From contig JAEUHN010000031.1 of NCBI GenBank assembly GCA_016795365.1, positions 62,001-126,000 on the forward strand: a stretch of 64,000 nt of DNA, in the 5' to 3' direction. This document shows positions 1 to 64,000 of the stretch, piece after piece (positions within the stretch are counted from its first letter, which is position 1; each line of letters opens with the position of its first letter). Below the pieces are notes generated by a model, which was not told where the DNA came from, ran no database searches, and was given only the letters and a program-made list of their open reading frames with translations. A program made the translations under genes and the position numbers. Source of the stretch: Verrucomicrobiaceae bacterium (GTDB taxonomy: Bacteria > Verrucomicrobiota > Verrucomicrobiia > Verrucomicrobiales > Verrucomicrobiaceae).

Positions 1-1
1 C

Positions 2-445
2 AGCGAGGCTGCGACGATCATCGAGAGCTACTTCAAGCAGTTCCCCGGCATCAAATCGTATCTCGATCGCACGGTCGCGGACGCGAAACAACGCGGCTAC
101 GTCGAGACGCTCACGGGTCGTCGGCTTTACCTGCGCGACATCAACAGCGCCAACGCCACCGTGCGTGGCGGTGCCGAGCGCGTGGCGATGAACATGCCGA
201 TCCAAGGCACGGCGGCGGACATGATCAAGCTGGCGATGGTGCGTGTGGATGCGGCGCTGCGAGCCAGCGGGCACAAGGCGAAGATGCTGCTGCAGGTGCA
301 TGACGAACTGTTGTTCGAAGTGCCCGAGGCGGAGGTCGAAGCCGTGCGTGCATTGGTGGTTGATGGCATGAAGAACGCGCTGCCGCTGCGTGTGCCGATC
401 GTGGTGGACACGGGTGTCGGCCAGAACTGGCTGGAGGCGCATTGA
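2..445 (+). CDS. polA: DNA polymerase I, C-terminal part (truncated by the window edge)
   Basis: Only the last 147 codons are inside the window; the frame is open from base 2 and the start lies upstream. The visible part is the end of the family A polymerase domain. It has the palm/fingers segment ending in TLTGRRLYLRDINS, the conserved RVAMNMPIQGTAADMIK helix and the QVHDELLFEVP motif C, whose His-Asp holds a catalytic metal. The protein ends with the usual GQNWLEAH. Polymerase I fills gaps and removes RNA primers in repair and lagging-strand synthesis. The stop codon directly abuts the predicted start of ribF, so the two are probably co-transcribed. Whether the 5'-3' and 3'-5' exonuclease domains are present cannot be seen. 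Confidence 0.95.
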   Translation, partial: SEAATIIESYFKQFPGIKSYLDRTVADAKQRGYVETLTGRRLYLRDINSANATVRGGAERVAMNMPIQGTAADMIKLAMVRVDAALRASGHKAKMLLQVHDELLFEVPEAEVEAVRALVVDGMKNALPLRVPIVVDTGVGQNWLEAH

Positions 446-1417
446 TTGGCAATCGGTAACTGGCTCGCACGAATGGACGCGCAAGACTCTGGCATGACAG
501 TGCTCAAGGACATCGCTGAACTCGGTTCCATCAACGGACCGGTGGTGCTGGCGATTGGCTTCTTCGATGGGGTTCACATCGGTCATCAGCAAGTGATCGC
601 GAGGGCCTTGCAGCGAGCGGCTGAGCGTAGAGCGACCATGGTGCTGATGACGTTTGATCCGCATCCGTTGCGCGTGCTGCGGCCTGAGATTGCACCGAAG
701 CTGCTGTGCTCGATGGAGCATCAGGCGCGAGTGCTCACGAGCTATGGCGTGACGCACACGTTGCTGTGCAAGTTCGATCGCGAGTTTGCTGCGATCGGTG
801 CGGAGGAGTTCGTGCTTCAGCTCAAGAACTCGTGCGCGCTGGACAGCATCTTTGTCGGCGAGGCATGGCGATTCGGCAAAGGTCGTCGTGGTGACGTGGC
901 GCTGATCCGGTCGCAGGGCGTGGATGCGTTTGGTGTGCCGTCGGTGATGCACGGTGACAAGGTGGTCAGTAGCACGCTGGTGCGGCAAGCCGTGGAGCGT
1001 GGAGACTTGCTGGTGGCGAAGGCTTTGCTCGGGCGAGACTACTCGGTGCTCGGTCGAGTGATCGAGGGCAACAAGCTCGCGCGCACGCTGGGCTTTCCGA
1101 CGGCGAATCTGGACGTGCAGAACGAGCAGCTACCGCCCGCTGGCGTGTATGCCGTGCGTGCGTTCATCGGTGGCGAGTGGCGCGCGGCGGTGGCGAATCT
1201 TGGTCGTCGTCCGACGGTGGACCCAGATGCCCAAGCGCTGAGCCTTGAGGTGCATGTCTTCGACTTGAACGCTGATCTCTACGGCCAACTGGTCGAGGTG
1301 CGATTCATCGAGCACCTGCGCGATGAGGTGAAGTTCCCTGGGCTGGATGCGCTCAAGGCCCAGATCGCACGCGACTGCGAGCGGGCGTGTGAGGTGCTGG
1401 CCGGGAAAGGTGAATGA
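446..1417 (+). CDS. ribF: Bifunctional riboflavin kinase / FAD synthetase
   Basis: Makes FMN from riboflavin and ATP, then FAD from FMN and ATP. The N-terminal FAD synthetase domain shows GFFDGVHIGHQ (nucleotide-binding HxGH), TFDPHP, the FVGEAWRFGKGRRGD loop and the SSTLVR motif. The C-terminal flavokinase domain (from about residue 192) shows GRVIEGNKLARTLGFPTANL, PPAGVYAVRA and GRRPTV. The 323-residue length is normal. The start is uncertain. TTG at 446 directly follows the polA stop and has a GGAGG at 433-437 eight bases upstream. ATG codons at 473 and 494 give a more usual N-terminus (MTVLKDIAEL) but lack a clear ribosome site. It ends in an octad inverted repeat that may be its terminator. 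Confidence 0.93.
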   Translation: MAIGNWLARMDAQDSGMTVLKDIAELGSINGPVVLAIGFFDGVHIGHQQVIARALQRAAERRATMVLMTFDPHPLRVLRPEIAPKLLCSMEHQARVLTSYGVTHTLLCKFDREFAAIGAEEFVLQLKNSCALDSIFVGEAWRFGKGRRGDVALIRSQGVDAFGVPSVMHGDKVVSSTLVRQAVERGDLLVAKALLGRDYSVLGRVIEGNKLARTLGFPTANLDVQNEQLPPAGVYAVRAFIGGEWRAAVANLGRRPTVDPDAQALSLEVHVFDLNADLYGQLVEVRFIEHLRDEVKFPGLDALKAQIARDCERACEVLAGKGE

Positions 1418-1490
1418 GTTGAGAGGTGGAGACGTGAGAAGTTGAGAGGAGGAAATCCTCTCCACATCTCGACCTCTTCACTTCACGCGC
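1418..1490. repeat. Inverted octanucleotide array between convergent genes, possible bidirectional terminator
   Basis: The gap between ribF and the rhomboid-like gene is built of 8-base units: TTGAGAGG, TGGAGACG, TGAGAAGT, TGAGAGGA from 1419 to 1450. Units of the same kind follow in inverted orientation from 1459 to 1482; read on the minus strand they are TGGAGAGG, TCGAGATG, TGAAGAGG. The centre is a perfect 7-bp stem, GAGAGGA (1444-1450) with TCCTCTC (1456-1462). The fold could end transcription from both sides, although no T-run follows. Confidence 0.55.
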
Positions 1491-1494
1491 GACA

Positions 1495-2364
1495 CTAGCG
1501 CTTGCTCGCGATCTCTAGCTTGCGCTTCTCCTCGGGCGTGAGGCTCGCGATGCCGGTGCGGCTGATCTTGTCGAGGATGGCGTCGATCACTTCGCGAGTG
1601 GGGATGTCGGGCTCGCTTGCCGTGCGGGATGCCTTGGGCTTCGAGGACTTCGAGCGCGGCACCGACTGGAGGTTGGTCTTGGCTTTGGCCTTGGGCCAGA
1701 AGTTGAAGGACGGAGTCCAGAGTCCGGTCTCGTAGCGCGTGTAGCCGACGGCGACACCGACTTCTCCAGCCAGCAGAAGCAGGCCGATCCAGTCGTGACC
1801 CGCGAGTGCCACCAGGGCTGAAACTGCCACCACGGCGGTGGCGAAGATCCAGGCTTCCAGTGTGAGGATGATGAGGGAGATTTGAGCCGTGGGATAGAGC
1901 GTCACGAAAGCCAGGAAGACGCCGAAGCTCACGCTGCTCACGCCCATCGCTGGGACATCGCGCAGGCCCGTGAAGGCGACCAAACCAAGGAGCACTGGCT
2001 GCACGAGCACGAGCAGAAGCACGAGTTTCACGAAGACGCGCCGACCGAGATGACGCTCGACCGACTCGCCGAAACGCCAGAGCAAAAACGCGGTGAGCAG
2101 AAGCCAGAGCGAAGGCGGATTGATGAGGATGTAGGTCAGCGGCGTCCACAGCCAGAAGCGACCGATGAAGTTGCCCACGGTGAACACACCGACTTCCACG
2201 CCCTTGCTGCCGAATGCTGCCATCAAAATCGCCGTGAGCACCATGCTGGCGACCGTGCCGATGGCGAGGATCGCGGCGAGGTAGATCGGCTTCTGCTTCC
2301 ACCAGGTGAGCGGCAGGTGGTCTTGAGATTCGGGGAACCAGTTCATTCGGCGCGGACTATGCAT
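1495..2364 (-). CDS. Rhomboid-like membrane protein with DUF6576-type C-terminus, possibly inactive
   Basis: 289 residues with about six hydrophobic segments between residues 28 and 205, then a soluble basic tail. The fold resembles rhomboid intramembrane proteases: FGESVERHLGRR before one helix and MGVSSVSFGVFLAFVTLYP, which aligns with the GxSG helix. The tail, with ILDKISRTGIASLTPEEK, matches the DUF6576-type end of rhomboid-family proteins. A serine is present in GVSS. The last transmembrane segment (AGEVGVAVGY) lacks the histidine normally opposite it, so proteolysis is doubtful; this alignment is by eye. ATG at 2346 (MNWFPESQ) is an alternative start. It lies 28 bases downstream of the NlpC/P60 gene on the same strand. 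Confidence 0.75.
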   Translation of the reverse strand: MHSPRRMNWFPESQDHLPLTWWKQKPIYLAAILAIGTVASMVLTAILMAAFGSKGVEVGVFTVGNFIGRFWLWTPLTYILINPPSLWLLLTAFLLWRFGESVERHLGRRVFVKLVLLLVLVQPVLLGLVAFTGLRDVPAMGVSSVSFGVFLAFVTLYPTAQISLIILTLEAWIFATAVVAVSALVALAGHDWIGLLLLAGEVGVAVGYTRYETGLWTPSFNFWPKAKAKTNLQSVPRSKSSKPKASRTASEPDIPTREVIDAILDKISRTGIASLTPEEKRKLEIASKR

Positions 2365-2392
2365 GGACTCGACGGCGGAGCCAAACGCAGAG

Positions 2393-3088
2393 TCAGGGCT
2401 TCGCCTTGGGCTCGATGGGCGCGGGCTTGCGGATCTCTTCCTTGATCAATCCAGGCACGGGACCGTAACCGTAGAAGGCGACCTTGCCGCCGGGCTTGGG
2501 CAGCTCGAAGTCGAACACGCTTACGCCGCAGCGTGACTGCCCCTCGTAGCGTCGTCCATCGCTGGCACCGAAGATCACCGGCTTACCGTCGGTCTTGCGT
2601 TTGCCGAGGTAGAGCATGACATGCGAGATCGGCAGCTTGCGTTCACTGGTGGCATAGGTGCCGGTCCAAAAGAGCAGATCGCCCGGCTGCAAGGCAGCGA
2701 ATTCGGCGTGATCGAGTGCCCCGGCGGTGGGCGTGAGATGCAGCGTGCTCTCGGCTTTGACCCAAAGGCAAAGCTCGTCCGACTGGCGAGGGGCATCGGG
2801 CACCTTGTGGTCCTGGAGCAGTCGATAAATCGTGCCTGAGCAATCCATGCCGCCGCGTGAGGGATCGGAGGAGCCGAAGGTGTAGGTCAGCTTCTTTTGC
2901 GTGAGTGCGAGGGCTTCAGAGAGCAGTGACTTTACTTCAGATGGGAACGCGTCGAACCCCGAGAGGTCGGCAATGGAGAGAGCGCTTACGGACGCTGGCT
3001 TGGTGGTTGAATCGTCGGGGGTCTTGGGGATGTCCGCCAGAGCGATACTCATGATCGTGAACAGGCAGAGTAGTGTGCGAATGATCAT
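2393..3088 (-). CDS. Exported NlpC/P60-family cysteine peptidase
   Basis: 231 residues from the ATG at 3088, chosen because it gives a clean signal peptide (MIIRTLLCLFTIMSIALA); an upstream in-frame ATG at 3127 would put 13 polar residues before it. The catalytic domain shows the NlpC/P60 signature: Cys83 in GGMDCSG and His156 in PISHVMLYLG, with LQPGDLLFW between. Family members cut the D-Glu to diamino acid bond of peptidoglycan stem peptides, or act as related amidases. It is probably periplasmic. The tail from about residue 205 is rich in Pro, Lys and Glu and has no recognisable fold. The rhomboid-like gene follows closely and may be co-transcribed. Confidence 0.85.
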   Translation of the reverse strand: MIIRTLLCLFTIMSIALADIPKTPDDSTTKPASVSALSIADLSGFDAFPSEVKSLLSEALALTQKKLTYTFGSSDPSRGGMDCSGTIYRLLQDHKVPDAPRQSDELCLWVKAESTLHLTPTAGALDHAEFAALQPGDLLFWTGTYATSERKLPISHVMLYLGKRKTDGKPVIFGASDGRRYEGQSRCGVSVFDFELPKPGGKVAFYGYGPVPGLIKEEIRKPAPIEPKAKP

Positions 3089-3241
3089 GGAGAGTGCTGG
3101 AATTGGAGGAGTTGGTAACGACTGCAATGCCTAGCAAAGCACAAAGCCAGTTTATTTCTGAGAATCTTTGTAAAATTGAGTTGCAATACTGATCTAAATC
3201 CGTGAAAAAGGCAACCACCACACCGCGAACCTGTCCGCATC

Positions 3242-4075
3242 ATGAAAACCGCCCCCGCACGCCTTTGCTTCCGAATTGGTCTTGGAACCGTCGGCCTTCT
3301 CCTTGCTTCCTGCGCTCTGCCTCCTCAGCAAGCTTGGCGCGTTATCAAAAAGGATGGCCTGATCCCCTATCTGGCCATGGAGATCAATCACAAGCAACCG
3401 CAGCCAACTTCCCGCTACATCGGAAGCCCTCAGGTGGCGCAGACGGCCCCAGCCAAGCTCGCGGATCAATCCAAGGCCGCCGTGGCAACTTTGACGCCTC
3501 CGCCCACTCCCATTCTGGTGAACCGCAGTGCTTCCACCACCACGGTCGTCGCTGCTCCTACCAGTGGCCGTCCTGTGAAGCCGCAGGCTCGTTCCGCCGC
3601 CGAGGCTCTTGCCGCCACGCCGAAGCCGGCTCCGGCCGAGAAGTCAGACGATACCGTGGTTAAGGCTCCGGCCTCTGCACCCAAGGCAGAGCCCAAGCCA
3701 GCAGCGCCGTCTCCCGCTCCTGCCAAAAAGCCTGAGCCCAAGACTGAAGTAGCCACCAAGCCTACGCCCGCACCTGCTCCGAAGCCCGCAGCACCAGCGG
3801 TTGAAAACAAGTCCTCCACACCAACTCCGGCGAAGACCTCCGTGGCAACCACGCCCGCACCCACCAAGTCCGAGGACCTGCCTTATGGTTCGCCAGTCGC
3901 TGGTCGTCCTGGATTGGTTAACAGCCCTTACGCTGGCAAGATGCAGCTTGTCGATGTCACCGGTCTCAAGCCTGGCCAGGAAGTGAAGTGTCCTTACAGC
4001 GGCAAGCTCTTCCGCGTCCCACCTGGAGCCACCGCGACAGCCAAGCAAGCGGCTGATGCGCCTGCAAAGAAGTAG
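3242..4075 (+). CDS. Pro/Ala/Lys-rich lipoprotein of unknown function
   Basis: 277 residues. The N-terminus is a lipoprotein signal with lipobox LLASC, so Cys24 should be acylated. Residues about 60-215 are low-complexity, dominated by Pro, Ala, Lys and Thr (repeats such as KPAPAEK, PAPKPAAPA), typical of an extended linker spanning periplasm or cell wall. The last 60 residues look folded: LVNSPYAGKMQLVDVTGL, then GQEVKCPYSGKLFRVP, containing the only Cys outside the signal. I do not recognise the C-terminal module. The gene is alone between a divergent neighbour and a strong terminator, so it is probably monocistronic. An envelope-spanning structural role is a guess. Confidence 0.8.
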   Translation: MKTAPARLCFRIGLGTVGLLLASCALPPQQAWRVIKKDGLIPYLAMEINHKQPQPTSRYIGSPQVAQTAPAKLADQSKAAVATLTPPPTPILVNRSASTTTVVAAPTSGRPVKPQARSAAEALAATPKPAPAEKSDDTVVKAPASAPKAEPKPAAPSPAPAKKPEPKTEVATKPTPAPAPKPAAPAVENKSSTPTPAKTSVATTPAPTKSEDLPYGSPVAGRPGLVNSPYAGKMQLVDVTGLKPGQEVKCPYSGKLFRVPPGATATAKQAADAPAKK

Positions 4076-4108
4076 TCGCGGCAATCCATTCACCACACAC
4101 CACTCAAA

Positions 4109-4139
4109 GGGCTGGAGCAGCGATGCTCCGGCCCTTTTT
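4109..4139 (+). terminator. Rho-independent terminator after the lipoprotein gene
   Basis: An 11-bp stem, GGGCTGGAGCA (4109-4119) with TGCTCCGGCCC (4124-4134), one T-G wobble, a GCGA tetraloop and five T residues immediately after. It lies 33 bases past the lipoprotein stop and upstream of deoC. Confidence 0.9.
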
Positions 4140-4192
4140 GTTGCCGAGTTTTGCCGTTGTCATCAGGGGACGAAGATGAAATCATCGCGTCC

Positions 4193-5128
4193 ATGTCCGC
4201 CTCTTCCCATTCTGCCATGAAACGTCTGCTCAGCGAGATCGGCACTGTCGATCAGGTGGGCATCGAAGAACGGGTGGCGAAGTATGGCACGCGCAGCCTC
4301 AAGAAGAAGACCAAGCTCTTCGGACTGCGCCTCGCGACCACGATGGTCGATCTCACCACCTTGGAAGGCAAGGACACGCCGGGCAAGGTGGCATCGCTTT
4401 GCCAGAAAGCGCTCTGCCCTCATGACCAAGGCGATGTGCCGCCGGTCGCCGCAGTCTGTGTTTATCCCTCGATGGTGAAGCATGCGGCGAAGCATGTGAA
4501 AGGCACGAGTGTGCGCATTGCTTCTGTGGCCACGGCCTTCCCCTCCGGCCAAGCACCGCTCAAGACTCGCCTCGCAGAAGTCCGTGCCGCTGTGGCCGAT
4601 GGAGCTGATGAGATCGACATGGTGATCAATCGCGGAGCGTTCCTGTCCGGTGAGTTCGCACTGATGCAGGATGAGATCGCCGCCGTCGTGGAAGCCTGCG
4701 GCCAGGCCACGCTGAAGGTCATCCTGGAAACGAGCGAACTCGAAACTTACGACAACATTCGCGCCGCTAGTTTCCTCGCCATGCGCGTCATTCGTCCCAA
4801 CGACTTCATCAAAACCAGCACCGGCAAGACGTCCTCCAATGCAACGCTCGGGAATAACCAAGTGATGCTGGATGCGATTCGCGATCACTTCATTGAAACA
4901 GGTGTGCCGATTGCCATGAAGCCTGCAGGGGGAATTCGCACGGCCAAGCAAGCGCTCACCTTCCTGATCGCTGTGAAGGAAACGCTGGGTGACGAATGGT
5001 TGAACAATCGCCGCTACCGCTTCGGAGCGTCCTCGTTGCTCAACGACCTTTTGAGGCAGTTGGAGAAGGAGCGCACGGGAGTTTATCAGGCTCCCTATTA
5101 CTTCAGCGAAGCGGCGGAAAGCTACTGA
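4193..5128 (+). CDS. deoC: Deoxyribose-phosphate aldolase
   Basis: Cleaves 2-deoxyribose 5-phosphate to glyceraldehyde 3-phosphate and acetaldehyde in deoxynucleoside salvage. The 311-residue length and the sequence style (VKHAAKHVKGTSVRIASVA, ATAFPSGQAPLKTRLAEV, DGADEIDMVINRG) match the longer, eukaryote-like DERA type. The Schiff-base lysine is Lys207 in FIKTSTGKTSSNATL, and the second active-site lysine is in AMKPAGGIRT. The ATG at 4193 was chosen over an in-frame TTG at 4151 that overlaps the region just after the terminator. The gene ends five bases from the convergent FAH-family gene. Confidence 0.93.
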   Translation: MSASSHSAMKRLLSEIGTVDQVGIEERVAKYGTRSLKKKTKLFGLRLATTMVDLTTLEGKDTPGKVASLCQKALCPHDQGDVPPVAAVCVYPSMVKHAAKHVKGTSVRIASVATAFPSGQAPLKTRLAEVRAAVADGADEIDMVINRGAFLSGEFALMQDEIAAVVEACGQATLKVILETSELETYDNIRAASFLAMRVIRPNDFIKTSTGKTSSNATLGNNQVMLDAIRDHFIETGVPIAMKPAGGIRTAKQALTFLIAVKETLGDEWLNNRRYRFGASSLLNDLLRQLEKERTGVYQAPYYFSEAAESY

Positions 5129-5133
5129 TTCGG

Positions 5134-5994
5134 TCAGGCCGAGTAGGCTTGCGCGACTTGGCGTTGTTCGCCGAGTCCTTCGACGCCGAGTTCCACCACG
5201 TCGCCTGCCTTGAGGAACAAGGGCTCAGGCTTGAAGCCAAGGCCAACGCCTGGAGGCGTGCCGGTGGTGATGATGTCGCCGGGCAGCAGGCTCATGAAGT
5301 GGCTGAGGTAGCTGACCAGTGTCTTCACGCCGAAAATCATCTGCGCGGTGCTGCTGTTCTGAATCGTCTTGCCGTTGAGCTTGAGCCACAGGGAGAGGTT
5401 CTGTGGATCGGTGATCTCATCGCTCGTCGAGAGCCAGGGACCGAGGGGGGCGAAGGTGTCGCAGCTCTTGCCTTTCACCCACTGACCGCCGCGCTCGATC
5501 TGCCACTCGCGTTCGCTGTAGTCGTTGTGGACGCAATAGCCTGCGACGTGGCTCAGAGCATCGTCTTCGCTGACATAGTTCGCCTTCTTCCCGATCACAA
5601 AAGCCAGCTCGACCTCCCAGTCGGTCTTCTTCGAATCTTTGGGAATCACGACCGCATCGTTGGGGCCCACGATGGCGGACGTAGCCTTAAAGAACACGAT
5701 GGGTTCCTTCGGAATCGCCATGCCGGATTCCTTGGCGTGATCGACGTAGTTCAAGCCGATGCAGATGAGCTTGCTCGGGCGCGCGATACAAGGTCCGAGG
5801 CGCACAGAAGCATCGACGGTGGGAGCGGTGGCGGCATTCGCCTTGGCCCATTCAGCAAGGCGATTGAGTCCATCGCCACCGAAGAATTTTTCATCATAAT
5901 CGGAGCCAAAAGCGGAGGCATCAATGCGGCGTCCGTCTTCCAGGATGAGGCCAGGTTTTTCTTCTCCAGGGTTGCCAAAGCGAATCAATTTCAT
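5134..5994 (-). CDS. Fumarylacetoacetate hydrolase (FAH) family protein
   Basis: 286 residues with the FAH catalytic fold. Metal ligands are seen in DWEVELAFVIG and HNDYSEREWQ, followed by KGKSCDTFAPLGPW and the GDIITTGTPPGVG loop. FAH enzymes hydrolyse or decarboxylate 2-keto or 2,4-diketo acids. The start is ATG at 5994 (MKLIRFGNPGEEKPG). The upstream gene on the same strand is an SDR dehydrogenase, 38 bases away. That pairing recurs in the non-phosphorylative L-rhamnose and L-fucose pathways, where the SDR makes a 2,4-diketo-3-deoxy acid and the FAH protein hydrolyses it to pyruvate plus lactate. The substrate is inferred from context only. Confidence 0.87.
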   Translation of the reverse strand: MKLIRFGNPGEEKPGLILEDGRRIDASAFGSDYDEKFFGGDGLNRLAEWAKANAATAPTVDASVRLGPCIARPSKLICIGLNYVDHAKESGMAIPKEPIVFFKATSAIVGPNDAVVIPKDSKKTDWEVELAFVIGKKANYVSEDDALSHVAGYCVHNDYSEREWQIERGGQWVKGKSCDTFAPLGPWLSTSDEITDPQNLSLWLKLNGKTIQNSSTAQMIFGVKTLVSYLSHFMSLLPGDIITTGTPPGVGLGFKPEPLFLKAGDVVELGVEGLGEQRQVAQAYSA

Positions 5995-6035
5995 GGGGTC
6001 GTGTTCAGTTCTTGGTTCTCAGGTTTAGTTCGTCA
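5995..6035. repeat. Short degenerate heptad run between SDR and FAH genes
   Basis: From 6001 the gap reads as 7-base units GTGTTCA, GTTCTTG, GTTCTCA, GGTTTAG, TTCGTCA. The units resemble the GTTCTCG heptads of the large array at 28.8 kb but are too few and degenerate to be certain. Confidence 0.3.
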
Positions 6036-6839
6036 TTTCGCATGGTCTTGCTGCTTGAGCGGATCACCTTCGTGATTCGTGTAGCGGCCGATGAGCGGGT
6101 ATTGCTCCAGCTCAGCCACGGTCCCGGTGACGGGGAAGCTCTCGCGACCGACCCAGTAAACGGCAGCCGCTGCAATGTCCTCGGGATACAACAGGCGTCC
6201 CATCGGCACGGCGTAAGCAGGCAGGCGCTCGGGCCAGCCTTCCCCGAGTCCGTCGCCGAGCTTCACCTGGTATTCGTTCTCGGTGAGCGTCCAGCCGACG
6301 TTGAGCTGGTTCACGCGCACGCGGTCGGTGCCTAGCGCATCGGCGAGGTTGCGCGTCATGGTCATGAGCGCGCCCTTGGACATCGAGTAGGCAAGCAGGT
6401 TGGCCTGGCCGCAATGCGCGAGCACGGAACCGATATTGAGCACGACGCCCTGGTTCTTCTTCAACTCGGGCAGCAGGGCGCGAATGAGAAGCATCGGCGC
6501 ACGAGCATTGACGGCGATGATGCGATCAAACATGGCGGCATCGGTTTCGCCAATGCGGGCGCGATTGGTCAGGGCGGCGTTGTTGACCAACGCATCGACT
6601 TTCCCAAAGGCGGCGATGGCATCCGCAGCGAGCTTCGCCGGATACTCAGCATCGGCCAGATTGCCCTGGCAAAAGGCAGCGTTCGCTTCGCCCAGTTCCT
6701 GGCGCAGCGCTTCACCGCGAGCGGCATCGCGACCATGCAAGATGACCTTCGCGCCCTCCTTCACGAATCGCCGCGCCATGTGTTCGCCAATACCTGTGGT
6801 GCTGCCGGTGATGAGGATGACTTGGTCCTGGAGTCGCAT
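6033..6839 (-). CDS. Short-chain dehydrogenase/reductase (SDR)
   Basis: 268 residues, classical SDR length. The Rossmann nucleotide-binding motif is TGSTTGIG (residues 11-18), followed by NNAAL. The catalytic set is the Ser of NIGSV, Tyr151 and Lys155 in AYSMSKGAL. The C-terminal substrate lobe has the usual NVGWT segment. It would oxidise or reduce a hydroxy/keto group with NAD(P). It is the first gene of a probable two-gene unit with the FAH-family protein downstream, which suggests a 2-keto-3-deoxy-sugar-acid dehydrogenase, although SDR sequences alone do not fix the substrate. Confidence 0.88.
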   Translation of the reverse strand: MRLQDQVILITGSTTGIGEHMARRFVKEGAKVILHGRDAARGEALRQELGEANAAFCQGNLADAEYPAKLAADAIAAFGKVDALVNNAALTNRARIGETDAAMFDRIIAVNARAPMLLIRALLPELKKNQGVVLNIGSVLAHCGQANLLAYSMSKGALMTMTRNLADALGTDRVRVNQLNVGWTLTENEYQVKLGDGLGEGWPERLPAYAVPMGRLLYPEDIAAAAVYWVGRESFPVTGTVAELEQYPLIGRYTNHEGDPLKQQDHAK

Positions 6840-6924
6840 GATGGAAAGGATAGGGGATGGGAGCGCCGATGGTGGCGCATGGATACGGGGCCATCAACGC
6901 GGTTTTGCAAACCACGATCTCGGA

Positions 6925-9900
6925 TCAAGGCAGAGCGCTGTCCCAGATGCGGACACTGCCGCTCAAAATGGGATCCGCCGTGGTGCCCGGCAGTTGGCGC
7001 AGCAGGAAGGCACCATACGACTCGTGGCGACCCGGAATAAAGACGCCGCGATAGATGATCGAGCGCAGCAGGGTGCCGTCTTTAAGCGTCAGTGTGCCAT
7101 AGTAATAGCCGCTGGCAGCCACCGCCGTGAGCGTGACTTTGTTGGGATTGATGACCAGACTCGGATCAAAAGTGGACGTGTGATTCGAGCGCAGGCGGAA
7201 GGTTTGATTGGGAATGTTGTTCACGGCAGCGAGTTCGATGCCACCACGTGAAAAGGCGATCTTCGCATTGCCCGCAGCATCGGCGTTGCCCAGGAAGGTG
7301 GTGCCTGTGGACGGACTCACCCACTTCACGCCATCGACCACGAGGTTCACCTGGCCGAAGTCTCCCGGATAGGTGCGATCCGCCGTGCTGATCGCGGCGG
7401 TCTTTCGCCATCCCAGAATGCCGGTGATCGTCGTGCCATTGATCGTCGATGTGCCCTGCACCACACCCTTGTTGCTGTAAATCAATTGCCTCCAGGCGAA
7501 GCTCCCGTCATCGCGAAGGTTGTGTGAGGAGGCGAGCACGATCACGTCGCTCGTCGCGCCGGTCACGGTGATCACGCCCGTGGTGGCGATGGTGATTCGT
7601 GCCCAGCCAGTGCCTTGTGGAACTGCGGACACTCCGATCAAGTTCGAAGGCAGATCGAGCGCCATGTTGTAGGCTGCGGCGGTGGTTGTGGCGACGAGCT
7701 TGCGTAACGAAGTGGCGATGGAGTTCACGGTGCCGCTGATGGTGCCGGCGTTTCGATCGAGAGTGAGCGCGACAGCCAGCGGAGTGGTGCCCGTCCGGGC
7801 GACATCAACGTTAATCGTGGGATCTGTGCCTGCGACGAAGATGCAGCGGGCGTTGAGCGGGTAGCTCTTGTCGGCATACGCCAGAGTGCCGGTGAAAGTG
7901 CCGTTGCTGGCCATGGTCAGGCTGATGGCACCACCGAGTTGACCGTTGCCGGCGTCCTGGTTGATGAGGCCTGCGAACTTCCCGATCAAGGGAGTGGGGA
8001 AGGGTTCGATTGTGAGCTGGTAGGTCGTTGGCAGTCCCCAGCCTGCGGCATTGTAACCCGTGACGATGATCGAATACGCGCTGGCACTGCCCACGTTCGG
8101 GATGCCGGAGATCAGCCCGGTCGCCGCATTAAAGGTCAGGCCTGAAGGAAGGTTCTTCACCGAGTAGGTCGTCACTGGCTCGTTAGCCGTTAGCTGCCAG
8201 GAGAAGGCACGACTAACACTCCACGAGGGAGGTGCAGGTGCGGTGATCGTGGGCTTGCTCAAGACGTGCAGGTGGTATGGCCCCAGCACGGTGGTGTTGC
8301 CATAGGCCTTCACGACGCACTCGTAATCGCCGATGTCATTGATGGTGAGCAGTTTGATCGAGAGGCTGCTGGTGTTCGCGCCCGTGATGCGAGTTCCCGA
8401 ATTCACCACGGGTGCACCACCCTTGAGCCACTGGAAGGTGGCACCTGCGCCCGCGTAGGAAACGGTGAACGTGGCGGTGCCGCCCGGAGGCAGATTGTTG
8501 GTGTAAGTCGCCTTGTCCACCACCACGAGATTGGCTGCGGTGCTGACCAGCTTGCCGCCGGTCGCCACGCTGTAAGCCCCCGCGCTGGTGAGGGCTGCCT
8601 TGAAGGCGTAACGCGAGTCCACGGCTCGTGCGATGGCAACGCCGTTCTTGCGCCACTGGTAGCTCGTTGGCGCGTCGCCTGCGGTCTCCAGGCCGAACTC
8701 GACGAGCTGTCCCACCTTGGCCATCTGCGACTGTGGTTGCGTGATGATTAGCCAGGGCACGAGGGGCATGAGCTGCACGTTGTCAAACGTCGCCGTGGTC
8801 ACCGAACCGTCACCCGAGGTCACGCAGAAACCGATGCGAGTGCTAGTCCCCATGGCCAGTGTCTGGCGACTGATCTCGGTCCATGTCTGTCCATCTGCAG
8901 ATGTGCTGCTGATGAAGGTGGTGCCGCTGCGCCTGATTTTCAGCCACGACATGTTTGCACCATTCGTGCTGCCAGTGCTGGTGGCTGCATTTCGCCAGAT
9001 GAACGAGGTGCCTGTGGGCGTGACCAACGTCGCGGCGGAGCGTGCGGTCGCCGTGGTGCCTTCACGGATCATCACACCGACTTTGCTCGATGCCGTAGCG
9101 TTCGATACCGCGACCACACGCACGATCATCTGACCGTCTCCGACCAGAGGCTGACTGACGAACTGGAAGGCGTCACTCGCGCCGCCAATGCCGGTGCCCG
9201 CACCTGTGATGGTAATCGCGTCCGATTGTTTGGTGGCTGTTCCAGCCGTGAGGACCGTGCCGACAACCTGGCTCGTCCAAGGCAACGCCAGAGGTGCCGA
9301 GGGAGTGAGGGGCAATGCATTGATCCACTGCTCCAGCACATTGACGGCTTCCATATCGACGAGCTTCTTCGCGAGTGGCGGCATGGCATACGTCTCCGTG
9401 GCCGTGGACATGCGTTTGTGAAGGATCGACTTCAAGAGGTCCTGCGGACGCACGATGCCCGCGCGTGGAATGCCCAGTTCGTTCAATGCGCGACCATCGA
9501 CGATGCCTGCGTCTGTGAGAGGCACTTCGAAGCGTGCATCCCATACGCCGCGTGCACCGCCGCCGGGGCGATGGCAATGCGAGCAGTTCGAGTCGAGGTA
9601 GGAGCGCACACGATGCTCGAGCGTGCTGCCAGAGTCGCTCAAAGCCGCGAGCTTGGGATTGGTGGCGAGGCTCGCTTCATCAATCGAAGGGGCGAAGTAG
9701 CCAACGTGGTTCCACGCGCGCAGTTGATTGTCGGTCACACTGCTCTCGGTGAACAGACGATCTTTGTTCAGCTGCCGTGCATTGATGCCCAGCACGCCTT
9801 TGCTCGCCTGCGTGTGGCAGGCGAAGCATGCCTGTCTGCCGGGGAAGAGCCAGTCTTGCGAACGAGTGCCGGAGGCCGTGGTGATAGTGATCGTCTCGGT

Positions 9901-11616
9901 TTGTGAGTCGCCGACCAGATCCGCGTCACTGTGGTCGGGACGCCAGCGATAGCTGCCCCCATACAGAAAGCCCTGGTCATCGCGAACCATGATGCGCGTT
10001 TCAAGGCGACGCTTCACCGACGGATTGGTTTCATCCGTGCCCAGATCGAAATGCTTCACAAACACACTGCCCTGCGGAAAGCTCCATTCGCCCGTGGCCG
10101 CGTAGCCGATCTTCTGTCCATCGGGGATCGCGAACCAGCGTTCCTTGATGGCTGCATCGCTCCACAGCGGATTGTTGACTTCGTAACGTTGAAAGGCAGG
10201 GCTGATGGTCAGGTTCGGCAAGTCGCTGAAGATGCCCGTGGCCGAGAGCGTGGCGGGCATCGTGTTGCTGGCAGTTCCGCTCTTGGCTAGCTTGTAAATC
10301 TTCCCCCCGGTGCTGCTGAGCTGGGCCAGATAAAGCTCTCCCGCCGCATCCACGCCGAAGCTCGACAATCCCACGTAGCTCTCGCCGCTGTTCGGTCCAG
10401 GGCCATTCGGGAGCTTGCAGATGGCCACCTTGCTGGCGGGCGTGGTGCTCTCGTCGAGATACCAGATGGTGCCCAGCATGTTGTCGCCAAAGATGTATTT
10501 GCCGTAGAGTTCCGGGAACTCACTGCCCCGATACACATAACCACCGATCACAGCGAGCCCGTCGGTGTGGGCGTAATCGATGAGCGGCTTCTTGTTCAAG
10601 CCAATGTAGGGCGGTGTCATGTCACCGATGAGCCCCTCGAATTTCGGCCACTGGAAGTTGGCGGCGATCTCGCCGGGCTCGATCACGTTAATCTCTTCCC
10701 GGCTCTCATCACCCACGTCACTGATGAAGATGCGCCCTGTCATCGGATCACGCGTCATGCGATGCGGACTGCGCAGACCGATGGCGTAGAATTCCTCCAG
10801 CACTCCGGTTTGTCCCACGAAAGGATTATCGTTCGGAATGTAGTAGTTCTGCGTGTAGCTGCCCACCGGTCCGGGTTGCTTGGGGATCGGGTGACTGATG
10901 CTGCCGCCGCGCTGATCGACGTCGATGCGAAACACGCCGCTGTGCAGGCTCTTCGTGATCTGTTGAGCATTGGTGCTGATGAAATCGTCACCATTGACCA
11001 GATAAAGGAAGCCATCGACTGGGTGGAAGAACATCCCGCTGCCATTGTGCCAGACCGTTCCTGACTTCTGATGGATGAGCACCGTTTCAGAGTTTGGGTC
11101 GATCGTGCCATCGGGCATCATGGTGAAGCGCGCGAGCCGGTCATACACCGTCTGGTAAGTCGCTGGCCGCACCGTTGGGCTGCCCTTCACCGGGATTGTG
11201 CCAGGGTAGGTGTAAGAAACGAAAACGTAGCCATTGCTGGCGAAGTTGGGATGAAACACTAGGTTCATCAGCCCGCAGTCGTCCCAGCCCTGGCAGTGCG
11301 CGCTGATGTCCAGCAGCAGCGTTTTCGTGGACGTCCCTGCATCCTTGTCAAAGGACCACACGCGACCCTCGCGTTCCCACACGATCATCGTGTTGGTGCC
11401 CGGCTTCTGGGCGATGCCCATCGGGTTCTGGAAGGACAAGTTCGGAAAGGCGGGCACCGTGGACCAGTTGCCCGCGATGGTGCTCGCATTCGGTGGCAGT
11501 GTGCCGCCATTGAAGGCAGTGAAGGCAGGGCGCGTGGACAGACCGTAGCCCTGCGCAATCAACCAGCACGGCGTGATCAGGCAAAGAACGAAGAGGAAAA
11601 TGGCGCGGCTAAGCAT
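6925..11616 (-). CDS. Giant secreted fusion: PQQ-type sugar dehydrogenase, diheme cytochrome, Ig-like domains
   Basis: 1563 residues from the ATG at 11616, which gives a good signal peptide (MLSRAIFLFVLCLITPCWLIA). Residues about 35-442 form a glucose/sorbosone dehydrogenase-like propeller (GIAQKPG, CGLMNLVFHPNF, RSPHRMTRDPMTGRIFISDVG). Residues about 455-760 resemble the SO2930-family diheme cytochrome c domain, with heme motifs CFACH (597-601) and CSHCH (678-682). A concanavalin-like/DUF1349-type domain follows, then two Ig-like domains (from about 953 and 1035), a putative-Ig (He_PIG) domain with LPSGLTFNAATGLISGIP, and a C-terminal beta-rich module (about 1205-1563) shared with the protein at 53.7-57.7 kb. 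It could oxidise sugars and pass electrons to its own hemes outside the cytoplasm. Confidence 0.85.
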   Translation of the reverse strand: MLSRAIFLFVLCLITPCWLIAQGYGLSTRPAFTAFNGGTLPPNASTIAGNWSTVPAFPNLSFQNPMGIAQKPGTNTMIVWEREGRVWSFDKDAGTSTKTLLLDISAHCQGWDDCGLMNLVFHPNFASNGYVFVSYTYPGTIPVKGSPTVRPATYQTVYDRLARFTMMPDGTIDPNSETVLIHQKSGTVWHNGSGMFFHPVDGFLYLVNGDDFISTNAQQITKSLHSGVFRIDVDQRGGSISHPIPKQPGPVGSYTQNYYIPNDNPFVGQTGVLEEFYAIGLRSPHRMTRDPMTGRIFISDVGDESREEINVIEPGEIAANFQWPKFEGLIGDMTPPYIGLNKKPLIDYAHTDGLAVIGGYVYRGSEFPELYGKYIFGDNMLGTIWYLDESTTPASKVAICKLPNGPGPNSGESYVGLSSFGVDAAGELYLAQLSSTGGKIYKLAKSGTASNTMPATLSATGIFSDLPNLTISPAFQRYEVNNPLWSDAAIKERWFAIPDGQKIGYAATGEWSFPQGSVFVKHFDLGTDETNPSVKRRLETRIMVRDDQGFLYGGSYRWRPDHSDADLVGDSQTETITITTASGTRSQDWLFPGRQACFACHTQASKGVLGINARQLNKDRLFTESSVTDNQLRAWNHVGYFAPSIDEASLATNPKLAALSDSGSTLEHRVRSYLDSNCSHCHRPGGGARGVWDARFEVPLTDAGIVDGRALNELGIPRAGIVRPQDLLKSILHKRMSTATETYAMPPLAKKLVDMEAVNVLEQWINALPLTPSAPLALPWTSQVVGTVLTAGTATKQSDAITITGAGTGIGGASDAFQFVSQPLVGDGQMIVRVVAVSNATASSKVGVMIREGTTATARSAATLVTPTGTSFIWRNAATSTGSTNGANMSWLKIRRSGTTFISSTSADGQTWTEISRQTLAMGTSTRIGFCVTSGDGSVTTATFDNVQLMPLVPWLIITQPQSQMAKVGQLVEFGLETAGDAPTSYQWRKNGVAIARAVDSRYAFKAALTSAGAYSVATGGKLVSTAANLVVVDKATYTNNLPPGGTATFTVSYAGAGATFQWLKGGAPVVNSGTRITGANTSSLSIKLLTINDIGDYECVVKAYGNTTVLGPYHLHVLSKPTITAPAPPSWSVSRAFSWQLTANEPVTTYSVKNLPSGLTFNAATGLISGIPNVGSASAYSIIVTGYNAAGWGLPTTYQLTIEPFPTPLIGKFAGLINQDAGNGQLGGAISLTMASNGTFTGTLAYADKSYPLNARCIFVAGTDPTINVDVARTGTTPLAVALTLDRNAGTISGTVNSIATSLRKLVATTTAAAYNMALDLPSNLIGVSAVPQGTGWARITIATTGVITVTGATSDVIVLASSHNLRDDGSFAWRQLIYSNKGVVQGTSTINGTTITGILGWRKTAAISTADRTYPGDFGQVNLVVDGVKWVSPSTGTTFLGNADAAGNAKIAFSRGGIELAAVNNIPNQTFRLRSNHTSTFDPSLVINPNKVTLTAVAASGYYYGTLTLKDGTLLRSIIYRGVFIPGRHESYGAFLLRQLPGTTADPILSGSVRIWDSALP

Positions 11617-11644
11617 CGGCGGTGAAGTTGAGACTACGCAGAGA

Positions 11645-11716
11645 GGAAAATGTTGCCAATGAATCCCATGCCTACCAAGGCATGGGTGAACTCCCCCAAC
11701 GATGAGCGCATTTTCC
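11645..11716. promoter_or_regulatory. Nested inverted repeats between divergent redox genes
   Basis: The 148-base divergent gap holds a perfect 9-bp stem, CCCATGCCT (11665-11673) and AGGCATGGG (11678-11686), around a 4-base loop. It sits inside an outer inverted pair, GGAAAATG (11645-11652) and CATTTTCC (11709-11716). It could be an operator serving both genes or an RNA hairpin; no promoter boxes are convincing. Confidence 0.4.
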
Positions 11717-11764
11717 ATTGTCGTAGACGATGCAATGCCGGTCGTGGTCGCGTAGAGAGATGCC

Positions 11765-14700
11765 ATGCATCGCCCTCTTCTCATCGCCTGCACAGTGGTC
11801 GCCACGCTGACATCGACCAGTCATGGAGCTGTCGATTTCGTCAAAGACATCCAGCCGATCTTCAAGGAGCACTGCTACAAGTGCCACGGCCCGGAGAGAC
11901 AGGAAGAAGGTCTGCGCCTCGATCACAAACCCAGCGCGATGAAAGGCAGCGACAACGGTCCCGCCATCCGCCCTGGCGACGGCAACGCCAGCGTGCTCGT
12001 CTTTGCACTTCGTCAGACCAGCAAACTCAAGATGCCGAAGAAAGCTGATCCGCTGAAGCCCGAGCAGATCGAACTGATCGCCCAGTGGATCAACGAGGGT
12101 GCCCTGTGGCCCGACAGCGCGAGCGCGAACATCGAAAAAGGCAAGGACCACTGGGCTTTCAAGGCTCCCGTGAAGCCGAAGGTGCCGAGCATTTCAGATT
12201 TTGGATTTGAGATTTCAGATTGGGCCAAGTCGAAGAATCCCATCGACGCCTTCATCGCTCAAGGACTCGCGAAAGCTGGCCTGAAGCCGTCGCCGAAGGC
12301 ATCGCCCGAGACACTCGTGCGCCGGATGTATCTGGACATCGTGGGCCTGCCGCCGACACCGAAGGAAGTCGATGATTTCGTATCCGCGTATGAAGCAAAT
12401 CCAGCATCCAGTATCCAGCAGCTAGCATCCACGTTGCTCGCCAGCCCCCACTACGGAGAACGCTGGGGTCGGCACTGGCTGGATGCGGCGCAGTATGCGG
12501 ACTCCAACGGCTACGAGAAGGACCCCATGCGCTTCATCTGGTTCTACCGCGACTGGGTTATCAATGCCTTCAACCGCGACCTGCCCTACAACCAGTTCAT
12601 CATCGAACAACTCGCGGGCGATCAGTTGCCAAAGGCGACCCAGGATCAAATCGTCGCCACCGGCTTCCTGCGGAACACGATGATCAATGAGGAAGGCGGT
12701 GTCGATCCCGAGCAGTTCCGCATGGAAGCGATGTTCAATCGCATGGATGTCATCGGCAAAAGCATCCTCGGCCTCAGTATCAACTGCTGCCAGTGCCACA
12801 ACCACAAATACGACCCCATCAGCCAGGAGGAGTATTACCGGATGTTCTCCTACCTGAACAACGACAACGAGCCTTGGCGCGTGGTCTATACGCCCAGCGA
12901 GCAGAAGCAACGCGCGGACATCCTTCAGCGAGTGAGCGAACTCGAAGGCAAGCTCAAGCACGAGCACGCCGACTGGGAGTCGAACATGAAAGCCTGGACA
13001 GCCAAGGTGAAAGCCGCGCAGCCGCAATGGCGCACGATGGCGTTTGAAGACGATCCGTCCGGTGGTGAGAAGGCATTGCGTCAGCCCGATGGCAGCATCC
13101 TTGCACAAGGTTACGCGCCGACGAAATCAGAGGTGAAGTTCCAAGCGAAGCTCAACGCCCCAATCAAGATCAGCGCCTTCCGTCTTGAACTCATGAACGA
13201 TCCCAACCTGCCCGCGTATGGTCCCGGTCGTTCCCAGAAAGGCACGGCTGCGCTCACGGAATTCAACGCCGAGATGAAGATCGACGGCAAGGTCACGAAG
13301 CTCAAGTTTGCCAAGGCCACCGCTGACTTCGGTGAACCGGAGAACACGCCGCTCGTGCCGTATGCGCGCGACAAGGAAGCCGAGAAAGACAAGCGCGTCA
13401 CCGGTCCGATCAGCTACGCGATTGATGGCAACGACAAGACCGCGTGGGGAATCGACGCGGGTCCAGGTCGCCGCAACGTGCCACGCAATGCGGTCTTCCT
13501 TCTCGATAAGCCCATCGAAGTGAAGCCCGACTCCGAACTCACCGTGGGCCTGAGCATGAAGCACGGCGGCTGGAACAGCGATGACCTGCAAACGATGAAC
13601 CTCGGTCGCTATCGCATCAGCACCACCGACGCCGCGAACGCTGAGGCCGATCCGCTCTATGGCAAGACGAACGCCTTCGCCGTCTTCCGCACCACGGTGG
13701 CCGAATGGAAGTCGGTGAACGATGAGATCGAAGCCGCGTGGAAGCAACATCCCGAAGGCGCGACCACGCTCACGCTCGATGCTCGCGAGCAGCCACGCAT
13801 GACCAACCTGCTGAAGCGCGGCGACTTCACCAAGCCCGGTGACAAGGTCGCAGCCGGTGTGCCTGCCGTGCTCAACCCGTTGCCGAAGAACGCCGATGGC
13901 TCGCGCCTCACCTTCGCCAAATGGATCGCCAGCCGCGAGTCGCCCACGACTGCGCGCGCCTTCGTCAACCGCGTGTGGCAAGCTTACTTCGGCACCGGAT
14001 TGGTCAACACGCCCGAGGACTTCGGCACGCAGGGCGAAACGCCATCGAACCCCGCGCTGCTCGACTGGCTGGCCACCGAGTTCATGGATCGCGGCTGGAG
14101 CATCAAGGAGCTGCACAAATTGATCGTCACCAGCGAGACCTATCAACAGAGCAGCAAGGTCACACCCGAACTGCTGGAGAAGGACCCGTATAATCGCCTG
14201 CTCGCTCGCGGCCCGCGCTTCCGTGTGGAAGGCGAGGTCGTGCGCGATCTCCAGCTCGCCGTCAGCGGCATGTTGAACCCCTCTGTCGGTGGTCGCGCTG
14301 TGATGCCCGATGCACCCGCGTTCCTGTTCGAGAAGCCCGCCAGCTACGCGCCCTTCCCCTGGCACATCGAGGCCGACACACAGAAGTATCGCCGCAGCGT
14401 CTATGTCTTCCGGCGCCGCAGCACGCCCTTCCCCTTCCTCAGCACCTTCGACGTGCCCAATGGCGAAGCCGCCTGTGTGCGTCGCTCCCGCAGCAACACA
14501 CCGCTGCAAGCCCTGATGATGCTGAACGAAACCACCAGCATGGAAGCCGCCACCGCTCTCGCCCAGCGCATGATCAAGGAAGGCGGCACCGATCCCGCCG
14601 AACGCATCGCGCACGGCTTCCAGCTCTGCACGGCCCGCAAGCCGAGTGCCAGCGAAGCGAAGACTTTGCTCGCCCTTCTCCATCGCCAGCAATCACGCAC

Positions 14701-14779
14701 GCAAGCCGACGCGGCTGATCCTTACACCGTGATCGCCCGCGTCTTGCTCAATCTGGACGAAACGATCACGAAGGAGTGA
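11765..14779 (+). CDS. PSCyt1-PSCyt2 (DUF1549)-PSD1 (DUF1553) exported protein
   Basis: 1004 residues with a signal peptide (MHRPLLIACTVVATLTSTSHG). A Planctomycete-type cytochrome c domain carries CYKCH (residues 37-41) and the MPKKADPLKPEQIELIAQWI segment. DUF1549 runs from about 157 (NPIDAFIAQGLAKAGLKPSP, LPPTPKEVDDF, ASPHYGERWGRHWLDAAQYAD) and includes CCQCHNHKYDP. A galactose-binding-like insert follows, then DUF1553/PSD1 from about 712 (FAKWIASRESPTTARAFVNRVW, GLVNTPEDFGTQGETPSNP). These proteins are abundant in Planctomycetota and Verrucomicrobiota; their enzymatic role is not settled, though they travel with DUF1501 proteins and glycan genes. Two heptanucleotide arrays lie inside the gene, at linker residues about 143-154 and 212-223. 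Confidence 0.92.
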   Translation: MHRPLLIACTVVATLTSTSHGAVDFVKDIQPIFKEHCYKCHGPERQEEGLRLDHKPSAMKGSDNGPAIRPGDGNASVLVFALRQTSKLKMPKKADPLKPEQIELIAQWINEGALWPDSASANIEKGKDHWAFKAPVKPKVPSISDFGFEISDWAKSKNPIDAFIAQGLAKAGLKPSPKASPETLVRRMYLDIVGLPPTPKEVDDFVSAYEANPASSIQQLASTLLASPHYGERWGRHWLDAAQYADSNGYEKDPMRFIWFYRDWVINAFNRDLPYNQFIIEQLAGDQLPKATQDQIVATGFLRNTMINEEGGVDPEQFRMEAMFNRMDVIGKSILGLSINCCQCHNHKYDPISQEEYYRMFSYLNNDNEPWRVVYTPSEQKQRADILQRVSELEGKLKHEHADWESNMKAWTAKVKAAQPQWRTMAFEDDPSGGEKALRQPDGSILAQGYAPTKSEVKFQAKLNAPIKISAFRLELMNDPNLPAYGPGRSQKGTAALTEFNAEMKIDGKVTKLKFAKATADFGEPENTPLVPYARDKEAEKDKRVTGPISYAIDGNDKTAWGIDAGPGRRNVPRNAVFLLDKPIEVKPDSELTVGLSMKHGGWNSDDLQTMNLGRYRISTTDAANAEADPLYGKTNAFAVFRTTVAEWKSVNDEIEAAWKQHPEGATTLTLDAREQPRMTNLLKRGDFTKPGDKVAAGVPAVLNPLPKNADGSRLTFAKWIASRESPTTARAFVNRVWQAYFGTGLVNTPEDFGTQGETPSNPALLDWLATEFMDRGWSIKELHKLIVTSETYQQSSKVTPELLEKDPYNRLLARGPRFRVEGEVVRDLQLAVSGMLNPSVGGRAVMPDAPAFLFEKPASYAPFPWHIEADTQKYRRSVYVFRRRSTPFPFLSTFDVPNGEAACVRRSRSNTPLQALMMLNETTSMEAATALAQRMIKEGGTDPAERIAHGFQLCTARKPSASEAKTLLALLHRQQSRTQADAADPYTVIARVLLNLDETITKE
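12191..12225 (+). repeat. Heptad array inside the PSD1 coding sequence (first)
   Basis: Five consecutive 7-base units, ATTTCAG, ATTTTGG, ATTTGAG, ATTTCAG, ATTGGGC, encode ISDFGFEISDWA in frame. The block is far more AT-rich than its surroundings and falls in the poorly conserved linker between the cytochrome and DUF1549 domains. Confidence 0.75.
12399..12433 (+). repeat. Heptad array inside the PSD1 coding sequence (second)
   Basis: Five 7-base units, ATCCAGC, ATCCAGT, ATCCAGC, AGCTAGC, ATCCACG, encode most of NPASSIQQLAST just before the conserved LLASPHYGERW motif. This is a second period-7 insertion-like block in the same gene with an unrelated unit. Confidence 0.7.
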
Positions 14780-14807
14780 CCGATCTCGCCTCTGACAAAT
14801 AAATCAG

Positions 14808-14837
14808 CATGGTCGCTGCGTCTCCCCTGCGACCATG
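14808..14837 (+). promoter_or_regulatory. Inverted repeat that includes the sigma-factor start codon
   Basis: CATGGTCGC (14808-14816) and GCGACCATG (14829-14837) are perfect 9-base complements around a 12-base loop. The final ATG is the start codon of the ECF sigma gene. The fold could hide the start codon, or the DNA palindrome could bind a regulator. No clear Shine-Dalgarno lies in the loop. Confidence 0.5.
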
Positions 14838-15344
14838 CCTCCCACCGAAGCCGAGTTGATCCGACTGCACACTGCTCATGCCGAGCGGGTGTTTCGTTAT
14901 GCGTGGTCGATCACGAAGGAGGAAGTCATGGCCGAGGACGTGGTGCAGGAGTTGTTCCTCAAGCTCGCGCGTGATGCCTCGTCGATCAACAGCGCACGAT
15001 CCGAGTCAGCCATGCTGCTGACCATGACGCGCAACCTCGCGCTCGATCTGTTGCGCAGAGCCAAGTCACGCGACAGCACGCAGAAGCGTTGGGCGGCCGA
15101 GTTGCCGGAGTGGTTCGATTCCGCCGAGGACCACGACCTTGCTCATCAACAATCAAGGCTCACTGCCGCGCTCGCCTCTTTGCCCGAAGAGCAACGCAGC
15201 GCCGTGCATCTGCATGTGTGGGAAGGCCTGACCTTTCGCGAGATCGGCGAGATGTCTGGCCTGCCCGCCCAGACCATCGCCAGCCGCTATCGCTACGGCC
15301 TGACCAAATTGCGAGCTGCGCTCGAAACCTCACCCACGCCATGA
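14835..15344 (+). CDS. ECF-type RNA polymerase sigma factor
   Basis: 169 residues. Region 2 covers about residues 5-75, with AEDVVQELFLKLAR as the core-binding/-10 recognition helix. Region 4 covers about 108-162, with LPEEQRSAVHLHVWEGLTFREIGEMSGLPAQTI forming the helix-turn-helix for the -35 element. There is no region 1 or 3, as in group 4 sigma factors. Its stop overlaps the next start as ATGA, and three further genes follow with the same coupling or near it. The operon therefore probably encodes the sigma factor, its membrane-bound partner and two envelope proteins. The start codon lies within an inverted repeat. The inducing signal cannot be inferred. Confidence 0.92.
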   Translation: MPPTEAELIRLHTAHAERVFRYAWSITKEEVMAEDVVQELFLKLARDASSINSARSESAMLLTMTRNLALDLLRRAKSRDSTQKRWAAELPEWFDSAEDHDLAHQQSRLTAALASLPEEQRSAVHLHVWEGLTFREIGEMSGLPAQTIASRYRYGLTKLRAALETSPTP

Positions 15345-15766
15345 ACGACGAAGACCTCGAACACTCGCTGAAGTCCCTGCACTGGCGCAGCGCGAAGCCG
15401 GACTTTCTGCAACACACGCTCGATGCTGCGCTCGCGGAGCGAGAAGCTGCAAGCGCTGTTGCCAAACCGCGTAAGCCCCAGCGGCGTGGCCTTGCCACCT
15501 TCCTCGCCTCAATCCCCAAACCCTTGCGACTTCCCCTCGCGGCCTGCTGGTTGCTCGCGCTGTTCTTCAAACTCACCACGCCAAATCCGATCTCCGCGCA
15601 AACACGCGCAAGCATCGCTCACATGCCGGATCTCGATCCGAAGCAACTGCTTGCAAAGCTCGAAGAAGAGCAGCGACTCACCGCGACATTGCTCGCCGAA
15701 CTTGATCCGCATCATCGCTCGCCAGCGGATCAGCGCCTCATCACCACCGAACCTGTGCTGCCATGA
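15341..15766 (+). CDS. Small single-pass membrane protein, candidate anti-sigma partner
   Basis: 141 residues starting at the ATGA overlap with the sigma gene. Residues 1-55 are charged and probably cytoplasmic (DLEHSLKSLHWRSAKPDFLQ), followed by a basic stretch and one hydrophobic segment near residues 63-76 (LRLPLAACWLLALFF). The C-terminal half is a likely periplasmic, helical segment with KQLLAKLEEEQRLTATLLAEL. No zinc-binding HxxxCxxC motif is visible, so it is not a classical ZAS anti-sigma factor. Position and topology suggest an anti-sigma or signalling role; this is inference. Its stop overlaps the next start by ATGA. Confidence 0.8.
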   Translation: MNDEDLEHSLKSLHWRSAKPDFLQHTLDAALAEREAASAVAKPRKPQRRGLATFLASIPKPLRLPLAACWLLALFFKLTTPNPISAQTRASIAHMPDLDPKQLLAKLEEEQRLTATLLAELDPHHRSPADQRLITTEPVLP

Positions 15767-17355
15767 ACAACGCCCTCTCTTGGTTCACTGTCCGTCCGAT
15801 TCGCTGGTGTTGGCGTTTCATCTGGAGCCGCCGCATGATCTGGACGGTCGTGTGTTTCGCGTCGCTCCTCATGCTCTACTACCAGTGGGAAAACTGGCGC
15901 GGCGCCAAAGAGCTGGCCGTGGAGCTTCAGCGACTCGTCGCGCGCATCGGCACGGACAATCCGGTCGAGCTGGCACAGGGTCCCGTGTCTGACGCTAGGA
16001 ACTACTTTTCCAATCCCCTGATCCAGAGCTGGGCGAAGCCACTTGCGTTGGAATACGTTCCCCCGTCGAAGGGCATGAACTCGGACTGGGAAATGAAACC
16101 GGGCATACCGGGCAGCCGTGCGGTGTTATACACCTTCCCTGCCCAGGCCATCAAACCCGCGTGCGTCGTGGACGGCGAGAAGCTTGTCCAGGAAGGCAAT
16201 GGCCTGTCGCGTCTGAACCTGGAAGAGTGGGTTAAGGATCGCGCAAATGCGGGTGAACCGATCCCAGCAGGCAAGTCACCTTTGCAAGAACTCACACAAA
16301 GCCTTGGCGATGCCAATGGTCTCCTGGCCAAGCTGGCTGTCGGACTTGACCGGCCCTATTCACGGATGATTCCTAGCGACCGTGAACTTGCCGAGTTGGA
16401 GACGCGCGACCCATCCGTGTTCCAAGTGAATCAGGTCCGTGACGCCCTGGACTTCATGCGCTACCTCGACCTGCATCTGCGCACGGCAGCGATGAACGGC
16501 GACGCAGACAAGGTCCGAATCGTCACCGCGATCATGCTGCGAATCGCCGAGGCCATGGCAGGACGCCGTTTGATGGGCTCTATCATGTCGATGGCCACTC
16601 ATGAAGTGACGTTCAGCGCGCTTCACGAAGCCTTGGGCTATGGTGTTTGGACCGATGCGTCGCTGGTTGAGCTGACTCGCAAGCTCAGTGCTATGGACGA
16701 TCTGAAACTACTCGAAAGAGGGCTGGCAGAGGAGACCCTATGCGTATCGCACCTCATGACCTATTTCAGAGAACGCAATGGCTCAGGTTTCGCACAGATG
16801 CTGGCGGATCGATTACATCATCACCCTTCACGACCGGATCTCCTTCTCGACCTGTGGGCACGCATTCCGCCTCGGGGCTGGCTGGACGCCAGCCATGCTT
16901 TCGTCATTCGCGAGATGGTCTTCTTCATGGGACCGAAGAGTGAAAATTCCTGGCTGGAGGGTGCCCGGCGTAGCATGCAATTGAAACGCGATTGCGCGAC
17001 ACAGTGGCGAACGCTGCGTCCACTGCTCGGGACCGCCGTCGTATCGAATTACGGGGATATCTGGGGCGATGCTGCGTGGACTTTATTCCATCGCCGATGC
17101 GTGATTGCTGGTTGTGCGCTGGAGCGCTATCGCCTTCGCACCGGCGGCTACCCGACCTCTCTGGACAAGGCCAAAGCTGAACTCTCCACGCTCAAGGTCA
17201 GCGATCCGGCAAGGCCCGATCAATCGCTTTGTTATCGTCGCGATGCGGATGGCTACAGTTTGTGGTCCGTTGGCCCGGATCAGAAGGACGATGGCGGCTC
17301 CGCTGAATTTGACTGGCTGTGGCGCATCAAGCATGTGGCTTCTCCCAAACCATGA
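15763..17355 (+). CDS. Membrane-anchored protein with pseudopilin-like C-terminus (paralog A)
   Basis: 530 residues. A short basic N-terminus (RPIRWCWRFIWSRRM) leads into one transmembrane helix (IWTVVCFASLLMLYYQW), so most of the protein should be periplasmic. The long middle is helical with no family I recognise. The last 75 residues, RCVIAGCALERYRLRTGGYP, then TSLDKAKAELS and LWSVGPDQKDDGG, resemble the C-terminal part of type II secretion major pseudopilins (YP near a helix, then an LxSxGxDG-type loop that binds calcium in GspG). It is clearly homologous along its length to the next gene, indicating tandem duplication. It is translationally coupled on both sides by ATGA overlaps. Confidence 0.82.
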   Translation: MNNALSWFTVRPIRWCWRFIWSRRMIWTVVCFASLLMLYYQWENWRGAKELAVELQRLVARIGTDNPVELAQGPVSDARNYFSNPLIQSWAKPLALEYVPPSKGMNSDWEMKPGIPGSRAVLYTFPAQAIKPACVVDGEKLVQEGNGLSRLNLEEWVKDRANAGEPIPAGKSPLQELTQSLGDANGLLAKLAVGLDRPYSRMIPSDRELAELETRDPSVFQVNQVRDALDFMRYLDLHLRTAAMNGDADKVRIVTAIMLRIAEAMAGRRLMGSIMSMATHEVTFSALHEALGYGVWTDASLVELTRKLSAMDDLKLLERGLAEETLCVSHLMTYFRERNGSGFAQMLADRLHHHPSRPDLLLDLWARIPPRGWLDASHAFVIREMVFFMGPKSENSWLEGARRSMQLKRDCATQWRTLRPLLGTAVVSNYGDIWGDAAWTLFHRRCVIAGCALERYRLRTGGYPTSLDKAKAELSTLKVSDPARPDQSLCYRRDADGYSLWSVGPDQKDDGGSAEFDWLWRIKHVASPKP

Positions 17356-18917
17356 GCACCCAACCATCGCATCCCTGGTTCACCGTTCGCTTCGCCCGCT
17401 GGTGTTGGAGGATGGTCTGGAGCCGTCGCATGATATGGACGCTCGTTAGCGTCGCCTCGCTCCTCGTGCTCTACTATCAGTGGGAAAACTGGCGAAGCGC
17501 GCGCGAGTTGGAGCAGACGCGCCAGCGCATCGTCGCGCGGCTCGGCACGGATAACGTGCTGGGCTTCGCGCCGCCGCAGATTCCCGATGAGCAGAACTAC
17601 TTCGCGAATCCTGTGATCGAGAGCTGGATTCGACCGTCACGTCCCGGAGCGAACGAACTGCAATACATCCCGCCGCCAAACGTGCTGCTGCCGAAAGACA
17701 CGATCCTACCCAAGCCGATCGAAGAATCCAAGAACGGCAACGCGCCCACGCTCGACCTCGCCGCGTGGGCGAAGCAACGCGCTGAAGCAGGCAAGCCACT
17801 GCCTGACGAACTCGCGCCGGAGGTCGTGCTCGCCCGCGAACTCGGCGACGGCAACGGCTTGCTGCCCAAGCTGGCCGAAGGCGTGAACAAACCCTTTTCC
17901 ATGATGAAGCCGGGACGACGCGAAGCAATCGACGCCGCCAATGGCAATCCGTGGGGCGTTGCGATTCCCAACTTCCGCAACATGAACGACTTCCAGAGTC
18001 AACTCGCGCTGCATCTCCGGAGCGCCGCGCTGGTGCATGATCAAGGTAAGGCACGCGACGCCGCGCTGATCATGCTGCGCTTTAGTGAGGCCAGCTCCGA
18101 GCATGGTCTGGTCGGCTGCCTGGTCTCGTTGGCCCTGCATGGCACCGCGATGGAGGCGATGCACGATTCGATGGGCCGCGAGGCCTGGAATGAAGCAGCG
18201 CTGCTGGAGCTTCAGCGTCGGCTGGTTGCTTTCGATGACCTTCAAAACGTGGAGCGTGCCATGTCATCGGAGGCTTTGGTCTTGTTCCAGACCGCAGCCT
18301 GGTTGCACGCACAGCCACGTCATCTGGCCGACATGTTTGTGTTGGGTGATCTCAGCGAGGATGGCACGGACTGGCTGTGGAAGAATCTGCCTCGTCTCTT
18401 CGGCAATTGGGGCCCGATCGGCTGGCACGACGCGAACATCGCTTACTGGACGGACCGAGAACTCGACGCCCTAGGTCCTGCCGGTCCCACCGCGTGGCTG
18501 AGCGCCGCTGATCGGTATGATCGCGTGTCCAAGGAAGCGCGCAGCAATTGGTTTCACGAAGACGACACACCACGCCTCTGGCGCAATCCCCGACGTTACT
18601 TTGGTGCCATAGCGCTGCCGAACTTGGGCAACGTCTTCACCGCCGCAGCCAGATGCCTTTTCCAGCGCCGCTGCCTGATCATCGGCGCCACGCTCGAACA
18701 CTATCGTCTGCGCACCGGCCATTACCCCACGTCGCTCGATCTCGTGCAGGCTGAACTCACTCCGCTCAGGCCGAAGGACCCTGCGCAACCCGACACGCTC
18801 CCCGGTTATCGCATTGAGCCCACGGGCTACCTGCTCTGGTCCGCAGGCGATGATGGCAAGGACGATGGCGGCACATTGCTCCAAGACTGGCTGTGGCGTG
18901 TGAAGCGTGTGCCGTGA
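17352..18917 (+). CDS. Membrane-anchored protein with pseudopilin-like C-terminus (paralog B)
   Basis: 521 residues from the ATG at 17352, which overlaps the previous stop by ATGA; an in-frame ATG at 17319 is less likely. The N-terminus (FTVRFARWCWRMVWSRRMIW, then a transmembrane helix ending LYYQWENWRSARELE) is nearly the same as in the preceding gene, and so is the end (EHYRLRTGHYPTSLD, LLWSAGDDGKDDGG). The middle sections have diverged much more. Both paralogs probably arose by duplication inside the sigma-factor operon. The pseudopilin-like end hints at a link with a type II secretion or type IV pilus-like machine, but no such machinery is encoded in the window. Confidence 0.82.
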   Translation: MSTQPSHPWFTVRFARWCWRMVWSRRMIWTLVSVASLLVLYYQWENWRSARELEQTRQRIVARLGTDNVLGFAPPQIPDEQNYFANPVIESWIRPSRPGANELQYIPPPNVLLPKDTILPKPIEESKNGNAPTLDLAAWAKQRAEAGKPLPDELAPEVVLARELGDGNGLLPKLAEGVNKPFSMMKPGRREAIDAANGNPWGVAIPNFRNMNDFQSQLALHLRSAALVHDQGKARDAALIMLRFSEASSEHGLVGCLVSLALHGTAMEAMHDSMGREAWNEAALLELQRRLVAFDDLQNVERAMSSEALVLFQTAAWLHAQPRHLADMFVLGDLSEDGTDWLWKNLPRLFGNWGPIGWHDANIAYWTDRELDALGPAGPTAWLSAADRYDRVSKEARSNWFHEDDTPRLWRNPRRYFGAIALPNLGNVFTAAARCLFQRRCLIIGATLEHYRLRTGHYPTSLDLVQAELTPLRPKDPAQPDTLPGYRIEPTGYLLWSAGDDGKDDGGTLLQDWLWRVKRVP

Positions 18918-18993
18918 TGCCGCATCGGTCTGAGTGTGATGCGCTCCGGGCATTTGCACAGCAGCCGATGCTCGCCACCTCTGCGCGTCTCTT

Positions 18994-19497
18994 ATGCAGC
19001 ACCGTCACTCGTCCCACCGTCGTCATCGCTGGAAACAAGCCATCCTCGCTGGGATGGGAGGAGTAGTGACCGTTGCTATCCTCGCTGGGCTTCAGCCTGT
19101 GGGCTGGCCGTTGTTGTTGGGATCATTTGGTTCTTCGCTCGTGCTGTTGCTAGGTTTTCCCGAGTCGGGATTCTCCAAGGCGGGCCGCGTTATCGGTGCG
19201 CATACAATGTGCGTCGCGGTCGGCCTGCTCGCCTTGCATGGCCTGGGCGATGCATGGTGGTCGGAAGCGCTTGCAGTGGGTGCCAGCATCGCCTTGATGC
19301 TCGGGTTCCGGCTTGTCCATCCACCTGCGGGATCCAATCCTTTGATCGTGTTCGCTGTGAAGGCAGAGTGGTCATTCCTGCTGTTTCCCACCCTGGCAGG
19401 CAGCGTCATGCTAGTGCTGATGGCGGCGTTCTGGCGGCGGGGGTGGTTGACGCAATCGGTGCATGGAGCAGCCCATCGTGTTAAGGCATCGCGCTGA
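18994..19497 (+). CDS. HPP-family integral membrane protein
   Basis: 167 residues with about four hydrophobic helices. It shows the family-defining VHPPAGSNPL motif and GSFGSSLVLLLGFPES in the second helix region. HPP proteins are short membrane proteins found in bacteria and plastids; some have been linked to nitrite transport, but the function here is unknown. The basic N-terminus (MQHRHSSHRRHRWKQ) suggests a cytoplasmic start. The gene lies 76 bases after the sigma operon in the same direction, with no obvious terminator between, and ends convergent to ffh. Confidence 0.83.
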   Translation: MQHRHSSHRRHRWKQAILAGMGGVVTVAILAGLQPVGWPLLLGSFGSSLVLLLGFPESGFSKAGRVIGAHTMCVAVGLLALHGLGDAWWSEALAVGASIALMLGFRLVHPPAGSNPLIVFAVKAEWSFLLFPTLAGSVMLVLMAAFWRRGWLTQSVHGAAHRVKASR

Positions 19498-19558
19498 GCC
19501 GCGGCACAGGGATCAGGAACCCGTTGGTGCCACATACATTGTTCGGCCGAGGTGACGT

Positions 19559-20992
19559 TCAGAACTTCCACTTCTTCTGCTTCTTCGGCTTGGCACCGAA
19601 GTTGGGCATCTGGGGCATTCCACCGCGAGGCATTCCGCCGCCCATGCCTGGCATACCCGGCATGCCGCCACCGCCCATCAGGCCGCTCATCATCTGGCCC
19701 ATGAGGCCTTGGTTCTTCAGCAAGCCGCGCATCATCTCGAATTGCTGCAGGAGCTGGTTGAGTTCCATCACGGGGCGACCTGCGCCCTTGGCAATGCGTT
19801 GCTTGCGCGAGCTGTTGAGCACGCCGGGGTTCTTGCGCTCGATGGGCGTCATGCTGAGCACGAGGGCTTCCATGTGCTTCATGCGTTTCTCGGCATCCAT
19901 GCCGCCCATGACGTCTTTCAGCTTGCCCATGCCGGGCAGCATTCCGAGCACGCCGCTGATGGGGCCGAGGCGCTTGAGCATCTTCATCTGCCCGAGGAAG
20001 TCGGTGAAGTCGAACTGCGCCTTCTCCATGCGCTCGGCCATGCGCATGGCTTCCTTTTCGTCGATCTCCTCGGCGGCTTTCTCGACGAGTGATACCACAT
20101 CGCCCATGCCGAGAATGCGCTGGGCCATGCGATCAGGATGGAAGACTTCGAGTTGATCGACCTTTTCGCCGACACCCATGAACTTCACCGGGCATCCTGT
20201 GACTTGTCGCATCGAGAGCACCGCGCCACCGCGCGCGTCGCCATCGAGTTTGGTCATGATGAGGCCGGTGATACCGATGGCCTTGTGGAAGGTGTCGGCC
20301 ACGCTCACGGCTTGCTGGCCGGTGGCGGCGTCGGCAACGAGCAGTGTCTCGCGAGGCTGGACGATGTCGCGCACTTGCTTGAGTTCCGCGAGGAGCGCTT
20401 CATCGACTTCCTGACGACCGGCGGTATCGAAGATGGCAACTACGCCGCTGCCTTGCTGGGCAACCCAATCGAGCGCCTTCTTGGCGGCCGGGACGGGATT
20501 GGTTTGGCCAGCCTCGGGCTCATAAACGGGAACGCCGAGCGAGTTGCCCAAGACGACAAGCTGCTTCACGGCCGCAGGTCGATACAAGTCGAGGGCCACG
20601 AGCACGGGCTTCTTGCCTTGCTTCTTGAGCCAGTTGGCGAGCTTGCCGCAGGTAGTCGTTTTGCCCGCGCCGTTCAGGCCGGTGACGAGAATGCGTCTGG
20701 GTTCGGCGATGTCGAGACCGACAGCGTCGGTGCCCAGGAGCTTCACGAGTTCGTCGTGGAAGATCTTCACCATCTGCTGGCCGGGCGAGACGGTGCGCAG
20801 CACTTCCTCACCGAGGGCGCGAGCCTTGACAGCTTCCACGAGGTCCTTGACCACGTTGAACTCCACGTCGGCTTCGAGCAGTGCCATGCGGATGTCGCGC
20901 ATGGCATCGGCCACGTTTGACTCGCTGATCTTGGACTGGCCGCGGAGTTTTTTGAAGGCATCTTCGAGGCGTTCTTGGAGGGCTTGGAACAT
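19559..20992 (-). CDS. ffh: Signal recognition particle protein (SRP54/Ffh)
   Basis: 477 residues. The N domain is followed by the GTPase G domain with the P-loop GLNGAGKTTTCGKLA, DTAGRQEVDEALLAEL and TKLDGDARGG. The M domain is methionine-rich and binds 4.5S RNA and signal peptides (GMLPGMGKLKD, LGPISGVLGML). The C-terminus is extended by a Gly/Met/Pro-rich stretch (GGGGMPGMPGMGGG) and a basic end (KPKKQKKWKF). Ffh delivers nascent membrane and exported proteins to FtsY and the Sec translocon. The deacetylase gene lies 47 bases downstream on the same strand. No 4.5S RNA gene was seen here. Confidence 0.97.
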   Translation of the reverse strand: MFQALQERLEDAFKKLRGQSKISESNVADAMRDIRMALLEADVEFNVVKDLVEAVKARALGEEVLRTVSPGQQMVKIFHDELVKLLGTDAVGLDIAEPRRILVTGLNGAGKTTTCGKLANWLKKQGKKPVLVALDLYRPAAVKQLVVLGNSLGVPVYEPEAGQTNPVPAAKKALDWVAQQGSGVVAIFDTAGRQEVDEALLAELKQVRDIVQPRETLLVADAATGQQAVSVADTFHKAIGITGLIMTKLDGDARGGAVLSMRQVTGCPVKFMGVGEKVDQLEVFHPDRMAQRILGMGDVVSLVEKAAEEIDEKEAMRMAERMEKAQFDFTDFLGQMKMLKRLGPISGVLGMLPGMGKLKDVMGGMDAEKRMKHMEALVLSMTPIERKNPGVLNSSRKQRIAKGAGRPVMELNQLLQQFEMMRGLLKNQGLMGQMMSGLMGGGGMPGMPGMGGGMPRGGMPQMPNFGAKPKKQKKWKF

Positions 20993-21039
20993 GAGGCAGG
21001 GATGGGCGAGGGGATGACGAAAAGCGGAAAGCCGCGGCG

Positions 21040-22392
21040 CTAGCTTTTGGGTGCGAGGATCTGTTCTGCAGGCACGGCGGGCGGCATGGACTCTGGCAGG
21101 TAGGAAGCGGCGAGGTTGATCTTGAACTTCCAGGTTACGAGTTCCTCCGGCTGGTCTTTGTTGCGCTTGAAGGTGATGCTGACAGTGCAGTCTTCACGGC
21201 GCAGTTTGGTGGGAGGTTGATACCTGAGGACGAAGGTGCTGGGGTCAAACTCCGCTGGCACAACGCCGAATCCGCTGACGCGAACCCGAATGCTCTCGGG
21301 CACGATGGAGCCGAGGCCTGCCAGATTGGCCTCAATCACGGGCCGCCGTTCTGTGATGGTGGAGCTGGGTTCGGGCTTGAGTTGGACGAGAGGATTGCCT
21401 TGCTCCGTCTTTGCCGCGAGGTCGATTGCTTTGGCGCTGATCATTTCACCGCGCGCCCGGAAGTTGGTCGCATTGCGGAAGGTGCTCTCCTCTTCGCCGT
21501 GAATGATGTAGCGGGCGAGTTTCGAGTTCGGCTGGTCGAAAGTGACCTTGGTGCCGTTGACCGTGATGCCTGCCTCATATCCGACCTGCAAGGTGAGGCC
21601 CTCGATGAGTTCATTGTGATTGCCATACGGGTAGGCGACCGTGGTCACCTGAATGCCGAGATTGGTCTCCAGGAAGTCTTTGCTCTCCTTGAGTTCACCG
21701 AGCAGCCAGAGCTGATACTCCTCATCACTCATTCGGCCTTTCTTGGTGAGAGCGTCGTGCGAGACGGTGTGGCTGCCCACTTCGCATCCGTGCTCCATCA
21801 TCTCTTTGATCTGAGGCCATGTCATCGAGCGTCCGCCGATGTTCACATACTTCTTGTAGAGGTAGATGGTGAAGGGGAAGCCGAACTCCTTGAGGATGGG
21901 GTAAGCGATCTTGTAAACGCCTTCCCAACCGTCGTCCATGGTGATGCAAATCGCTTCCTCGGGGATGTTCTTCTGCCCGCGTTTCCAGGCGAGCACATCG
22001 CTGAGCGGGATGACGGGAATCTTGGAGTCCTTGATCGCCTGCATCTGCTGGCGGAACTTGGGTCCGGCGATGATCATGGGCGAACCACCGCGGTCACGGA
22101 AATCATGATAGCCAAGGATCGAAACGGTGGCGGACTTGTTGATTTCGATCGTGGGCGCGGCTTCGGCAACGGGCTGGGCGGATTCGAACAACTTCGGGTC
22201 CTGCAGCATCTTGTTCATTGCTTCCTCTTCAGGCGTGAGCGCTGGCGGCGCTTCCTGGGGCTGGATCTGCTTGCTGCGCTTCACCACGGAGTCGATGCGC
22301 GCCTTGATTCGATCGCATCCGGTCAACACCACCAGCCCGAGACAGAGCAGGGCAGGAAGGGACCAATGATGGAAGGCAGTGCGAAGGCGCAT
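21040..22392 (-). CDS. Polysaccharide deacetylase (NodB-type) lipoprotein
   Basis: 450 residues. The signal ends in the lipobox VVLTGC, making Cys26 the lipidated residue. The NodB catalytic domain lies around residues 90-300: TMDDGWEGVYKIAYPIL carries the metal/base Asp pair and SHTVSHDALTKKG carries the HxxxH-like metal site, with VAYPYGNHNELIEG later. It probably removes acetyl groups from GlcNAc-containing polymer (peptidoglycan, poly-GlcNAc or chitin). About 150 C-terminal residues form a beta-rich extension without clear assignment (LAGLGSIVPESIRVRVSGFG). It sits after ffh on the same strand and diverges from the amidase gene, consistent with envelope remodelling. Confidence 0.88.
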   Translation of the reverse strand: MRLRTAFHHWSLPALLCLGLVVLTGCDRIKARIDSVVKRSKQIQPQEAPPALTPEEEAMNKMLQDPKLFESAQPVAEAAPTIEINKSATVSILGYHDFRDRGGSPMIIAGPKFRQQMQAIKDSKIPVIPLSDVLAWKRGQKNIPEEAICITMDDGWEGVYKIAYPILKEFGFPFTIYLYKKYVNIGGRSMTWPQIKEMMEHGCEVGSHTVSHDALTKKGRMSDEEYQLWLLGELKESKDFLETNLGIQVTTVAYPYGNHNELIEGLTLQVGYEAGITVNGTKVTFDQPNSKLARYIIHGEEESTFRNATNFRARGEMISAKAIDLAAKTEQGNPLVQLKPEPSSTITERRPVIEANLAGLGSIVPESIRVRVSGFGVVPAEFDPSTFVLRYQPPTKLRREDCTVSITFKRNKDQPEELVTWKFKINLAASYLPESMPPAVPAEQILAPKS

Positions 22393-22573
22393 CCGCGCAG
22401 AATGGCGGAACTAGGCGGAGCCGCAACGACAAAGACGCACCGTGCTCGGCCTTCTGCCACACGCCTTGCGGCCTCGTGTGAAGAAGGCCAAACCGCTTGA
22501 CCCGCTGAACACGGCGGGTCTATCTATGATTTCTCCCACCGGCTACGAAACTCTCCCCCGAAAACTGACTCCC

Positions 22574-23218
22574 ATGCCTCGCCTTCCGATTCCCTTCGGC
22601 GCCCAGACTTCGCTGTGGTCATCGCTCCTTCGGTGCAGTGTGCTTTCGGTGCTCTTTCTGGCGGGTGCGGGTTCCTTGAAGGCCTTTGATACCGTGGTGC
22701 TCGATCCTGGGCATGGTGGTCATGATCGCGGCGCGTCGATTGGATACGTGTTTGAGAAACACCTGGCGCTCGACACCGCCCGTCGTGTGGCTGAGCTTCT
22801 CCAGAAAGAAGGCATTCGTGTGGTGATGACGAGGTCTGATGACACCTTCGTGACGCTCCCAGGGCGGGCCGCCATCGGCAATCGCTACAGCAATGCGATC
22901 TTTGTGAGCGTTCACTACAACGACAGCAAGAGCGGGGGCTCGGGCGTGGAATCCTACTACCACTTCAGCGGCAGTTACTCCCTCGCGGCATACATTGAGG
23001 CCTACCTCGTGCAGCGCACCAAGCTGCCAAATCGCGGAGTGAAGCACGCCAACTTCCATGTCATTCGCAACACGACACGCAATCCAGCTGTTCTGATCGA
23101 ATGTGGTTTCGTGAGCAACAGCACCGAGCGTTCGCGCATGATGACGGGCGAATTCCGTGCCCGCATTGCCGAGGGAATCGCCCAGGGCATTGTCGCCTAC
23201 AAGAAAGCTGCCAAGTGA
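22574..23218 (+). CDS. N-acetylmuramoyl-L-alanine amidase (Amidase_3 family)
   Basis: 214 residues from ATG 22574, chosen because it yields a signal peptide ending near LAGAGSLKA; in-frame ATGs at 22442 and 22526 add non-signal sequence. The zinc amidase motifs are complete: LDPGHGGHDRGAS (His ligand), FVSVHYNDSKSGG (His ligand) and AVLIECGFVSNSTE (catalytic Glu). It would cleave the bond between MurNAc and the stem peptide during cell separation or turnover. There is no SPOR or AMIN domain, so this is the bare catalytic form. The thioredoxin gene begins 39 bases downstream. Confidence 0.9.
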   Translation: MPRLPIPFGAQTSLWSSLLRCSVLSVLFLAGAGSLKAFDTVVLDPGHGGHDRGASIGYVFEKHLALDTARRVAELLQKEGIRVVMTRSDDTFVTLPGRAAIGNRYSNAIFVSVHYNDSKSGGSGVESYYHFSGSYSLAAYIEAYLVQRTKLPNRGVKHANFHVIRNTTRNPAVLIECGFVSNSTERSRMMTGEFRARIAEGIAQGIVAYKKAAK

Positions 23219-23257
23219 GGGGTTGCACGCTTCGAGCCAGCCCCTTAGCTTTCTCGC

Positions 23258-23659
23258 ATGAAAGCAGGTGACTTGGTGATGTGGCTCTTCGTCGGGCTCT
23301 TCGGATTCATTGTGTGGACCGCCTTTGGTCCGGCTGGAACTCCAGCGGCCGCTTCGTCGGGTGCAAGCTCAGCCAGCTACAAATCTGCCATGGCTTCAGG
23401 CCTGCCTGTGATGCTCGAGTTTTCCGCCACTTGGTGCGGTCCGTGCCAGCAGGTGAAGCCCTTGGTGCATGAGCTGGCCGGTGAAGTAGCAGGCAAGGCC
23501 ATGGTGGTCCCGATCGATGTGGATGAGCACCCGGACCTCGCTCAGAAGTATGGCGTGCGCGGCATCCCGTGCTTCGTGGTCGTGAAGAATGGCAAGGAAA
23601 CCGCCCGTCAGGTGGGAGGCATTCCGAAGAGTGAGATGCGGCGCTTGCTCGGACTTTGA
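23258..23659 (+). CDS. Membrane-anchored thioredoxin
   Basis: 133 residues. An N-terminal hydrophobic segment (VMWLFVGLFGFIVWTAF, about 7-23) probably anchors it, followed by a short Ala/Ser linker. The thioredoxin domain carries the active site WCGPC at residues 59-63, IDVDEHPDLAQKYGVRGIP with the cis-proline, and VGGIPKSEMRRLL. The domain is compact and slightly short at the C-terminus. It would reduce or exchange disulfides on the outer face of the cytoplasmic membrane. It sits between the amidase and an exported unknown gene in the same direction. Confidence 0.88.
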   Translation: MKAGDLVMWLFVGLFGFIVWTAFGPAGTPAAASSGASSASYKSAMASGLPVMLEFSATWCGPCQQVKPLVHELAGEVAGKAMVVPIDVDEHPDLAQKYGVRGIPCFVVVKNGKETARQVGGIPKSEMRRLLGL

Positions 23660-23713
23660 ATCCGGCGCGAGTTTCGGTGCGCCCGACGCGTTACCAGGGG
23701 CCGTATTGTTCCC

Positions 23714-24673
23714 ATGCTTCGCGCGATTGTCTCCATCCTCTGCTTGTTCGCCTTTGCCTCGCGCCTTGAAGCGTGTGCCGTGCCGGTGTTTCGCTACGCC
23801 CTGGAGCGCTGGGAAAGTGATCCTTTCCAACTCGTCGTCTTCAATGCGGGTCCACTGCCAGCCGCGTTGGATCAACGTCTGCGGGACCTTGAGCCGGTGC
23901 TCAACGAGAATCCCGGAGCACGGGTCAACTTCAAGGTGACGCGTGTGGATACGAGTTCGCCTGTTCCTGCGCTTTGGAAGGAATTGTGGGAGGCGGAGAA
24001 GGATCATGCCGGACCGCGCATGGTCTTGTGCACGCCGGAGTGGACCAAGGGCGAGCCCGCTCTCTGGTCGGGTCCTCTCGATCATGCATCGCTCGAGACG
24101 CTGATTGATTCCCCCAAGCGACGCGAGATCGTGGAGCACTTGCTCAAGGGCACTGCGGTGATCTGGCTCGTGGTGGAGACCGATGATCAGACGAAGAACG
24201 CAGCGCTCGGCAGCCTGCTGGAGACCGAGTCAGAGCGCATGGTGAATGACATCATCATTCCCGCAGGCATCGGCAAAGACGGAGTGGATGTGCGTTCGTC
24301 TCTGCCGATCGAAGTGTCCTTCGCCACGGTGAATGTGAAGCAGGACGACCCCGCCGAAGCCATCCTGATGCGGCTGCTGACCAATGGTGACAAGCTCTCT
24401 GAGCCCACCTTGTATCCTGTATTTGGTCGTGCGCGAGCACTCGCAGCCATGCCTGCAACGACGGTGAACAAGGGCCTGCTCGATGAGACGGGTCGATTCA
24501 TTTGTGGTGCCTGTTCGTGTCAGGTGAAGGCGCAGAATCCCGGCTTCGATCTGCTCGTGAAGGCCAACTGGGAGAGCATCTTCGGTGATCAGGCTGCACC
24601 ACCGCCTGACCCCAAACTCAGCCCTGCCACCAAGCCCATTTACGTCCCGATTCCAGCTCGTAAAAAGTCATGA
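23714..24673 (+). CDS. Exported protein of unknown function, coupled to a ModA-like gene
   Basis: 319 residues with a signal peptide (MLRAIVSILCLFAFASRLEA) followed at once by CAVPVFRYALERWESDPFQL. The body is mixed alpha/beta; segments such as VVFNAGPLPAALDQRLRDLE and ARVNFKVTRVDT could form a thioredoxin-like fold, but this is only an impression. A late CGACSCQVK motif supplies three clustered cysteines near the C-terminus. I recognise no named family. The stop overlaps the next start as ATGA, so it is translationally coupled to the substrate-binding-like lipoprotein and they probably act together. Confidence 0.8.
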   Translation: MLRAIVSILCLFAFASRLEACAVPVFRYALERWESDPFQLVVFNAGPLPAALDQRLRDLEPVLNENPGARVNFKVTRVDTSSPVPALWKELWEAEKDHAGPRMVLCTPEWTKGEPALWSGPLDHASLETLIDSPKRREIVEHLLKGTAVIWLVVETDDQTKNAALGSLLETESERMVNDIIIPAGIGKDGVDVRSSLPIEVSFATVNVKQDDPAEAILMRLLTNGDKLSEPTLYPVFGRARALAAMPATTVNKGLLDETGRFICGACSCQVKAQNPGFDLLVKANWESIFGDQAAPPPDPKLSPATKPIYVPIPARKKS

Positions 24674-26124
24674 CTCCACGCCTCCTCGTCACTGCCGTCA
24701 CACTCGCTTCCCTCGCCGCCTGCAAGCCTGGTGCTCCATCCGGTTCATCCAAGGCACCGTTGCTGGTTCACTGCGCTGCCAGCCTGAAGGCGCCTGTCGA
24801 AGCGATTGTCCGCGACTACGAGAAGGAGGAAGGCGTGACCGTGCGCCTTCAGTTCGGAGCCTCGCAGACCTTGCTCGCGGGCGTGGAAGTCTCCAAGACC
24901 GGAGATCTTTACCTTCCAGCAGATGACAGCTACTTGGCGCCCGCCAAGGAAAAGCAGTTGGTCACCACCACCATTCCGATCGCGACTCAAACTGCCGTGC
25001 TCGTGGTGAAAAAGGGCAATGCCAAGGCCGTGAAATCGCTCGCCGATCTCCAACGCGCGGAAGTGCGCCTCGCGATCGCCAATCCTGATGCAGCAGCGAT
25101 CGGCAAACTGCTGCGTGCGGAACTTGGCGACACCTGGAAAGCGCTCGCTGCCAAAGCGGTGCTCACCGGTGCCACGGTCACAGAGGCTGCGAATGCAGTG
25201 AAGGTGGACAGTGCAGATGCGGCTTTCATCTGGGACGCGATGCTGCCGCAGTATCCAGACTTCGAAGTCGTGACCGCACCCGAGTGTTCGAAGGTTAAGG
25301 CGCAGGTCGCTGTTGGCTTGCTCACCTGTGCTCCCGACAGCGCCGCCGCGATGCGTTTCGCTCGTTATCTCGCCGCCAAAGACAAAGGCCTGCTGGTGTT
25401 CCAGAAGCAAGGGTTTACGGTCGCTGAAGGCGAGCCCTGGGCGCGGGAGCCAGAGCTTCTGCTCTACTCGGGCTCCATGCTCCGTCCGGCGATCGACAAG
25501 ACCCTTGCCGACTTCGAGAAGCGCGAAGGTGTTCGCGTTACCCGTGTTTACAACGGTTGCGGCATCCTCGTTGGCCAGATGAAAGCGGGCAGCAAACCTG
25601 ATGCCTACTTTGCCTGCGACAATGAGTTCATGAATCAGGTGCAGGACAGTTTCGAGTCGCGTGATGAGATCGCGCAGAACGAACTCGTCATCCTCGTGCC
25701 CAAGGGTAACCCGCACCAGGTGGCGGACCTTCGCGACCTGACCAAGCCTGGACTCAAGATCGGCATTGGTCATGAAAAGCAGTGCGCCATGGGCTGGCTC
25801 ACGCAGCGCACGCTGACAGAAGGCGGAATCAAAGATGAGTTCATGAAGAACGTGACCGTGCAGACACCTACTGGTGACATGCTGGTCAATCAGATGCTCG
25901 CTGGTTCGCTCGATGCTGCGATCACCTACTTGAGCAACGCGATCGGTGCGGGTGACAAGCTGGATGCCGTCCGCATTCAGGGCATCAAGTGCGCGATCGC
26001 CACCCAGCCCTTCGCCATCGCCAAACAATCGCCTTACAAGCAAACGATGGCACGCCTGCACGAGCTGTTGCGCTCAGCAGAGTCAAAGGAGCGCTTCACC
26101 GGCGAAGGCTTCCAGTGGAAGTGA
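24670..26124 (+). CDS. Tandem ModA-like substrate-binding lipoprotein (two fused domains)
   Basis: 484 residues with lipobox LAAC (Cys18). Residues about 30-255 form one extracellular molybdate-binding-like domain (LLVHCAASLKAPVEAIV, QFGASQTLLAGVE, GDLYLPADDSYL, ADAAFIWDAML). Residues about 260-484 form a second (LLLYSGSMLRPAIDKTLADF, VYNGCGILVGQMKAG, DAYFACDNEFM, QNELVILVPKGNP, GSLDAAITYLSNAIG). Such proteins normally carry one domain of about 230-250 residues and feed an ABC permease; none is encoded nearby. It is coupled to the unknown exported gene upstream. The ligand may be molybdate, tungstate or another oxyanion, or the protein may be a sensor; this is unresolved. Confidence 0.87.
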   Translation: MTPRLLVTAVTLASLAACKPGAPSGSSKAPLLVHCAASLKAPVEAIVRDYEKEEGVTVRLQFGASQTLLAGVEVSKTGDLYLPADDSYLAPAKEKQLVTTTIPIATQTAVLVVKKGNAKAVKSLADLQRAEVRLAIANPDAAAIGKLLRAELGDTWKALAAKAVLTGATVTEAANAVKVDSADAAFIWDAMLPQYPDFEVVTAPECSKVKAQVAVGLLTCAPDSAAAMRFARYLAAKDKGLLVFQKQGFTVAEGEPWAREPELLLYSGSMLRPAIDKTLADFEKREGVRVTRVYNGCGILVGQMKAGSKPDAYFACDNEFMNQVQDSFESRDEIAQNELVILVPKGNPHQVADLRDLTKPGLKIGIGHEKQCAMGWLTQRTLTEGGIKDEFMKNVTVQTPTGDMLVNQMLAGSLDAAITYLSNAIGAGDKLDAVRIQGIKCAIATQPFAIAKQSPYKQTMARLHELLRSAESKERFTGEGFQWK

Positions 26125-26127
26125 GTT

Positions 26128-26559
26128 TTACCGCGATCTCGGCGGCACGCCACGCGGAGTGAACCTGATCGTGTGTGCTGTGGGCACCTGGGCTCCAGCG
26201 GCGATCCATTGGCGAAGCGTTGCCACTTCCTGCTTCGAGATCGCGTGGCCCGTGGGTGGCATGACGCCAGGCATCGTGTCCGGCATCGAAACCACTTGGT
26301 AAAACCGGCTGCTGTCTGGCTTGCCCGGGATGATCCAGGTCTTTGGCCCGATCAACTTCGCGAGCGCACGACTGTCGGAGATCGGTGGCATCGTGGTCAG
26401 ACGGTCCTTGCCGTGGCAATGCACGCAGTTCGTTTCCAAGACCATCTGCACCTTTTCAAACGCACGCTCTTCAGCGGTGGACTCGTGAGTGGTGACGCAA
26501 CTGCCAATGCCGATGGTGATCGCACTGATCGCTAGCAGGGAGACGAGAGGTTTCATCAT
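26128..26559 (-). CDS. Small c-type cytochrome lipoprotein (PSCyt1-like)
   Basis: 143 residues. The signal ends in GIGSC, a plausible lipobox (Cys21). The heme motif CVHCHGKDR follows, then the Planctomycete cytochrome pattern KTWIIPGKPDSSRFYQVVS, MPDTMPGVMPP (axial Met candidates) and ISKQEVATLRQWIAAGA. It would be a single-heme electron carrier on the periplasmic side. ATG at 26556 (MKPLVS) is an equally good start. The gene ends three bases from the convergent ModA-like gene. Confidence 0.87.
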   Translation of the reverse strand: MMKPLVSLLAISAITIGIGSCVTTHESTAEERAFEKVQMVLETNCVHCHGKDRLTTMPPISDSRALAKLIGPKTWIIPGKPDSSRFYQVVSMPDTMPGVMPPTGHAISKQEVATLRQWIAAGAQVPTAHTIRFTPRGVPPRSR

Positions 26560-26660
26560 GAGTTAATGCTACAGCCTGTGAGCGAGTTTCGCGAATGGAG
26601 GATGGCAGAGGAGTTGTGCCGATCTTGTGAACCACTGGCCAGCGGCTTGGCGTTCGTGAA

Positions 26661-28232
26661 TCATGCCGAGGCTGTGCCCTTCAGCACGGGGCGAGTATCT
26701 TTCTTGGCACCGCTCATGGCGGCGAGGCTGTTGACGAAGCTGACCTCCACCTGCTTGCCCGCCTCATCGAACACGCAAGTCACGCGATCATGGTGCGGAG
26801 TTTCGTAGTAGCGCCAGACGAGTTCCAGAGTGCGGCCGGGCTTGGAGGCAAAGGCAGCAGCGATCTTCGACTTCGGAGTTTGGGCTGGCTTGCCACCGGC
26901 GATGAGGCGCGGAGGCGTGCCGGGAATCGCGGCGGTTCCACGGAGCCAGTTCAGGCTGCCGTGATTCACATAGTGAGTGGTGTTCGCTGTTTTGATCTCC
27001 AGTCGCAAGCCGCCATCGCTGTGACGAAAGCCCAGCTCCGTGAATCCGAGATCATTGGCTTCGAGCTTGAAAGCTTTGTCATGGATCTGACTGATCCACG
27101 CAGCATCGCCCTCGCTCTTCGGCACTGGCAGGGCGAGCGAGCGAAGACGCGTGGCGAGACCCTGGCTGGCTTCGGTTTTCGTCATCGCTGGAAGAAGGTG
27201 CTTCCACACGAGGTCGAGCTGGCCTTGCATGTCCTTGGTCTCGCTGGTCATGATCACCACCGCGTCCTGCTTGGGCAGCACGATGGTGAACTGGCCGAAA
27301 GCACCATCACCACGGAAGGCTCCGTTCTGGCAGCGCCAGAACTGATAGCCATAGCCTTGCTGCCAATCGTCAGTCTCTTTCGGGCGCTTGGTGCCTTTGC
27401 GTGCGGGCTGCTGAATCTTGAACGTCGTCGCCTCCTCCACCCAAGCTGCGGGCAGGACTTGCTGGCCATTCCACTGTCCTTTTTGCAGGTAGAGCTGGCC
27501 AAACTTCGCCATCGTCTCCGTGGTGATGCTCAAGCCCCAGCCGCCCGTGTTGATGCCACGGGGGCAGCTTTCCCAGGCCATGCCGCTCACTCCAAGTGGG
27601 GCAAACAAGCGCGGCGTCAGGTAATCGAGCACAGTCTGGCCGGTGAGCTTCTGCACGATGGCCGAGCACATGTAAGTGGCAGCGCTGTTGTAGAGAAACT
27701 CCGTGCCTGGCTCGTGGCTGATGTTCTGCGCCAGGAAGGTGTGCACCCAGTTCTCGGACTTCACTACTTCACCCGTCGGTTCCTTTTCATTGCCCACGGA
27801 CATGGTGAGCAGGTGCTTCACCTTCAGCTTCGCAAGGTTCTCACTGACCGTGGCTGGCACATCGTCAGGGAAGAAGGAGATCACCTTGTCTTCGACGCTG
27901 AGTTTTCCTTCGCTTACGGCAAAGCCCACTGCTGTGGAGGTGAAGCTCTTGCTCATCGAATACATCGTGTGGCGCAGGTCCGCGGCATACGGGTCCCACC
28001 AGCCCTCCGCCACCACCTTGCCATGACGCAGTATCATGAAGCTGTGCAGCTCATGGTTCGTGGCTTCCATCTCTTCGAGGAAGGTAAGGATGCCTGCTGA
28101 TGAAACACCTTCGGCTTCGGGTGTGCTGCGAACGAGCTTGGCCAGAGGTGATTCACCCTGCGCCGGTGCCCAGCAGAGTCCGAGTGTTCCGAGACTGACG
28201 TTGCGAAGAAAGGAGCGGCGGGAGGTGGTCAT
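26661..28232 (-). CDS. Serine hydrolase, class C beta-lactamase/esterase family
   Basis: 523 residues from ATG 28232, which gives a Tat-like signal (TTSRRSFLRNVSLGTLGLCW). The beta-lactamase-fold domain has the SxxK motif at Ser92-Lys95 in YSMSKSFTS, a YxN motif in FLYNSAATYMCS and GDGAFGQF near the third-motif position. This pattern is common in esterases and D-amino peptidases that are not true beta-lactamases. A C-terminal domain of about 150 residues is beta-rich and ends TRPVLKGTASA. It is predicted to be exported folded; the substrate is unknown. Confidence 0.87.
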   Translation of the reverse strand: MTTSRRSFLRNVSLGTLGLCWAPAQGESPLAKLVRSTPEAEGVSSAGILTFLEEMEATNHELHSFMILRHGKVVAEGWWDPYAADLRHTMYSMSKSFTSTAVGFAVSEGKLSVEDKVISFFPDDVPATVSENLAKLKVKHLLTMSVGNEKEPTGEVVKSENWVHTFLAQNISHEPGTEFLYNSAATYMCSAIVQKLTGQTVLDYLTPRLFAPLGVSGMAWESCPRGINTGGWGLSITTETMAKFGQLYLQKGQWNGQQVLPAAWVEEATTFKIQQPARKGTKRPKETDDWQQGYGYQFWRCQNGAFRGDGAFGQFTIVLPKQDAVVIMTSETKDMQGQLDLVWKHLLPAMTKTEASQGLATRLRSLALPVPKSEGDAAWISQIHDKAFKLEANDLGFTELGFRHSDGGLRLEIKTANTTHYVNHGSLNWLRGTAAIPGTPPRLIAGGKPAQTPKSKIAAAFASKPGRTLELVWRYYETPHHDRVTCVFDEAGKQVEVSFVNSLAAMSGAKKDTRPVLKGTASA

Positions 28233-28302
28233 GGGCGTCACACGGAGACGCGATGCCGGATGTGCCTTTATCAACACGAGACGCAATTCGCTCCCAGCTC
28301 GA

Positions 28303-28752
28303 TCAGATGTCAAACTGGGCCACGGAACGCGCTTGTTCCTTCTCGATCACTTCGGCGATCGTGATGCCGTGGAGGCGTGCATTGAACTCATCGCGCACGC
28401 CGGCGAGCGTCTGCCCGAGCGAGCAAGCCCCCATGATGCCGCATTCACAAGCCGACTGCTGGTGAGCCACGGCGGAGCAGGGGATCGGTTCGGCGGGTCC
28501 GTCCACCTGCTCGATGATGGTCCCAATGCTGATGCGTTTCGCAGGCACCGCGAGCTGGTAGCCGCCGCCCACGCCACGCTTGCTGCGAAGGATGCCGCCG
28601 TTCTTCAGCACGAGAAGAATCTGCTCCAGGAACTTCAAAGGGATGCGCTCGCTGGTGGCGATCTCCTGGATGGAAAACGTCCGCCCCGCTGTGTCGCGAG
28701 CCATGGCCACGACAGCGCGCAGGGCATATTCCGCTTTCTTGGAGAGTTTCAT
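28303..28752 (-). CDS. Rrf2-family transcriptional regulator
   Basis: 149 residues. A winged helix-turn-helix covers residues 1-75 (MKLSKKAEYALRAVVAMA, IPLKFLEQILLVLKNGGIL, SKRGVGGGYQLA), the Rrf2 signature. The central segment PCSAVAHQQSACECGIMGAC holds four cysteines suited to a [Fe-S] cluster, with spacing unlike IscR (10, 2 and 6 rather than two equal gaps). It probably senses iron-sulfur status, redox state or NO. No isc or suf genes are nearby. Its start is 40 bases from the heptad array, so its own promoter region contains or abuts the repeats. Confidence 0.9.
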   Translation of the reverse strand: MKLSKKAEYALRAVVAMARDTAGRTFSIQEIATSERIPLKFLEQILLVLKNGGILRSKRGVGGGYQLAVPAKRISIGTIIEQVDGPAEPIPCSAVAHQQSACECGIMGACSLGQTLAGVRDEFNARLHGITIAEVIEKEQARSVAQFDI

Positions 28753-28791
28753 TGAGCCTGAGATGAGCTACACAGCAGGCTTGCGCAAGTG

Positions 28792-28994
28792 CTCTGTTCT
28801 CGGTTCAGGGTTCTCGGTTCTCTGTTCTCTGTTCTCTGTTCTCGGTTCTCGGTTCTCGGTTCTCGGTTCTCGGTTCTCGGTTCTCGGTTCTCGGTTCTCA
28901 GCTCCAAGCTCCAAGCTCCAAGCTCCAAGCTCCAAGCTCCATGCTCCATGCTCCATGCTCCATGCTCCATGCTCCATGCTCCATGCTCCCAGTT
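28792..28994. repeat. Heptanucleotide tandem array, 29 units in three blocks
   Basis: The array keeps perfect period 7 for 203 bases. The first block mixes CTCTGTT, CTCGGTT and one CAGGGTT (28792-28840), then eight CTCGGTT (28841-28896). A transition unit CTCAGCT leads to five CCAAGCT (28904-28938) and seven CCATGCT (28939-28987). Blocks differ in sequence but not in phase. Period 7 keeps all frames open, so predicted proteins across it are artefacts. Confidence 0.95.
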
Positions 28995-29023
28995 GATCAA
29001 CCTCCCGGTGGACAAGCCCGCCC

Positions 29024-29058
29024 TGTGAACCGAGAACTGCGAACCCCGAACCGAGAAC
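29024..29058. repeat. Inverted heptads facing the main array
   Basis: Five 7-base units, TGTGAAC, CGAGAAC, TGCGAAC, CCCGAAC, CGAGAAC, are on the minus strand the GTTCTCG/GTTCGGG-type units of the first block of the array. They end 7 bases before the rarA start. The two arms could pair as a long imperfect hairpin with the CCAAGCT/CCATGCT blocks in the loop. Confidence 0.8.
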
Positions 29059-29065
29059 TCACCGC

Positions 29066-30427
29066 ATGTCCGATCTTTTCCAAGCTCCCACTGCTGCGCA
29101 GAGCGCCGGGTTGACCAGCGCGATTCCGCTGGCCGCACGGATGCGTCCGCGCACGATGGCTGAGTATGGCGGACAAGGACACATCCTCGGACAGGGCAAG
29201 TTGTTGCGCCGGGCCATTGAAGCGGATCGCTTTTCATCGCTGATCTTCTACGGACCTCCAGGCGTGGGCAAAACCACGCTCGCACAGATCATCGGGCATG
29301 AAACGAAGTCGCGATTCGTGCAGCTCAGCGGTGTCGAGAGCAGTGTGGCAGACATTCGTGCAGCAGCGGAGGCCGCCTCGCAATTGCAGCGCCTGCATGG
29401 GCAGACCACTATCTTGTTTGTCGATGAGATTCATCGCTTCAACAAGGCGCAGCAGGACGTGCTCCTGCCCCACATCGAGCGCGGCACCGTGCGGTTCATC
29501 GGAGCCACGACGCACAATCCGTTTTTCTATGTCAATGCGCCACTGGTGAGCCGCTCGCAAATCTTCACGCTGGAACCCCTGACTCAGGCGGACCTCGAGT
29601 CGCTCATTGATCGAGCCATCAGCGATGAAGAGCGAGGCCTCGGCAAAGCCAGCATCAGTATCACACCCGAAGCGCGTGCGCACCTTGCCACCATCGCTGA
29701 CGGTGATGCGCGCAAATGCCTCACCGCACTGGAACTCGCAGCCCTCAGCACCACGCCCAACGACGCGGGCACCATCGTGATCGACCTCGCCGTGGCGGAG
29801 GAGTCCGCCCAGCGCAAAGCCATTGTCTATGATGGTGATGGCGACGCGCACTACGATACGATCAGTGCCTTCATCAAGTCCATGCGCGCCAGTGATCCTG
29901 ATGCCGCGCTCTACTGGCTGGCCAAGATGCTCTACGCTGGCGAGGACATTCGGTTCATCGCTCGACGCATCGTGATCGCCGCCAGCGAAGATGTAGGCAT
30001 GGCGGATTCGAATGCATTGCGTGTGGCTATCGCGGCCCAGCAGGCTGTCGAGTTCATCGGTATGCCAGAGGCCCGAATCCCGCTTGCCCATGCCACCGTT
30101 TACATCGCCACCGCGCCCAAGAGCAATCGCGCCTACCTTGCCATTGATGCCGCGCTCGATGATGTGAAGAACGGACGCACCCTCCCCGTGCCCAAGGCGT
30201 TGAGGAGCAAGTTCAAAGGCAGCAAGCAGCTCGGCCACGGCGAAGGCTACGTCTATCCGCACGACACCGAAGGCGGCTTCGTCCCTCAGCGCTACCTCCC
30301 CGCCGGTGAAGGCCGCGTCTATTACGAGCCCACCTCCAATGGCCTGGAAGCCCGCATCAAGGAACGCCTCGATCACTGGCGCCAGCAGTGGGAAGCAGCG
30401 GAATCAAAAGGGTCGGGCAAGGCCTAG
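29066..30427 (+). CDS. rarA: Replication-associated recombination protein A (AAA+ ATPase)
   Basis: 453 residues. The N-terminus carries a clamp-binding-like motif (MSDLFQ) and then RMRPRTMAEYGGQGHILGQG. The AAA+ core has Walker A GPPGVGKTTLAQ, Walker B ILFVDEIHRF, sensor 1 GATTHNP and an arginine finger region. The C-terminal MgsA/WHIP-type domain includes SDPDAALYWLAKMLYAGED and RRIVIAASEDVGMADSNAL. RarA acts at stalled replication forks, with SSB and the loader/clamp system. The ATG follows the inverted heptads with no clear Shine-Dalgarno, since the upstream sequence is repeat. Confidence 0.95.
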   Translation: MSDLFQAPTAAQSAGLTSAIPLAARMRPRTMAEYGGQGHILGQGKLLRRAIEADRFSSLIFYGPPGVGKTTLAQIIGHETKSRFVQLSGVESSVADIRAAAEAASQLQRLHGQTTILFVDEIHRFNKAQQDVLLPHIERGTVRFIGATTHNPFFYVNAPLVSRSQIFTLEPLTQADLESLIDRAISDEERGLGKASISITPEARAHLATIADGDARKCLTALELAALSTTPNDAGTIVIDLAVAEESAQRKAIVYDGDGDAHYDTISAFIKSMRASDPDAALYWLAKMLYAGEDIRFIARRIVIAASEDVGMADSNALRVAIAAQQAVEFIGMPEARIPLAHATVYIATAPKSNRAYLAIDAALDDVKNGRTLPVPKALRSKFKGSKQLGHGEGYVYPHDTEGGFVPQRYLPAGEGRVYYEPTSNGLEARIKERLDHWRQQWEAAESKGSGKA

Positions 30428-30472
30428 CCGAAGTGGCGACTCACACCGCAAACACCGCGTGCGCGGGATGGT

Positions 30473-31957
30473 TCACTTCGCTTTGCCTTTGCCTTTCGCT
30501 TTGGCCTTCGGCTCCGCTGCACCACGGCCATCGGGTTTGCTTGGATCATAATCCGCATTGGGCGTTGGGAACTTGGCACCCACGTCGGCCTGCCATGCCT
30601 TGAGTTGCGCGAGCATCGTCTTCACGCGCTCCGGCTCTTGCGCGGCGAGGTCGGATTTCTCGCTGATGTCGGTCGCGAGGTTGAAGAGTTCCGTCTTGCC
30701 CTCGAACCACTCGATCAACTTCCAGTCGCCGAGGCGCATCGCGGCACCCGGCGCACCGCCTTGATTGCCATAGTGCGGGTAGTGCCAGAAGAGCGGGCGC
30801 TCGGCGAGCTTGCCTGAGGCCGTGAGCACGGGCAGGAGGCTGACGCCATCCAGCTTCTGGCCGGGGCGAGTGGTGGCACCGGTGGCGTCGATGAGCGTGG
30901 GCGCGAGGTCGATACCGCACACAGGTGTGTCGATGGTGCTGCCGGGCTTCACCTTGGCGGGCCAGCGAATGAGGAGCGGCTCGCGGATGCCGCCTTCGTA
31001 GAGCCAGCCTTTTCCACCGCGATAGGGGAGGTTGCTGGTGGGCGAGCCTTCGCTGGTGGAGAGTCCGCCGTTGTCGCTGGTGAAGAGCACGATGGTGTTC
31101 TCCGCGAGGCCGAGTTCATCCAGCTTCGCGAGCACCTTGCCCACGGCCGCGTCCATCGCCTCGACCATGCCCGCATAAACAGCGTGCTCTTGCACGAGGC
31201 GAACGTCGCGCGGCGGTTCCTTACCGAACTTCGGCTCCAAGCCGAGCTGCTGGCGCTTGGCTTCATACTTGGCCTGCAAGTCGGCGCGCGACTGCAAGGG
31301 CGTGTGCACATCGTAGAACGGGAAGTAGATGAGGAAGGGCTTCGTCTTGTTCGCGTCGATGAACTTCGTTGCCTCGGTCGCGAGACGATCCGGCAAGTGC
31401 TCGCCCGGCGGGCCATCGGGCAGACGTGGGTTGTCGTAGGGCGTGAAGTATTTGCCGCGCCCATAGGGGCCGCCGCGGTCGATGCCACCCATGTTGACAT
31501 CGAAGCCCTGATTCTCCGGCCAGAAGCCCTCGGTGCCGAGGTGCCACTTGCCGGCGAAGAAGGTCGCAAAGCCCTTGTCCTTGAGCACCTCGGCGAGCGT
31601 GACTTCTTCGAGAGAGAGGCGCTCCGCATACGGCGCGGGCAGGAGCTGGGTGTTGCGCTTCCACTTGTCCGGCTGCGCGGCGCCGATGTAGTCGGTCACG
31701 CCGGTGCGCTGGGGATACCTGCCGGTGATGAGGCCAGCGCGAGAAGGCGAGCACACGGGGCAAGCAGCATACGCATTGGTGAACTGCGCGCCTTGCTTTG
31801 CCAAGCGGTCGAGGTTCGGCGTCTCATAGAAGGTGCTGCCGTAACAGCCGAGGTCGCGACACCCGAGATCATCGGCGATGAAGAGGACGACATTGGGCGG
31901 GGCGGCGAAAACGGGTGCGGCCAGGAGCAGGGTGAAAGCGAGAGCAAGGCGGATCAT
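30473..31957 (-). CDS. Cys-type sulfatase (first)
   Basis: 494 residues from ATG 31957 (signal MIRLALAFTLLLAAPVFA). Formylglycine motif CSPSR at residues 69-73, followed by AGLITGRYPQRTGV. The metal-binding start is NVVLFIADDLGCRDLGCYG, and the later active-site segments are FAGKWHLG, NTIVLFTSDNGGLSTSEG and GIREPLLIRWP. It removes sulfate esters from glycans or other organic sulfates after maturation of Cys69. The end is Lys/Ala-rich (AKAKGKGKAK). It is convergent with rarA and divergent from pyk. No anaerobic or aerobic maturase gene is in the window. Confidence 0.93.
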   Translation of the reverse strand: MIRLALAFTLLLAAPVFAAPPNVVLFIADDLGCRDLGCYGSTFYETPNLDRLAKQGAQFTNAYAACPVCSPSRAGLITGRYPQRTGVTDYIGAAQPDKWKRNTQLLPAPYAERLSLEEVTLAEVLKDKGFATFFAGKWHLGTEGFWPENQGFDVNMGGIDRGGPYGRGKYFTPYDNPRLPDGPPGEHLPDRLATEATKFIDANKTKPFLIYFPFYDVHTPLQSRADLQAKYEAKRQQLGLEPKFGKEPPRDVRLVQEHAVYAGMVEAMDAAVGKVLAKLDELGLAENTIVLFTSDNGGLSTSEGSPTSNLPYRGGKGWLYEGGIREPLLIRWPAKVKPGSTIDTPVCGIDLAPTLIDATGATTRPGQKLDGVSLLPVLTASGKLAERPLFWHYPHYGNQGGAPGAAMRLGDWKLIEWFEGKTELFNLATDISEKSDLAAQEPERVKTMLAQLKAWQADVGAKFPTPNADYDPSKPDGRGAAEPKAKAKGKGKAK

Positions 31958-32041
31958 GCGCGTGCTAATCGTCGCGAATAGCCCGGATGTTGTGTGAAAT
32001 GTTGAATCCTGGCCGCAACTATGCTCCCAGGGCGGATGCCC

Positions 32042-33454
32042 ATGATGCGCAAAACGAAGATTCTCTGCACGCTCGGACCCGCCACAGAAAGCGCCGAAGC
32101 GATTGCCTCCCTCATCACCCACGGTGCCAATATCATCCGTCTCAACATGAGCCACGCTTCGCACGACTGGGTGCGCATGGTTTACCAGCGAGTGCGAGAA
32201 GCCGCGGCTGGAGCGGGACATGAGGTGTCGGTGCTCATGGATTTGACCGGTCCCTCGATTCGCACTGGCGATGTGCCGCAGCCGTGGCAGCTCGTGAAGG
32301 GCGACAAGGTCGAGCTTCGCACCACAGATGATGCACAGCCCACGCAGAACTATTCGACCACCGTCAATTACGCGGGTCTCTCGAAAGACCTCAAAGCCGG
32401 CGATACCATCAATGTCGATGGCGGCATGATTCAGCTCCGCACGCTGGAAGTCACCCCGCAGCGCGTGATCGGTGAAGTCATGACGCAGGGCGAAATGAAG
32501 AGCCGTCGCCACATCAATCTCCCCGGCGTGCCCGTGCGACTTCCACCGTTGACGCAGAAGGATTACAAGGACCTCGACCTTGGCGTGGAACTGGGCGTGG
32601 ACTTCTTCGCACTCAGCTTTGCCCGTGAGCCCGCGCACCTGCAGCACCTCCAGCTCTTGCTCGATCAGAAAGGCAGCAAGGCGCGCGTCATCGCGAAGAT
32701 CGAGAACCAGCAGGCGCTCGATAACATCGACGCGCTGGTGGAAGCCTCCGGCGGCATCATGGTGGCGCGCGGCGACCTGGGCAGCGAGTGCCCGATCGAG
32801 GAACTGCCGCTCATCCAACGCCGCATCGTGGAGCGCTGCTCGTATCATGGTCGCAAGGTGATCGTGGCCACCCAGATGCTGGAGAGCATGATCGAGAACC
32901 CAGTGCCGACGCGCGCCGAGGTGACGGACATCTTCAACGCCGTGATCGAGCAGGTCGATTGCGTGATGCTCAGCGGCGAGACCAGCGTGGGCCGCTACCC
33001 GGACAAATGCGTTGAAGTGCTGGATCGCGTGATCGGACGCATTGAAGCAACCTACAAGTCCGGTCGCTTCGCTAACGACGCACCGCTCAAGACGAACAAG
33101 CACAAGACGGTCAAGTCCGCCATCGTGCTGGCCAACAGCATCGAGGGCAGCAAGCTCGTCGTCTTCACCCTGCGCGGCGTCATGGCGCATCTGCTCGCGC
33201 ATCAGCGCCCCGAGAGCGCTCCGATCTTCGCCTTCACCCCGAACCTGCACGTCAGCCGCACGCTAACGACCGCACGCGGCGTGCATCCTTTCGTGATGGA
33301 GTTCGAGAAAGCCAATCCTGAAGCCAACATTCGTGCTGCCGTGGAAGTGCTGACCGCCAAAGGCCTCATCAAGCAAGGCGACCCGCTCGTGATCCTCAGC
33401 GACGCACTCTACGCCGAGGCGAACATCGACGCGATCTTCTTGCGGGAGGTGTGA
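32042..33454 (+). CDS. pyk: Pyruvate kinase
   Basis: 470 residues from ATG 32042, preceded by AGGG at nine bases; ATG 32021 is an alternative. The N-terminus RKTKILCTLGPATES and NIIRLNMSHASHDW are standard. The B domain has LMDLTGPSIRTGD. The active site shows AKIENQQALDNID, GGIMVARGDLGSECP and KVIVATQMLESMIENPVPTRAEVTDI, with SGETSVGRYPDKCV. The C-terminal allosteric domain carries PIFAFTPNLHVSR. It converts phosphoenolpyruvate and ADP to pyruvate and ATP in glycolysis. It diverges from the sulfatase and is convergent with the AAA gene. Confidence 0.96.
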   Translation: MMRKTKILCTLGPATESAEAIASLITHGANIIRLNMSHASHDWVRMVYQRVREAAAGAGHEVSVLMDLTGPSIRTGDVPQPWQLVKGDKVELRTTDDAQPTQNYSTTVNYAGLSKDLKAGDTINVDGGMIQLRTLEVTPQRVIGEVMTQGEMKSRRHINLPGVPVRLPPLTQKDYKDLDLGVELGVDFFALSFAREPAHLQHLQLLLDQKGSKARVIAKIENQQALDNIDALVEASGGIMVARGDLGSECPIEELPLIQRRIVERCSYHGRKVIVATQMLESMIENPVPTRAEVTDIFNAVIEQVDCVMLSGETSVGRYPDKCVEVLDRVIGRIEATYKSGRFANDAPLKTNKHKTVKSAIVLANSIEGSKLVVFTLRGVMAHLLAHQRPESAPIFAFTPNLHVSRTLTTARGVHPFVMEFEKANPEANIRAAVEVLTAKGLIKQGDPLVILSDALYAEANIDAIFLREV

Positions 33455-33457
33455 CGT

Positions 33458-34903
33458 TTACTCGTTCCTTGCACCGCTGGGGGCGCTGAGGAACTTGCGC
33501 ACGTCGGTGTAGAGGCCGTCTTGGGCGGACTGCTGGACGTGAGGGCGAGCACCTTCAAACCAATCATCCGTGGCGGGATGGTAGTTCTTCGCGATGTCGG
33601 TGAGAAGGTCCATCGAGATTGGCACGGGGCGGTTCGTGTGGACGGCTTCGGACAAGGACAGCTCGGCGGCGCGATCAAAGACATACTTCAAGTCGGCACC
33701 CGTGAAGCCTTTGGTGAGCTTGGCGAGGGTATCGACATCTAGATGGGCGATGGGCTTGTCCTTGGCCAGCAACTCGATGATCTGAACACGAGCCGGGCGA
33801 TCGGGCGGAGGGACGAAGATCGTCTGATCAAACCGACCCGGACGGCGGAAGGCAGGATCGAGGTTCCAAGGCGAGTTCGTGGCACCGATGACGAGGATGC
33901 GCGATTGATCGGCGCGCAGGCCGTCGAGTTCGGAGAGGAACTGGTTCACCAAGTTGCGCATGGGGCTTTCGCGCACGTTGCGTCGATCCACAGCGAGGGA
34001 ATCGAGTTCATCGAACACGAGCACGCAGGGCGAGTTGGACCGCGCGGTCTCGAAGATTTGATGCAGGTTGCGCTCGCTGCTGCCGAAGTAGGGATCGAAG
34101 ATCTCGTGCAGGCCGATGGCGAAATAGTTGCAACCCACTTCACCGGCGACAGCGCGGAGCATGAGGGTCTTGCCACAGCCGGGAGGTCCAAAGATGAGGA
34201 TGCCACCGCCAGCTTTGCGACCATACGCCTTGTAGAGATCGGGGTGCTGGAGCGGATAGATGATCTTGATGCGAATCTCTTCCTTCAGCTCTTCCATGCC
34301 GCCCACGGAATCGAAGTTCACTTTGGTGCGCTCGCTGTCGCCAGGCGTGAAAAAGGTCTCAGGACGCCACTCATCGAAGGGTTCATCGATGAAGTCATCG
34401 CTCATGTCGCTGCCCATATCGCCGGATGGCGGCAGTGGATCGGAAGAGGAACTGAATGGAGTATCGTTCTGTAGCAACGAGGAAGCGACGGACCTGCGGA
34501 CATCGGCAGCGCTCCGGCCGAGTTCCTGTTCGAGGCCGACATCGGTGACTGCAGCATCGATGCGCACGGCTTTCTCAAACTGCTCAAGTGCGCGTGCCCG
34601 GTCGCCTTCGCCAAGCAGGATTCGGCTCAGGAGCAGATGGGCCTGGGCGCAGTCGTCTTCGTTCTGCAACACACGCTCAACGCGGACGGCGGCACCTGAG
34701 GAGTCGCCGCGAATCAATAGGGCGCGGGCAATGCCGAGCTGGGCTTCGATTTGATCAGGATCAATATCGAGCACTCGCTCATACATCTTCAGGGCCTCAT
34801 CGAGCTGGAGTTCCTCCACGCACGCATGGCCATGAAGGAGAAGCAGCGACGGATTATTGGGCGATTTGGCCAATGCGTCGCGGATGGCGGAAAGACGTGA
34901 CAT
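33458..34903 (-). CDS. TPR-containing AAA ATPase (Cdc48/SpoVK-like module)
   Basis: 481 residues from ATG 34903. Residues about 10-130 form tetratricopeptide-like repeats (LLLHGHACVEELQLDEALKM, IALGIARALLIRGD-like, LLLSRILLGEGDRARALEQF). A disordered acidic/Ser linker follows. A single AAA module begins around residue 220 with FDSVGGMEELKEEIR, then Walker A GPPGCGKTLMLRAVAGE, Walker B VLVFDELDSLA, sensor GATNSPWNLDPAFRRPGRFD and PDRPARVQIIELLAKD. It resembles the D1/D2 modules of p97/FtsH-type remodelling ATPases without a protease domain. TPRs may recruit substrate. The pabA-like gene is just upstream on the same strand. Confidence 0.88.
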   Translation of the reverse strand: MSRLSAIRDALAKSPNNPSLLLLHGHACVEELQLDEALKMYERVLDIDPDQIEAQLGIARALLIRGDSSGAAVRVERVLQNEDDCAQAHLLLSRILLGEGDRARALEQFEKAVRIDAAVTDVGLEQELGRSAADVRRSVASSLLQNDTPFSSSSDPLPPSGDMGSDMSDDFIDEPFDEWRPETFFTPGDSERTKVNFDSVGGMEELKEEIRIKIIYPLQHPDLYKAYGRKAGGGILIFGPPGCGKTLMLRAVAGEVGCNYFAIGLHEIFDPYFGSSERNLHQIFETARSNSPCVLVFDELDSLAVDRRNVRESPMRNLVNQFLSELDGLRADQSRILVIGATNSPWNLDPAFRRPGRFDQTIFVPPPDRPARVQIIELLAKDKPIAHLDVDTLAKLTKGFTGADLKYVFDRAAELSLSEAVHTNRPVPISMDLLTDIAKNYHPATDDWFEGARPHVQQSAQDGLYTDVRKFLSAPSGARNE

Positions 34904-34959
34904 GATGGTGGGTTTGGACAGGAAAGCGAGCCCTCCTGTTGAAAGGGACTTAACCGAGG

Positions 34960-35535
34960 TTAGTCCGCGAGTTCCAGGAAATTCTTCAGCAGTCGCTTTC
35001 CTTCGGACGTGAGAATGGATTCGGGGTGGAACTGCACGCCGTGGATGGGGAATTGCTTGTGGCGCAGGCCCATGATCTCGGACTCGTCGTCGTCGGCCAC
35101 GGCCGTGATTTCCAGGCACTCGGGAAGGGTGGCGCGCTTGACCAGCAGCGAGTGGTAGCGCGTGGCGGTGAAAGGATTCGGCAGGTTGGCGAAGACGGAC
35201 TTGCCCGTGTGCTTGATCAGCGAGGTCTTGCCGTGCATGAGGCGGTCGGCGCGGACGACTTCACCACCGAAGACGTGGCCGATGGACTGATGGCCCAGGC
35301 ACACGCCCAGTATCGGGGTGCTTTGGCCGAAGCGCTCGATCACCTCGCAACTGATGCCCGCTTCCTTGGGTGTGCAGGGGCCGGGCGAGATGCAGATGCG
35401 CTCGGGCTTCAGTTTGGCGATCTCATCCGTGGTGATCTGGTCGTTGCGATGCACCTGCATGTTGACCCCCATCTCGCCAAAATACTGCACGAGGTTGTAG
35501 GTGAAGGAATCGTAGTTGTCGATGATGAGCAGCAT
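34960..35535 (-). CDS. Anthranilate / aminodeoxychorismate synthase glutaminase subunit
   Basis: 191 residues, a class I glutamine amidotransferase domain. [20 protein letters not shown] starts it, the nucleophile is Cys79 in [11 protein letters not shown] and the catalytic His-Glu pair is in VQFHPESI. It supplies ammonia to TrpE or PabB for tryptophan or folate synthesis; sequence alone does not separate TrpG from PabA, and one protein often serves both. No synthase component I lies in the window. Its start codon lies six bases from an inverted heptad array on the upstream side, which could affect its expression. Confidence 0.92.
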
Positions 35536-35540
35536 GGGAA

Positions 35541-35638
35541 AGCGAAGAGCAAAGGGCTAAGAGCGAAGAGGGGCGGGGAATCGGAGGGCTTGAGCGCGCG
35601 GCAGTGAACTATTAGCTCTACGCTCTTTGCTCTCCGCT
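35541..35638. repeat. Inverted heptad array between araD and the glutaminase gene
   Basis: On the plus strand, units AGCGAAG, AGCAAAG, GGCTAAG, AGCGAAG run 35541-35568. From 35611 to 35638 the units are ATTAGCT, CTACGCT, CTTTGCT, CTCCGCT, whose complements are AGCTAAT, AGCGTAG, AGCAAAG and AGCGGAG. The arms could pair over a 42-base loop in the minus-strand transcript, between the araD stop and the next start codon. Confidence 0.75.
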
Positions 35639-36334
35639 TCATTTCTGTCCATAGTAGGCAGCGGGGCCGTGCTTGCGCGAGTGGTGTTTTTCCAAGATGT
35701 GCGAAGGGATGGAGCCGAGTGCAGGGTTCAGGGCGAGGGAGCCGAGCGCCATCTGAGCGCACATTTCGAGGGCGATGCTGTTCTTGAGCGAGTCCATGGC
35801 GTTCTTGCCAAAGGTGAAGGGCGCGTGGTGAAGCTGGAGCACGCCGGGCATCTCGATCGGGCTGAGCTTCAGCTCGCGCAGGCGCTCCACGATGGCCACG
35901 CCGGTGAAGTGCTCGTAGCCAGCCTCGACTTCCTCCGGCGTTAGCGCGCGGACGATGGGCACGGTGCCGTGGAAGTGGTCGGCATGAGTGGTGCCGAAGC
36001 ACGGAATCTCGCGGCCCGCCTGGGCGAACATGGTGGCATGCGCGCTGTGCGTGTGCGTGATGCCGCCGATCTCGGGGAACTCGCGATACAGCACGAGATG
36101 CGTCTTCGTGTCGGACGAGGGCCGCAATTTGCCCTCCACGACGTCGCCTTCCAAGTCGAGCACCACCATGTCATCGGGCGTCAGTGCGCCGTAATCGACG
36201 CCGCTCGGCTTGATGCACCAGAGGCCGGACGCGCGGTCGATGCCGCTGACGTTGCCCCAGGTGAGTTTCACGAGGCCGGACGGTTCGAGCTGGCGGTTGG
36301 CTTCGCAGACTTGGGCTTTGAGATCGCTGAGCAT
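35639..36334 (-). CDS. araD: L-ribulose-5-phosphate 4-epimerase
   Basis: 231 residues, class II aldolase fold and the usual AraD length. The zinc ligands are His94 and His96 in THTHSAHATMF and a later His in LQLHHAPFTFG; Asp75 corresponds to the metal-vicinal DT(K) segment. The catalytic Tyr is in the terminal AAYYGQK. It interconverts L-ribulose 5-phosphate and D-xylulose 5-phosphate, the last step of L-arabinose catabolism. Neither araA nor araB is in the window, so the pathway must be completed elsewhere. Confidence 0.92.
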   Translation of the reverse strand: MLSDLKAQVCEANRQLEPSGLVKLTWGNVSGIDRASGLWCIKPSGVDYGALTPDDMVVLDLEGDVVEGKLRPSSDTKTHLVLYREFPEIGGITHTHSAHATMFAQAGREIPCFGTTHADHFHGTVPIVRALTPEEVEAGYEHFTGVAIVERLRELKLSPIEMPGVLQLHHAPFTFGKNAMDSLKNSIALEMCAQMALGSLALNPALGSIPSHILEKHHSRKHGPAAYYGQK

Positions 36335-36414
36335 GGGAAAGGGAAAAACGTGGCACCGCGCTGGGCGGATTCGTTGGGCTATCCACTAAGGGACGCGCGG
36401 GCGCAACCAAGTAG

Positions 36415-36435
36415 TCCAGTTGCGCCGCAACTGGA
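36415..36435. repeat. 21-bp perfect palindromic element
   Basis: TCCAGTTGCG (36415-36424) and CGCAACTGGA (36426-36435) around a single C, preceded by GTAG. It shares the sequence GTAGTCCAGTTGCG with the longer palindrome 120 bases away, so the two are copies of one element. REP-like, intergenic, upstream of araD. Confidence 0.8.
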
Positions 36436-36534
36436 GGCCCTGTGCAACCCTCAGCCATGTAGCCTCGTGATCTGCTCAGGCCCTCGATGGCTTGTCTCCA
36501 GTTGCCGAGAGTTGATCGGCCCTGCGTGAGCGTT

Positions 36535-36565
36535 GGTAGTCCAGTTGCGGCGCAACCGGACTACC
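36535..36565. repeat. 31-bp near-perfect palindrome, REP-like, at the end of the LprI-like gene
   Basis: Two 15-base arms, GGTAGTCCAGTTGCG (36535-36549) and CGCAACCGGACTACC (36551-36565), with one A-C position and a single central base. It begins five bases past the stop of the minus-strand LprI-like gene and could act as a transcript-end hairpin or a dispersed repetitive palindrome. The remaining 100 bases between this element and the 21-bp copy show nothing else. Confidence 0.8.
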
Positions 36566-36569
36566 ATTT

Positions 36570-37271
36570 TCAGTCCGCGAACAAGGTCACATCGGCGATG
36601 ATCCACCTGCCCGCGCTGTTCCTGGCCAGCTCCAGTTCGATGCCGCCGCCCTCGTAGTAGATGTGCGTGTTGTCCATGAGCTTGAGCGTCGGATTGTCTC
36701 CGGCGCTGGTTTTCCAGACAAGTTTCTTCAAGGCCGTCTCCGTGGCGAGCATCGCGGCGGCCTTGCGATTGTGCGCCTTGTAGGCATCGAAGAACTGCTG
36801 AGCTGCGAGAGCCTGCGACTTTGCGCCTGTGGGTTCGGTGGTGGGCGCAGGTTCGGGCCTGGGCGTCGGTTTCGGCATGGGACGCGGCTCGGGGATGGGC
36901 TCGGCTCTCGGAGGTTGCGGAGCTGATGTGTCGTCAATGCCAAGACGCTCCCTGAGCATTTGGGTTCGCTGCTCGGTGAGCCGTCCGACGGTCCCGCTGA
37001 AAAGGAGGGGAGCCATACTGCCACCGCGTGCTTCATCGGCGGCGAAAGCGGCTTCCGCGTCGCGAAAGGCGATCCACGCGCGCTGCGAGGCTTTCAGGAG
37101 CTTGGCACCTTCATCATCAAGCGTGTCCAGCACTTGCTTGTAAACCCTGTTCAACTCCCGGTCGGCAAGCGCTGCATCGCGAGCTGCCTGGGCATTCATT
37201 TCGCTCTGCGACTGAGCGCGGACAGGCTGAGCGAGAACGGTCAGCAGCGAAAGAAGAGGCAGCAGTTTCAT
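36570..37271 (-). CDS. Exported LprI-like (DUF1311) protein
   Basis: 233 residues from ATG 37271 with signal peptide MKLLPLLSLLTVLAQPVRA. Residues about 20-105 match the lysozyme-inhibitor LprI/DUF1311 helical domain (AALADRELNRVYKQVLDTL, LLKASQRAWIAFRDAEAAF, GSMAPLLFSGTVGRLTEQRT). A Pro-rich linker (PRAEPIPEPRPMPKPTPRPE) follows, then an unassigned C-terminal domain with FFDAYKAHNRKAAAML and IYYEGGGIELELARN, which looks like an NTF2/DUF4440-type small beta domain. It might protect against muramidases or bind a periplasmic partner. The cytochrome gene is four bases upstream on the same strand. Confidence 0.83.
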   Translation of the reverse strand: MKLLPLLSLLTVLAQPVRAQSQSEMNAQAARDAALADRELNRVYKQVLDTLDDEGAKLLKASQRAWIAFRDAEAAFAADEARGGSMAPLLFSGTVGRLTEQRTQMLRERLGIDDTSAPQPPRAEPIPEPRPMPKPTPRPEPAPTTEPTGAKSQALAAQQFFDAYKAHNRKAAAMLATETALKKLVWKTSAGDNPTLKLMDNTHIYYEGGGIELELARNSAGRWIIADVTLFAD

Positions 37272-37275
37272 GGTG

Positions 37276-37866
37276 CTATTGTTCGGCCTGCATCTTGGCC
37301 TGGAATTGACCGGCCATGTTGAGGTTCGAGAGCGGATACTTGTAGAGCTGGCCATTTTCGGTGCGTAGCAGAACGAACTCACCTTCCATGCCCTCGAAGG
37401 TCGCCTTGATCGCCTTGCCCTCCTTGTTGGTCCAGTTCATCGGGGTCTTCACCTTCGGGCGCTTGGTGGCCGCCATCTTCGCTGCGATGTCGATCCCTGG
37501 AAGGTTGGCACCTTCCTCGATCCACGTCTTGAGCGTTTCGATCTCTTTGGACGATAGCGGGTCCTTACCTTCGGGCGGCATCATCTTCTTGCCATTGGCT
37601 CCCATCACGATGGGGATCAGATCGCTCTGCTCGAGGTCCTTGGGAACGATGATCCGGCCTGGTCCCACGTCATTGGCGAGCCGCTTTACGTCATCGAAGA
37701 CAAAGCCTGCCTTCTCCTTCTTCTTGCCCACGCTGTGGCAGTCGTAGCAGTGCTTGGCAAAGATTGGCTGGACGTGCTTCTTGAAGTCGATGGTCGGGCT
37801 GCCAGGGAGCTGAGCGTGCAGCGTGGCGGCGGCGATAAAAGTGAGAGCGATGAAGGCGCGAATCAT
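37276..37866 (-). CDS. Exported cytochrome c with SHD1-like domain
   Basis: 196 residues with signal MIRAFIALTFIAAATLHA. A PSCyt1-type domain follows: FKKHVQPIFAKHCYDCHSVG with heme motif CYDCH, then PGRIIVPKDLEQSDLIPIV, KKMMPPEGKDPLSSKEIETL and KTWIEEGANLPG. The C-terminal 50 residues (NWTNKEGKAIKATFEGMEG, FVLLRTENGQLYKYPLSNLN) fit the SLA1-homology (SHD1)-like beta domain often attached to Verrucomicrobial and Planctomycetal exported proteins. An electron-transfer role in the periplasm is likely. Confidence 0.9.
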   Translation of the reverse strand: MIRAFIALTFIAAATLHAQLPGSPTIDFKKHVQPIFAKHCYDCHSVGKKKEKAGFVFDDVKRLANDVGPGRIIVPKDLEQSDLIPIVMGANGKKMMPPEGKDPLSSKEIETLKTWIEEGANLPGIDIAAKMAATKRPKVKTPMNWTNKEGKAIKATFEGMEGEFVLLRTENGQLYKYPLSNLNMAGQFQAKMQAEQ

Positions 37867-37958
37867 TGGGGCGTAAGACTACAGCAAACGGATCAATTCG
37901 TCTCTGCTTAGCTTGTGGATGCCAAATTCACGAGCATCGAATGCTAGGTCATTCCCGG

Positions 37959-39176
37959 TTACTTCCTCCACAACCACCGCATAGCGTCCGGGAGGCTGGC
38001 GCTCATGCCTTTGCTGCCGTGGAAGCAGTGGCCGTAGTCGAAGCGGTGGTCGTAGCCCATATACTTGAGCGAAGCTGCCATCTTTTGGTTCGCCAGGGGC
38101 CAGTTGCCATAAGGATTGTCCAGGTCGTTGTCGCCATCCAGAAGGTAGATGCGGAGCGGCTTACGCTCGGTCTTGCGGATCATCGCAGGATAAACGTGAC
38201 CGCCGCGAAGATTGACGAAGCTGCCCACCCACGAGAGCACCTTGCTGAATTGATCAGGGCGTTCCCAGGCAACGGTGAAGGCACAGATGCCGCCGGATGA
38301 TCCACCGGCGATGGCATGATCTTCCGGGCGGTCACTCCAGGTTAAGGAGTAGCGCTGTTTCACAGTGGGAAGGATCTCGTCGATCACGAAACGAGCGTAG
38401 GCATCGCCCAGCGAATCGTATTCGAAACCACGGTTGGCGGCCTTGTCCCCGGCCTTCTGCGTCGGCTTGCGACCTGGATCAATGAAGACTCCGATCGTGA
38501 CCGGCATCTCGCCTTTGGCAATCAAGGTATCAAACACACGCGTGGCACGGAGTTGTCCCGGCTGGCCGTTCGGGTCTGCATGGCGCGTGCCGTCCTGCCA
38601 CACCATGAGGCTGGCGGGTTTGGTCGCATCGTATTGTGCCGGGATGTAAACCGTCACGTCGCGCACGGTGTTGGGAAAGACGTGGCTGTCCTTCCACTCG
38701 AACTTCTCCAGCCGTCCCTCGGGCACTCCAGCCTGCGCCTTGGCCTCCGCAGGCATCTCGTAGTGCTCGATGCGGATCGTGCCAGCCAGCAAGGCCATGC
38801 CATGGGACTCCAGGCGATAATCGAACTCTCGGAAGTTTGGCAGTTCGAGCGCCAGCACTTGCAGGCCCTCGTCATTGATCTTCTTCATCTCGCCGAGCAC
38901 CTTGCCCTTGCCCTCGATCACCTGCACGGGATTTGCACTGATCACGGCCCAGGCTGCGGTGGTCTTTTCCACTTTGGCACCTGCCTTGCCCATGGCGAGG
39001 CTTTGCTTGCCGAACATCTTCAAGACCATGGGGACGAGCTTCGAGGAATCCGTGGAGTCATCGAGAGCTCGCTTCAGTTCGACCACGCTCGGCGGCACCC
39101 AGGCGGACTTGGGTTTCGGGGCCTGCGCCAGAGCTACGCTGGAGAGCAAGGTGAGGGCGAGGAGGCGAACGATCAT
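37959..39176 (-). CDS. Exported esterase (enterochelin esterase/feruloyl esterase-like)
   Basis: 405 residues with signal MIVRLLALTLLSSVALA. The first 150 residues form an unassigned N-terminal domain. The alpha/beta hydrolase domain includes VTVYIPAQYDATKPASLMVW, the oxyanion region DGTRHADPNGQPGQLRAT, the nucleophile elbow AGGSSGGICAF (Ser near residue 290), RIYLLDGDNDLDNPYGNW with the acid Asp, and HCFHGS near the C-terminus with the His. This is the esterase D/putative feruloyl esterase pattern, suggesting removal of acyl groups from plant or algal polysaccharide. It is separated from the cytochrome gene by 92 unremarkable bases. Confidence 0.87.
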   Translation of the reverse strand: MIVRLLALTLLSSVALAQAPKPKSAWVPPSVVELKRALDDSTDSSKLVPMVLKMFGKQSLAMGKAGAKVEKTTAAWAVISANPVQVIEGKGKVLGEMKKINDEGLQVLALELPNFREFDYRLESHGMALLAGTIRIEHYEMPAEAKAQAGVPEGRLEKFEWKDSHVFPNTVRDVTVYIPAQYDATKPASLMVWQDGTRHADPNGQPGQLRATRVFDTLIAKGEMPVTIGVFIDPGRKPTQKAGDKAANRGFEYDSLGDAYARFVIDEILPTVKQRYSLTWSDRPEDHAIAGGSSGGICAFTVAWERPDQFSKVLSWVGSFVNLRGGHVYPAMIRKTERKPLRIYLLDGDNDLDNPYGNWPLANQKMAASLKYMGYDHRFDYGHCFHGSKGMSASLPDAMRWLWRK

Positions 39177-39239
39177 GTGAGGGAGTGGGGCGCGGGTAAC
39201 GAGCCGGAGGACCGGAAGCTATCAGCGCTGTTCACCCTC

Positions 39240-40478
39240 TCACTGAGTGAGGTCGTCCCATGACTTCAGTCCGGCCACTGGGAGTGCGAACTTTGCAGCC
39301 TCAGGCCACTCGGGTCTGCCCGCCTTGATGAACAAGTCGTAGAGCTGCTTTTTGCTGTGGGGAGTGGCGACGGAGTTCGGTGCATTGCGCCACAGGCCCA
39401 GGCGCAGTCCGCCTTCATGCGCGTGATCGACGTGGCGATGATAGATGAAGGCATCCACCAGGGGCAGGCGCTGGCATTTCTCCCAGGCGTAGGCATACGC
39501 CGCTGCCTGGAGTTGCTCGCCTTCAGGCTTGAGCAGCGTTTGAAAACCCTGCTCGCTCAAGATCACGCGACGAGGTTTGCCGTTGAATAAGAGCTCCGGC
39601 TTCTCCAGATGATGGCACAGCACTTCGAGGTTCTTGAAGGTGACCTTGGGCGTGTTGTCATCCAGCGTGACACTCTTGTCAGCCCAGACGCGCGGGTTGC
39701 CCAGGTCCTCAGGATAGGGATGATGGGCGACGTTCCAATCGAAGTCGCCTCGTTCCTTGGCGATTCTGGCAAAGGTATCGAGGAAGTCCCTCCCTGGCGT
39801 GGCTTCCTGGGGACTGATGCCTGACATGCTGATGCGCCAATGATGATCGAAGCTCAGATACACACGAGCATTCGCGGAGGCCTCGCGGATCGCGCGGTGG
39901 GCAATGCGCACGGCTTTTTCATGCTCGCTGGCCACTTCCTCCATCGAGGCCAAACCCATGTTATACCACAGCCAGTGCGAGTTCACTTCATTGCCAATGA
40001 TCCAACCCCAGGCCCGACCATGCTCTGGATGCGCTCCACTCCATCGTTCGGCCATGAAGGCCATCGCCTTGCCAAACCACGCCGTGCCTTCAGTCGTCCC
40101 TGTGTTGAAGGCAGCGATGTTGTATTTCCCATCCGCACGCGCCTTCGGATGCACCAGGATCGCATCTTTCTCCGGGTTCTTCGTCGGGTAGGCCAGCACG
40201 ATGAGGTAAACCAGGATGCCCGCGTCCGAGAGCGGCTTGATCTGGGCATCGAGTGACTTGGCATAGCTTTCGTTGAAGCTGCTGCCATCTGGCGACTTCA
40301 TCAGCGCGCCGATGCTCACATTGATGCCTGCATGATGGATGCCCAGCTTCAGCGCATCATCGACCATCTGCACCTGAAGCCCTTTGATATTCGGCGGCTG
40401 CGGGAACGACGTGGGGTCAGGAGCGGCGAGCGCTGAGAGGCTTGCAAGGCAAAGAAGTGCGCGGAGGATAGACTTCAT
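39240..40478 (-). CDS. DUF5722-family glycoside hydrolase-like exported protein
   Basis: 412 residues from ATG 40478 (signal MKSILRALLCLASLSALA). The fold looks like a TIM barrel of the GH-A type. The likely acid/base is Glu164 in GWIIGNEVNSHW and the likely nucleophile is Glu309 in VILSEQGFQT. Conserved stretches LKLGIHHAGINVSIGAL and WNVAHHPYPEDLGNP are characteristic of DUF5722. It is probably an exported glycosidase on an unknown glycan. Its start codon overlaps, on the opposite strand, the start of the small Cys-rich gene (CATG at 40476-40479). Confidence 0.83.
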   Translation of the reverse strand: MKSILRALLCLASLSALAAPDPTSFPQPPNIKGLQVQMVDDALKLGIHHAGINVSIGALMKSPDGSSFNESYAKSLDAQIKPLSDAGILVYLIVLAYPTKNPEKDAILVHPKARADGKYNIAAFNTGTTEGTAWFGKAMAFMAERWSGAHPEHGRAWGWIIGNEVNSHWLWYNMGLASMEEVASEHEKAVRIAHRAIREASANARVYLSFDHHWRISMSGISPQEATPGRDFLDTFARIAKERGDFDWNVAHHPYPEDLGNPRVWADKSVTLDDNTPKVTFKNLEVLCHHLEKPELLFNGKPRRVILSEQGFQTLLKPEGEQLQAAAYAYAWEKCQRLPLVDAFIYHRHVDHAHEGGLRLGLWRNAPNSVATPHSKKQLYDLFIKAGRPEWPEAAKFALPVAGLKSWDDLTQ

Positions 40479-40647
40479 GAATTCGACTTTGATCGTAGCT
40501 GCTGACTCACCAACGCCCACCGCATCATGCATCTGCTCGCGCTGTGGTGCGCCAGATGCCGTGCACTTCGGCGACGAGTCGATCTGCCTGTCATGCTACA
40601 CCGAGTGCGGTTCGTGTTGTGCCGAACAGGACGACGAGTCTAACTGA
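40477..40647 (+). CDS. Small cysteine-rich (zinc-ribbon-like) protein, 56 residues
   Basis: The protein has eight cysteines, at 18, 20, 23, 37, 40, 44, 47 and 48: CICSRCG, then CLSCYTECGSCC, then an acidic end (AEQDDESN). The CxxC pairs suggest two metal knuckles or one zinc plus an extra pair. I have the impression of a widespread family of such proteins in these phyla but cannot name it. ATG 40477 is used because no other Met follows; it overlaps the divergent glycosidase start by two bases, so a downstream TTG (codon 5) remains possible. The Cys spacing and acidic C-terminus argue that it is real. Confidence 0.65.
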   Translation: MNSTLIVAADSPTPTASCICSRCGAPDAVHFGDESICLSCYTECGSCCAEQDDESN

Positions 40648-40700
40648 TGGAACACTGTCCTCCGCACGTTTGACGGAGGACAGGCATCACCTTTTAAACG

Positions 40701-42131
40701 TTAGGCGCAGTCGATGGAGCGGCGCTTGTAGAGGAACTCGAACATGTTCCCCTCGTGCGGCTGGTCCCAGCTGATCTTCATCGTGCTGATCGGCCCGATA
40801 TTGAGGCGGTCGATAAGGTCGCACTCCATGAGTTGCTCCATGAACTTCGGATCGGCTGTGATGGCCGTGACCACGAGGCTGTAGCCAATCTTGCTGAGCA
40901 TGTCCTTCTGTGGCACTTCCACGACCGTGGCATACGGGCAGAGAAACTCGCGATTGTAGAGCGGATGGTCCGTGCTGGCGCAATGAATGATCGTGGGGCG
41001 AAGATAAGTGCCGCCCTGGAACTCGACCCTGCGGGGGCCATTGCGATACTTCGCGGTCATGTCTTCGGCACCAGGTGTCTTGAGGTCGGCGTCGATGGCA
41101 CTGTCGATGTAGTCAGCCATCTTCGTGTTGGCGAAGCCGGAGAGCTTGGCGTTCTCATCATCGGGTGCTGCAGGGTCGAAGGCACCCACCTTGGCCGCGA
41201 TGGCGTCGGCGATCTCTTTGCCATACTTTGGCACCAGCACGGCGCTCGCGTTGATGCAGGAACGACCGCCGTTGGCGCTGATCGATTCCACGATCACGTC
41301 GATGTAGTCGCGCCAGTTCTCGATCTTGTCTTCGCCGATGAGGATCTTGCTCCAACCTGGGCCATGCACCTGCACGCGTGGATTGCCTTCATACATCTTG
41401 GCCATCGCGACATCACCGAAGACGAGGTTGCGACCGCATAGCTTCACCACTTCGCCGCTGCCTTCATGATCGGTCGGGTAGAAGCCAAAAGCCTCCGCCG
41501 GTGCGCCCGCAGCGATGAACGCCTGCACGAGGCGATAAGGCGTCCAGGGCTCTTCGCGGCCTGGCTTGATGATGACGGGAATCTTCAGTGCGATGGCAGG
41601 AAGCCAGAGCGAGTTCACGGCGGGTGAGTTGCTCGGCATCACGAGGCCGAGGGCCTTCGTTGTCGCGAGATAGGCCACGGGGCAGCCAGCTTGCTCGCCG
41701 AATCCACGATCAATGACACTGAGGTCGAGCCCGCGGGTCAGGCCGTTGAGCACGGTGCGCATGTTCTGCATCGCATACGTGATCTTCACCATGTTGCGCT
41801 TCACCATGATGTGCGGCAGACCGCTGGTGCGGGACAAGGTGGCAATGTAGTCCTGCGGGCTCTGCATGTGACCGCGATCACCCACGGGCAGGGTGCCATT
41901 CATGAACAAATCGCCAGCCTTGTGGCAGATTTCGAGCATTTGCTCCACCGTAAACTTCTTCAATGCCTCGCGGGCTTCGCCAATGCGGGCCAAGTCTTTG
42001 CGCAGGATGCCTGCGCCCACCTGTGATACTTCGGCCATCACCTCGCCAGTGCGGTGGTCTTTGACCTGAACTTTGTCGAGCGAATCGTAGGCGTTGCCTC
42101 GGCGAAGGGCGGGAAGGTGGGGAATCGACAT
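40701..42131 (-). CDS. Aldehyde dehydrogenase family protein
   Basis: 476 residues. The catalytic cysteine is Cys292 in NGGRSCINAS, with the cofactor-binding ALGLVMPSNSPAVNSLW, IPVIIKPGREEPWTPY and VVVEVPQKDM-like segments. The classical FTGS/ELGG motifs are replaced (VHGPGWSKILIGED), as in divergent and some CoA-acylating members. The end, FEFLYKRRSIDCA, is distinctive. It oxidises an aldehyde with NAD(P). Possible substrates include lactaldehyde from deoxy-sugar breakdown, which would fit the SDR/FAH pair at 5-7 kb, but this is inference. It stands alone, convergent with the Cys-rich gene. Confidence 0.88.
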   Translation of the reverse strand: MSIPHLPALRRGNAYDSLDKVQVKDHRTGEVMAEVSQVGAGILRKDLARIGEAREALKKFTVEQMLEICHKAGDLFMNGTLPVGDRGHMQSPQDYIATLSRTSGLPHIMVKRNMVKITYAMQNMRTVLNGLTRGLDLSVIDRGFGEQAGCPVAYLATTKALGLVMPSNSPAVNSLWLPAIALKIPVIIKPGREEPWTPYRLVQAFIAAGAPAEAFGFYPTDHEGSGEVVKLCGRNLVFGDVAMAKMYEGNPRVQVHGPGWSKILIGEDKIENWRDYIDVIVESISANGGRSCINASAVLVPKYGKEIADAIAAKVGAFDPAAPDDENAKLSGFANTKMADYIDSAIDADLKTPGAEDMTAKYRNGPRRVEFQGGTYLRPTIIHCASTDHPLYNREFLCPYATVVEVPQKDMLSKIGYSLVVTAITADPKFMEQLMECDLIDRLNIGPISTMKISWDQPHEGNMFEFLYKRRSIDCA

Positions 42132-42283
42132 GGATGGGTAAAACGGAAGGATGGAGTTTACGGGGCCAACTGAACGCCCGAACGGGCGGGTTCATTGCAT
42201 ACGATGCGGGCGGGGCAACGGGATTTCTTGTGCCGATGAATCTGCGAAAGGAATAACCCGGACCGCGAGCCCGTTCATTCGGC

Positions 42284-43660
42284 ATGAAGCTCTCCCTACT
42301 GGTGCTGATGACCTCCTCTGCGTTGCTAGCCGCCGACCGGCCCAATATCCTCCTCATCGTCAGCGACGACCAGGGCTACCCCGACCTCGGTTGCATCGGC
42401 ACCAAGCCGGTGCTCACGCCGAATCTCGACCGTCTTGCGAGCGAAGGCGTGCGTGCGACGAGCTTCTACGTGACCTGGCCTGCCTGCACACCTTCGCGCG
42501 GCAGCCTTTTGACCGGCCGCTATCCGCAGCGCAACGGCCTCTACGACATGGTGCGCAATGACATGGTGAACTATGGGCACAAGTTCACGGCAGACGAGTA
42601 TGCGGTGTCGCCCGAGATGACGCTGGGCCTGGACGTGCGTGAGAAGACCATCGGCGACGCCCTGCAAGCGGCGGGCTATCGCACGGGCGTCGTGGGCAAG
42701 TGGGACATGGGCCAGGCGAAGCGCTTCCTGCCTCTCCAACGCGGTTTCGACTTCTTCTACGGTCACGGCAACAACGGCATCGATTACTACACGCACGAGC
42801 GCTACGGCGTGCCGTCGATGTTCCGTGACAATGCTCGCACGCAGGAAGACAAAGGCACGTATGCGACCGATGTGTTTGAGCGAGAGTCGCTCAACTTCAT
42901 CCGCAGCGCGAAGGATCAGCCGTGGTTCTTGTATCTTTGCTTCAATGCACCGCACGGGGCGTCGTCGTTCGGCTCTGATCCCACGGACAAGAAAAGCAAA
43001 GAAGGCGTCCAAGTGCCGGAGAAGTATGCGGCGATGTATCGCGGCAAGGTGAAAGATGAACGCCTCGCTCGCTACTACGGCGCGGTGACGTGCATGGACG
43101 AGTCGATCGGCAGAGTCCTCAATCTCATCGACGAGCGCGGCGAGAAAGAGAACACGCTGGTGATGTTTTTGTCCGACAACGGTGGCAGCGGCAATGGCGA
43201 CAACAAGCCGCTCAAGGGGCACAAAAGCCAGATGTGGGAAGGTGGACTGCGCGTGCCGTTTATCGCGCGCTGGCCTCGCAAAATCCCTGCGGGGAAGATT
43301 ACCGACGAGTTCCTTACCTCGCTCGAGCTTTTCCCGACCATTGCAACCGCCGCTGGCGCGAGCACGAGCGAAAAGCTCGATGGCTTTAATCTTCTGCCGG
43401 TGCTGAATGGCTCATCGAAGTCGCCGCGCGAGGAGATGTTCTGGCAGCGTCGCAGCGACCAAGGCGCGCGCATGGGCCAGTGGAAGTGGGTGAACATGGG
43501 CAAGCTCGGCGGACTCTACGACCTGAGCTCCGATCTCGGCGAGCAGTATGATTTGTCCAAGGAGAAGCCCGAGGTGCTGGCCAAGATCAAGGCACGCTTC
43601 GATGCCTGGAAGGCAGAGATGGATGCGAGCGAACCGCGTGGGCCTTTTCGTGATTACTGA
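42284..43660 (+). CDS. Cys-type sulfatase (second)
   Basis: 458 residues, signal MKLSLLVLMTSSALLAA. Formylglycine motif CTPSR at residues 68-72, followed by GSLLTGRYPQRNGL. Metal site NILLIVSDDQGYPDLGCIG; later VGKWDMG (replacing the usual WHLG), HGNNGIDYYTHERYG and VMFLSDNGGSGNG, and GGLRVPFIARWP. The WDMG change at the GKWHLG position, where the histidine is normally part of the active site, is unusual and may alter activity or specificity. It ends in a UUCG-type hairpin before the tRNA gene. Confidence 0.92.
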   Translation: MKLSLLVLMTSSALLAADRPNILLIVSDDQGYPDLGCIGTKPVLTPNLDRLASEGVRATSFYVTWPACTPSRGSLLTGRYPQRNGLYDMVRNDMVNYGHKFTADEYAVSPEMTLGLDVREKTIGDALQAAGYRTGVVGKWDMGQAKRFLPLQRGFDFFYGHGNNGIDYYTHERYGVPSMFRDNARTQEDKGTYATDVFERESLNFIRSAKDQPWFLYLCFNAPHGASSFGSDPTDKKSKEGVQVPEKYAAMYRGKVKDERLARYYGAVTCMDESIGRVLNLIDERGEKENTLVMFLSDNGGSGNGDNKPLKGHKSQMWEGGLRVPFIARWPRKIPAGKITDEFLTSLELFPTIATAAGASTSEKLDGFNLLPVLNGSSKSPREEMFWQRRSDQGARMGQWKWVNMGKLGGLYDLSSDLGEQYDLSKEKPEVLAKIKARFDAWKAEMDASEPRGPFRDY

Positions 43661-43678
43661 GAGTTCTTCGGAACCCTC
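43659..43678. terminator. Possible hairpin with TTCG loop at the sulfatase end
   Basis: GAGAGTTC (43659-43666) and GAACCCTC (43671-43678) pair except at one position around the very stable TTCG loop. No T-run follows on the plus strand. It could end transcripts of the sulfatase or of the convergent tRNA. Confidence 0.35.
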
Positions 43679-43690
43679 GGACGACCAGCT

Positions 43691-43766
43691 TGGTGGAGCT
43701 TAGCGGATTCGAACCGCTGACCTTCTCAATGCCATTGAGACGCTCTACCAACTGAGCTAAAACCCC
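43691..43766 (-). tRNA. tRNA-Ala (anticodon GGC)
   Basis: 76 bases including an encoded CCA. Read on the minus strand, the acceptor stem is GGGGTTT with AAGCTCC and contains the G3-U70 wobble that identifies alanine tRNAs. The anticodon stem TCTCA/TGAGA encloses loop ATGGCAT, giving anticodon GGC for GCC and GCU codons. The T arm has GGTTCGAATCC. Reads as an intact functional gene. Confidence 0.96.
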
Positions 43767-43817
43767 AAAGCTGTATCGTGCTGCCGAACCACTGTTGGTC
43801 TGGCTGAACGGGCCGCG

Positions 43818-43845
43818 AAAATAGTGCGAACTGCGCATCTGACAA
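43818..43845 (-). promoter_or_regulatory. Candidate sigma-70 promoter for tRNA-Ala
   Basis: On the minus strand, TTGTCA (43845-43840) and TATTTT (43823-43818) are separated by 16 bases, about 50 bases upstream of the tRNA 5' end. Matches are five and four of six to the consensus boxes. Confidence 0.4.
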
Positions 43846-43891
43846 GGCGAAAGTTTTGGTCTTCGAACTTTCTCAATGCTAGCAGCATCGC

Positions 43892-44776
43892 ATGTCCTTC
43901 CGATTGGAAATGCTTCAGGTCGCTCGTCTTGCTCCCAAACTGCTCGGCGAGTCCGCATCTCTTGTGGCCGACTTTCTCATGTCGCGACTCGCCGACGAAG
44001 GGGGCTTCAAGAATCGCGACGACCGGCCCGATCTCTACTACACGGTGTTTGGCATCGAGGGGATGCTCGCGCTGCAAGCACCGCTGCCCAAAGAGAGGAT
44101 TGCCTCCTGGCTCCAGCAGTTCGGCGATGGCGAGGGGCTCGACTTTGTCCACCTCTGCTGTCTGGCGCGTTCATGGTCGGCGCTCGACCCCGGGGCTTTG
44201 GCATCAGCTTGGAAGGACGCGCTCGCCAGCCGGGTGGAAGCGTATCGCACTCCGTCCGGCGGCTTTCATCCAGCCAAGAATCGTGAGCAGGGGAGTGCTT
44301 ATGGTTGTCTGCTGGCGGCCGCCGCTTACGAAGACATCGGGCTTCCGATGCCACGACTGGACGATGTGAAGCAATGCATGGACTCGCTCGTGTGCCCGGA
44401 TGGTGGATGGACAAATGAGGCGATTCTGCCCATCGCCAATGCACCAGGCACTGCGGCTGCCATGGCTCTGTATCGTCGCATGGGCTGGGTGGTGCCGTCT
44501 GAGAGCATCAGTTGGCTGCTCACCTGCCATCATTCTCAGGGCGGATTCCTGGCCATTCCCAAGGCACCTATTCCCGATCTACTGAGCACTGCCGTGGCGC
44601 TCCATGCCTTGTCGGGTGCCCAGGCGGATTACTCAGCGATCAAAGAGCCATGCCTCGACTTCGTGGACAGTCTTTGGAACGCTGACGGCGGTTTTCACGG
44701 CAACTGGACCGATCATCAGCTCGACTGCGAATATACCTACTATGGTCTGCTGGCACTCGGGCATCTGAGCTTGTAG
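43892..44776 (+). CDS. Prenyltransferase / squalene-oxidase repeat protein (alpha-toroid)
   Basis: 294 residues made of repeats of the alpha6-alpha6 barrel seen in protein prenyltransferase beta subunits and squalene cyclases: DEGGFKNRDDRPDLYYTVFG, TPSGGFHPAKNREQGSAYGC, PDGGWTNEAILPIANAPGT, HSQGGFLAIPKAPIPDLLST, NADGGFHGNWTDHQLDCEYT. The D, C and H positions of the Rab geranylgeranyl transferase zinc site may be present (DLLST, DCEY), but this was judged by eye. No DxDD cyclase motif is visible. A catalytic role is unproven. It is convergent with the acyltransferase gene, 17 bases away, so the two are not co-transcribed. Confidence 0.8.
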   Translation: MSFRLEMLQVARLAPKLLGESASLVADFLMSRLADEGGFKNRDDRPDLYYTVFGIEGMLALQAPLPKERIASWLQQFGDGEGLDFVHLCCLARSWSALDPGALASAWKDALASRVEAYRTPSGGFHPAKNREQGSAYGCLLAAAAYEDIGLPMPRLDDVKQCMDSLVCPDGGWTNEAILPIANAPGTAAAMALYRRMGWVVPSESISWLLTCHHSQGGFLAIPKAPIPDLLSTAVALHALSGAQADYSAIKEPCLDFVDSLWNADGGFHGNWTDHQLDCEYTYYGLLALGHLSL

Positions 44777-44793
44777 CCGAGCGCCCTGTCGCG

Positions 44794-45756
44794 TCAGGCG
44801 GGTAACTCTTGTTGCAGCATCTTAAAGAAGGCCTTGTTGATGTTGGCGTAGTCGGGATAGCGGCTGGCGCTCGAATCGTCGGGCAGGTAGCGCCAGTGCT
44901 TATACATCCACATCCACAGCTCGGGCCGCTGGCGGATCTCTTGTTCAAAGATGTCCCAGCACTGCTGTGCGATGGCTTGAGGAGCGTCGTCGATGCCGGG
45001 CTTGATCGGGTGGAAGACTTTAACGTGGTAGCGTCCATCTTCGAGAGGAAAGCAGAGAGCCGGAAGAATGGTGAGCCCAAGTCGCTGCGCGAGCATCACA
45101 TGCAGGGTGGTGACGCAGGTCTGAAGGCCGAAGCATTCGATCACTGCCGCAGCACGTCCAGGCTTCACATTGAGATCCGTGAGGAAGCCCGCATTGCTGC
45201 CTCGGCTTAATGCTTTGGTGAGGCGAAGCATGGCAGACTGCTGGGGGATCACAGTGTGACCCGATGCTTGGCGTGCGGCGGTGAAGATGTCGGTGAGGGC
45301 AGGATTCTTGAAGTCCTGGGCGACGATAGTGTGGCGAAACCCTGCGAATCCCCAGACAATGCTGGAGAGTTCGAAGTTGCCGAAGTGTGGCGTCACCCAG
45401 ACGGCCCCTTTGGTTCGCGTGGCTTCGAGCGCGACCGGATCGAGCGCTTCAATCACGAAGTGTTCCGCCCAGGACTCCTTGGTCAACGAGCCCACCCAGA
45501 AGAGATCGAAGAAGGTTCGTGCAAAGTTTTGATAGCAGTGCCTTGCAATGCGCTGGCGGGCTGGCCAAGTGAACAGTCCGCCAAAAGCTACGCGTAGATT
45601 CTCCACAGCCGTGGTGCGACCTCGGAAGTCTGCCATCCAAGCCAAGGTGCCGATGATTCGAGCGAGCACGAGGATCACATGGCGAGGAAGGCGGCGCATG
45701 GACCAAGCCAGGAACTCGACGGACGAGGTCTCGATGAAATAACGGAGCTTCTTCAC
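44794..45756 (-). CDS. LpxL/HtrB-like lysophospholipid or lipid A acyltransferase
   Basis: 320 residues with an N-terminal hydrophobic anchor around residues 25-42 (HVILVLARIIGTLAWM). The HxxxxE catalytic motif is His124 to Glu129 in TPHFGNFE. FARTFFDLFWVG, the SAMLRLTKALSRGSNAGFLTDLNVKPG glycine-rich segment and the final ELWMWMYKHWRYLP match the bacterial lipid A biosynthesis acyltransferase family. It adds secondary acyl chains to lipid A or transfers acyl groups to other lipids at the inner face of the cytoplasmic membrane. It is divergent from the M42 peptidase gene with a 42-base gap. Confidence 0.88.
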   Translation of the reverse strand: MKKLRYFIETSSVEFLAWSMRRLPRHVILVLARIIGTLAWMADFRGRTTAVENLRVAFGGLFTWPARQRIARHCYQNFARTFFDLFWVGSLTKESWAEHFVIEALDPVALEATRTKGAVWVTPHFGNFELSSIVWGFAGFRHTIVAQDFKNPALTDIFTAARQASGHTVIPQQSAMLRLTKALSRGSNAGFLTDLNVKPGRAAAVIECFGLQTCVTTLHVMLAQRLGLTILPALCFPLEDGRYHVKVFHPIKPGIDDAPQAIAQQCWDIFEQEIRQRPELWMWMYKHWRYLPDDSSASRYPDYANINKAFFKMLQQELPA

Positions 45757-45798
45757 ACAGGGCGGTTGAGTCTTGAAAAATCAGGCTACAATGGGCGC

Positions 45799-46800
45799 AT
45801 GGCTGTTCCAACGCTGACTTCGATTCTCAAGAGAATTCTCAAACAACCCACGGCTCCGTTTCACGAATACTTTGTGCGCGCGGAGATCGAAGCCCTGCTC
45901 AAGGACTGTCCCAACGTGACGCTCAAGCGCGACAAGTTCGGAAACTTGATTGCCACTTACAAATGCGGCAAGCGCAAGACGACTCCGTCCTGGGTTCTCG
46001 GGGCTCACATGGACCATCCTGCGTTTGTGAGAAAGCCGGGCGGCAAGAAAGACGAGTGGGAGTTCCTGGGAGGTGTGGCCAAGCCGGTGCTCGATGACGG
46101 AATCAAACGCGGGCTGCGCAAGGTTCATAAAGGCGGCAACATCGCGACCTGGAATTTCCCAGTGGTCATCGAAGATGGACGTGTAGAGGCAACCGCGTGC
46201 GATGACCTGATCGGCTGCGCTAGCATCGTGGCTACGTTTTGGGAACTGGCGAAGCTCAATCTGGAGACCACCGTTTATGCGGTCTTCACTCGTGCTGAGG
46301 AGATCGGCTGGCTGGGCGCGTGGCATGTCGGCGAGAACTGGCCTTTTGGAAAGGATGCGCTCTTCCTCTCGCTGGAGACGAGTCGGCCAGTGAATGGCGC
46401 AGAGTTCGGCGATGGTCCCGTCGTGCGTGTAGGCGATCGGCTCTCGGTGTTTGATGCGGAAGCTGTCGAGATCCTCATGCGCACGGCTTCGGAGCAGGGG
46501 ATTCGCGTTCAACGCTGTCTCCTGGACCGCGGTGCTTGTGAAGCATCGGCGATGCAGGCCCTCGGCCACCGCAGTGCGGGGATCTCCCTCTGCCTCGGGA
46601 ACTATCATAACACGTCTGAAGACAACGTGCTGGCACCGGAATATGTGATGCTCGACGATGTGAAAGGTCTGGTCACACTGCTGAAGGCTCTCGTGGCTAC
46701 CAAGCATCGTGGCATTGAGCGTCCTTTGCACGCCCGGGTGGCCATGCGTCAGAAGGAATACGCCAAGCACCTTGCCGCTGGCAACGAGTTGATGAAGTAA
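45799..46800 (+). CDS. M42-family aminopeptidase-like zinc hydrolase
   Basis: 333 residues from ATG 45799 (MAVPTLTSILKRILKQPTAP). The metal site is seen in VLGAHMDHPAFV (His, Asp), ATACDDLIGCASIVATF (bridging Asp), FTRAEEIGWLGAWHVG (Glu pair) and SLCLGNYHNTSEDNV (final His). The lid region between is short. M42 enzymes cut N-terminal residues from peptides in the cytoplasm and form large tetrahedral assemblies. The DRGACEASAMQ segment is consistent with this family rather than M20. Confidence 0.88.
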   Translation: MAVPTLTSILKRILKQPTAPFHEYFVRAEIEALLKDCPNVTLKRDKFGNLIATYKCGKRKTTPSWVLGAHMDHPAFVRKPGGKKDEWEFLGGVAKPVLDDGIKRGLRKVHKGGNIATWNFPVVIEDGRVEATACDDLIGCASIVATFWELAKLNLETTVYAVFTRAEEIGWLGAWHVGENWPFGKDALFLSLETSRPVNGAEFGDGPVVRVGDRLSVFDAEAVEILMRTASEQGIRVQRCLLDRGACEASAMQALGHRSAGISLCLGNYHNTSEDNVLAPEYVMLDDVKGLVTLLKALVATKHRGIERPLHARVAMRQKEYAKHLAAGNELMK

Positions 46801-46971
46801 ACTGCCTTTCAGGCCTTCGGGGACGTATCAGGAATCACCTCATCCGAGATGAGGACGACGCGAGCGACCTACCGAAAGATGCTGGAAGTGCTCCCCGTTT
46901 CGATTTGCCCGCCTGCAGTCCATCGTGACAATGGCGGGCGTTATACCCTGGTTCACCCACACCCCCTCTGC

Positions 46972-49266
46972 ATGAAGATCACCTACTCACTTACTCTTTT
47001 GCTTGCGCTGAGCGCGAGCGCCTTCGCAGGCGACTGGACCTCCTGGCGCGGTCCCTACCAGACTGGCGTCAGTGCCGAACACTTTGTGCGGTCGGATGAA
47101 ATGAAGGCCGGCAAGGTCCTCGCCGAGCAGCCGAACTGGACCTACGCCAGCCAATCGCGCGGCACGCCAGTGGTTTGCGACGGCAAGGTGTTTGCCTTCG
47201 GTTACCTCGGCACCAAGGAGGAACTCGTGGAGGTGCTGACCTGCCTGGATGAGAAGAGTGGGCAAAAGCTCTGGGAAGTTCAGATCAAGGACTTCATCAG
47301 CGACACGGTTTACAATCGCTACGCCATCGGTGCCCCTGCGGTCGATCCGGCCACCAAGCGTGTTTATCTGCTGACCGCTTACGGTGTGTTCGGTTGCTGG
47401 GATTTCTCTGGCAAGGAGATCTTCCGCCACTCTCTGATGGAGAAGCTGGGTCGCATGACTTTCCCCAACTCCAAGGTGGGAGCACCTGCCATTGAGGGCG
47501 ACCTCGTTATCGTTCGTGGCATCACGGCCAACTGGGGCGCTGACGGTCCTGCCGCCGACCGCTTCTATGGCTTCGACAAAATCACGGGTGAACTCGTCTG
47601 GGCCAGCACTCCTGGTGAATCGCCACCACAGGACAGCTCCTTCAGCCATCCGATTTTCGATACGGTGGACGGCAAGCGTGTTTTCTATGCCGCCACCGGC
47701 TGCGGTAACATGGTTTGTGCAAATGCGTTGACCGGCAAGCCGATCTGGCGTCACAAATTCGCCAAGGCGGGTGCCAACGCAACGGTAGTGCTGCACAATG
47801 GCAAGGTAATCGCCATCCATGGTGATGAGAACGTCGATACTGCGGACAAGGGACGCATGGTCTGCGCCAAGGCTCCGACTAAGGTTGAGAAGGAGGAGAT
47901 CATTTTCGACAACGCCATCGACAAGGACAAGTGGCTGGCCAACGAAGTTTGGCGCAATCCATTCTCGTCTGGATCGGGCAGCCCGATCCTTGTGGGCGAC
48001 AACGTGATTCAGATCACGGACACCGGTTCGGTGGTGGCCGTCAATGCCAATGATGGCAAGGTCGTGTGGGAATCCAAGGTCTCGAACGGGAACACCCACT
48101 CGTCGCCTATCTATGCTGATGGTTTTGTCTTTGCTCCGCTGATGGAAGGTGCGGTGTTTGTGCTCGATGCCAAGGACGGCAAGCAGATTCAGAAGGTGAA
48201 GGTCGAGGGCAATTGCATCGGCGCGGTCGCCCTTGCGAATGGCAACCTGTTGGTTCACTCAACCGAGAAGCTCTACAGCTTCAAAATTAATGCCACGAGC
48301 GTGAAGACGGACGAAGTGCCCGCACCGGCTCCAGTGGCCAAGGGTCCCGCAGTGGCCTTGCAGATCGTGCCTGCTGAGTTCGTCGTTTTCCCTGGTGAGA
48401 AGGTAAACTTCAAAGTCCGCGCCATTGATGCCGCTGGCAATGTGGTGGGCGAGGCTCAGGGCGTGAAGTGGGAAACCTTTATTCCTCCGACCGCCAAGGT
48501 GAAGGCAAAGATCGAAGACGCGAAGTTCAACGACGCCAATGAGTTGGTTGCGAATGCCGATGCCAAGATGGGTGCCGGTGCCTTCAAGGCAACCGATGCC
48601 AATGGTCTCTTTGGCACCGTGCGTGGCCGAGTGCTGCTCAAGCCTCCTTTCCAGCAAGACTTCAACAAGGCTGAACTGACCGAGACTTTTGCCGCCGATG
48701 CTGCCAATCCTGAATACAAATTCGCCTACCCTCCACTTCCGTGGATCGGAGCGCGCTTCAAGTTCCAGGTCATGGACAAGGACGGCGAGAAGGCACTCGG
48801 CAAAAGCTTTGACCGTCTCCTGTTCCAGCGTGGCACGGTGTTCATCGGCACCAGCGACATGAGCAACTACACGATCGAAGCCGACGTGATGACCGATGGC
48901 AATCGTCGTGTGAAGAGCGATGTGGGCCTCATCAACCAACGCTATGCATTTGTGCTCAAGGGCAATGCCAACGAACTCGAGATCAGTTCGAACTTCGACC
49001 GCTTCAAGCGCATTGCGCCTATGAAGATCGAAGCCAATAAGTGGTATGTGCTCAAAGCCCAGGTCCTCGTGGACGCTGACAAACTCAACGGCACAGTGCG
49101 TGCGAAGGTGTGGGAGAAAGGCCAGCCCGAGCCTGAAGCCTGGACGATCTCTGAGAAGGCCAACGTGCCCGTGCATACCGAGGGTTCCCCCGGTCTCTTT
49201 GGTTTCACCCCGCAGAATCAGAAGCGAGTCTTCATCGACAACGTCAAGGTCACCCCCAATAACTAA
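46972..49266 (+). CDS. Exported PQQ-like beta-propeller protein with C-terminal lectin-like domain
   Basis: 764 residues from ATG 46972 (signal MKITYSLTLLLALSASAFA). GDWTSWRGPYQTGVS starts a propeller of about eight PQQ-type repeats (GKVFAFGYLG, LWEVQIKDF, GCGNMVCANALTGKPIW, GKVVWESKV, VFVLDAKDGKQ) to about residue 440. A Pro-rich junction follows, then an Ig-like segment (LQIVPAEFVVFPGEKVNFKV). A C-terminal jelly-roll resembles DUF1080/concanavalin-type domains (NYTIEADVMTDGNRRV, SPGLFGFTPQNQKRVFIDNV). Probably periplasmic or outer-membrane; a sugar-binding or structural role is inferred, as quinone-binding residues were not identified. It is followed after 35 bases by another propeller gene. 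Confidence 0.87.
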   Translation: MKITYSLTLLLALSASAFAGDWTSWRGPYQTGVSAEHFVRSDEMKAGKVLAEQPNWTYASQSRGTPVVCDGKVFAFGYLGTKEELVEVLTCLDEKSGQKLWEVQIKDFISDTVYNRYAIGAPAVDPATKRVYLLTAYGVFGCWDFSGKEIFRHSLMEKLGRMTFPNSKVGAPAIEGDLVIVRGITANWGADGPAADRFYGFDKITGELVWASTPGESPPQDSSFSHPIFDTVDGKRVFYAATGCGNMVCANALTGKPIWRHKFAKAGANATVVLHNGKVIAIHGDENVDTADKGRMVCAKAPTKVEKEEIIFDNAIDKDKWLANEVWRNPFSSGSGSPILVGDNVIQITDTGSVVAVNANDGKVVWESKVSNGNTHSSPIYADGFVFAPLMEGAVFVLDAKDGKQIQKVKVEGNCIGAVALANGNLLVHSTEKLYSFKINATSVKTDEVPAPAPVAKGPAVALQIVPAEFVVFPGEKVNFKVRAIDAAGNVVGEAQGVKWETFIPPTAKVKAKIEDAKFNDANELVANADAKMGAGAFKATDANGLFGTVRGRVLLKPPFQQDFNKAELTETFAADAANPEYKFAYPPLPWIGARFKFQVMDKDGEKALGKSFDRLLFQRGTVFIGTSDMSNYTIEADVMTDGNRRVKSDVGLINQRYAFVLKGNANELEISSNFDRFKRIAPMKIEANKWYVLKAQVLVDADKLNGTVRAKVWEKGQPEPEAWTISEKANVPVHTEGSPGLFGFTPQNQKRVFIDNVKVTPNN

Positions 49267-49301
49267 TTCTGCATACTCAACCCTCTTTGAACGTATCTGA
49301 C

Positions 49302-50903
49302 ATGATGAACGCAAAAACTCTCTCCCTGGGGCTTACCCTCGTCGCTGGACTTTCGGCCTTCTCCTCCCTCGAACTGAACGCCGAGCCAGCCAACGCTGGT
49401 GACTGGACTCAGTGGGGCGGCCACAACTCGCGCAACTTCATCTCCTCCGAGAAGGGGATGCCAGTCAGCTTTGATCCAGGCAAGAAGAAGGCTGGCAGCG
49501 AGGACATCGACATGGCGACCACCAAGAACTGCCTCTGGGTCGCCAAGCTTGGTTCGCAAGCCTATGGCACCTGCACGGTCAGCAATGGCAAGATCTACGT
49601 CGGCACGAACAACGAATCGCCCCGCAGCCCCAAGCACATTGGCGACCGTGGTATCGTGATGTGTTTTGACGAAAAGACGGGTGCGTTCAAGTGGCAGCTC
49701 GCTGCACCGAAGCTCGGTGCTGGCAAGGTTTCGGACTGGGAATTCCTGGGCATGTGCTCCACCCCCACCATCGTGGGAGACAAGGGCTACCTGGTGACCA
49801 ATCGCTGCGAGATCATGTGCATCGACACGAAGGGCCTCGAAGACGGCAATCAAGGGTTCCAGGATGAGTCCAAATACATGGCCGCCCCGGACAAGGATGG
49901 GAAAGTGACACCCGTGGAAACGGACAGCACCGACGCAGACATCCTCTGGGTGTATGACATGCGCAAGGAACTCGGCGTGTTCCCCCACAACATCGCATCG
50001 AACTATCCCCTCGTCGTTGATGGCAAGGTTTACGTCGCCACCAGCAATGGCGTGGACTGGTCACACACCAACCTGCCTGCTCCCACGGCTCCTAGCTTTG
50101 TCTGCGTCGATGCCGAGACTGGCAAGTATGAAGCCGAGTTGCCGGAAGAACTCAAAGTCAGTGAAAACATCATGCACTGCAACTGGTCGTCGCCTTGCGC
50201 GATCACGGTTGGGGGCAAAACTCAGATCGTTTTCGCCGCTGGTGATGGCTGGGTCTATGGCCTCGGCACCGCCGCTGAAAAGGTGAAGGTGGACGACGAA
50301 ATCTCTGAGCTTCCAGTGAAGTGGAAATACAACGCCTGCCCGAAGGAGTATCGCTTCGATGAGAAAGGCGAGAAGCGCAAGTATGCCGAGTATGATGGTC
50401 CTTCGGAACTGATCGCCACACCTGTGTTCCACGATGGTCTGCTTTACGTGTCGATCGGTCAGGACCCTGAGCACGGTGAAGGCGTGGGCATGATGAGTTG
50501 CATTGATCCCAGCGGCTCCGGCGATCTGACGGACAAGCCTGTCTGGACCTTCCGCGGTATCGAACGCACCATCAGCAGCCCTGCGGTGAAGGATGGCTTG
50601 GTTTATGTCTCTGACTACACCGGCCGCTTGTTCTGCCTTGATGCCAAGACCGGCAAAGAAAACTGGAAGTTCGATACCAAGGGCCATATCTGGTCCAACC
50701 CACTGCTGGTAGATGGCAAGATCTACCTCGGTAACGAGGAAGGTGAACTCTTCATCCTGGCCGAAGGCAAGGAACTCAAGGAAATCGGCAGCGTTGAGTT
50801 CCCGTCTCCTGTGATGGGAACTCCGGTGGCTGCCAATGGCGTGCTTTATATCAGCACCCATACACACCTCTATGCCTTCAAGGAAGGTGCCGCAGCCAAG
50901 TGA
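49302..50903 (+). CDS. Exported PQQ-like beta-propeller protein (BamB-type repeats)
   Basis: 533 residues from ATG 49302, with ATG 49305 almost equal. Signal LSLGLTLVAGLSAFSSLELNA. The body is one propeller: GDWTQWGGHNSRNFIS, SNGKIYVGTNNES, DGKVYVATSNGVDWSH, AAGDGWVYGLGTAAEKV, ISSPAVKDGLVYVSDYTGRL, TGKENWKFDTKGHIW and LYISTHTHLYAF. There is no cytochrome domain. The start sequence parallels the upstream gene, suggesting an old tandem duplication after which only the first kept the C-terminal lectin-like part. It ends in a strong terminator, so the pair is probably an operon. Confidence 0.87.
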   Translation: MMNAKTLSLGLTLVAGLSAFSSLELNAEPANAGDWTQWGGHNSRNFISSEKGMPVSFDPGKKKAGSEDIDMATTKNCLWVAKLGSQAYGTCTVSNGKIYVGTNNESPRSPKHIGDRGIVMCFDEKTGAFKWQLAAPKLGAGKVSDWEFLGMCSTPTIVGDKGYLVTNRCEIMCIDTKGLEDGNQGFQDESKYMAAPDKDGKVTPVETDSTDADILWVYDMRKELGVFPHNIASNYPLVVDGKVYVATSNGVDWSHTNLPAPTAPSFVCVDAETGKYEAELPEELKVSENIMHCNWSSPCAITVGGKTQIVFAAGDGWVYGLGTAAEKVKVDDEISELPVKWKYNACPKEYRFDEKGEKRKYAEYDGPSELIATPVFHDGLLYVSIGQDPEHGEGVGMMSCIDPSGSGDLTDKPVWTFRGIERTISSPAVKDGLVYVSDYTGRLFCLDAKTGKENWKFDTKGHIWSNPLLVDGKIYLGNEEGELFILAEGKELKEIGSVEFPSPVMGTPVAANGVLYISTHTHLYAFKEGAAAK

Positions 50904-50931
50904 TTGGCGTTAGCTGAGATCCGTCTTTTCG

Positions 50932-50963
50932 AGAGCAGGCCGGGAAACTGGCCTGCTCTTTTG
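50932..50963 (+). terminator. Rho-independent terminator after the PQQ-like operon
   Basis: Perfect 9-bp stem, GAGCAGGCC (50934-50942) and GGCCTGCTC (50951-50959), with an 8-base loop and TTTTGTTTG following. It sits 30 bases past the stop codon. Confidence 0.9.
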
Positions 50964-51056
50964 TTTGGGGGGCGACTGGTCACGGAACGCGTGGTGGAGG
51001 TTTCGAACCGAGAACACTTTGACAAGCTCGCATTCATGCGTGCCATACGCGCCCTG

Positions 51057-51887
51057 ATGAAATCGTTCCGACTCAACCGCCTCTTCAATGCCAAGTCCAA
51101 CCGCTGCTTCGATGTCGCCGTCGACCACGGCTTCTTCAACCAGCCCGGCTTCCTCACCGGCATAGAAGACATGCGCAAGGTGGTGAAGACGCTCGTCGAT
51201 GCGGCACCCGATGCCATCCAGCTCACGCTTGGTCAGGCGCGGCACCTTCAGGAAATCCCCGGCCGCCAGAAGCCCTCGCTCGTGCTGCGCACCGACGTGG
51301 CGAACATCTATGGTAAGGAGCTACCTACCTCGCGTTTCAGCCTCATGATTGAGGAGACCATGCTGCAAGCTGTGCGCTACGACGCCGCCTGCGTGTGCGT
51401 GAATCTCTTCCAGATTCCCGGCGCACCCGAGGTGCATCAGCAGTGCGTGGAGAACATCCTCCGCCTCAAGCCCGAGGCCGACTACTACGGTATGCCCATG
51501 ATGATCGAGCCGCTCGTGTTCCAGGAGAACGCGAAAGCTGGCGGCTACATGGTCAATGGCGACCTCACCGCAATCATGCACCTTGTTCGTCAGGCGGTGG
51601 AACTCGGTGCTGACATCATCAAGGCGGATCCGACCGACGATGTGAAGCTCTACCATAAGGTCGTCGAGACTGCCGCAGGCATCCCGGTGCTCGTGCGCGG
51701 TGGCGGTCGTGTCAGCGACAAGGAGATCCTCGAACGCACCCAGGGACTCCTGGAGCAAGGCGCGGCTGGCATTGTCTATGGTCGCAACGTCATCCAGCAT
51801 CCGAACCCGAGGGGCATCACCCGTGCGCTGATGGCGATGGTGCACGATGGAGCGTCCGTGCAGAAGGCGCTCAAGATGATCAAGTGA
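51057..51887 (+). CDS. DhnA/LsrF-type class I aldolase
   Basis: 276 residues from ATG 51057; ATG 51036 and further upstream starts would run into the terminator region. The fold is the archaeal-type class I fructose-bisphosphate aldolase family: DVAVDHGFFNQPGFLTGIED, ATCVCVNLFQIPG-like beta strand, MIEPLVFQENAKAGG, the Schiff-base lysine in ADIIKADPTDDVK, IPVLVRGGGRVSDKEIL with the phosphate-binding glycines and GAAGIVYGRNVIQHPNPRG. Substrate could be fructose 1,6-bisphosphate, phospho-AI-2 or another ketose phosphate. It is a single gene between a terminator and a sigma-factor operon. Confidence 0.85.
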   Translation: MKSFRLNRLFNAKSNRCFDVAVDHGFFNQPGFLTGIEDMRKVVKTLVDAAPDAIQLTLGQARHLQEIPGRQKPSLVLRTDVANIYGKELPTSRFSLMIEETMLQAVRYDAACVCVNLFQIPGAPEVHQQCVENILRLKPEADYYGMPMMIEPLVFQENAKAGGYMVNGDLTAIMHLVRQAVELGADIIKADPTDDVKLYHKVVETAAGIPVLVRGGGRVSDKEILERTQGLLEQGAAGIVYGRNVIQHPNPRGITRALMAMVHDGASVQKALKMIK

Positions 51888-51956
51888 GACATCGCTGAAA
51901 AAAGTCGAAGGTTTGTCATACAGTCTGCGGCCCGAGGTCACTCAAGGGGCAGATGA

Positions 51957-52496
51957 ATGAACGACGAATTGCTCTCACAACTCGAAGCCCTGCATGCCGA
52001 CGCCTTTGGCTGGGCCTTGCATTGCTGCGGGGGCGATCACCCACGGGCCGAGGATGTGCTGCAGAATGCGTATGCCAAGGTGCTGGAGAATCGCGCCGCC
52101 CACGATGGGAGGTCGTTGCTCAAGACTTGGTGGTTTGGGGTGATTCGCTACACGGCTTGCGAGGAAGCGCGCCGGGCGCGTTATCGCGATTCCTTGCTGG
52201 GCAAACTGGTGGCTTTGGTAACGTTCGATGCGGCGCACGACTCGCGTCCTTCACCATCCCGGCAGATCGAGATCGACGAGCGATCGCGTCATTTGAAGGG
52301 ACTGCTGGCGATGCTCCCGGCTCGCCAGTCGGAGGTGTTGCATCTCGTGTTTTATCAAGACCTCACCCTCGACGCCGCAGCGAGCGTGATGGGCATTTCG
52401 CCTGGATCAGCCCGGCAGCATTACGAGCGAGGCAAGGTGCGTCTCCGCACCTTGCTCAGCGATTCCTCGCCCACCTTCTTGACCAGCCATGAATGA
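51957..52496 (+). CDS. ECF-type RNA polymerase sigma factor (second)
   Basis: 179 residues. Region 2 (about 8-75) contains GDHPRAEDVLQNAYAKVLEN and WWFGVIRYTACEEARRARYR. Region 4 (about 115-170) contains LPARQSEVLHLVFYQDLTLD and AASVMGISPGSARQHYERGK. The cysteines in HCCGGD and the linker (SRPSPSRQIEIDERSRH) are distinctive. Its end overlaps the next start by eight bases (ATGAATGA). The operon continues with a small membrane protein and a periplasmic LTXXQ protein, the layout of cnr/RpoE-like envelope-stress systems. It is not closely similar to the sigma factor at 14.8 kb. Confidence 0.92.
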   Translation: MNDELLSQLEALHADAFGWALHCCGGDHPRAEDVLQNAYAKVLENRAAHDGRSLLKTWWFGVIRYTACEEARRARYRDSLLGKLVALVTFDAAHDSRPSPSRQIEIDERSRHLKGLLAMLPARQSEVLHLVFYQDLTLDAAASVMGISPGSARQHYERGKVRLRTLLSDSSPTFLTSHE

Positions 52497-52833
52497 CCAC
52501 GACCTGCATTCTCTTTTTGCCCGCGAGCGGCAGCTTGATGCGAACTGCACACCAGTGTTTCAGCACATGCTCACACGAGCGCGGCATCAAAGTCCTGTCG
52601 CAACCAGACATGGACTTCGCTGGGCTGCTGCGGGTGCAGCACTAGCGGCGGTTTTGGTCGCGGGGTTCGTCGCGAATCAAGCTGGCGATGAGGCTCCTTC
52701 ATTCACCAAGTCGCTGCCGGTGCTGCTGGAAGCAAGTGCTGAGCCCGTGCCCTTATTTCCGTCCCTGGCTTCGTTCCCAGACTCGCCATCTGATTTTCTC
52801 ATGCCGCAACACGCAACCTTCAAAGTGCTCTAA
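52489..52833 (+). CDS. Small single-pass membrane protein, candidate anti-sigma factor
   Basis: 114 residues overlapping the sigma gene. The first 45 residues are cytoplasmic by charge (LHSLFARERQLDANCTPVFQ), followed by one membrane helix near residues 45-64 (LRWAAAGAALAAVLVAGFVA). The remaining 50 are a Pro/Ser-rich periplasmic tail ending FKVL. No zinc motif is visible. Position, size and topology fit an anti-sigma factor similar in layout to the 141-residue protein of the other sigma operon, but sequence homology was not seen. Confidence 0.8.
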   Translation: MNDHDLHSLFARERQLDANCTPVFQHMLTRARHQSPVATRHGLRWAAAGAALAAVLVAGFVANQAGDEAPSFTKSLPVLLEASAEPVPLFPSLASFPDSPSDFLMPQHATFKVL

Positions 52834-52851
52834 CTCAAACGCTCGATCCTT

Positions 52852-53697
52852 ATGAAACTCACAGTCGTATTGCTCGTCCTTGTCATGTCAGGCGCAGCCC
52901 ACGCCGTCGATCTCGCCACCCTCGCGCGCCATCAGTTGGTGCTTCCCGAGACGGTGATGGCCCATGCCAGCGAACTCGGCTTCACGGCCGAACAAGAAAC
53001 CAAGCTCAAGGCCTATGAGGCCGAGATGAAACCCAAAATTGTCGCGCTTGAGGAAACGGTGCGCGCTGAGCAATCAAAGCTGGAACAGGCGATTAAGGTG
53101 CCAGACGCGACCGTCGAGCAAGCGGCACCTCAATTGGACAAGCTGCTGGCAGCTGAGTCGGTCGTGAAGCATGCGCAGCTCAAAGTGCTCCTGGAGTTGC
53201 GCGACATGCTGACGCCCGAGCAGCGTGAGAAGGCGCTCGCCCTGGCACGCAAAGAAAGCGAGGCCAAGCAGCCGCTGGAGCAGCGGGTCAAAGCAAAGGC
53301 GAGTCGTCTCAAGGCTGCCTTTGATGAATTGGGCATTCCACCTGCTGACGTGCTCAAGGCGAAGGGCGCTGGCATTGAGGAGATGGTCCGCGCCGGGGAT
53401 TATGCCGAAGCCGAGACCAAGCTCGATGAGCTGGCGAAGGAAGTCGCCATCGACGAGCCAGCCCTGGAGGTGCCATCGGATTTCAGCAAGTTCGAGACAG
53501 GCAACACTGACCTTGATGTCCTCAAACAACGCTACGAGTCCGTGACCGAAAATGCCAAAGATGTGGTCCGACTTCCTGTCCTGAAAGCGTTGCTGAAAGG
53601 GCGGGATGCACTGGAGAAGGCCAAGGCGGCGGAGGACGTGGATGCCGTGGCACGCATTCTCACTTGGGCCGAAGGTGTGCTGAGCATCAAACCCTGA
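52852..53697 (+). CDS. Periplasmic LTXXQ-motif (Spy/CpxP/CnrX-like) protein
   Basis: 281 residues with signal MKLTVVLLVLVMSGAAHAV. The mature protein is almost wholly helical, with heptad-like charged stretches (ETKLKAYEAEMKPKIVALEE, QAAPQLDKLLAAESVVKHAQ) and the LTxxQ motif LTPEQREKALAL near residue 120. CpxP, Spy and CnrX proteins of this type sense misfolded protein or metals in the periplasm and control a sigma or two-component system. It is longer than those (about 130-160 residues), as if the helical domain were duplicated. With the upstream sigma and membrane protein it probably forms a surface-to-sigma signalling unit. Confidence 0.83.
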   Translation: MKLTVVLLVLVMSGAAHAVDLATLARHQLVLPETVMAHASELGFTAEQETKLKAYEAEMKPKIVALEETVRAEQSKLEQAIKVPDATVEQAAPQLDKLLAAESVVKHAQLKVLLELRDMLTPEQREKALALARKESEAKQPLEQRVKAKASRLKAAFDELGIPPADVLKAKGAGIEEMVRAGDYAEAETKLDELAKEVAIDEPALEVPSDFSKFETGNTDLDVLKQRYESVTENAKDVVRLPVLKALLKGRDALEKAKAAEDVDAVARILTWAEGVLSIKP

Positions 53698-53712
53698 GAC
53701 TTCGGCTGCCGA

Positions 53713-56700
53713 TCAAGGTGTGATCGAAACGGCACCCGAGAGCATCGGCGAAGTAAGGCTAGTTGTCTTAACCGGCAGCAGCACGGGCATCTGCGGGAGA
53801 TTGAAGAAGCCGAGGGCTTTCATCGCTGGCTGTCCCGCTGGACGAATCAGGATACCGTAGTAAGCCACCGTGCGCGGCAGTGCCTTGTTAGGCGTGACGG
53901 TTGTGTCCGTGTCGCTGAGGTAGAACAAGCCAGACATGGTCCCGGCAGCTGTATTGAAGGCCAGCGTGGTGCCAGCGGGAATCACGACGGGGCGAGTGAC
54001 GGTGGCGAGACTGGCGATGGTGAAGTCGTAATCGGGATTGCGTGAGGCCGTTGCCAGATCGCCGCCGCCAGTGAAGCGCGCTTTGGCATTGCCCGCACTT
54101 GCGGTGAGATTCATCACAATGCCAGGAGCCTTGGGCGCTGTGTATCGACCTCCATCGGCCGTTAGGGTGAGCGTGGGGAATCCAGCCACATAACTACGGC
54201 CGGTGTTGGGTCCGGTCTTCGACCATGTGATAGCTCCGTCAATGAAGTTATTCGCGTAGGTTGAGGCTGCATCCTCGTTCACTTTGATCGTTCCATGCAT
54301 GGAGCCCTTGTTGGTGTAGAGAGCCAGGAAAAGGGGGATGCTGCCATCCGCTGATTGCTGGGTGCCAATGGTGAAGGCGGTGGCGTCGGCGAGCTTGCCT
54401 ACGACGCTGAACGAGCCGGTCGCCGCGATGGTGAACTGGGCGTAACCATGGCCCTCGGGCGAGGTCGATGAGCTGCCGGGGGCTGGGCTCAGGGCCACAT
54501 TGTAAGCACCGGTGCGATTGGTGGTGGCGAGGGCTCGTGGCAGACTGGTGCCCGTCGCGGTGGTGCTTCCATCAGTCACGGTAGCGCTGAGCGCTCCAGT
54601 GTTGAGATCAATGCTGAAGTCGAGGTCGGTGGGCAGCAGAGGAGTTGTGCGAACAATGTGCACATGTCCCGTTGGATTCGTGAGACGTTCACCATTCAGG
54701 TAGCTATCGATCGGGTAAGAGACCGCACCATTGTAGAGCCTGCCCGTGTATCGGCCGGTGCTCGTGGTGGTCACATCAAGCCGAGCACCGAGGTCGCCGT
54801 TCACAGATTCGCGTGAGAGCAAGGTGACGAAGGACCCAAGCGCGATCGGTGGCAAGGCCTCCACGGTGATCGTAAACGAGGTGTAGGGGACCGGGTTGGT
54901 GCCGTAAAGGTTGTAAGCGATGAGGGACACGGTCTTGGTAATGACGGACGTCGGTTTGCCAGTGATGCGTCCCGTGGTGGCGTTGTAGGTGAGTCCGGGC
55001 GGGAGGTTGGACACCACCCACTTGTAAGGCCGGTTGGTCGCCGATGGGGTGATGTCGATGGACGTGGAGACGCGCGTCGTGACGTTAGCCGGTGCAGAGA
55101 CTACGGGGATGGCGTCGATCACACCGAAGTCGATGGTGCAGGCGACTCTCTTCAGTGCACCGAGGCTGACTTCGCAGGTGTAGATGGCAGTGTCGGTGGT
55201 GACTAGGCCCGTGATCACTAGCTTGGGCGACGTTGCACCTGTGATGCGACCTCCGTTGACGAGTTCCTCCGTGCCCTTGAACCACTTGTAAGTCACCGCC
55301 CCTGCGGCGCTGGCGGTGAAGGTGCCGATGGTGTTGATCTTCTGCGTGACCTTGGTGCTGGAGACTGTCACCACGCCGAGCTTCGGCTTGTTGCTGGGGA
55401 CAGTTTCCGAAAGGTTCTTCGCCTCGACGAAGTATTCGCCCGCATTGGCCAGGGCGGCCTTGGCAATGCTGTAGCTGGAGGCTTTGGCGCCAGTGATGGC
55501 GACATTGTTTTTCTTCCACTGGTAACTGATCAAGCCAGTGCCAGTGGCGGGCGCACTGAAGACTGCCGGCTCGCCGACCGCGACAAGTTGGTCTGCCATG
55601 GGGGGGGCAAACGTGGGGCGCGTGTCGTCATCGGTGATGGTCACGGTGGCAGACACGACAGGGCCCAGCGTCACATCGCCCGTGGGAGTGAGAGCCGTGA
55701 CGATGACGGACTCATCAACTTCATCGATGTTGTCTGTCTTGGCTGTGATCGTCAGACTGGCGGAAAGGCTGCCTGCGGGAATGACCAGCTTCGATACGGG
55801 CACGGTGTAGTCGAGATTGAAGCTGGCAGCGCCGGAGAATGCCAGCGGCACTTCGACGTCTCGAGTCCAGGCCGACGGCAAGGAGACGGTGATGGTTGCC
55901 GTGCCAGCCGTCTCAGCCATGCTGGGGCTCCCTACGGCGATGCTGATCTCTGGGCGCACGGCCGGAGGACCCTCGCTGGAGTAGATGTTTCCCGAGGCTC
56001 CGCCGATCAGAACCTTGCTGCCCGTCCAAAACACCGGTCCGAGCATGTTGGACGTGAATGAGGGAACAACCCGCCAGTGCACAGCCTCGAATGATCGGAG
56101 GACGGTCCCGTGCTCTCCGACGGCGAAGAACTCGTTCGACGTGCGGGCCACTCGAAGCAGGCCGCCAGGGGCAGACTCTCTAAACTGCCAGTTGCTCGCA
56201 TTTGCGCTGGTGAAGATGTTCCCATAGCTGGTGACCGCCACGAACAGACCGCTCGCGTATGTGATCGAACTGAAGTCTTCGCCAGTGGCCAAGGTCACGG
56301 TGAGCGGAGACCACGAAGTGCCATCGGTGGAGGTGATGACGCCTCCGAGCCAGCCGACGCCGATGATTCGGGAGCCATCCGTCGTGAAGTCGAGGCAGGG
56401 CACCATCATGTTCGCTGGATTCCACGTCGTTCCATCGGTGGAGTAAGCGGAAATGACGCTGGAGGTTGCTTGATCGAATCCACAAATGAAGGTCTTGCCT
56501 AACAGAGTAGAGCAGGTAAAAAAGGCGGCCTTGCCGGTGGTGTCCACGGGGAAGGTGTTGGTCCAGGTGATCCCGTCGGTCGATTTCCAGACACCATTGC
56601 CAGCGGTGACGAAGCGGCTGCCATCCCAGGAGATGCGACGGGCGTCGAAATTCGACTGGATGTGCTGCGTCCAGGAGATTCCGTCGGTTGAAGTCCAACT

Positions 56701-57729
56701 GCAGTTCGGACCGATGGCGACGAAGAATGAGCCATTGTGCGCGAAGTCGCTGACGCTGTTGGCCAAGCCCGTGGAGTGCGATGGCGTCCAGGTGCCCAGG
56801 GAGGTCTGACCATCGATGCGGCCCCCATAGCTGATCGTGAGGTAGGTGTTTCCAACCTTGCCGGCTCCCAAGGGCGCCGACACGAGATTCGCACTTCGAT
56901 CCGTCCAGAATGCACCCGTGGCGCTCGTGTAGTAGATGCCTTGCGTGTGGATGGCGATGATCTCGGTGCCTGTCCATCGGAGGTTAAGGCCCGTGAGGAA
57001 TGAGAGATCCGGGCGCAACGTCCAGGTAGTGCCTGTGGTCGATGTCCAAACCGCCTGCCCTGCGATGATGAACTCCGTGCCGGTCCAGACCATGCCATTG
57101 ACGAATGCCGTGGTGCTTCCCGAGGGGGGCGGCAGGACGCGTTTGGTCCAGGTGATACCGTTGGTCGAAGTGAAGACAGCGCCATCGCCCATGGCTACCA
57201 GCGTTGTGCCATTGAACGAAACGCCAAAGAAGTAAGGAGCGCCAGTGATCGGGCGCTTGGTCCAGGCAAGACCATCGGGCGAGGTAAAGGCGACTCCTAC
57301 CCAGCCTTTCGTGGTCAAGGTGCCACCGACGGCGACGAACTGGCTGCCTGTCCAGATCACGCTGGTGAAGGCTGAGTCCAGGATCGGAGTGGTGTTCCAG
57401 CTCGTGCCATCCACTGACCACAAGATGGTGCCGTTGTAGCCGACAGCGACAAACCGGCTGCCCGACCAAATTACGTCCTGGAGGTCCGCCTTGGTGCCGC
57501 TCGTCTGGGTGATCCAGTTCGTTCCCGTGTTGGATGTCAGGATGGTGCCGTGATTGCCGACGACCACACAGGTCCCGAGGTCATTGGTAGCGCTGGTCTT
57601 GAGGTCCTCGCCGGTGGGCAACTGGTTGCGCAGGATCCACTCGTCTCCGAGCGGAGCGGCGGCGACTTGGATCGACAGGAGTGTGAGGAAGCATAGGCAC
57701 CTCAGCGTGGAGTGTGTGGCGGCACGCAT
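53713..57729 (-). CDS. Giant secreted protein: WD/BNR-like propeller, Calx-beta, Ig-like and shared C-terminal module
   Basis: 1338 residues, signal ending SIQVAAAP. Residues about 35-590 are repeats of the type FVAVGxxGTILxSxDGxxW (VVVGNHGTILTSNTGTNWIT, FVAVGYNGTILWSVDGTSW), a Ycf48/sialidase-type propeller. A Calx-beta domain spans about 591-703 (TATITVSLPSAWTRDVEVPL, VDESVIVTALTPTGDVTLGP). Two Ig-like domains follow (ISYQWKKNNVAITG, VTYKWFKGTEELVNGGR), then a He_PIG domain (LPPGLTYNATTGRITGKPT), then a beta-rich end (about 961-1338) related to that of the 1563-residue protein at 6.9 kb. Likely a surface adhesin or polymer-binding protein; its activity is unknown. Confidence 0.85.
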   Translation of the reverse strand: MRAATHSTLRCLCFLTLLSIQVAAAPLGDEWILRNQLPTGEDLKTSATNDLGTCVVVGNHGTILTSNTGTNWITQTSGTKADLQDVIWSGSRFVAVGYNGTILWSVDGTSWNTTPILDSAFTSVIWTGSQFVAVGGTLTTKGWVGVAFTSPDGLAWTKRPITGAPYFFGVSFNGTTLVAMGDGAVFTSTNGITWTKRVLPPPSGSTTAFVNGMVWTGTEFIIAGQAVWTSTTGTTWTLRPDLSFLTGLNLRWTGTEIIAIHTQGIYYTSATGAFWTDRSANLVSAPLGAGKVGNTYLTISYGGRIDGQTSLGTWTPSHSTGLANSVSDFAHNGSFFVAIGPNCSWTSTDGISWTQHIQSNFDARRISWDGSRFVTAGNGVWKSTDGITWTNTFPVDTTGKAAFFTCSTLLGKTFICGFDQATSSVISAYSTDGTTWNPANMMVPCLDFTTDGSRIIGVGWLGGVITSTDGTSWSPLTVTLATGEDFSSITYASGLFVAVTSYGNIFTSANASNWQFRESAPGGLLRVARTSNEFFAVGEHGTVLRSFEAVHWRVVPSFTSNMLGPVFWTGSKVLIGGASGNIYSSEGPPAVRPEISIAVGSPSMAETAGTATITVSLPSAWTRDVEVPLAFSGAASFNLDYTVPVSKLVIPAGSLSASLTITAKTDNIDEVDESVIVTALTPTGDVTLGPVVSATVTITDDDTRPTFAPPMADQLVAVGEPAVFSAPATGTGLISYQWKKNNVAITGAKASSYSIAKAALANAGEYFVEAKNLSETVPSNKPKLGVVTVSSTKVTQKINTIGTFTASAAGAVTYKWFKGTEELVNGGRITGATSPKLVITGLVTTDTAIYTCEVSLGALKRVACTIDFGVIDAIPVVSAPANVTTRVSTSIDITPSATNRPYKWVVSNLPPGLTYNATTGRITGKPTSVITKTVSLIAYNLYGTNPVPYTSFTITVEALPPIALGSFVTLLSRESVNGDLGARLDVTTTSTGRYTGRLYNGAVSYPIDSYLNGERLTNPTGHVHIVRTTPLLPTDLDFSIDLNTGALSATVTDGSTTATGTSLPRALATTNRTGAYNVALSPAPGSSSTSPEGHGYAQFTIAATGSFSVVGKLADATAFTIGTQQSADGSIPLFLALYTNKGSMHGTIKVNEDAASTYANNFIDGAITWSKTGPNTGRSYVAGFPTLTLTADGGRYTAPKAPGIVMNLTASAGNAKARFTGGGDLATASRNPDYDFTIASLATVTRPVVIPAGTTLAFNTAAGTMSGLFYLSDTDTTVTPNKALPRTVAYYGILIRPAGQPAMKALGFFNLPQMPVLLPVKTTSLTSPMLSGAVSITP

Positions 57730-57844
57730 GAATCGCTAGGTTAGCGAGATTGAAAGCCGGCAGTCAATCCAAACGATCGCTCCAGCTTAGAAACTGGCAA
57801 TGCGTTGCTTGCTTCGGGCAGTTCGATGCGTTGTCTAGCGGCTC

Positions 57845-58969
57845 ATGAAAACAGTTGGAATCGGGATCATTGGTGGCGGCTTGATGGGCCGGGAAATGGC
57901 GAGTGCATTCATGCGCTGGTGCGCGCTGGCCGATGTGGATGTGAAGCCAGAACTCGTGGCCGTGGCCGACTTGGTCGAGCCTGTGCGCGAGTGGTTCCGC
58001 TGCATCCCGAGCTGTGAGCAGATCACGGCGAACTATAATGAGTTGCTGGCGAATCCGAAAGTGGACGTGGTGTATGTCGCGGTGCCGCACAACCTGCACG
58101 AGACGATCTACCTGGACGTTCTGAAGGCGGGCAAGGACCTCTTCGCCGAGAAGCCCTTCGGCATCGACCTCGGCTCAGCGCAGCGCATTCGCGATGCAGG
58201 TTTGAGCAGCGGACGCTTCGTGCGGTGCTCGTCGGAGTTCCCGTTCTTCCCTGGTGCGCAGCGAGTGATCGAAGCCGCGACCTCCGGCAAGCTGGGTCGC
58301 GTGTTGCAGGTCGTGTCCGGCTTCCATCACAGCAGCGACCTCGACGCCACGAAACCCGCGAACTGGAAGCGCTTCAGCCGCACCTGTGGCGAGATCGGTG
58401 TGCTCGGCGATCTGGGCATGCACGCCTGCCACATCCCGCTGCGGCTGGGCTGGAAGCCCACGCGACTCTTTGCACAGCTGCAAAAAGGCTATCCCGAGCG
58501 CCCGGACGGCAAGGGCGGCATGACGCCCTGCGATACCTGGGACAATGCGATGCTGCACTGCTGGACGACGATTCATGGCGACGAAGTGCCGATGCGACTG
58601 GAGATGAAACGCCTCGCGCCCGGCGAGACGAATACGTGGTTCATCGAAGTGCTCGGCACCAACGGTGGCGCGCGCTACAGCACCAAGGAACCGAAGACGC
58701 TGTGGCTCTTCGAAGGCGGCAAGGAGCAATACTGGAAGCGCACGGACCTCGGCTTCGGCATGCCGTTCAAGGCGGTGACCGGTGGCATCTTCGAGCCTGG
58801 GTTCCCTGACTTGATGCAGCAAATGTGGGCCGCGTATCTCATGGAGCGCGAAGGCAAGCTCGCCTCCCGCTTCGGCTGTGCGACGCCCGATGAAGCGGTG
58901 GATACGCAGCAGATCTTCGCCGCTGCGTTGGAGTCGCAGCGCACGCAGCAGGTGGTTTCGCTTCCCTAG
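57845..58969 (+). CDS. Gfo/Idh/MocA-family oxidoreductase
   Basis: 374 residues. The Rossmann fold begins VGIGIIGGGLMGREMASAF; the typical VAVPHNLHETIYLDVLKAG and the active-site EKP in LFAEKPFGID follow. The C-terminal substrate domain includes EIGVLGDLGMHACHIPLRLG with likely catalytic Asp/His residues. Family members oxidise or epimerise sugars and inositols with NAD(P). The unusual length and the CALADVDVKPELVAVAD segment match a subgroup common in Planctomycetota and Verrucomicrobiota. It is divergent from the giant secreted gene and stands alone; the substrate cannot be predicted. Confidence 0.92.
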   Translation: MKTVGIGIIGGGLMGREMASAFMRWCALADVDVKPELVAVADLVEPVREWFRCIPSCEQITANYNELLANPKVDVVYVAVPHNLHETIYLDVLKAGKDLFAEKPFGIDLGSAQRIRDAGLSSGRFVRCSSEFPFFPGAQRVIEAATSGKLGRVLQVVSGFHHSSDLDATKPANWKRFSRTCGEIGVLGDLGMHACHIPLRLGWKPTRLFAQLQKGYPERPDGKGGMTPCDTWDNAMLHCWTTIHGDEVPMRLEMKRLAPGETNTWFIEVLGTNGGARYSTKEPKTLWLFEGGKEQYWKRTDLGFGMPFKAVTGGIFEPGFPDLMQQMWAAYLMEREGKLASRFGCATPDEAVDTQQIFAAALESQRTQQVVSLP

Positions 58970-59314
58970 CAGCGATCGGGCGCGGAATTTCAAACGGTTC
59001 AGAATCGGGCGCAATCACGTGCAACCGTCTCAAAGGGATTTCTGTGGCCTGTGCAGAAGGCAGATTCTTGAGACTTCAAAGCATGGGCGAGTCCTTGAGG
59101 AGGCTCCTGGCGTAGGCGGGAGGTTGGTGAAGAATAGATGGAATCACCCGGACGTATGTCTGTTCGACTAGACTAACAGTCAGAGCTTACTGATTTGATG
59201 ACACAGTAGCGAATTTGGAAGTGCTAGGTGAATATAGGCTGATGATAGAAAGCCTAGGTATCGGTATGAATACGGATTGACCTATTACCCGAAGTCTGAA
59301 ATATTCCATTAATT
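58970..59314. other. 345-base gap with AT-rich half, upstream of the beta-helix gene
   Basis: No gene seen. The last 150 bases are markedly AT-rich against the GC-rich neighbours. TTGACC (59277-59282) and AATATT (59300-59305) with a 17-base spacer form the best promoter-like pair, but they would start transcription within a few bases of the ATG at 59315, implying an almost leaderless message. Treat as weak. Confidence 0.4.
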
Positions 59315-60913
59315 ATGGTAATAACATCCAGACGAGAAATTATCGTTCTATCTATCCTTGGTCTGGTTGCTTCTACGGCAGTCCAGGCATCGACTTACTT
59401 TGTTAGTCTGTCGGGGAAGGACACTAATCCAGGCACTCTTGCTGCCCCCTGGCAAACTCTGCAACGAGCCGCCAATGTGGCCAAGCCTGGTGACCAAGTG
59501 CAGGTTCGCGGCGGCACCTACAAGCAGAGAACGGTCATTCAAGTCAACGGCACGGCGAGCGCCCCGATCGTGTTCACCAACTGCAACGGCGAGCAGGTCA
59601 TCTATGATCTCACAGGAGTGGCACCAGTGGCCAATCTGTCGGCGATCATCCGAGTTTCGAATCGCTCTTATGTGACGATCAAAGGATTCACTTTGCGGAA
59701 CTACAAAACAGCGGACGCGAGGCAAGTGCCAGCCGCCATCTTGATCGACGGTGCGTGCAAGGGCGTGAAGATCGTTGGCAATGTGATCTCAGCCATCGAG
59801 CAGAACAATGCCACTCCCTACAACTTCAACGCCAACGCCCACGGCATCGCCGTCTATGGAACGGCAGCAGGAGCCATCGACGGACTCGAGATCACCGACA
59901 ACAGCGTGTCCAACCTCCGGCTCGGAGCCAGTGAGGCCATCGCACTGAACGGCAACGTGACGAACTTTCTCGTGGCCCGAAATCTCGTCCAGAACTGCAA
60001 CAACATCGGCATTGATGTGATCGGCTTTGAGGGGACCAACGGGAATGCATCCCTCGACCGGGCCAGGAATGGGCGCATCACAGGCAACACGGTGATCAGT
60101 ATCGATTCGTCGAGGAACCCGGCCTACGGGGGCAACTTCACCACGGGCGGCGGAGGCTATGCGGCCGCAGGCATCTATGTGGATGGCGGCACGAATGTGG
60201 TGATCGACGGGAATGACGTCTATGGGTGCAACCTGGGCATCGAACTCGGCTGCGAGCATCTCAAAGGCAAGACGGACAACGTGGTGGTGAGTGACAACTT
60301 GGTGCGTCACAACTACCTCGCGGGCATCTCCCTCGGCGGCTACGATGAGCAAAGCGGTGCGACTGAAAACTGCACGGTGGTGAACAACACCATCTACCAG
60401 AATGGGGTCCGCGATCACTCGGCCGGTCAGATCCAGTTCCAGTTCTATGCTCGGAAAAACATCTTCCTGAACAACATCCTCTGGGCAAGCTCTGCAGAGA
60501 AAATGATGGTCGTTCACAACCCTGACAGCACCTCTGCCAGCAAGGCGCAGAAAGAGATCGGTGCTGGGAATATCTTCTCTTACAACCTCTACTACGCCTC
60601 GGGAGCAACGAGTTCGAACTGTGTCTTCCGCGTGTTCACTGCAGGCAGTTTCAAGAACTACGTTGGCCTCACAGCGTGGCGGAACAGTGGCAAAGGCGGA
60701 GTCGAACTTGGCACGCTGGTGGCGAATCCGAAGTTCTCTGGTTCAGCACCGAACTACGGTGCAGCACGCACTTTATTCAAACTCGCATCTGGCTCACCAG
60801 CGATCAACAAGGGCAGTCCTACGCTGGGTGTCGGATCGTCCGAAGTTGACTTGTTCGAGTTGAAGCGCCTTGTCGGGGGACGGATCGACATCGGAGCCTG
60901 CGAATCGCAGTAG
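59315..60913 (+). CDS. Exported right-handed parallel beta-helix protein (DUF1565/pectate-lyase-like)
   Basis: 532 residues, signal about 1-25 (IIVLSILGLVASTAVQA). The start of the mature protein, STYFVSLSGKDTNPGTLAAP then WQTLQRAANVAKPGDQVQVRGGTYKQ, is the common entry to DUF1565 beta-helix proteins. Beta-helix rungs follow (VKIVGNVISAIEQ, LEITDNSVSNLRL, GRITGNTVISIDS, VVIDGNDVYGCNLGIEL, NVVVSDNLVRHNYLAG, CTVVNNTIYQNGV). It ends GRIDIGACESQ, another family signature. Such proteins are often polysaccharide lyases or hydrolases, or surface structures; catalytic residues are not evident. The upstream DNA is unusually AT-rich. Confidence 0.88.
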   Translation: MVITSRREIIVLSILGLVASTAVQASTYFVSLSGKDTNPGTLAAPWQTLQRAANVAKPGDQVQVRGGTYKQRTVIQVNGTASAPIVFTNCNGEQVIYDLTGVAPVANLSAIIRVSNRSYVTIKGFTLRNYKTADARQVPAAILIDGACKGVKIVGNVISAIEQNNATPYNFNANAHGIAVYGTAAGAIDGLEITDNSVSNLRLGASEAIALNGNVTNFLVARNLVQNCNNIGIDVIGFEGTNGNASLDRARNGRITGNTVISIDSSRNPAYGGNFTTGGGGYAAAGIYVDGGTNVVIDGNDVYGCNLGIELGCEHLKGKTDNVVVSDNLVRHNYLAGISLGGYDEQSGATENCTVVNNTIYQNGVRDHSAGQIQFQFYARKNIFLNNILWASSAEKMMVVHNPDSTSASKAQKEIGAGNIFSYNLYYASGATSSNCVFRVFTAGSFKNYVGLTAWRNSGKGGVELGTLVANPKFSGSAPNYGAARTLFKLASGSPAINKGSPTLGVGSSEVDLFELKRLVGGRIDIGACESQ

Positions 60914-60925
60914 AATGTCGCGATC

Positions 60926-62347
60926 TCAGGCGAGGATGTCTTTCGCTACCACGCCTGCGAGATCCGTGAGCTTGTAGTCACGACCTGCATAACGGTGAGT
61001 CAGCTTCTCGTGCTGGATACCCAGGATGTGCAGGATGGTCGCGTGCAGATCATTGACGTGCATCTTGTCCTCCAGTGCGTAGTAGCCGTAGTCGTCGGTC
61101 GCGCCGTAGGCGAAGCCCTTCTTCACACCGCCACCGGCCATCCACATGGTGAAGCCGTTGGGATTGTGATCGCGGCCATCTTTGCCCTGAGCGGTGGGCG
61201 TGCGTCCGAACTCACCACCCCAGATGACGAGGGTGTCATCGAGCAGCCCGCGTGACTTGAGATCTTTGAGGAATCCAGCGATGGGTTTGTCCACTTCCGC
61301 CGCGTTCTTGGAGTGACCTTTGTAAAGATTGCCGTGCTGGTCCCACTGCACTTCGCTGTCGCTGTGAGTGACCTGCACAAATCGGACCCCGCGCTCCAGG
61401 AAGCGGCGCGCCATGAGGCATTGGCGGCCGAAGTTGGCCGTCACCGGGTTGTCCATGCCGTAGAGTTTTCTCGTCGCTTCGGATTCGCTGGAGACATCTT
61501 GGGCTTCGGGCATCGCGCTCTGCATTCGGAAGGCGAGTTCGAAGGAGCTGATGCGACCTTCGAGAGCACCATTCGCCCCCGCCATGGCGAGGTGCTCGTG
61601 GTTCACCTCATTGAGGAAGTCGAGCTGCTTGCGTTGCAGGGCGGGGCTGATGAGGTCGTTGCGAATGTGCCGCACGAGTGCTTTCTCCGCCGGGATGCTG
61701 GCATTGCCGATCGGCGTGCCCTGGCAGTAGGCAGGCAGGAAGGCGGCCCCCCAGTTGTTCACCCCGCCGTGTGCGAGGGTGGGGCAGATGGTGATGAACC
61801 CGGGCAGGTTCTCGTTCTCGGTTCCCAAGCCGTAGATCACCCATGAGCCCATGCTAGGGCGCACCTGCACATCGCTGCCGGTGTGAAGCTTGAGCAAGGC
61901 ACCACCGTGAGCTGGATTGGTGCCATGGACGGAACGCAGCACGCACAGCTCATCGATGCACGTGGCCACGTTCGGGAACAGTTCACTCACCGGCAGGCCG
62001 CTCTGTCCGTGCTGCTTGAACTTCCATGGCGACTTCAGCAGCTTGCCCGTCTCAGCGAACTGCACTCGCGGCTGCTTGAAGGGATAGGGCTTGCCATCAT
62101 CACGCTGGAGCAGTGGCTTGGGATCAAAGGTGTCCACATGGCTAGGACCGCCTTTCATGAATAGAAACACCACGCGCTTGGCGCGGGCCGGCATGTGGGG
62201 CTGCTTGGCTGCGAGGGGATTCGAGGCTTCCGCCTTGACCTGCTGGGAAGCGAGCATGGCCTGGAGAGCGAGAAAGCCGAAGCCACCGGCGCTGCGCTGC
62301 AGCATGGCGCGTCGGGAAAAGGCCGGGAATGATGCGGGGGTCATCAT
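60926..62347 (-). CDS. DUF1501 Tat-exported protein
   Basis: 473 residues. ATG 62347 or 62344; the Tat-type signal is FSRRAMLQRSAGGFGFLALQAML. The body shows the DUF1501 pattern: MPARAKRVVFLFMKGGPSHVDTFDPKP, QHGQSGLPVSELFPNVATCID, LCVLRSVHGTNPAHGGALLKLHTG, PGFITICPTLAHGGVNNWGAA and VIWGGEFGRTPTAQGKDGRDH. The GGPSHVDTFD and GGEFGRTP motifs suggest a sulfatase/phosphatase-like fold. DUF1501 genes usually lie next to a PSD1/DUF1553 gene; here the only PSD1 gene is 46 kb away, so the pair is split. Confidence 0.92.
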   Translation of the reverse strand: MMTPASFPAFSRRAMLQRSAGGFGFLALQAMLASQQVKAEASNPLAAKQPHMPARAKRVVFLFMKGGPSHVDTFDPKPLLQRDDGKPYPFKQPRVQFAETGKLLKSPWKFKQHGQSGLPVSELFPNVATCIDELCVLRSVHGTNPAHGGALLKLHTGSDVQVRPSMGSWVIYGLGTENENLPGFITICPTLAHGGVNNWGAAFLPAYCQGTPIGNASIPAEKALVRHIRNDLISPALQRKQLDFLNEVNHEHLAMAGANGALEGRISSFELAFRMQSAMPEAQDVSSESEATRKLYGMDNPVTANFGRQCLMARRFLERGVRFVQVTHSDSEVQWDQHGNLYKGHSKNAAEVDKPIAGFLKDLKSRGLLDDTLVIWGGEFGRTPTAQGKDGRDHNPNGFTMWMAGGGVKKGFAYGATDDYGYYALEDKMHVNDLHATILHILGIQHEKLTHRYAGRDYKLTDLAGVVAKDILA

Positions 62348-62396
62348 GACGAGGGAGAACTACGGCCCTCGGGGACCAATGTTGCAGGGCACGGTC

Positions 62397-63023
62397 CTAG
62401 CGGCAGTTGCGGAGGGAATCGATCAGGACCTCGTAGCGTTTGATGGCGCAGGTCTCCGTTAGCAGGGAGCGGAGTGTGGCGGCATGATTGATGAAGTGAT
62501 AGGAGAGGATGTCGCAGACCAGCTCCGGGTCCGACGAACGCTTCAAGTCGCTGCAAAGGGCTTCAATCGCGGGTGCCGCTTCATGAGGACACGAGGGAAT
62601 CGAACCGAGCGCGTCAGTGCGGAGCCGCTCGAGCACGTCGGTGGGGGCAGCCTTTGTGGGCAGAGGTTCGACGGCTGCCACGCGATACGGTTGCTGATCC
62701 ACCCAGTTCAGGAGCCTCACACGGCGCAGACCCATCAGAATAAGGTGGGAGGTGCCATCGTCGTGCTTCACGCAGGCATGAACGAGGCCCGCCGTCGTGA
62801 TGGGCAGGACTTCATCGGAGTGCTTGGACACCCGACTGCCGATACAAAACATACGGTTCCCGCTGAGCACCGTCTCCAGCATGTCCCTGTAGCGTTGCTC
62901 AAAGATGAAGAGCGGCATGAAGCATCCAGGGAACAAATAGCAATCTGAGAGCACCATCACGGGCAACTCCGCAGGCAGTGTGAGCGCTGTGCAGGGCGTT
63001 GGGCGGTTGGGCGGTTGATCCAT
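62397..63023 (-). CDS. Lon-protease N-terminal (LON substrate-binding) domain protein
   Basis: 208 residues. It contains only the LON domain: LPVMVLSDCYLFPGCFMPLF, IFEQRYRDMLETVLSGNRMF, TTAGLVHACVKHDDGTSHLI and LMGLRRVRLLNWVDQQPYRV. There is no ATPase or protease part. Stand-alone LON-domain proteins are widespread and of unknown role, possibly substrate adaptors. The start at ATG 63023 follows MDQPPNRPTP. It is divergent from the partial gene at the window end; 151 bases separate them and show no clear promoter. Confidence 0.88.
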   Translation of the reverse strand: MDQPPNRPTPCTALTLPAELPVMVLSDCYLFPGCFMPLFIFEQRYRDMLETVLSGNRMFCIGSRVSKHSDEVLPITTAGLVHACVKHDDGTSHLILMGLRRVRLLNWVDQQPYRVAAVEPLPTKAAPTDVLERLRTDALGSIPSCPHEAAPAIEALCSDLKRSSDPELVCDILSYHFINHAATLRSLLTETCAIKRYEVLIDSLRNCR

Positions 63024-63174
63024 GTCAGAACGGGGTATCGGGAGAACGAAATACGTTACGTCATCACCTCGGAGCCTGACGCAATCCGTCGGAAAATATT
63101 CTTTCCGTGGCTCGCTCGCGTTGCATTAATGGCAGGCGCGGATCCGGCTGGTCCGCCACTATCAATCACTGCGC

Positions 63175-64000
63175 ATGAAGAGGATTTGGCTGCTGCTCCT
63201 GCTGTGGGCTTTTCTATGGCTCGGGGGCAGTGCGTTTTGCGCTTGGAATCTTCAGTCCATGATCCAGCGACGGGCCAATGCCGTGCTGGCTGAAAATGCC
63301 AAACCTGGAGACAGCACATCGCTCGTGGCCAAGGCCCAAGGGCGTCGGGTGCTGCTGGAGGGCACACTCCATCGCGAATCCGATCTCAAGCGCGCGGTGC
63401 AGCGAGTGCAGGAGCAGACCCGGTTGCCGGGCACGTTCGGTCTTGCTGCAAGAATGGTGCCGATCGAGCACGTGATCACCGACCATGTGCAACTGCAGCC
63501 CAAGCCAACAGGGTGGGGGATCCTTGCTGCGAGTTCTCAGGTCGTGAGGCTTCGTGGCGTTGCGGGCTCAGACTTTGAAGTGCAAAGCATTGCTGCCAGC
63601 ATTCGCGGAGATGCATCGGTGCACGAGCTGCTCCAGAACGAGATCGATTCGGACCCGCAGGCATTGATCGAGGCCGAGGACCTCCAGCCAACGCTCACTT
63701 CCGCGCTCCCGCTCACTGACAACGATCGTGCCGCCTGCGTGCTCGCCTTTGCCAAGTGGGGAACTCCCTGGGTGCTGGTTAATCTTGATCAACCGCTCGA
63801 AACCATTCGACGTCGTTTGCTCGAACTCGGACTGCCAGCCGATGCATGGCAACAGGGTGTCTCGGCAGATGTGGAGATGGTGCGTGATCAGCACTTCGCC
63901 TGGCGAACCAATGAAGCAACGCGGAAGAACCTGGATCGCCAGCCGCCTGGGCACCTCGTGCTCGCCGTGAGAGCCGATACGATCTTGCTCCGTGGCGAAC
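63175..64000 (+). CDS. Exported or membrane-anchored protein with BON-like segment (partial, runs off the window)
   Basis: The frame is open from ATG 63175 to the window end (275 codons). The N-terminus is a hydrophobic anchor (IWLLLLLWAFLWLGGSAF). Residues about 52-85 (AKAQGRRVLLEGTLHRESDL and following KRAVQRVQEQTRL) resemble a BON domain (strand, turn with G, charged helix). Later segments (SQVVRLRGVAGSDFEVQSIA, HLVLAVRADTILLRGE) look like further copies of the same fold. BON domains bind membranes or phospholipids and often precede OmpA-type domains, which would lie beyond the window. Confidence 0.7.
   Translation, partial: MKRIWLLLLLWAFLWLGGSAFCAWNLQSMIQRRANAVLAENAKPGDSTSLVAKAQGRRVLLEGTLHRESDLKRAVQRVQEQTRLPGTFGLAARMVPIEHVITDHVQLQPKPTGWGILAASSQVVRLRGVAGSDFEVQSIAASIRGDASVHELLQNEIDSDPQALIEAEDLQPTLTSALPLTDNDRAACVLAFAKWGTPWVLVNLDQPLETIRRRLLELGLPADAWQQGVSADVEMVRDQHFAWRTNEATRKNLDRQPPGHLVLAVRADTILLRGE

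Follow-up and report, generated by a model that had tools for sequence, protein, structure and literature searches.

The locus in front of rarA raises the question of how a long run of seven-base repeats, followed by an inverted arm, came to lie between two divergent genes, and whether it has a role in their expression. We addressed it in a 64,000-nucleotide stretch of Verrucomicrobiaceae DNA (the window), in the genome to which this belongs (G000, a draft in 55 contigs, designated C below) and in related genomes, among which G001, a single draft of the same genus, served as the sister for comparison.

The array consists of 29 heptads (28792-28994) and is free of indels. Within it, a base equals the base seven positions further on in 92% of cases, compared with 18-26% at other spacings (4-6 and 8-11). 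Its first block comprises ten exact CTCGGTT heptads, four CTCTGTT, one CAGGGTT and one CTCAGCT; two blocks of other words and a final diverged heptad follow (Table 1). The third-block word, read as AGCATGG, also forms the arms of a palindrome at C3:254167-254286 of the same genome. The right arm, CTGTGAACCGAGAACTGCGAACCCCGAACCGAGAAC, retains 21 of 29 period-7 matches, shares with the array an exact inverted match of 12 bases and stops seven bases before the rarA start codon. Array, spacer and right arm together take up 267 of the 313 bases of the gap from which rrf2 and rarA diverge. The original prediction of a heptad array with inverted copies upstream of rarA, filling most of this gap, is therefore borne out.

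Table 1. Features of the rrf2-rarA locus and copies of the palindrome inside genes (window positions unless a contig or locus is named).
Feature	Position	Strand	Remarks
Rrf2-like regulator gene	28303..28752	-	149 aa; left neighbour
Block 1, CTCGGTT-type heptads	28792..28903	+	n = 16; reads GTTC-N3; overgrown left arm (preferred reading)
Block 2, CCAAGCT heptads	28904..28938	+	n = 5
Block 3, CCATGCT heptads	28939..28987	+	n = 7
Final diverged heptad, CCCAGTT	28988..28994	+	n = 1
Non-repetitive inter-arm spacer	28995..29022	+	28 bases
Right arm, inverted heptads	29023..29058	+	n = about 5; GAAC every 7 bases; ends GAGAAC
rarA/mgsA-type AAA+ ATPase gene	29066..30427	+	453 aa; right neighbour
mnmA with in-frame palindrome	G000 C41:67403-68560 (L202:7403-8560)		relatives L313-L340
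UvrA copy, residues 442-474	G000 C27 (L205:10891-10985)		in frame
Double-UvrA linker copy	L212:10503-10632		in frame

Such arrays are a property of the genome rather than of this gap. Three contigs read whole (C1, C3 and C28; 852 kb) were picked through matches to an array query, which biases the density of arrays and leaves the comparison between periods fair. At a strict threshold all their arrays had period 7 or a multiple of it, apart from one period-22 match; periods 3-6 and 8-13 yielded none at the period-7 threshold, nor did a Markov simulation. Since period 7 alone gives arrays and the simulation gives none, a chance origin of the rarA array is excluded, and long tandem arrays in the sampled DNA are almost all of period 7. 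In 1.25 Mb, a 4-base word recurred three times at a fixed step of 7 in 141 cases, and at steps 5, 8, 10 and 11 in 14, 29, 33 and 24; counts comparable to that at 7 were confined to steps 6 and 9 (150 and 123), which are codon steps. The rarA array thus has the marks of the heptanucleotide long simple repeats (LSSR) of bacteria, being a tandem seven-base unit longer than expected for the genome, with a unit number that varies between close relatives. Four successive GAACCGA units occur in more than 116 stretches across many phyla, and similar arrays are present in isolate genomes, e.g. of Brevifollis, Paenibacillus and Streptomyces. We do not claim a universal preference for GAACCGA, the reversed word being as common in viral contigs (6 vs 9 stretches). 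Querying plasmid and phage sequences with the array by BLAST gave no matches, a test that low-complexity filtering makes a weak one.

Comparison with the sister indicates how these arrays change. The orthologous C41 arrays of G000 and G001 share the same word and, at 54 and 61 bp, are exactly one 7-bp unit apart in length. At C3 and C11, G001 carries short degenerate heptad runs where G000 has multi-block arrays of about 200 and 250 bp, and the C20b array has no counterpart at the orthologous site. The C27 array (C27:94856-94993) is replaced in G001 by a different repeat, and the C1 array (C1:208270-208449) coincides exactly with a breakpoint of synteny between G000 and G001. The G001 orthologue of the C27 site (L225) bears an inverted repeat composed of the words CAGGATT/ATCCTG, as though this place were permissive for repeats; neither of the sister junctions matching the C1 array (G001 C150 and C53) shows a clear heptad array. 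At C41 (L202, about 16650-16740) a REP-like palindrome (GGAGTTCAGCCTTCAGGCTG...CAGGCTAAAGCCTGAACTCC) adjoins the heptad array; it is missing at the sister's orthologous site, and similar copies are found elsewhere in the sister.

Junctions between blocks of different words are equally informative. We compared 93 of them, drawn from G000 as well as from loci in many phyla: a single in-register substitution separates the words at 45 junctions and two do so at 15, together 60, compared with about 3.5% for random unit pairs. If a unit first acquires a substitution and is then multiplied in steps of seven, its sequence changes while its length stays constant, which accounts for what is seen. The original prediction of copying in 7-base steps is supported; the one-unit difference at C41 points the same way. 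Length steps of seven together with in-register drift fit replication slippage. Some block junctions, however, show no more similarity than random pairs and must have originated in another way.

The inverted arm in front of rarA is also far from unique. A scan of sampled G000 DNA with the GAACYGA word in both orientations, counting a locus as paired when both its arms fell within 150 bp, recovered at least nine loci with a left GTTC-N3 and a right N3-GAAC arm, besides about 15 with one recognisable arm only. In 9/9 paired loci the CTCGGTT arm precedes the GAACCGA arm (chance probability 0.002). Paired copies mostly span about 80-130 bp around unrelated spacers, and most start with GTTCTC and have GAGAAC at or near their end; the rarA copy has the same termini. 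Folded alone, the other copies formed a hairpin in 8/8 cases, and in seven of these no shuffle folded as well. That the arms of the C30, C15 and C1:294648 copies are true inverted copies follows from their register scores, which are far better for the palindromic register than for one shifted by 7 (26.5 vs 14.5, 21 vs 10.5 and 23.5 vs 8). For the rarA copy, whose inverted arms can pair as in heptad stems of the cyanobacterial type, the registers nearly tie (23.5 vs 22 for shifts of 7 or 14), and a single-palindrome origin of its two arms is not provable from that copy.

Palindromes are not tied to one word or to one genome. Other array words form them as well (AGCATGG, GAATGAC, GGATGAA and AAGAGCR). 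When inverted repeats of G000 were counted by arm period with a binomial test, a simple threshold being misleading for short arms, there were five of period 7 and one of period 8. The pattern of three GTTCN3 units, a spacer and three N3GAAC units occurs in 17/87 relatives, with about ten places in G024, and its reversed control in 0/87. Across relatives, the free triplets are complementary to only a slightly greater extent in true arm pairs than in swapped ones (0.56 vs 0.50, with 7/500 shuffles as good). The inverted arm that had been singled out at rarA is therefore real and recurrent. In G012, three palindromes (C1:194283-194392, 195830-195931 and 197224-197289; L383-L402) have arms phased by 8 (TGGAG-N3), so phased palindromes in the family are not confined to period 7. 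Another in G061 (C2:121200-121278; L363-L382) has arms phased by 11 with the core ACGCTAAT.

On these grounds we consider it fairly probable that the heptanucleotide repeat in front of rarA is hypervariable and corresponds to the overgrown left arm in one member of the dispersed inverted-repeat family (GTTC-N3)n-spacer-(N3-GAAC)n. Its components are directly seen: length changes in sevens, units drift in register, the array is absent from the sister's orthologous gap and paired-arm copies are common. The array would have grown by slippage, or by small duplications, during replication, and hairpin arms may make heptad DNA prone to such growth. Candidate routes by which palindromes come to occupy new sites are the copying of existing palindromes and local inverted duplication.

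Alternatively, the whole tract could have been born locally, from a chance seed that expanded by slippage, its inverted part arising by a local template switch and nothing being inserted or copied in. The sister offers possible starting points for such a course, with the degenerate runs at C3 and C11 as seeds and, in its rrf2-rarA gap, CCGAACACTGCACC immediately 5' of the start codon, which resembles the right arm. Births independent of one another should however draw on different words and show both arm orders, and the arm order is constant. Moreover, GAACCGA is present in 3/3 strong arrays of the 852 kb, which are not fully independent given the choice of contigs by array query, and GAACYGA loci are numerous throughout the genome. 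We therefore regard a purely local birth as rather unlikely.

Copies of the palindrome inside genes bear on another possibility. As judged from open reading frames, in-frame copies are present in MnmA, UvrA, a double-UvrA linker, a B12-binding radical-SAM protein, a U32-type peptidase (identified by eye from the sequence) and a hydantoinase/oxoprolinase; gene names come partly from Pfam, and the comparison with homologues covered MnmA and UvrA. In MnmA, the loop between GHYAR and LRG..NKDQ contains different period-7 palindromes in G000/G001, G024, G011 and G005, i.e. at one site in four genera, and is short in G008, G009, G010, G016, G020, G023 and others. The UvrA element is also present in G001; judging from match coordinates only, about 25 residues are missing exactly there in G010, G013, G017 and G018.

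A mobile palindromic element of the MITE, REP or Rickettsia palindromic element (RPE) kind, moved by a transposase and subsequently grown at rarA, would explain these in-frame copies with empty sites in relatives, as well as the common termini GTTCTC...GAGAAC of dispersed copies. Like RPEs, the MnmA and UvrA copies are in-frame palindromes absent from homologues (the rarA copy is intergenic). Against such an element, no target-site duplication was found in 11 copies beyond a 4-base word in one, common termini notwithstanding, and neither end of these 11 carries the GTAG or CGTC tag of REPs. Spacers are unrelated, and only the phase and the core are common to copies, where RPEs have a conserved element of about 150 bp. 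No fixed element sequence can be defined, because other words form the same kind of palindrome. Movement of this kind thus appears unlikely. Beyond the preferred reading of the rarA tract as an overgrown arm, we put forward more tentatively that Verrucomicrobiaceae palindromes form a distinct class, defined by the 7-base phase, the GTTC/GAAC core and free triplets, whose members enter genes in frame and whose arms overgrow to arrays. This would include independent entry into the same MnmA loop in four genera, and into UvrA.

The position of the array had suggested that it might control both rarA and rrf2, as a length-dependent hairpin or a protein-binding array in a divergent promoter region. 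It does fill the divergent gap almost up to the rarA start codon, and the transcript is predicted to form a long hairpin, with a folding z of -6.3 against shuffles; any repeat with an inverted copy nevertheless folds well, irrespective of role. The scan of the region found no sigma-70-type promoter and no terminator-like site, and the only Rfam match was sub-threshold (19.7 bits vs a gathering score of 86). The sister keeps the divergent gene pair (protein identity 97 and 99%), yet its gap of 146 bp has no period-7 signal (best score 10/21, null mean 9). In 16 other genomes where rrf2 adjoins rarA, period-7 scores range from 9 to 15 and no comparable array exists; the two that reach 15, G013 and G003, have much longer gaps. 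The orthologous gap is thus not occupied by a conserved regulatory array, and the same repeats lie beside and inside unrelated genes. The original prediction had named relatives without period 7 here as the observation that would undo it; such relatives are what we found, and the idea of a conserved element at this site has to be abandoned, while control of both genes is not supported. The rarA tract is probably a case of repeat growth and not a switch for its neighbours, and judging from the sequence comparison it would have no conserved role in their expression. Regulation in cis appears very unlikely. An assembly artefact is scarcely credible: the genome is a draft and repeats are hard to assemble, so that the count of units may be inaccurate, but unit variants occupy fixed places, the sister has an orthologous array differing by 7 bp and arrays of the same kind occur in the isolate genomes named above, and the existence of the array is hardly in doubt.

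These palindromes and arrays echo several known systems. Heptanucleotide repeats are reported to outnumber every other class of long simple repeat in the majority of bacterial genomes (Mrazek 2007, as cited in PMC4679880 and PMC4692102). The arrays here resemble bacterial LSSR, as these are summarised in the two citing papers, in the dominance of period 7, the mostly intergenic location, the few words per lineage and the length variation among close relatives. They differ in having several drifting words, often as one arm of an inverted pair, and Verrucomicrobiota are unmentioned in PMC4679880 and PMC4692102. Xanthomonas and Nostoc also have dispersed heptads whose runs vary in length, and inverted pairs occur in Xanthomonas (PMC4692102). 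Their words, GGGAATC and GGGGA(C/T)T, are likewise species-typical and variable in number and sometimes form inverted pairs; however, they form G-quadruplexes and are under-represented between divergent genes, whereas the rarA word is without G-runs of that kind and sits between such genes.

A known parallel to the paired arms is the P6b stem of the Nostoc trnL intron, in which heptad arms pair and replace each other (PMC4476775). Both show a two-arm heptad stem, replacement of one class by another at the same site and length steps of one heptad. The Nostoc stem belongs to a self-splicing intron, whereas the copies described here use other words and lie in intergenic and protein-gene sites. 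Palindromes in frame within genes are known from RPEs and REPs (PMC10969869, PMC3733652), with which our copies share insertion into conserved genes, repair genes included. RPEs, however, are families of about 150 bp with a conserved sequence, as opposed to the 7-base phase and GTTC core here, and the tag of REPs is absent here. Inverted paired arms with unit switching had been presented as apparently undescribed in this phylum. Such a claim holds at most for the phylum, unit switching and paired arms being on record in the Nostoc intron (PMC4476775) and inverted pairs in Xanthomonas (PMC4692102). We did not find in the open-licence literature the combination of phased heptad-arm palindromes in and between genes with some arms overgrown to arrays. 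What seems to be new is the generality of the inverted arm, which is no local oddity.

The bacterial preference for a tandem unit of exactly seven bases has awaited an explanation since 2007, and the size of the polymerase footprint is the sole mechanism proposed for this period in the literature cited here. At orthologous sites of G000 and G001, two close species, one can follow the birth of arrays, their growth and cases in which they remained short, and the heptads that make up arrays also build paired arms, in some cases inside conserved proteins. If the arrays are overgrown arms of palindromes, slippage alone no longer frames the problem, which then includes the origin and copying of phased hairpins, and proteins would gain in-frame loops through the insertion of repeats. 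Should the palindromes of Verrucomicrobiaceae indeed form a distinct class, protein-coding palindromes and heptad satellites would be one phenomenon.
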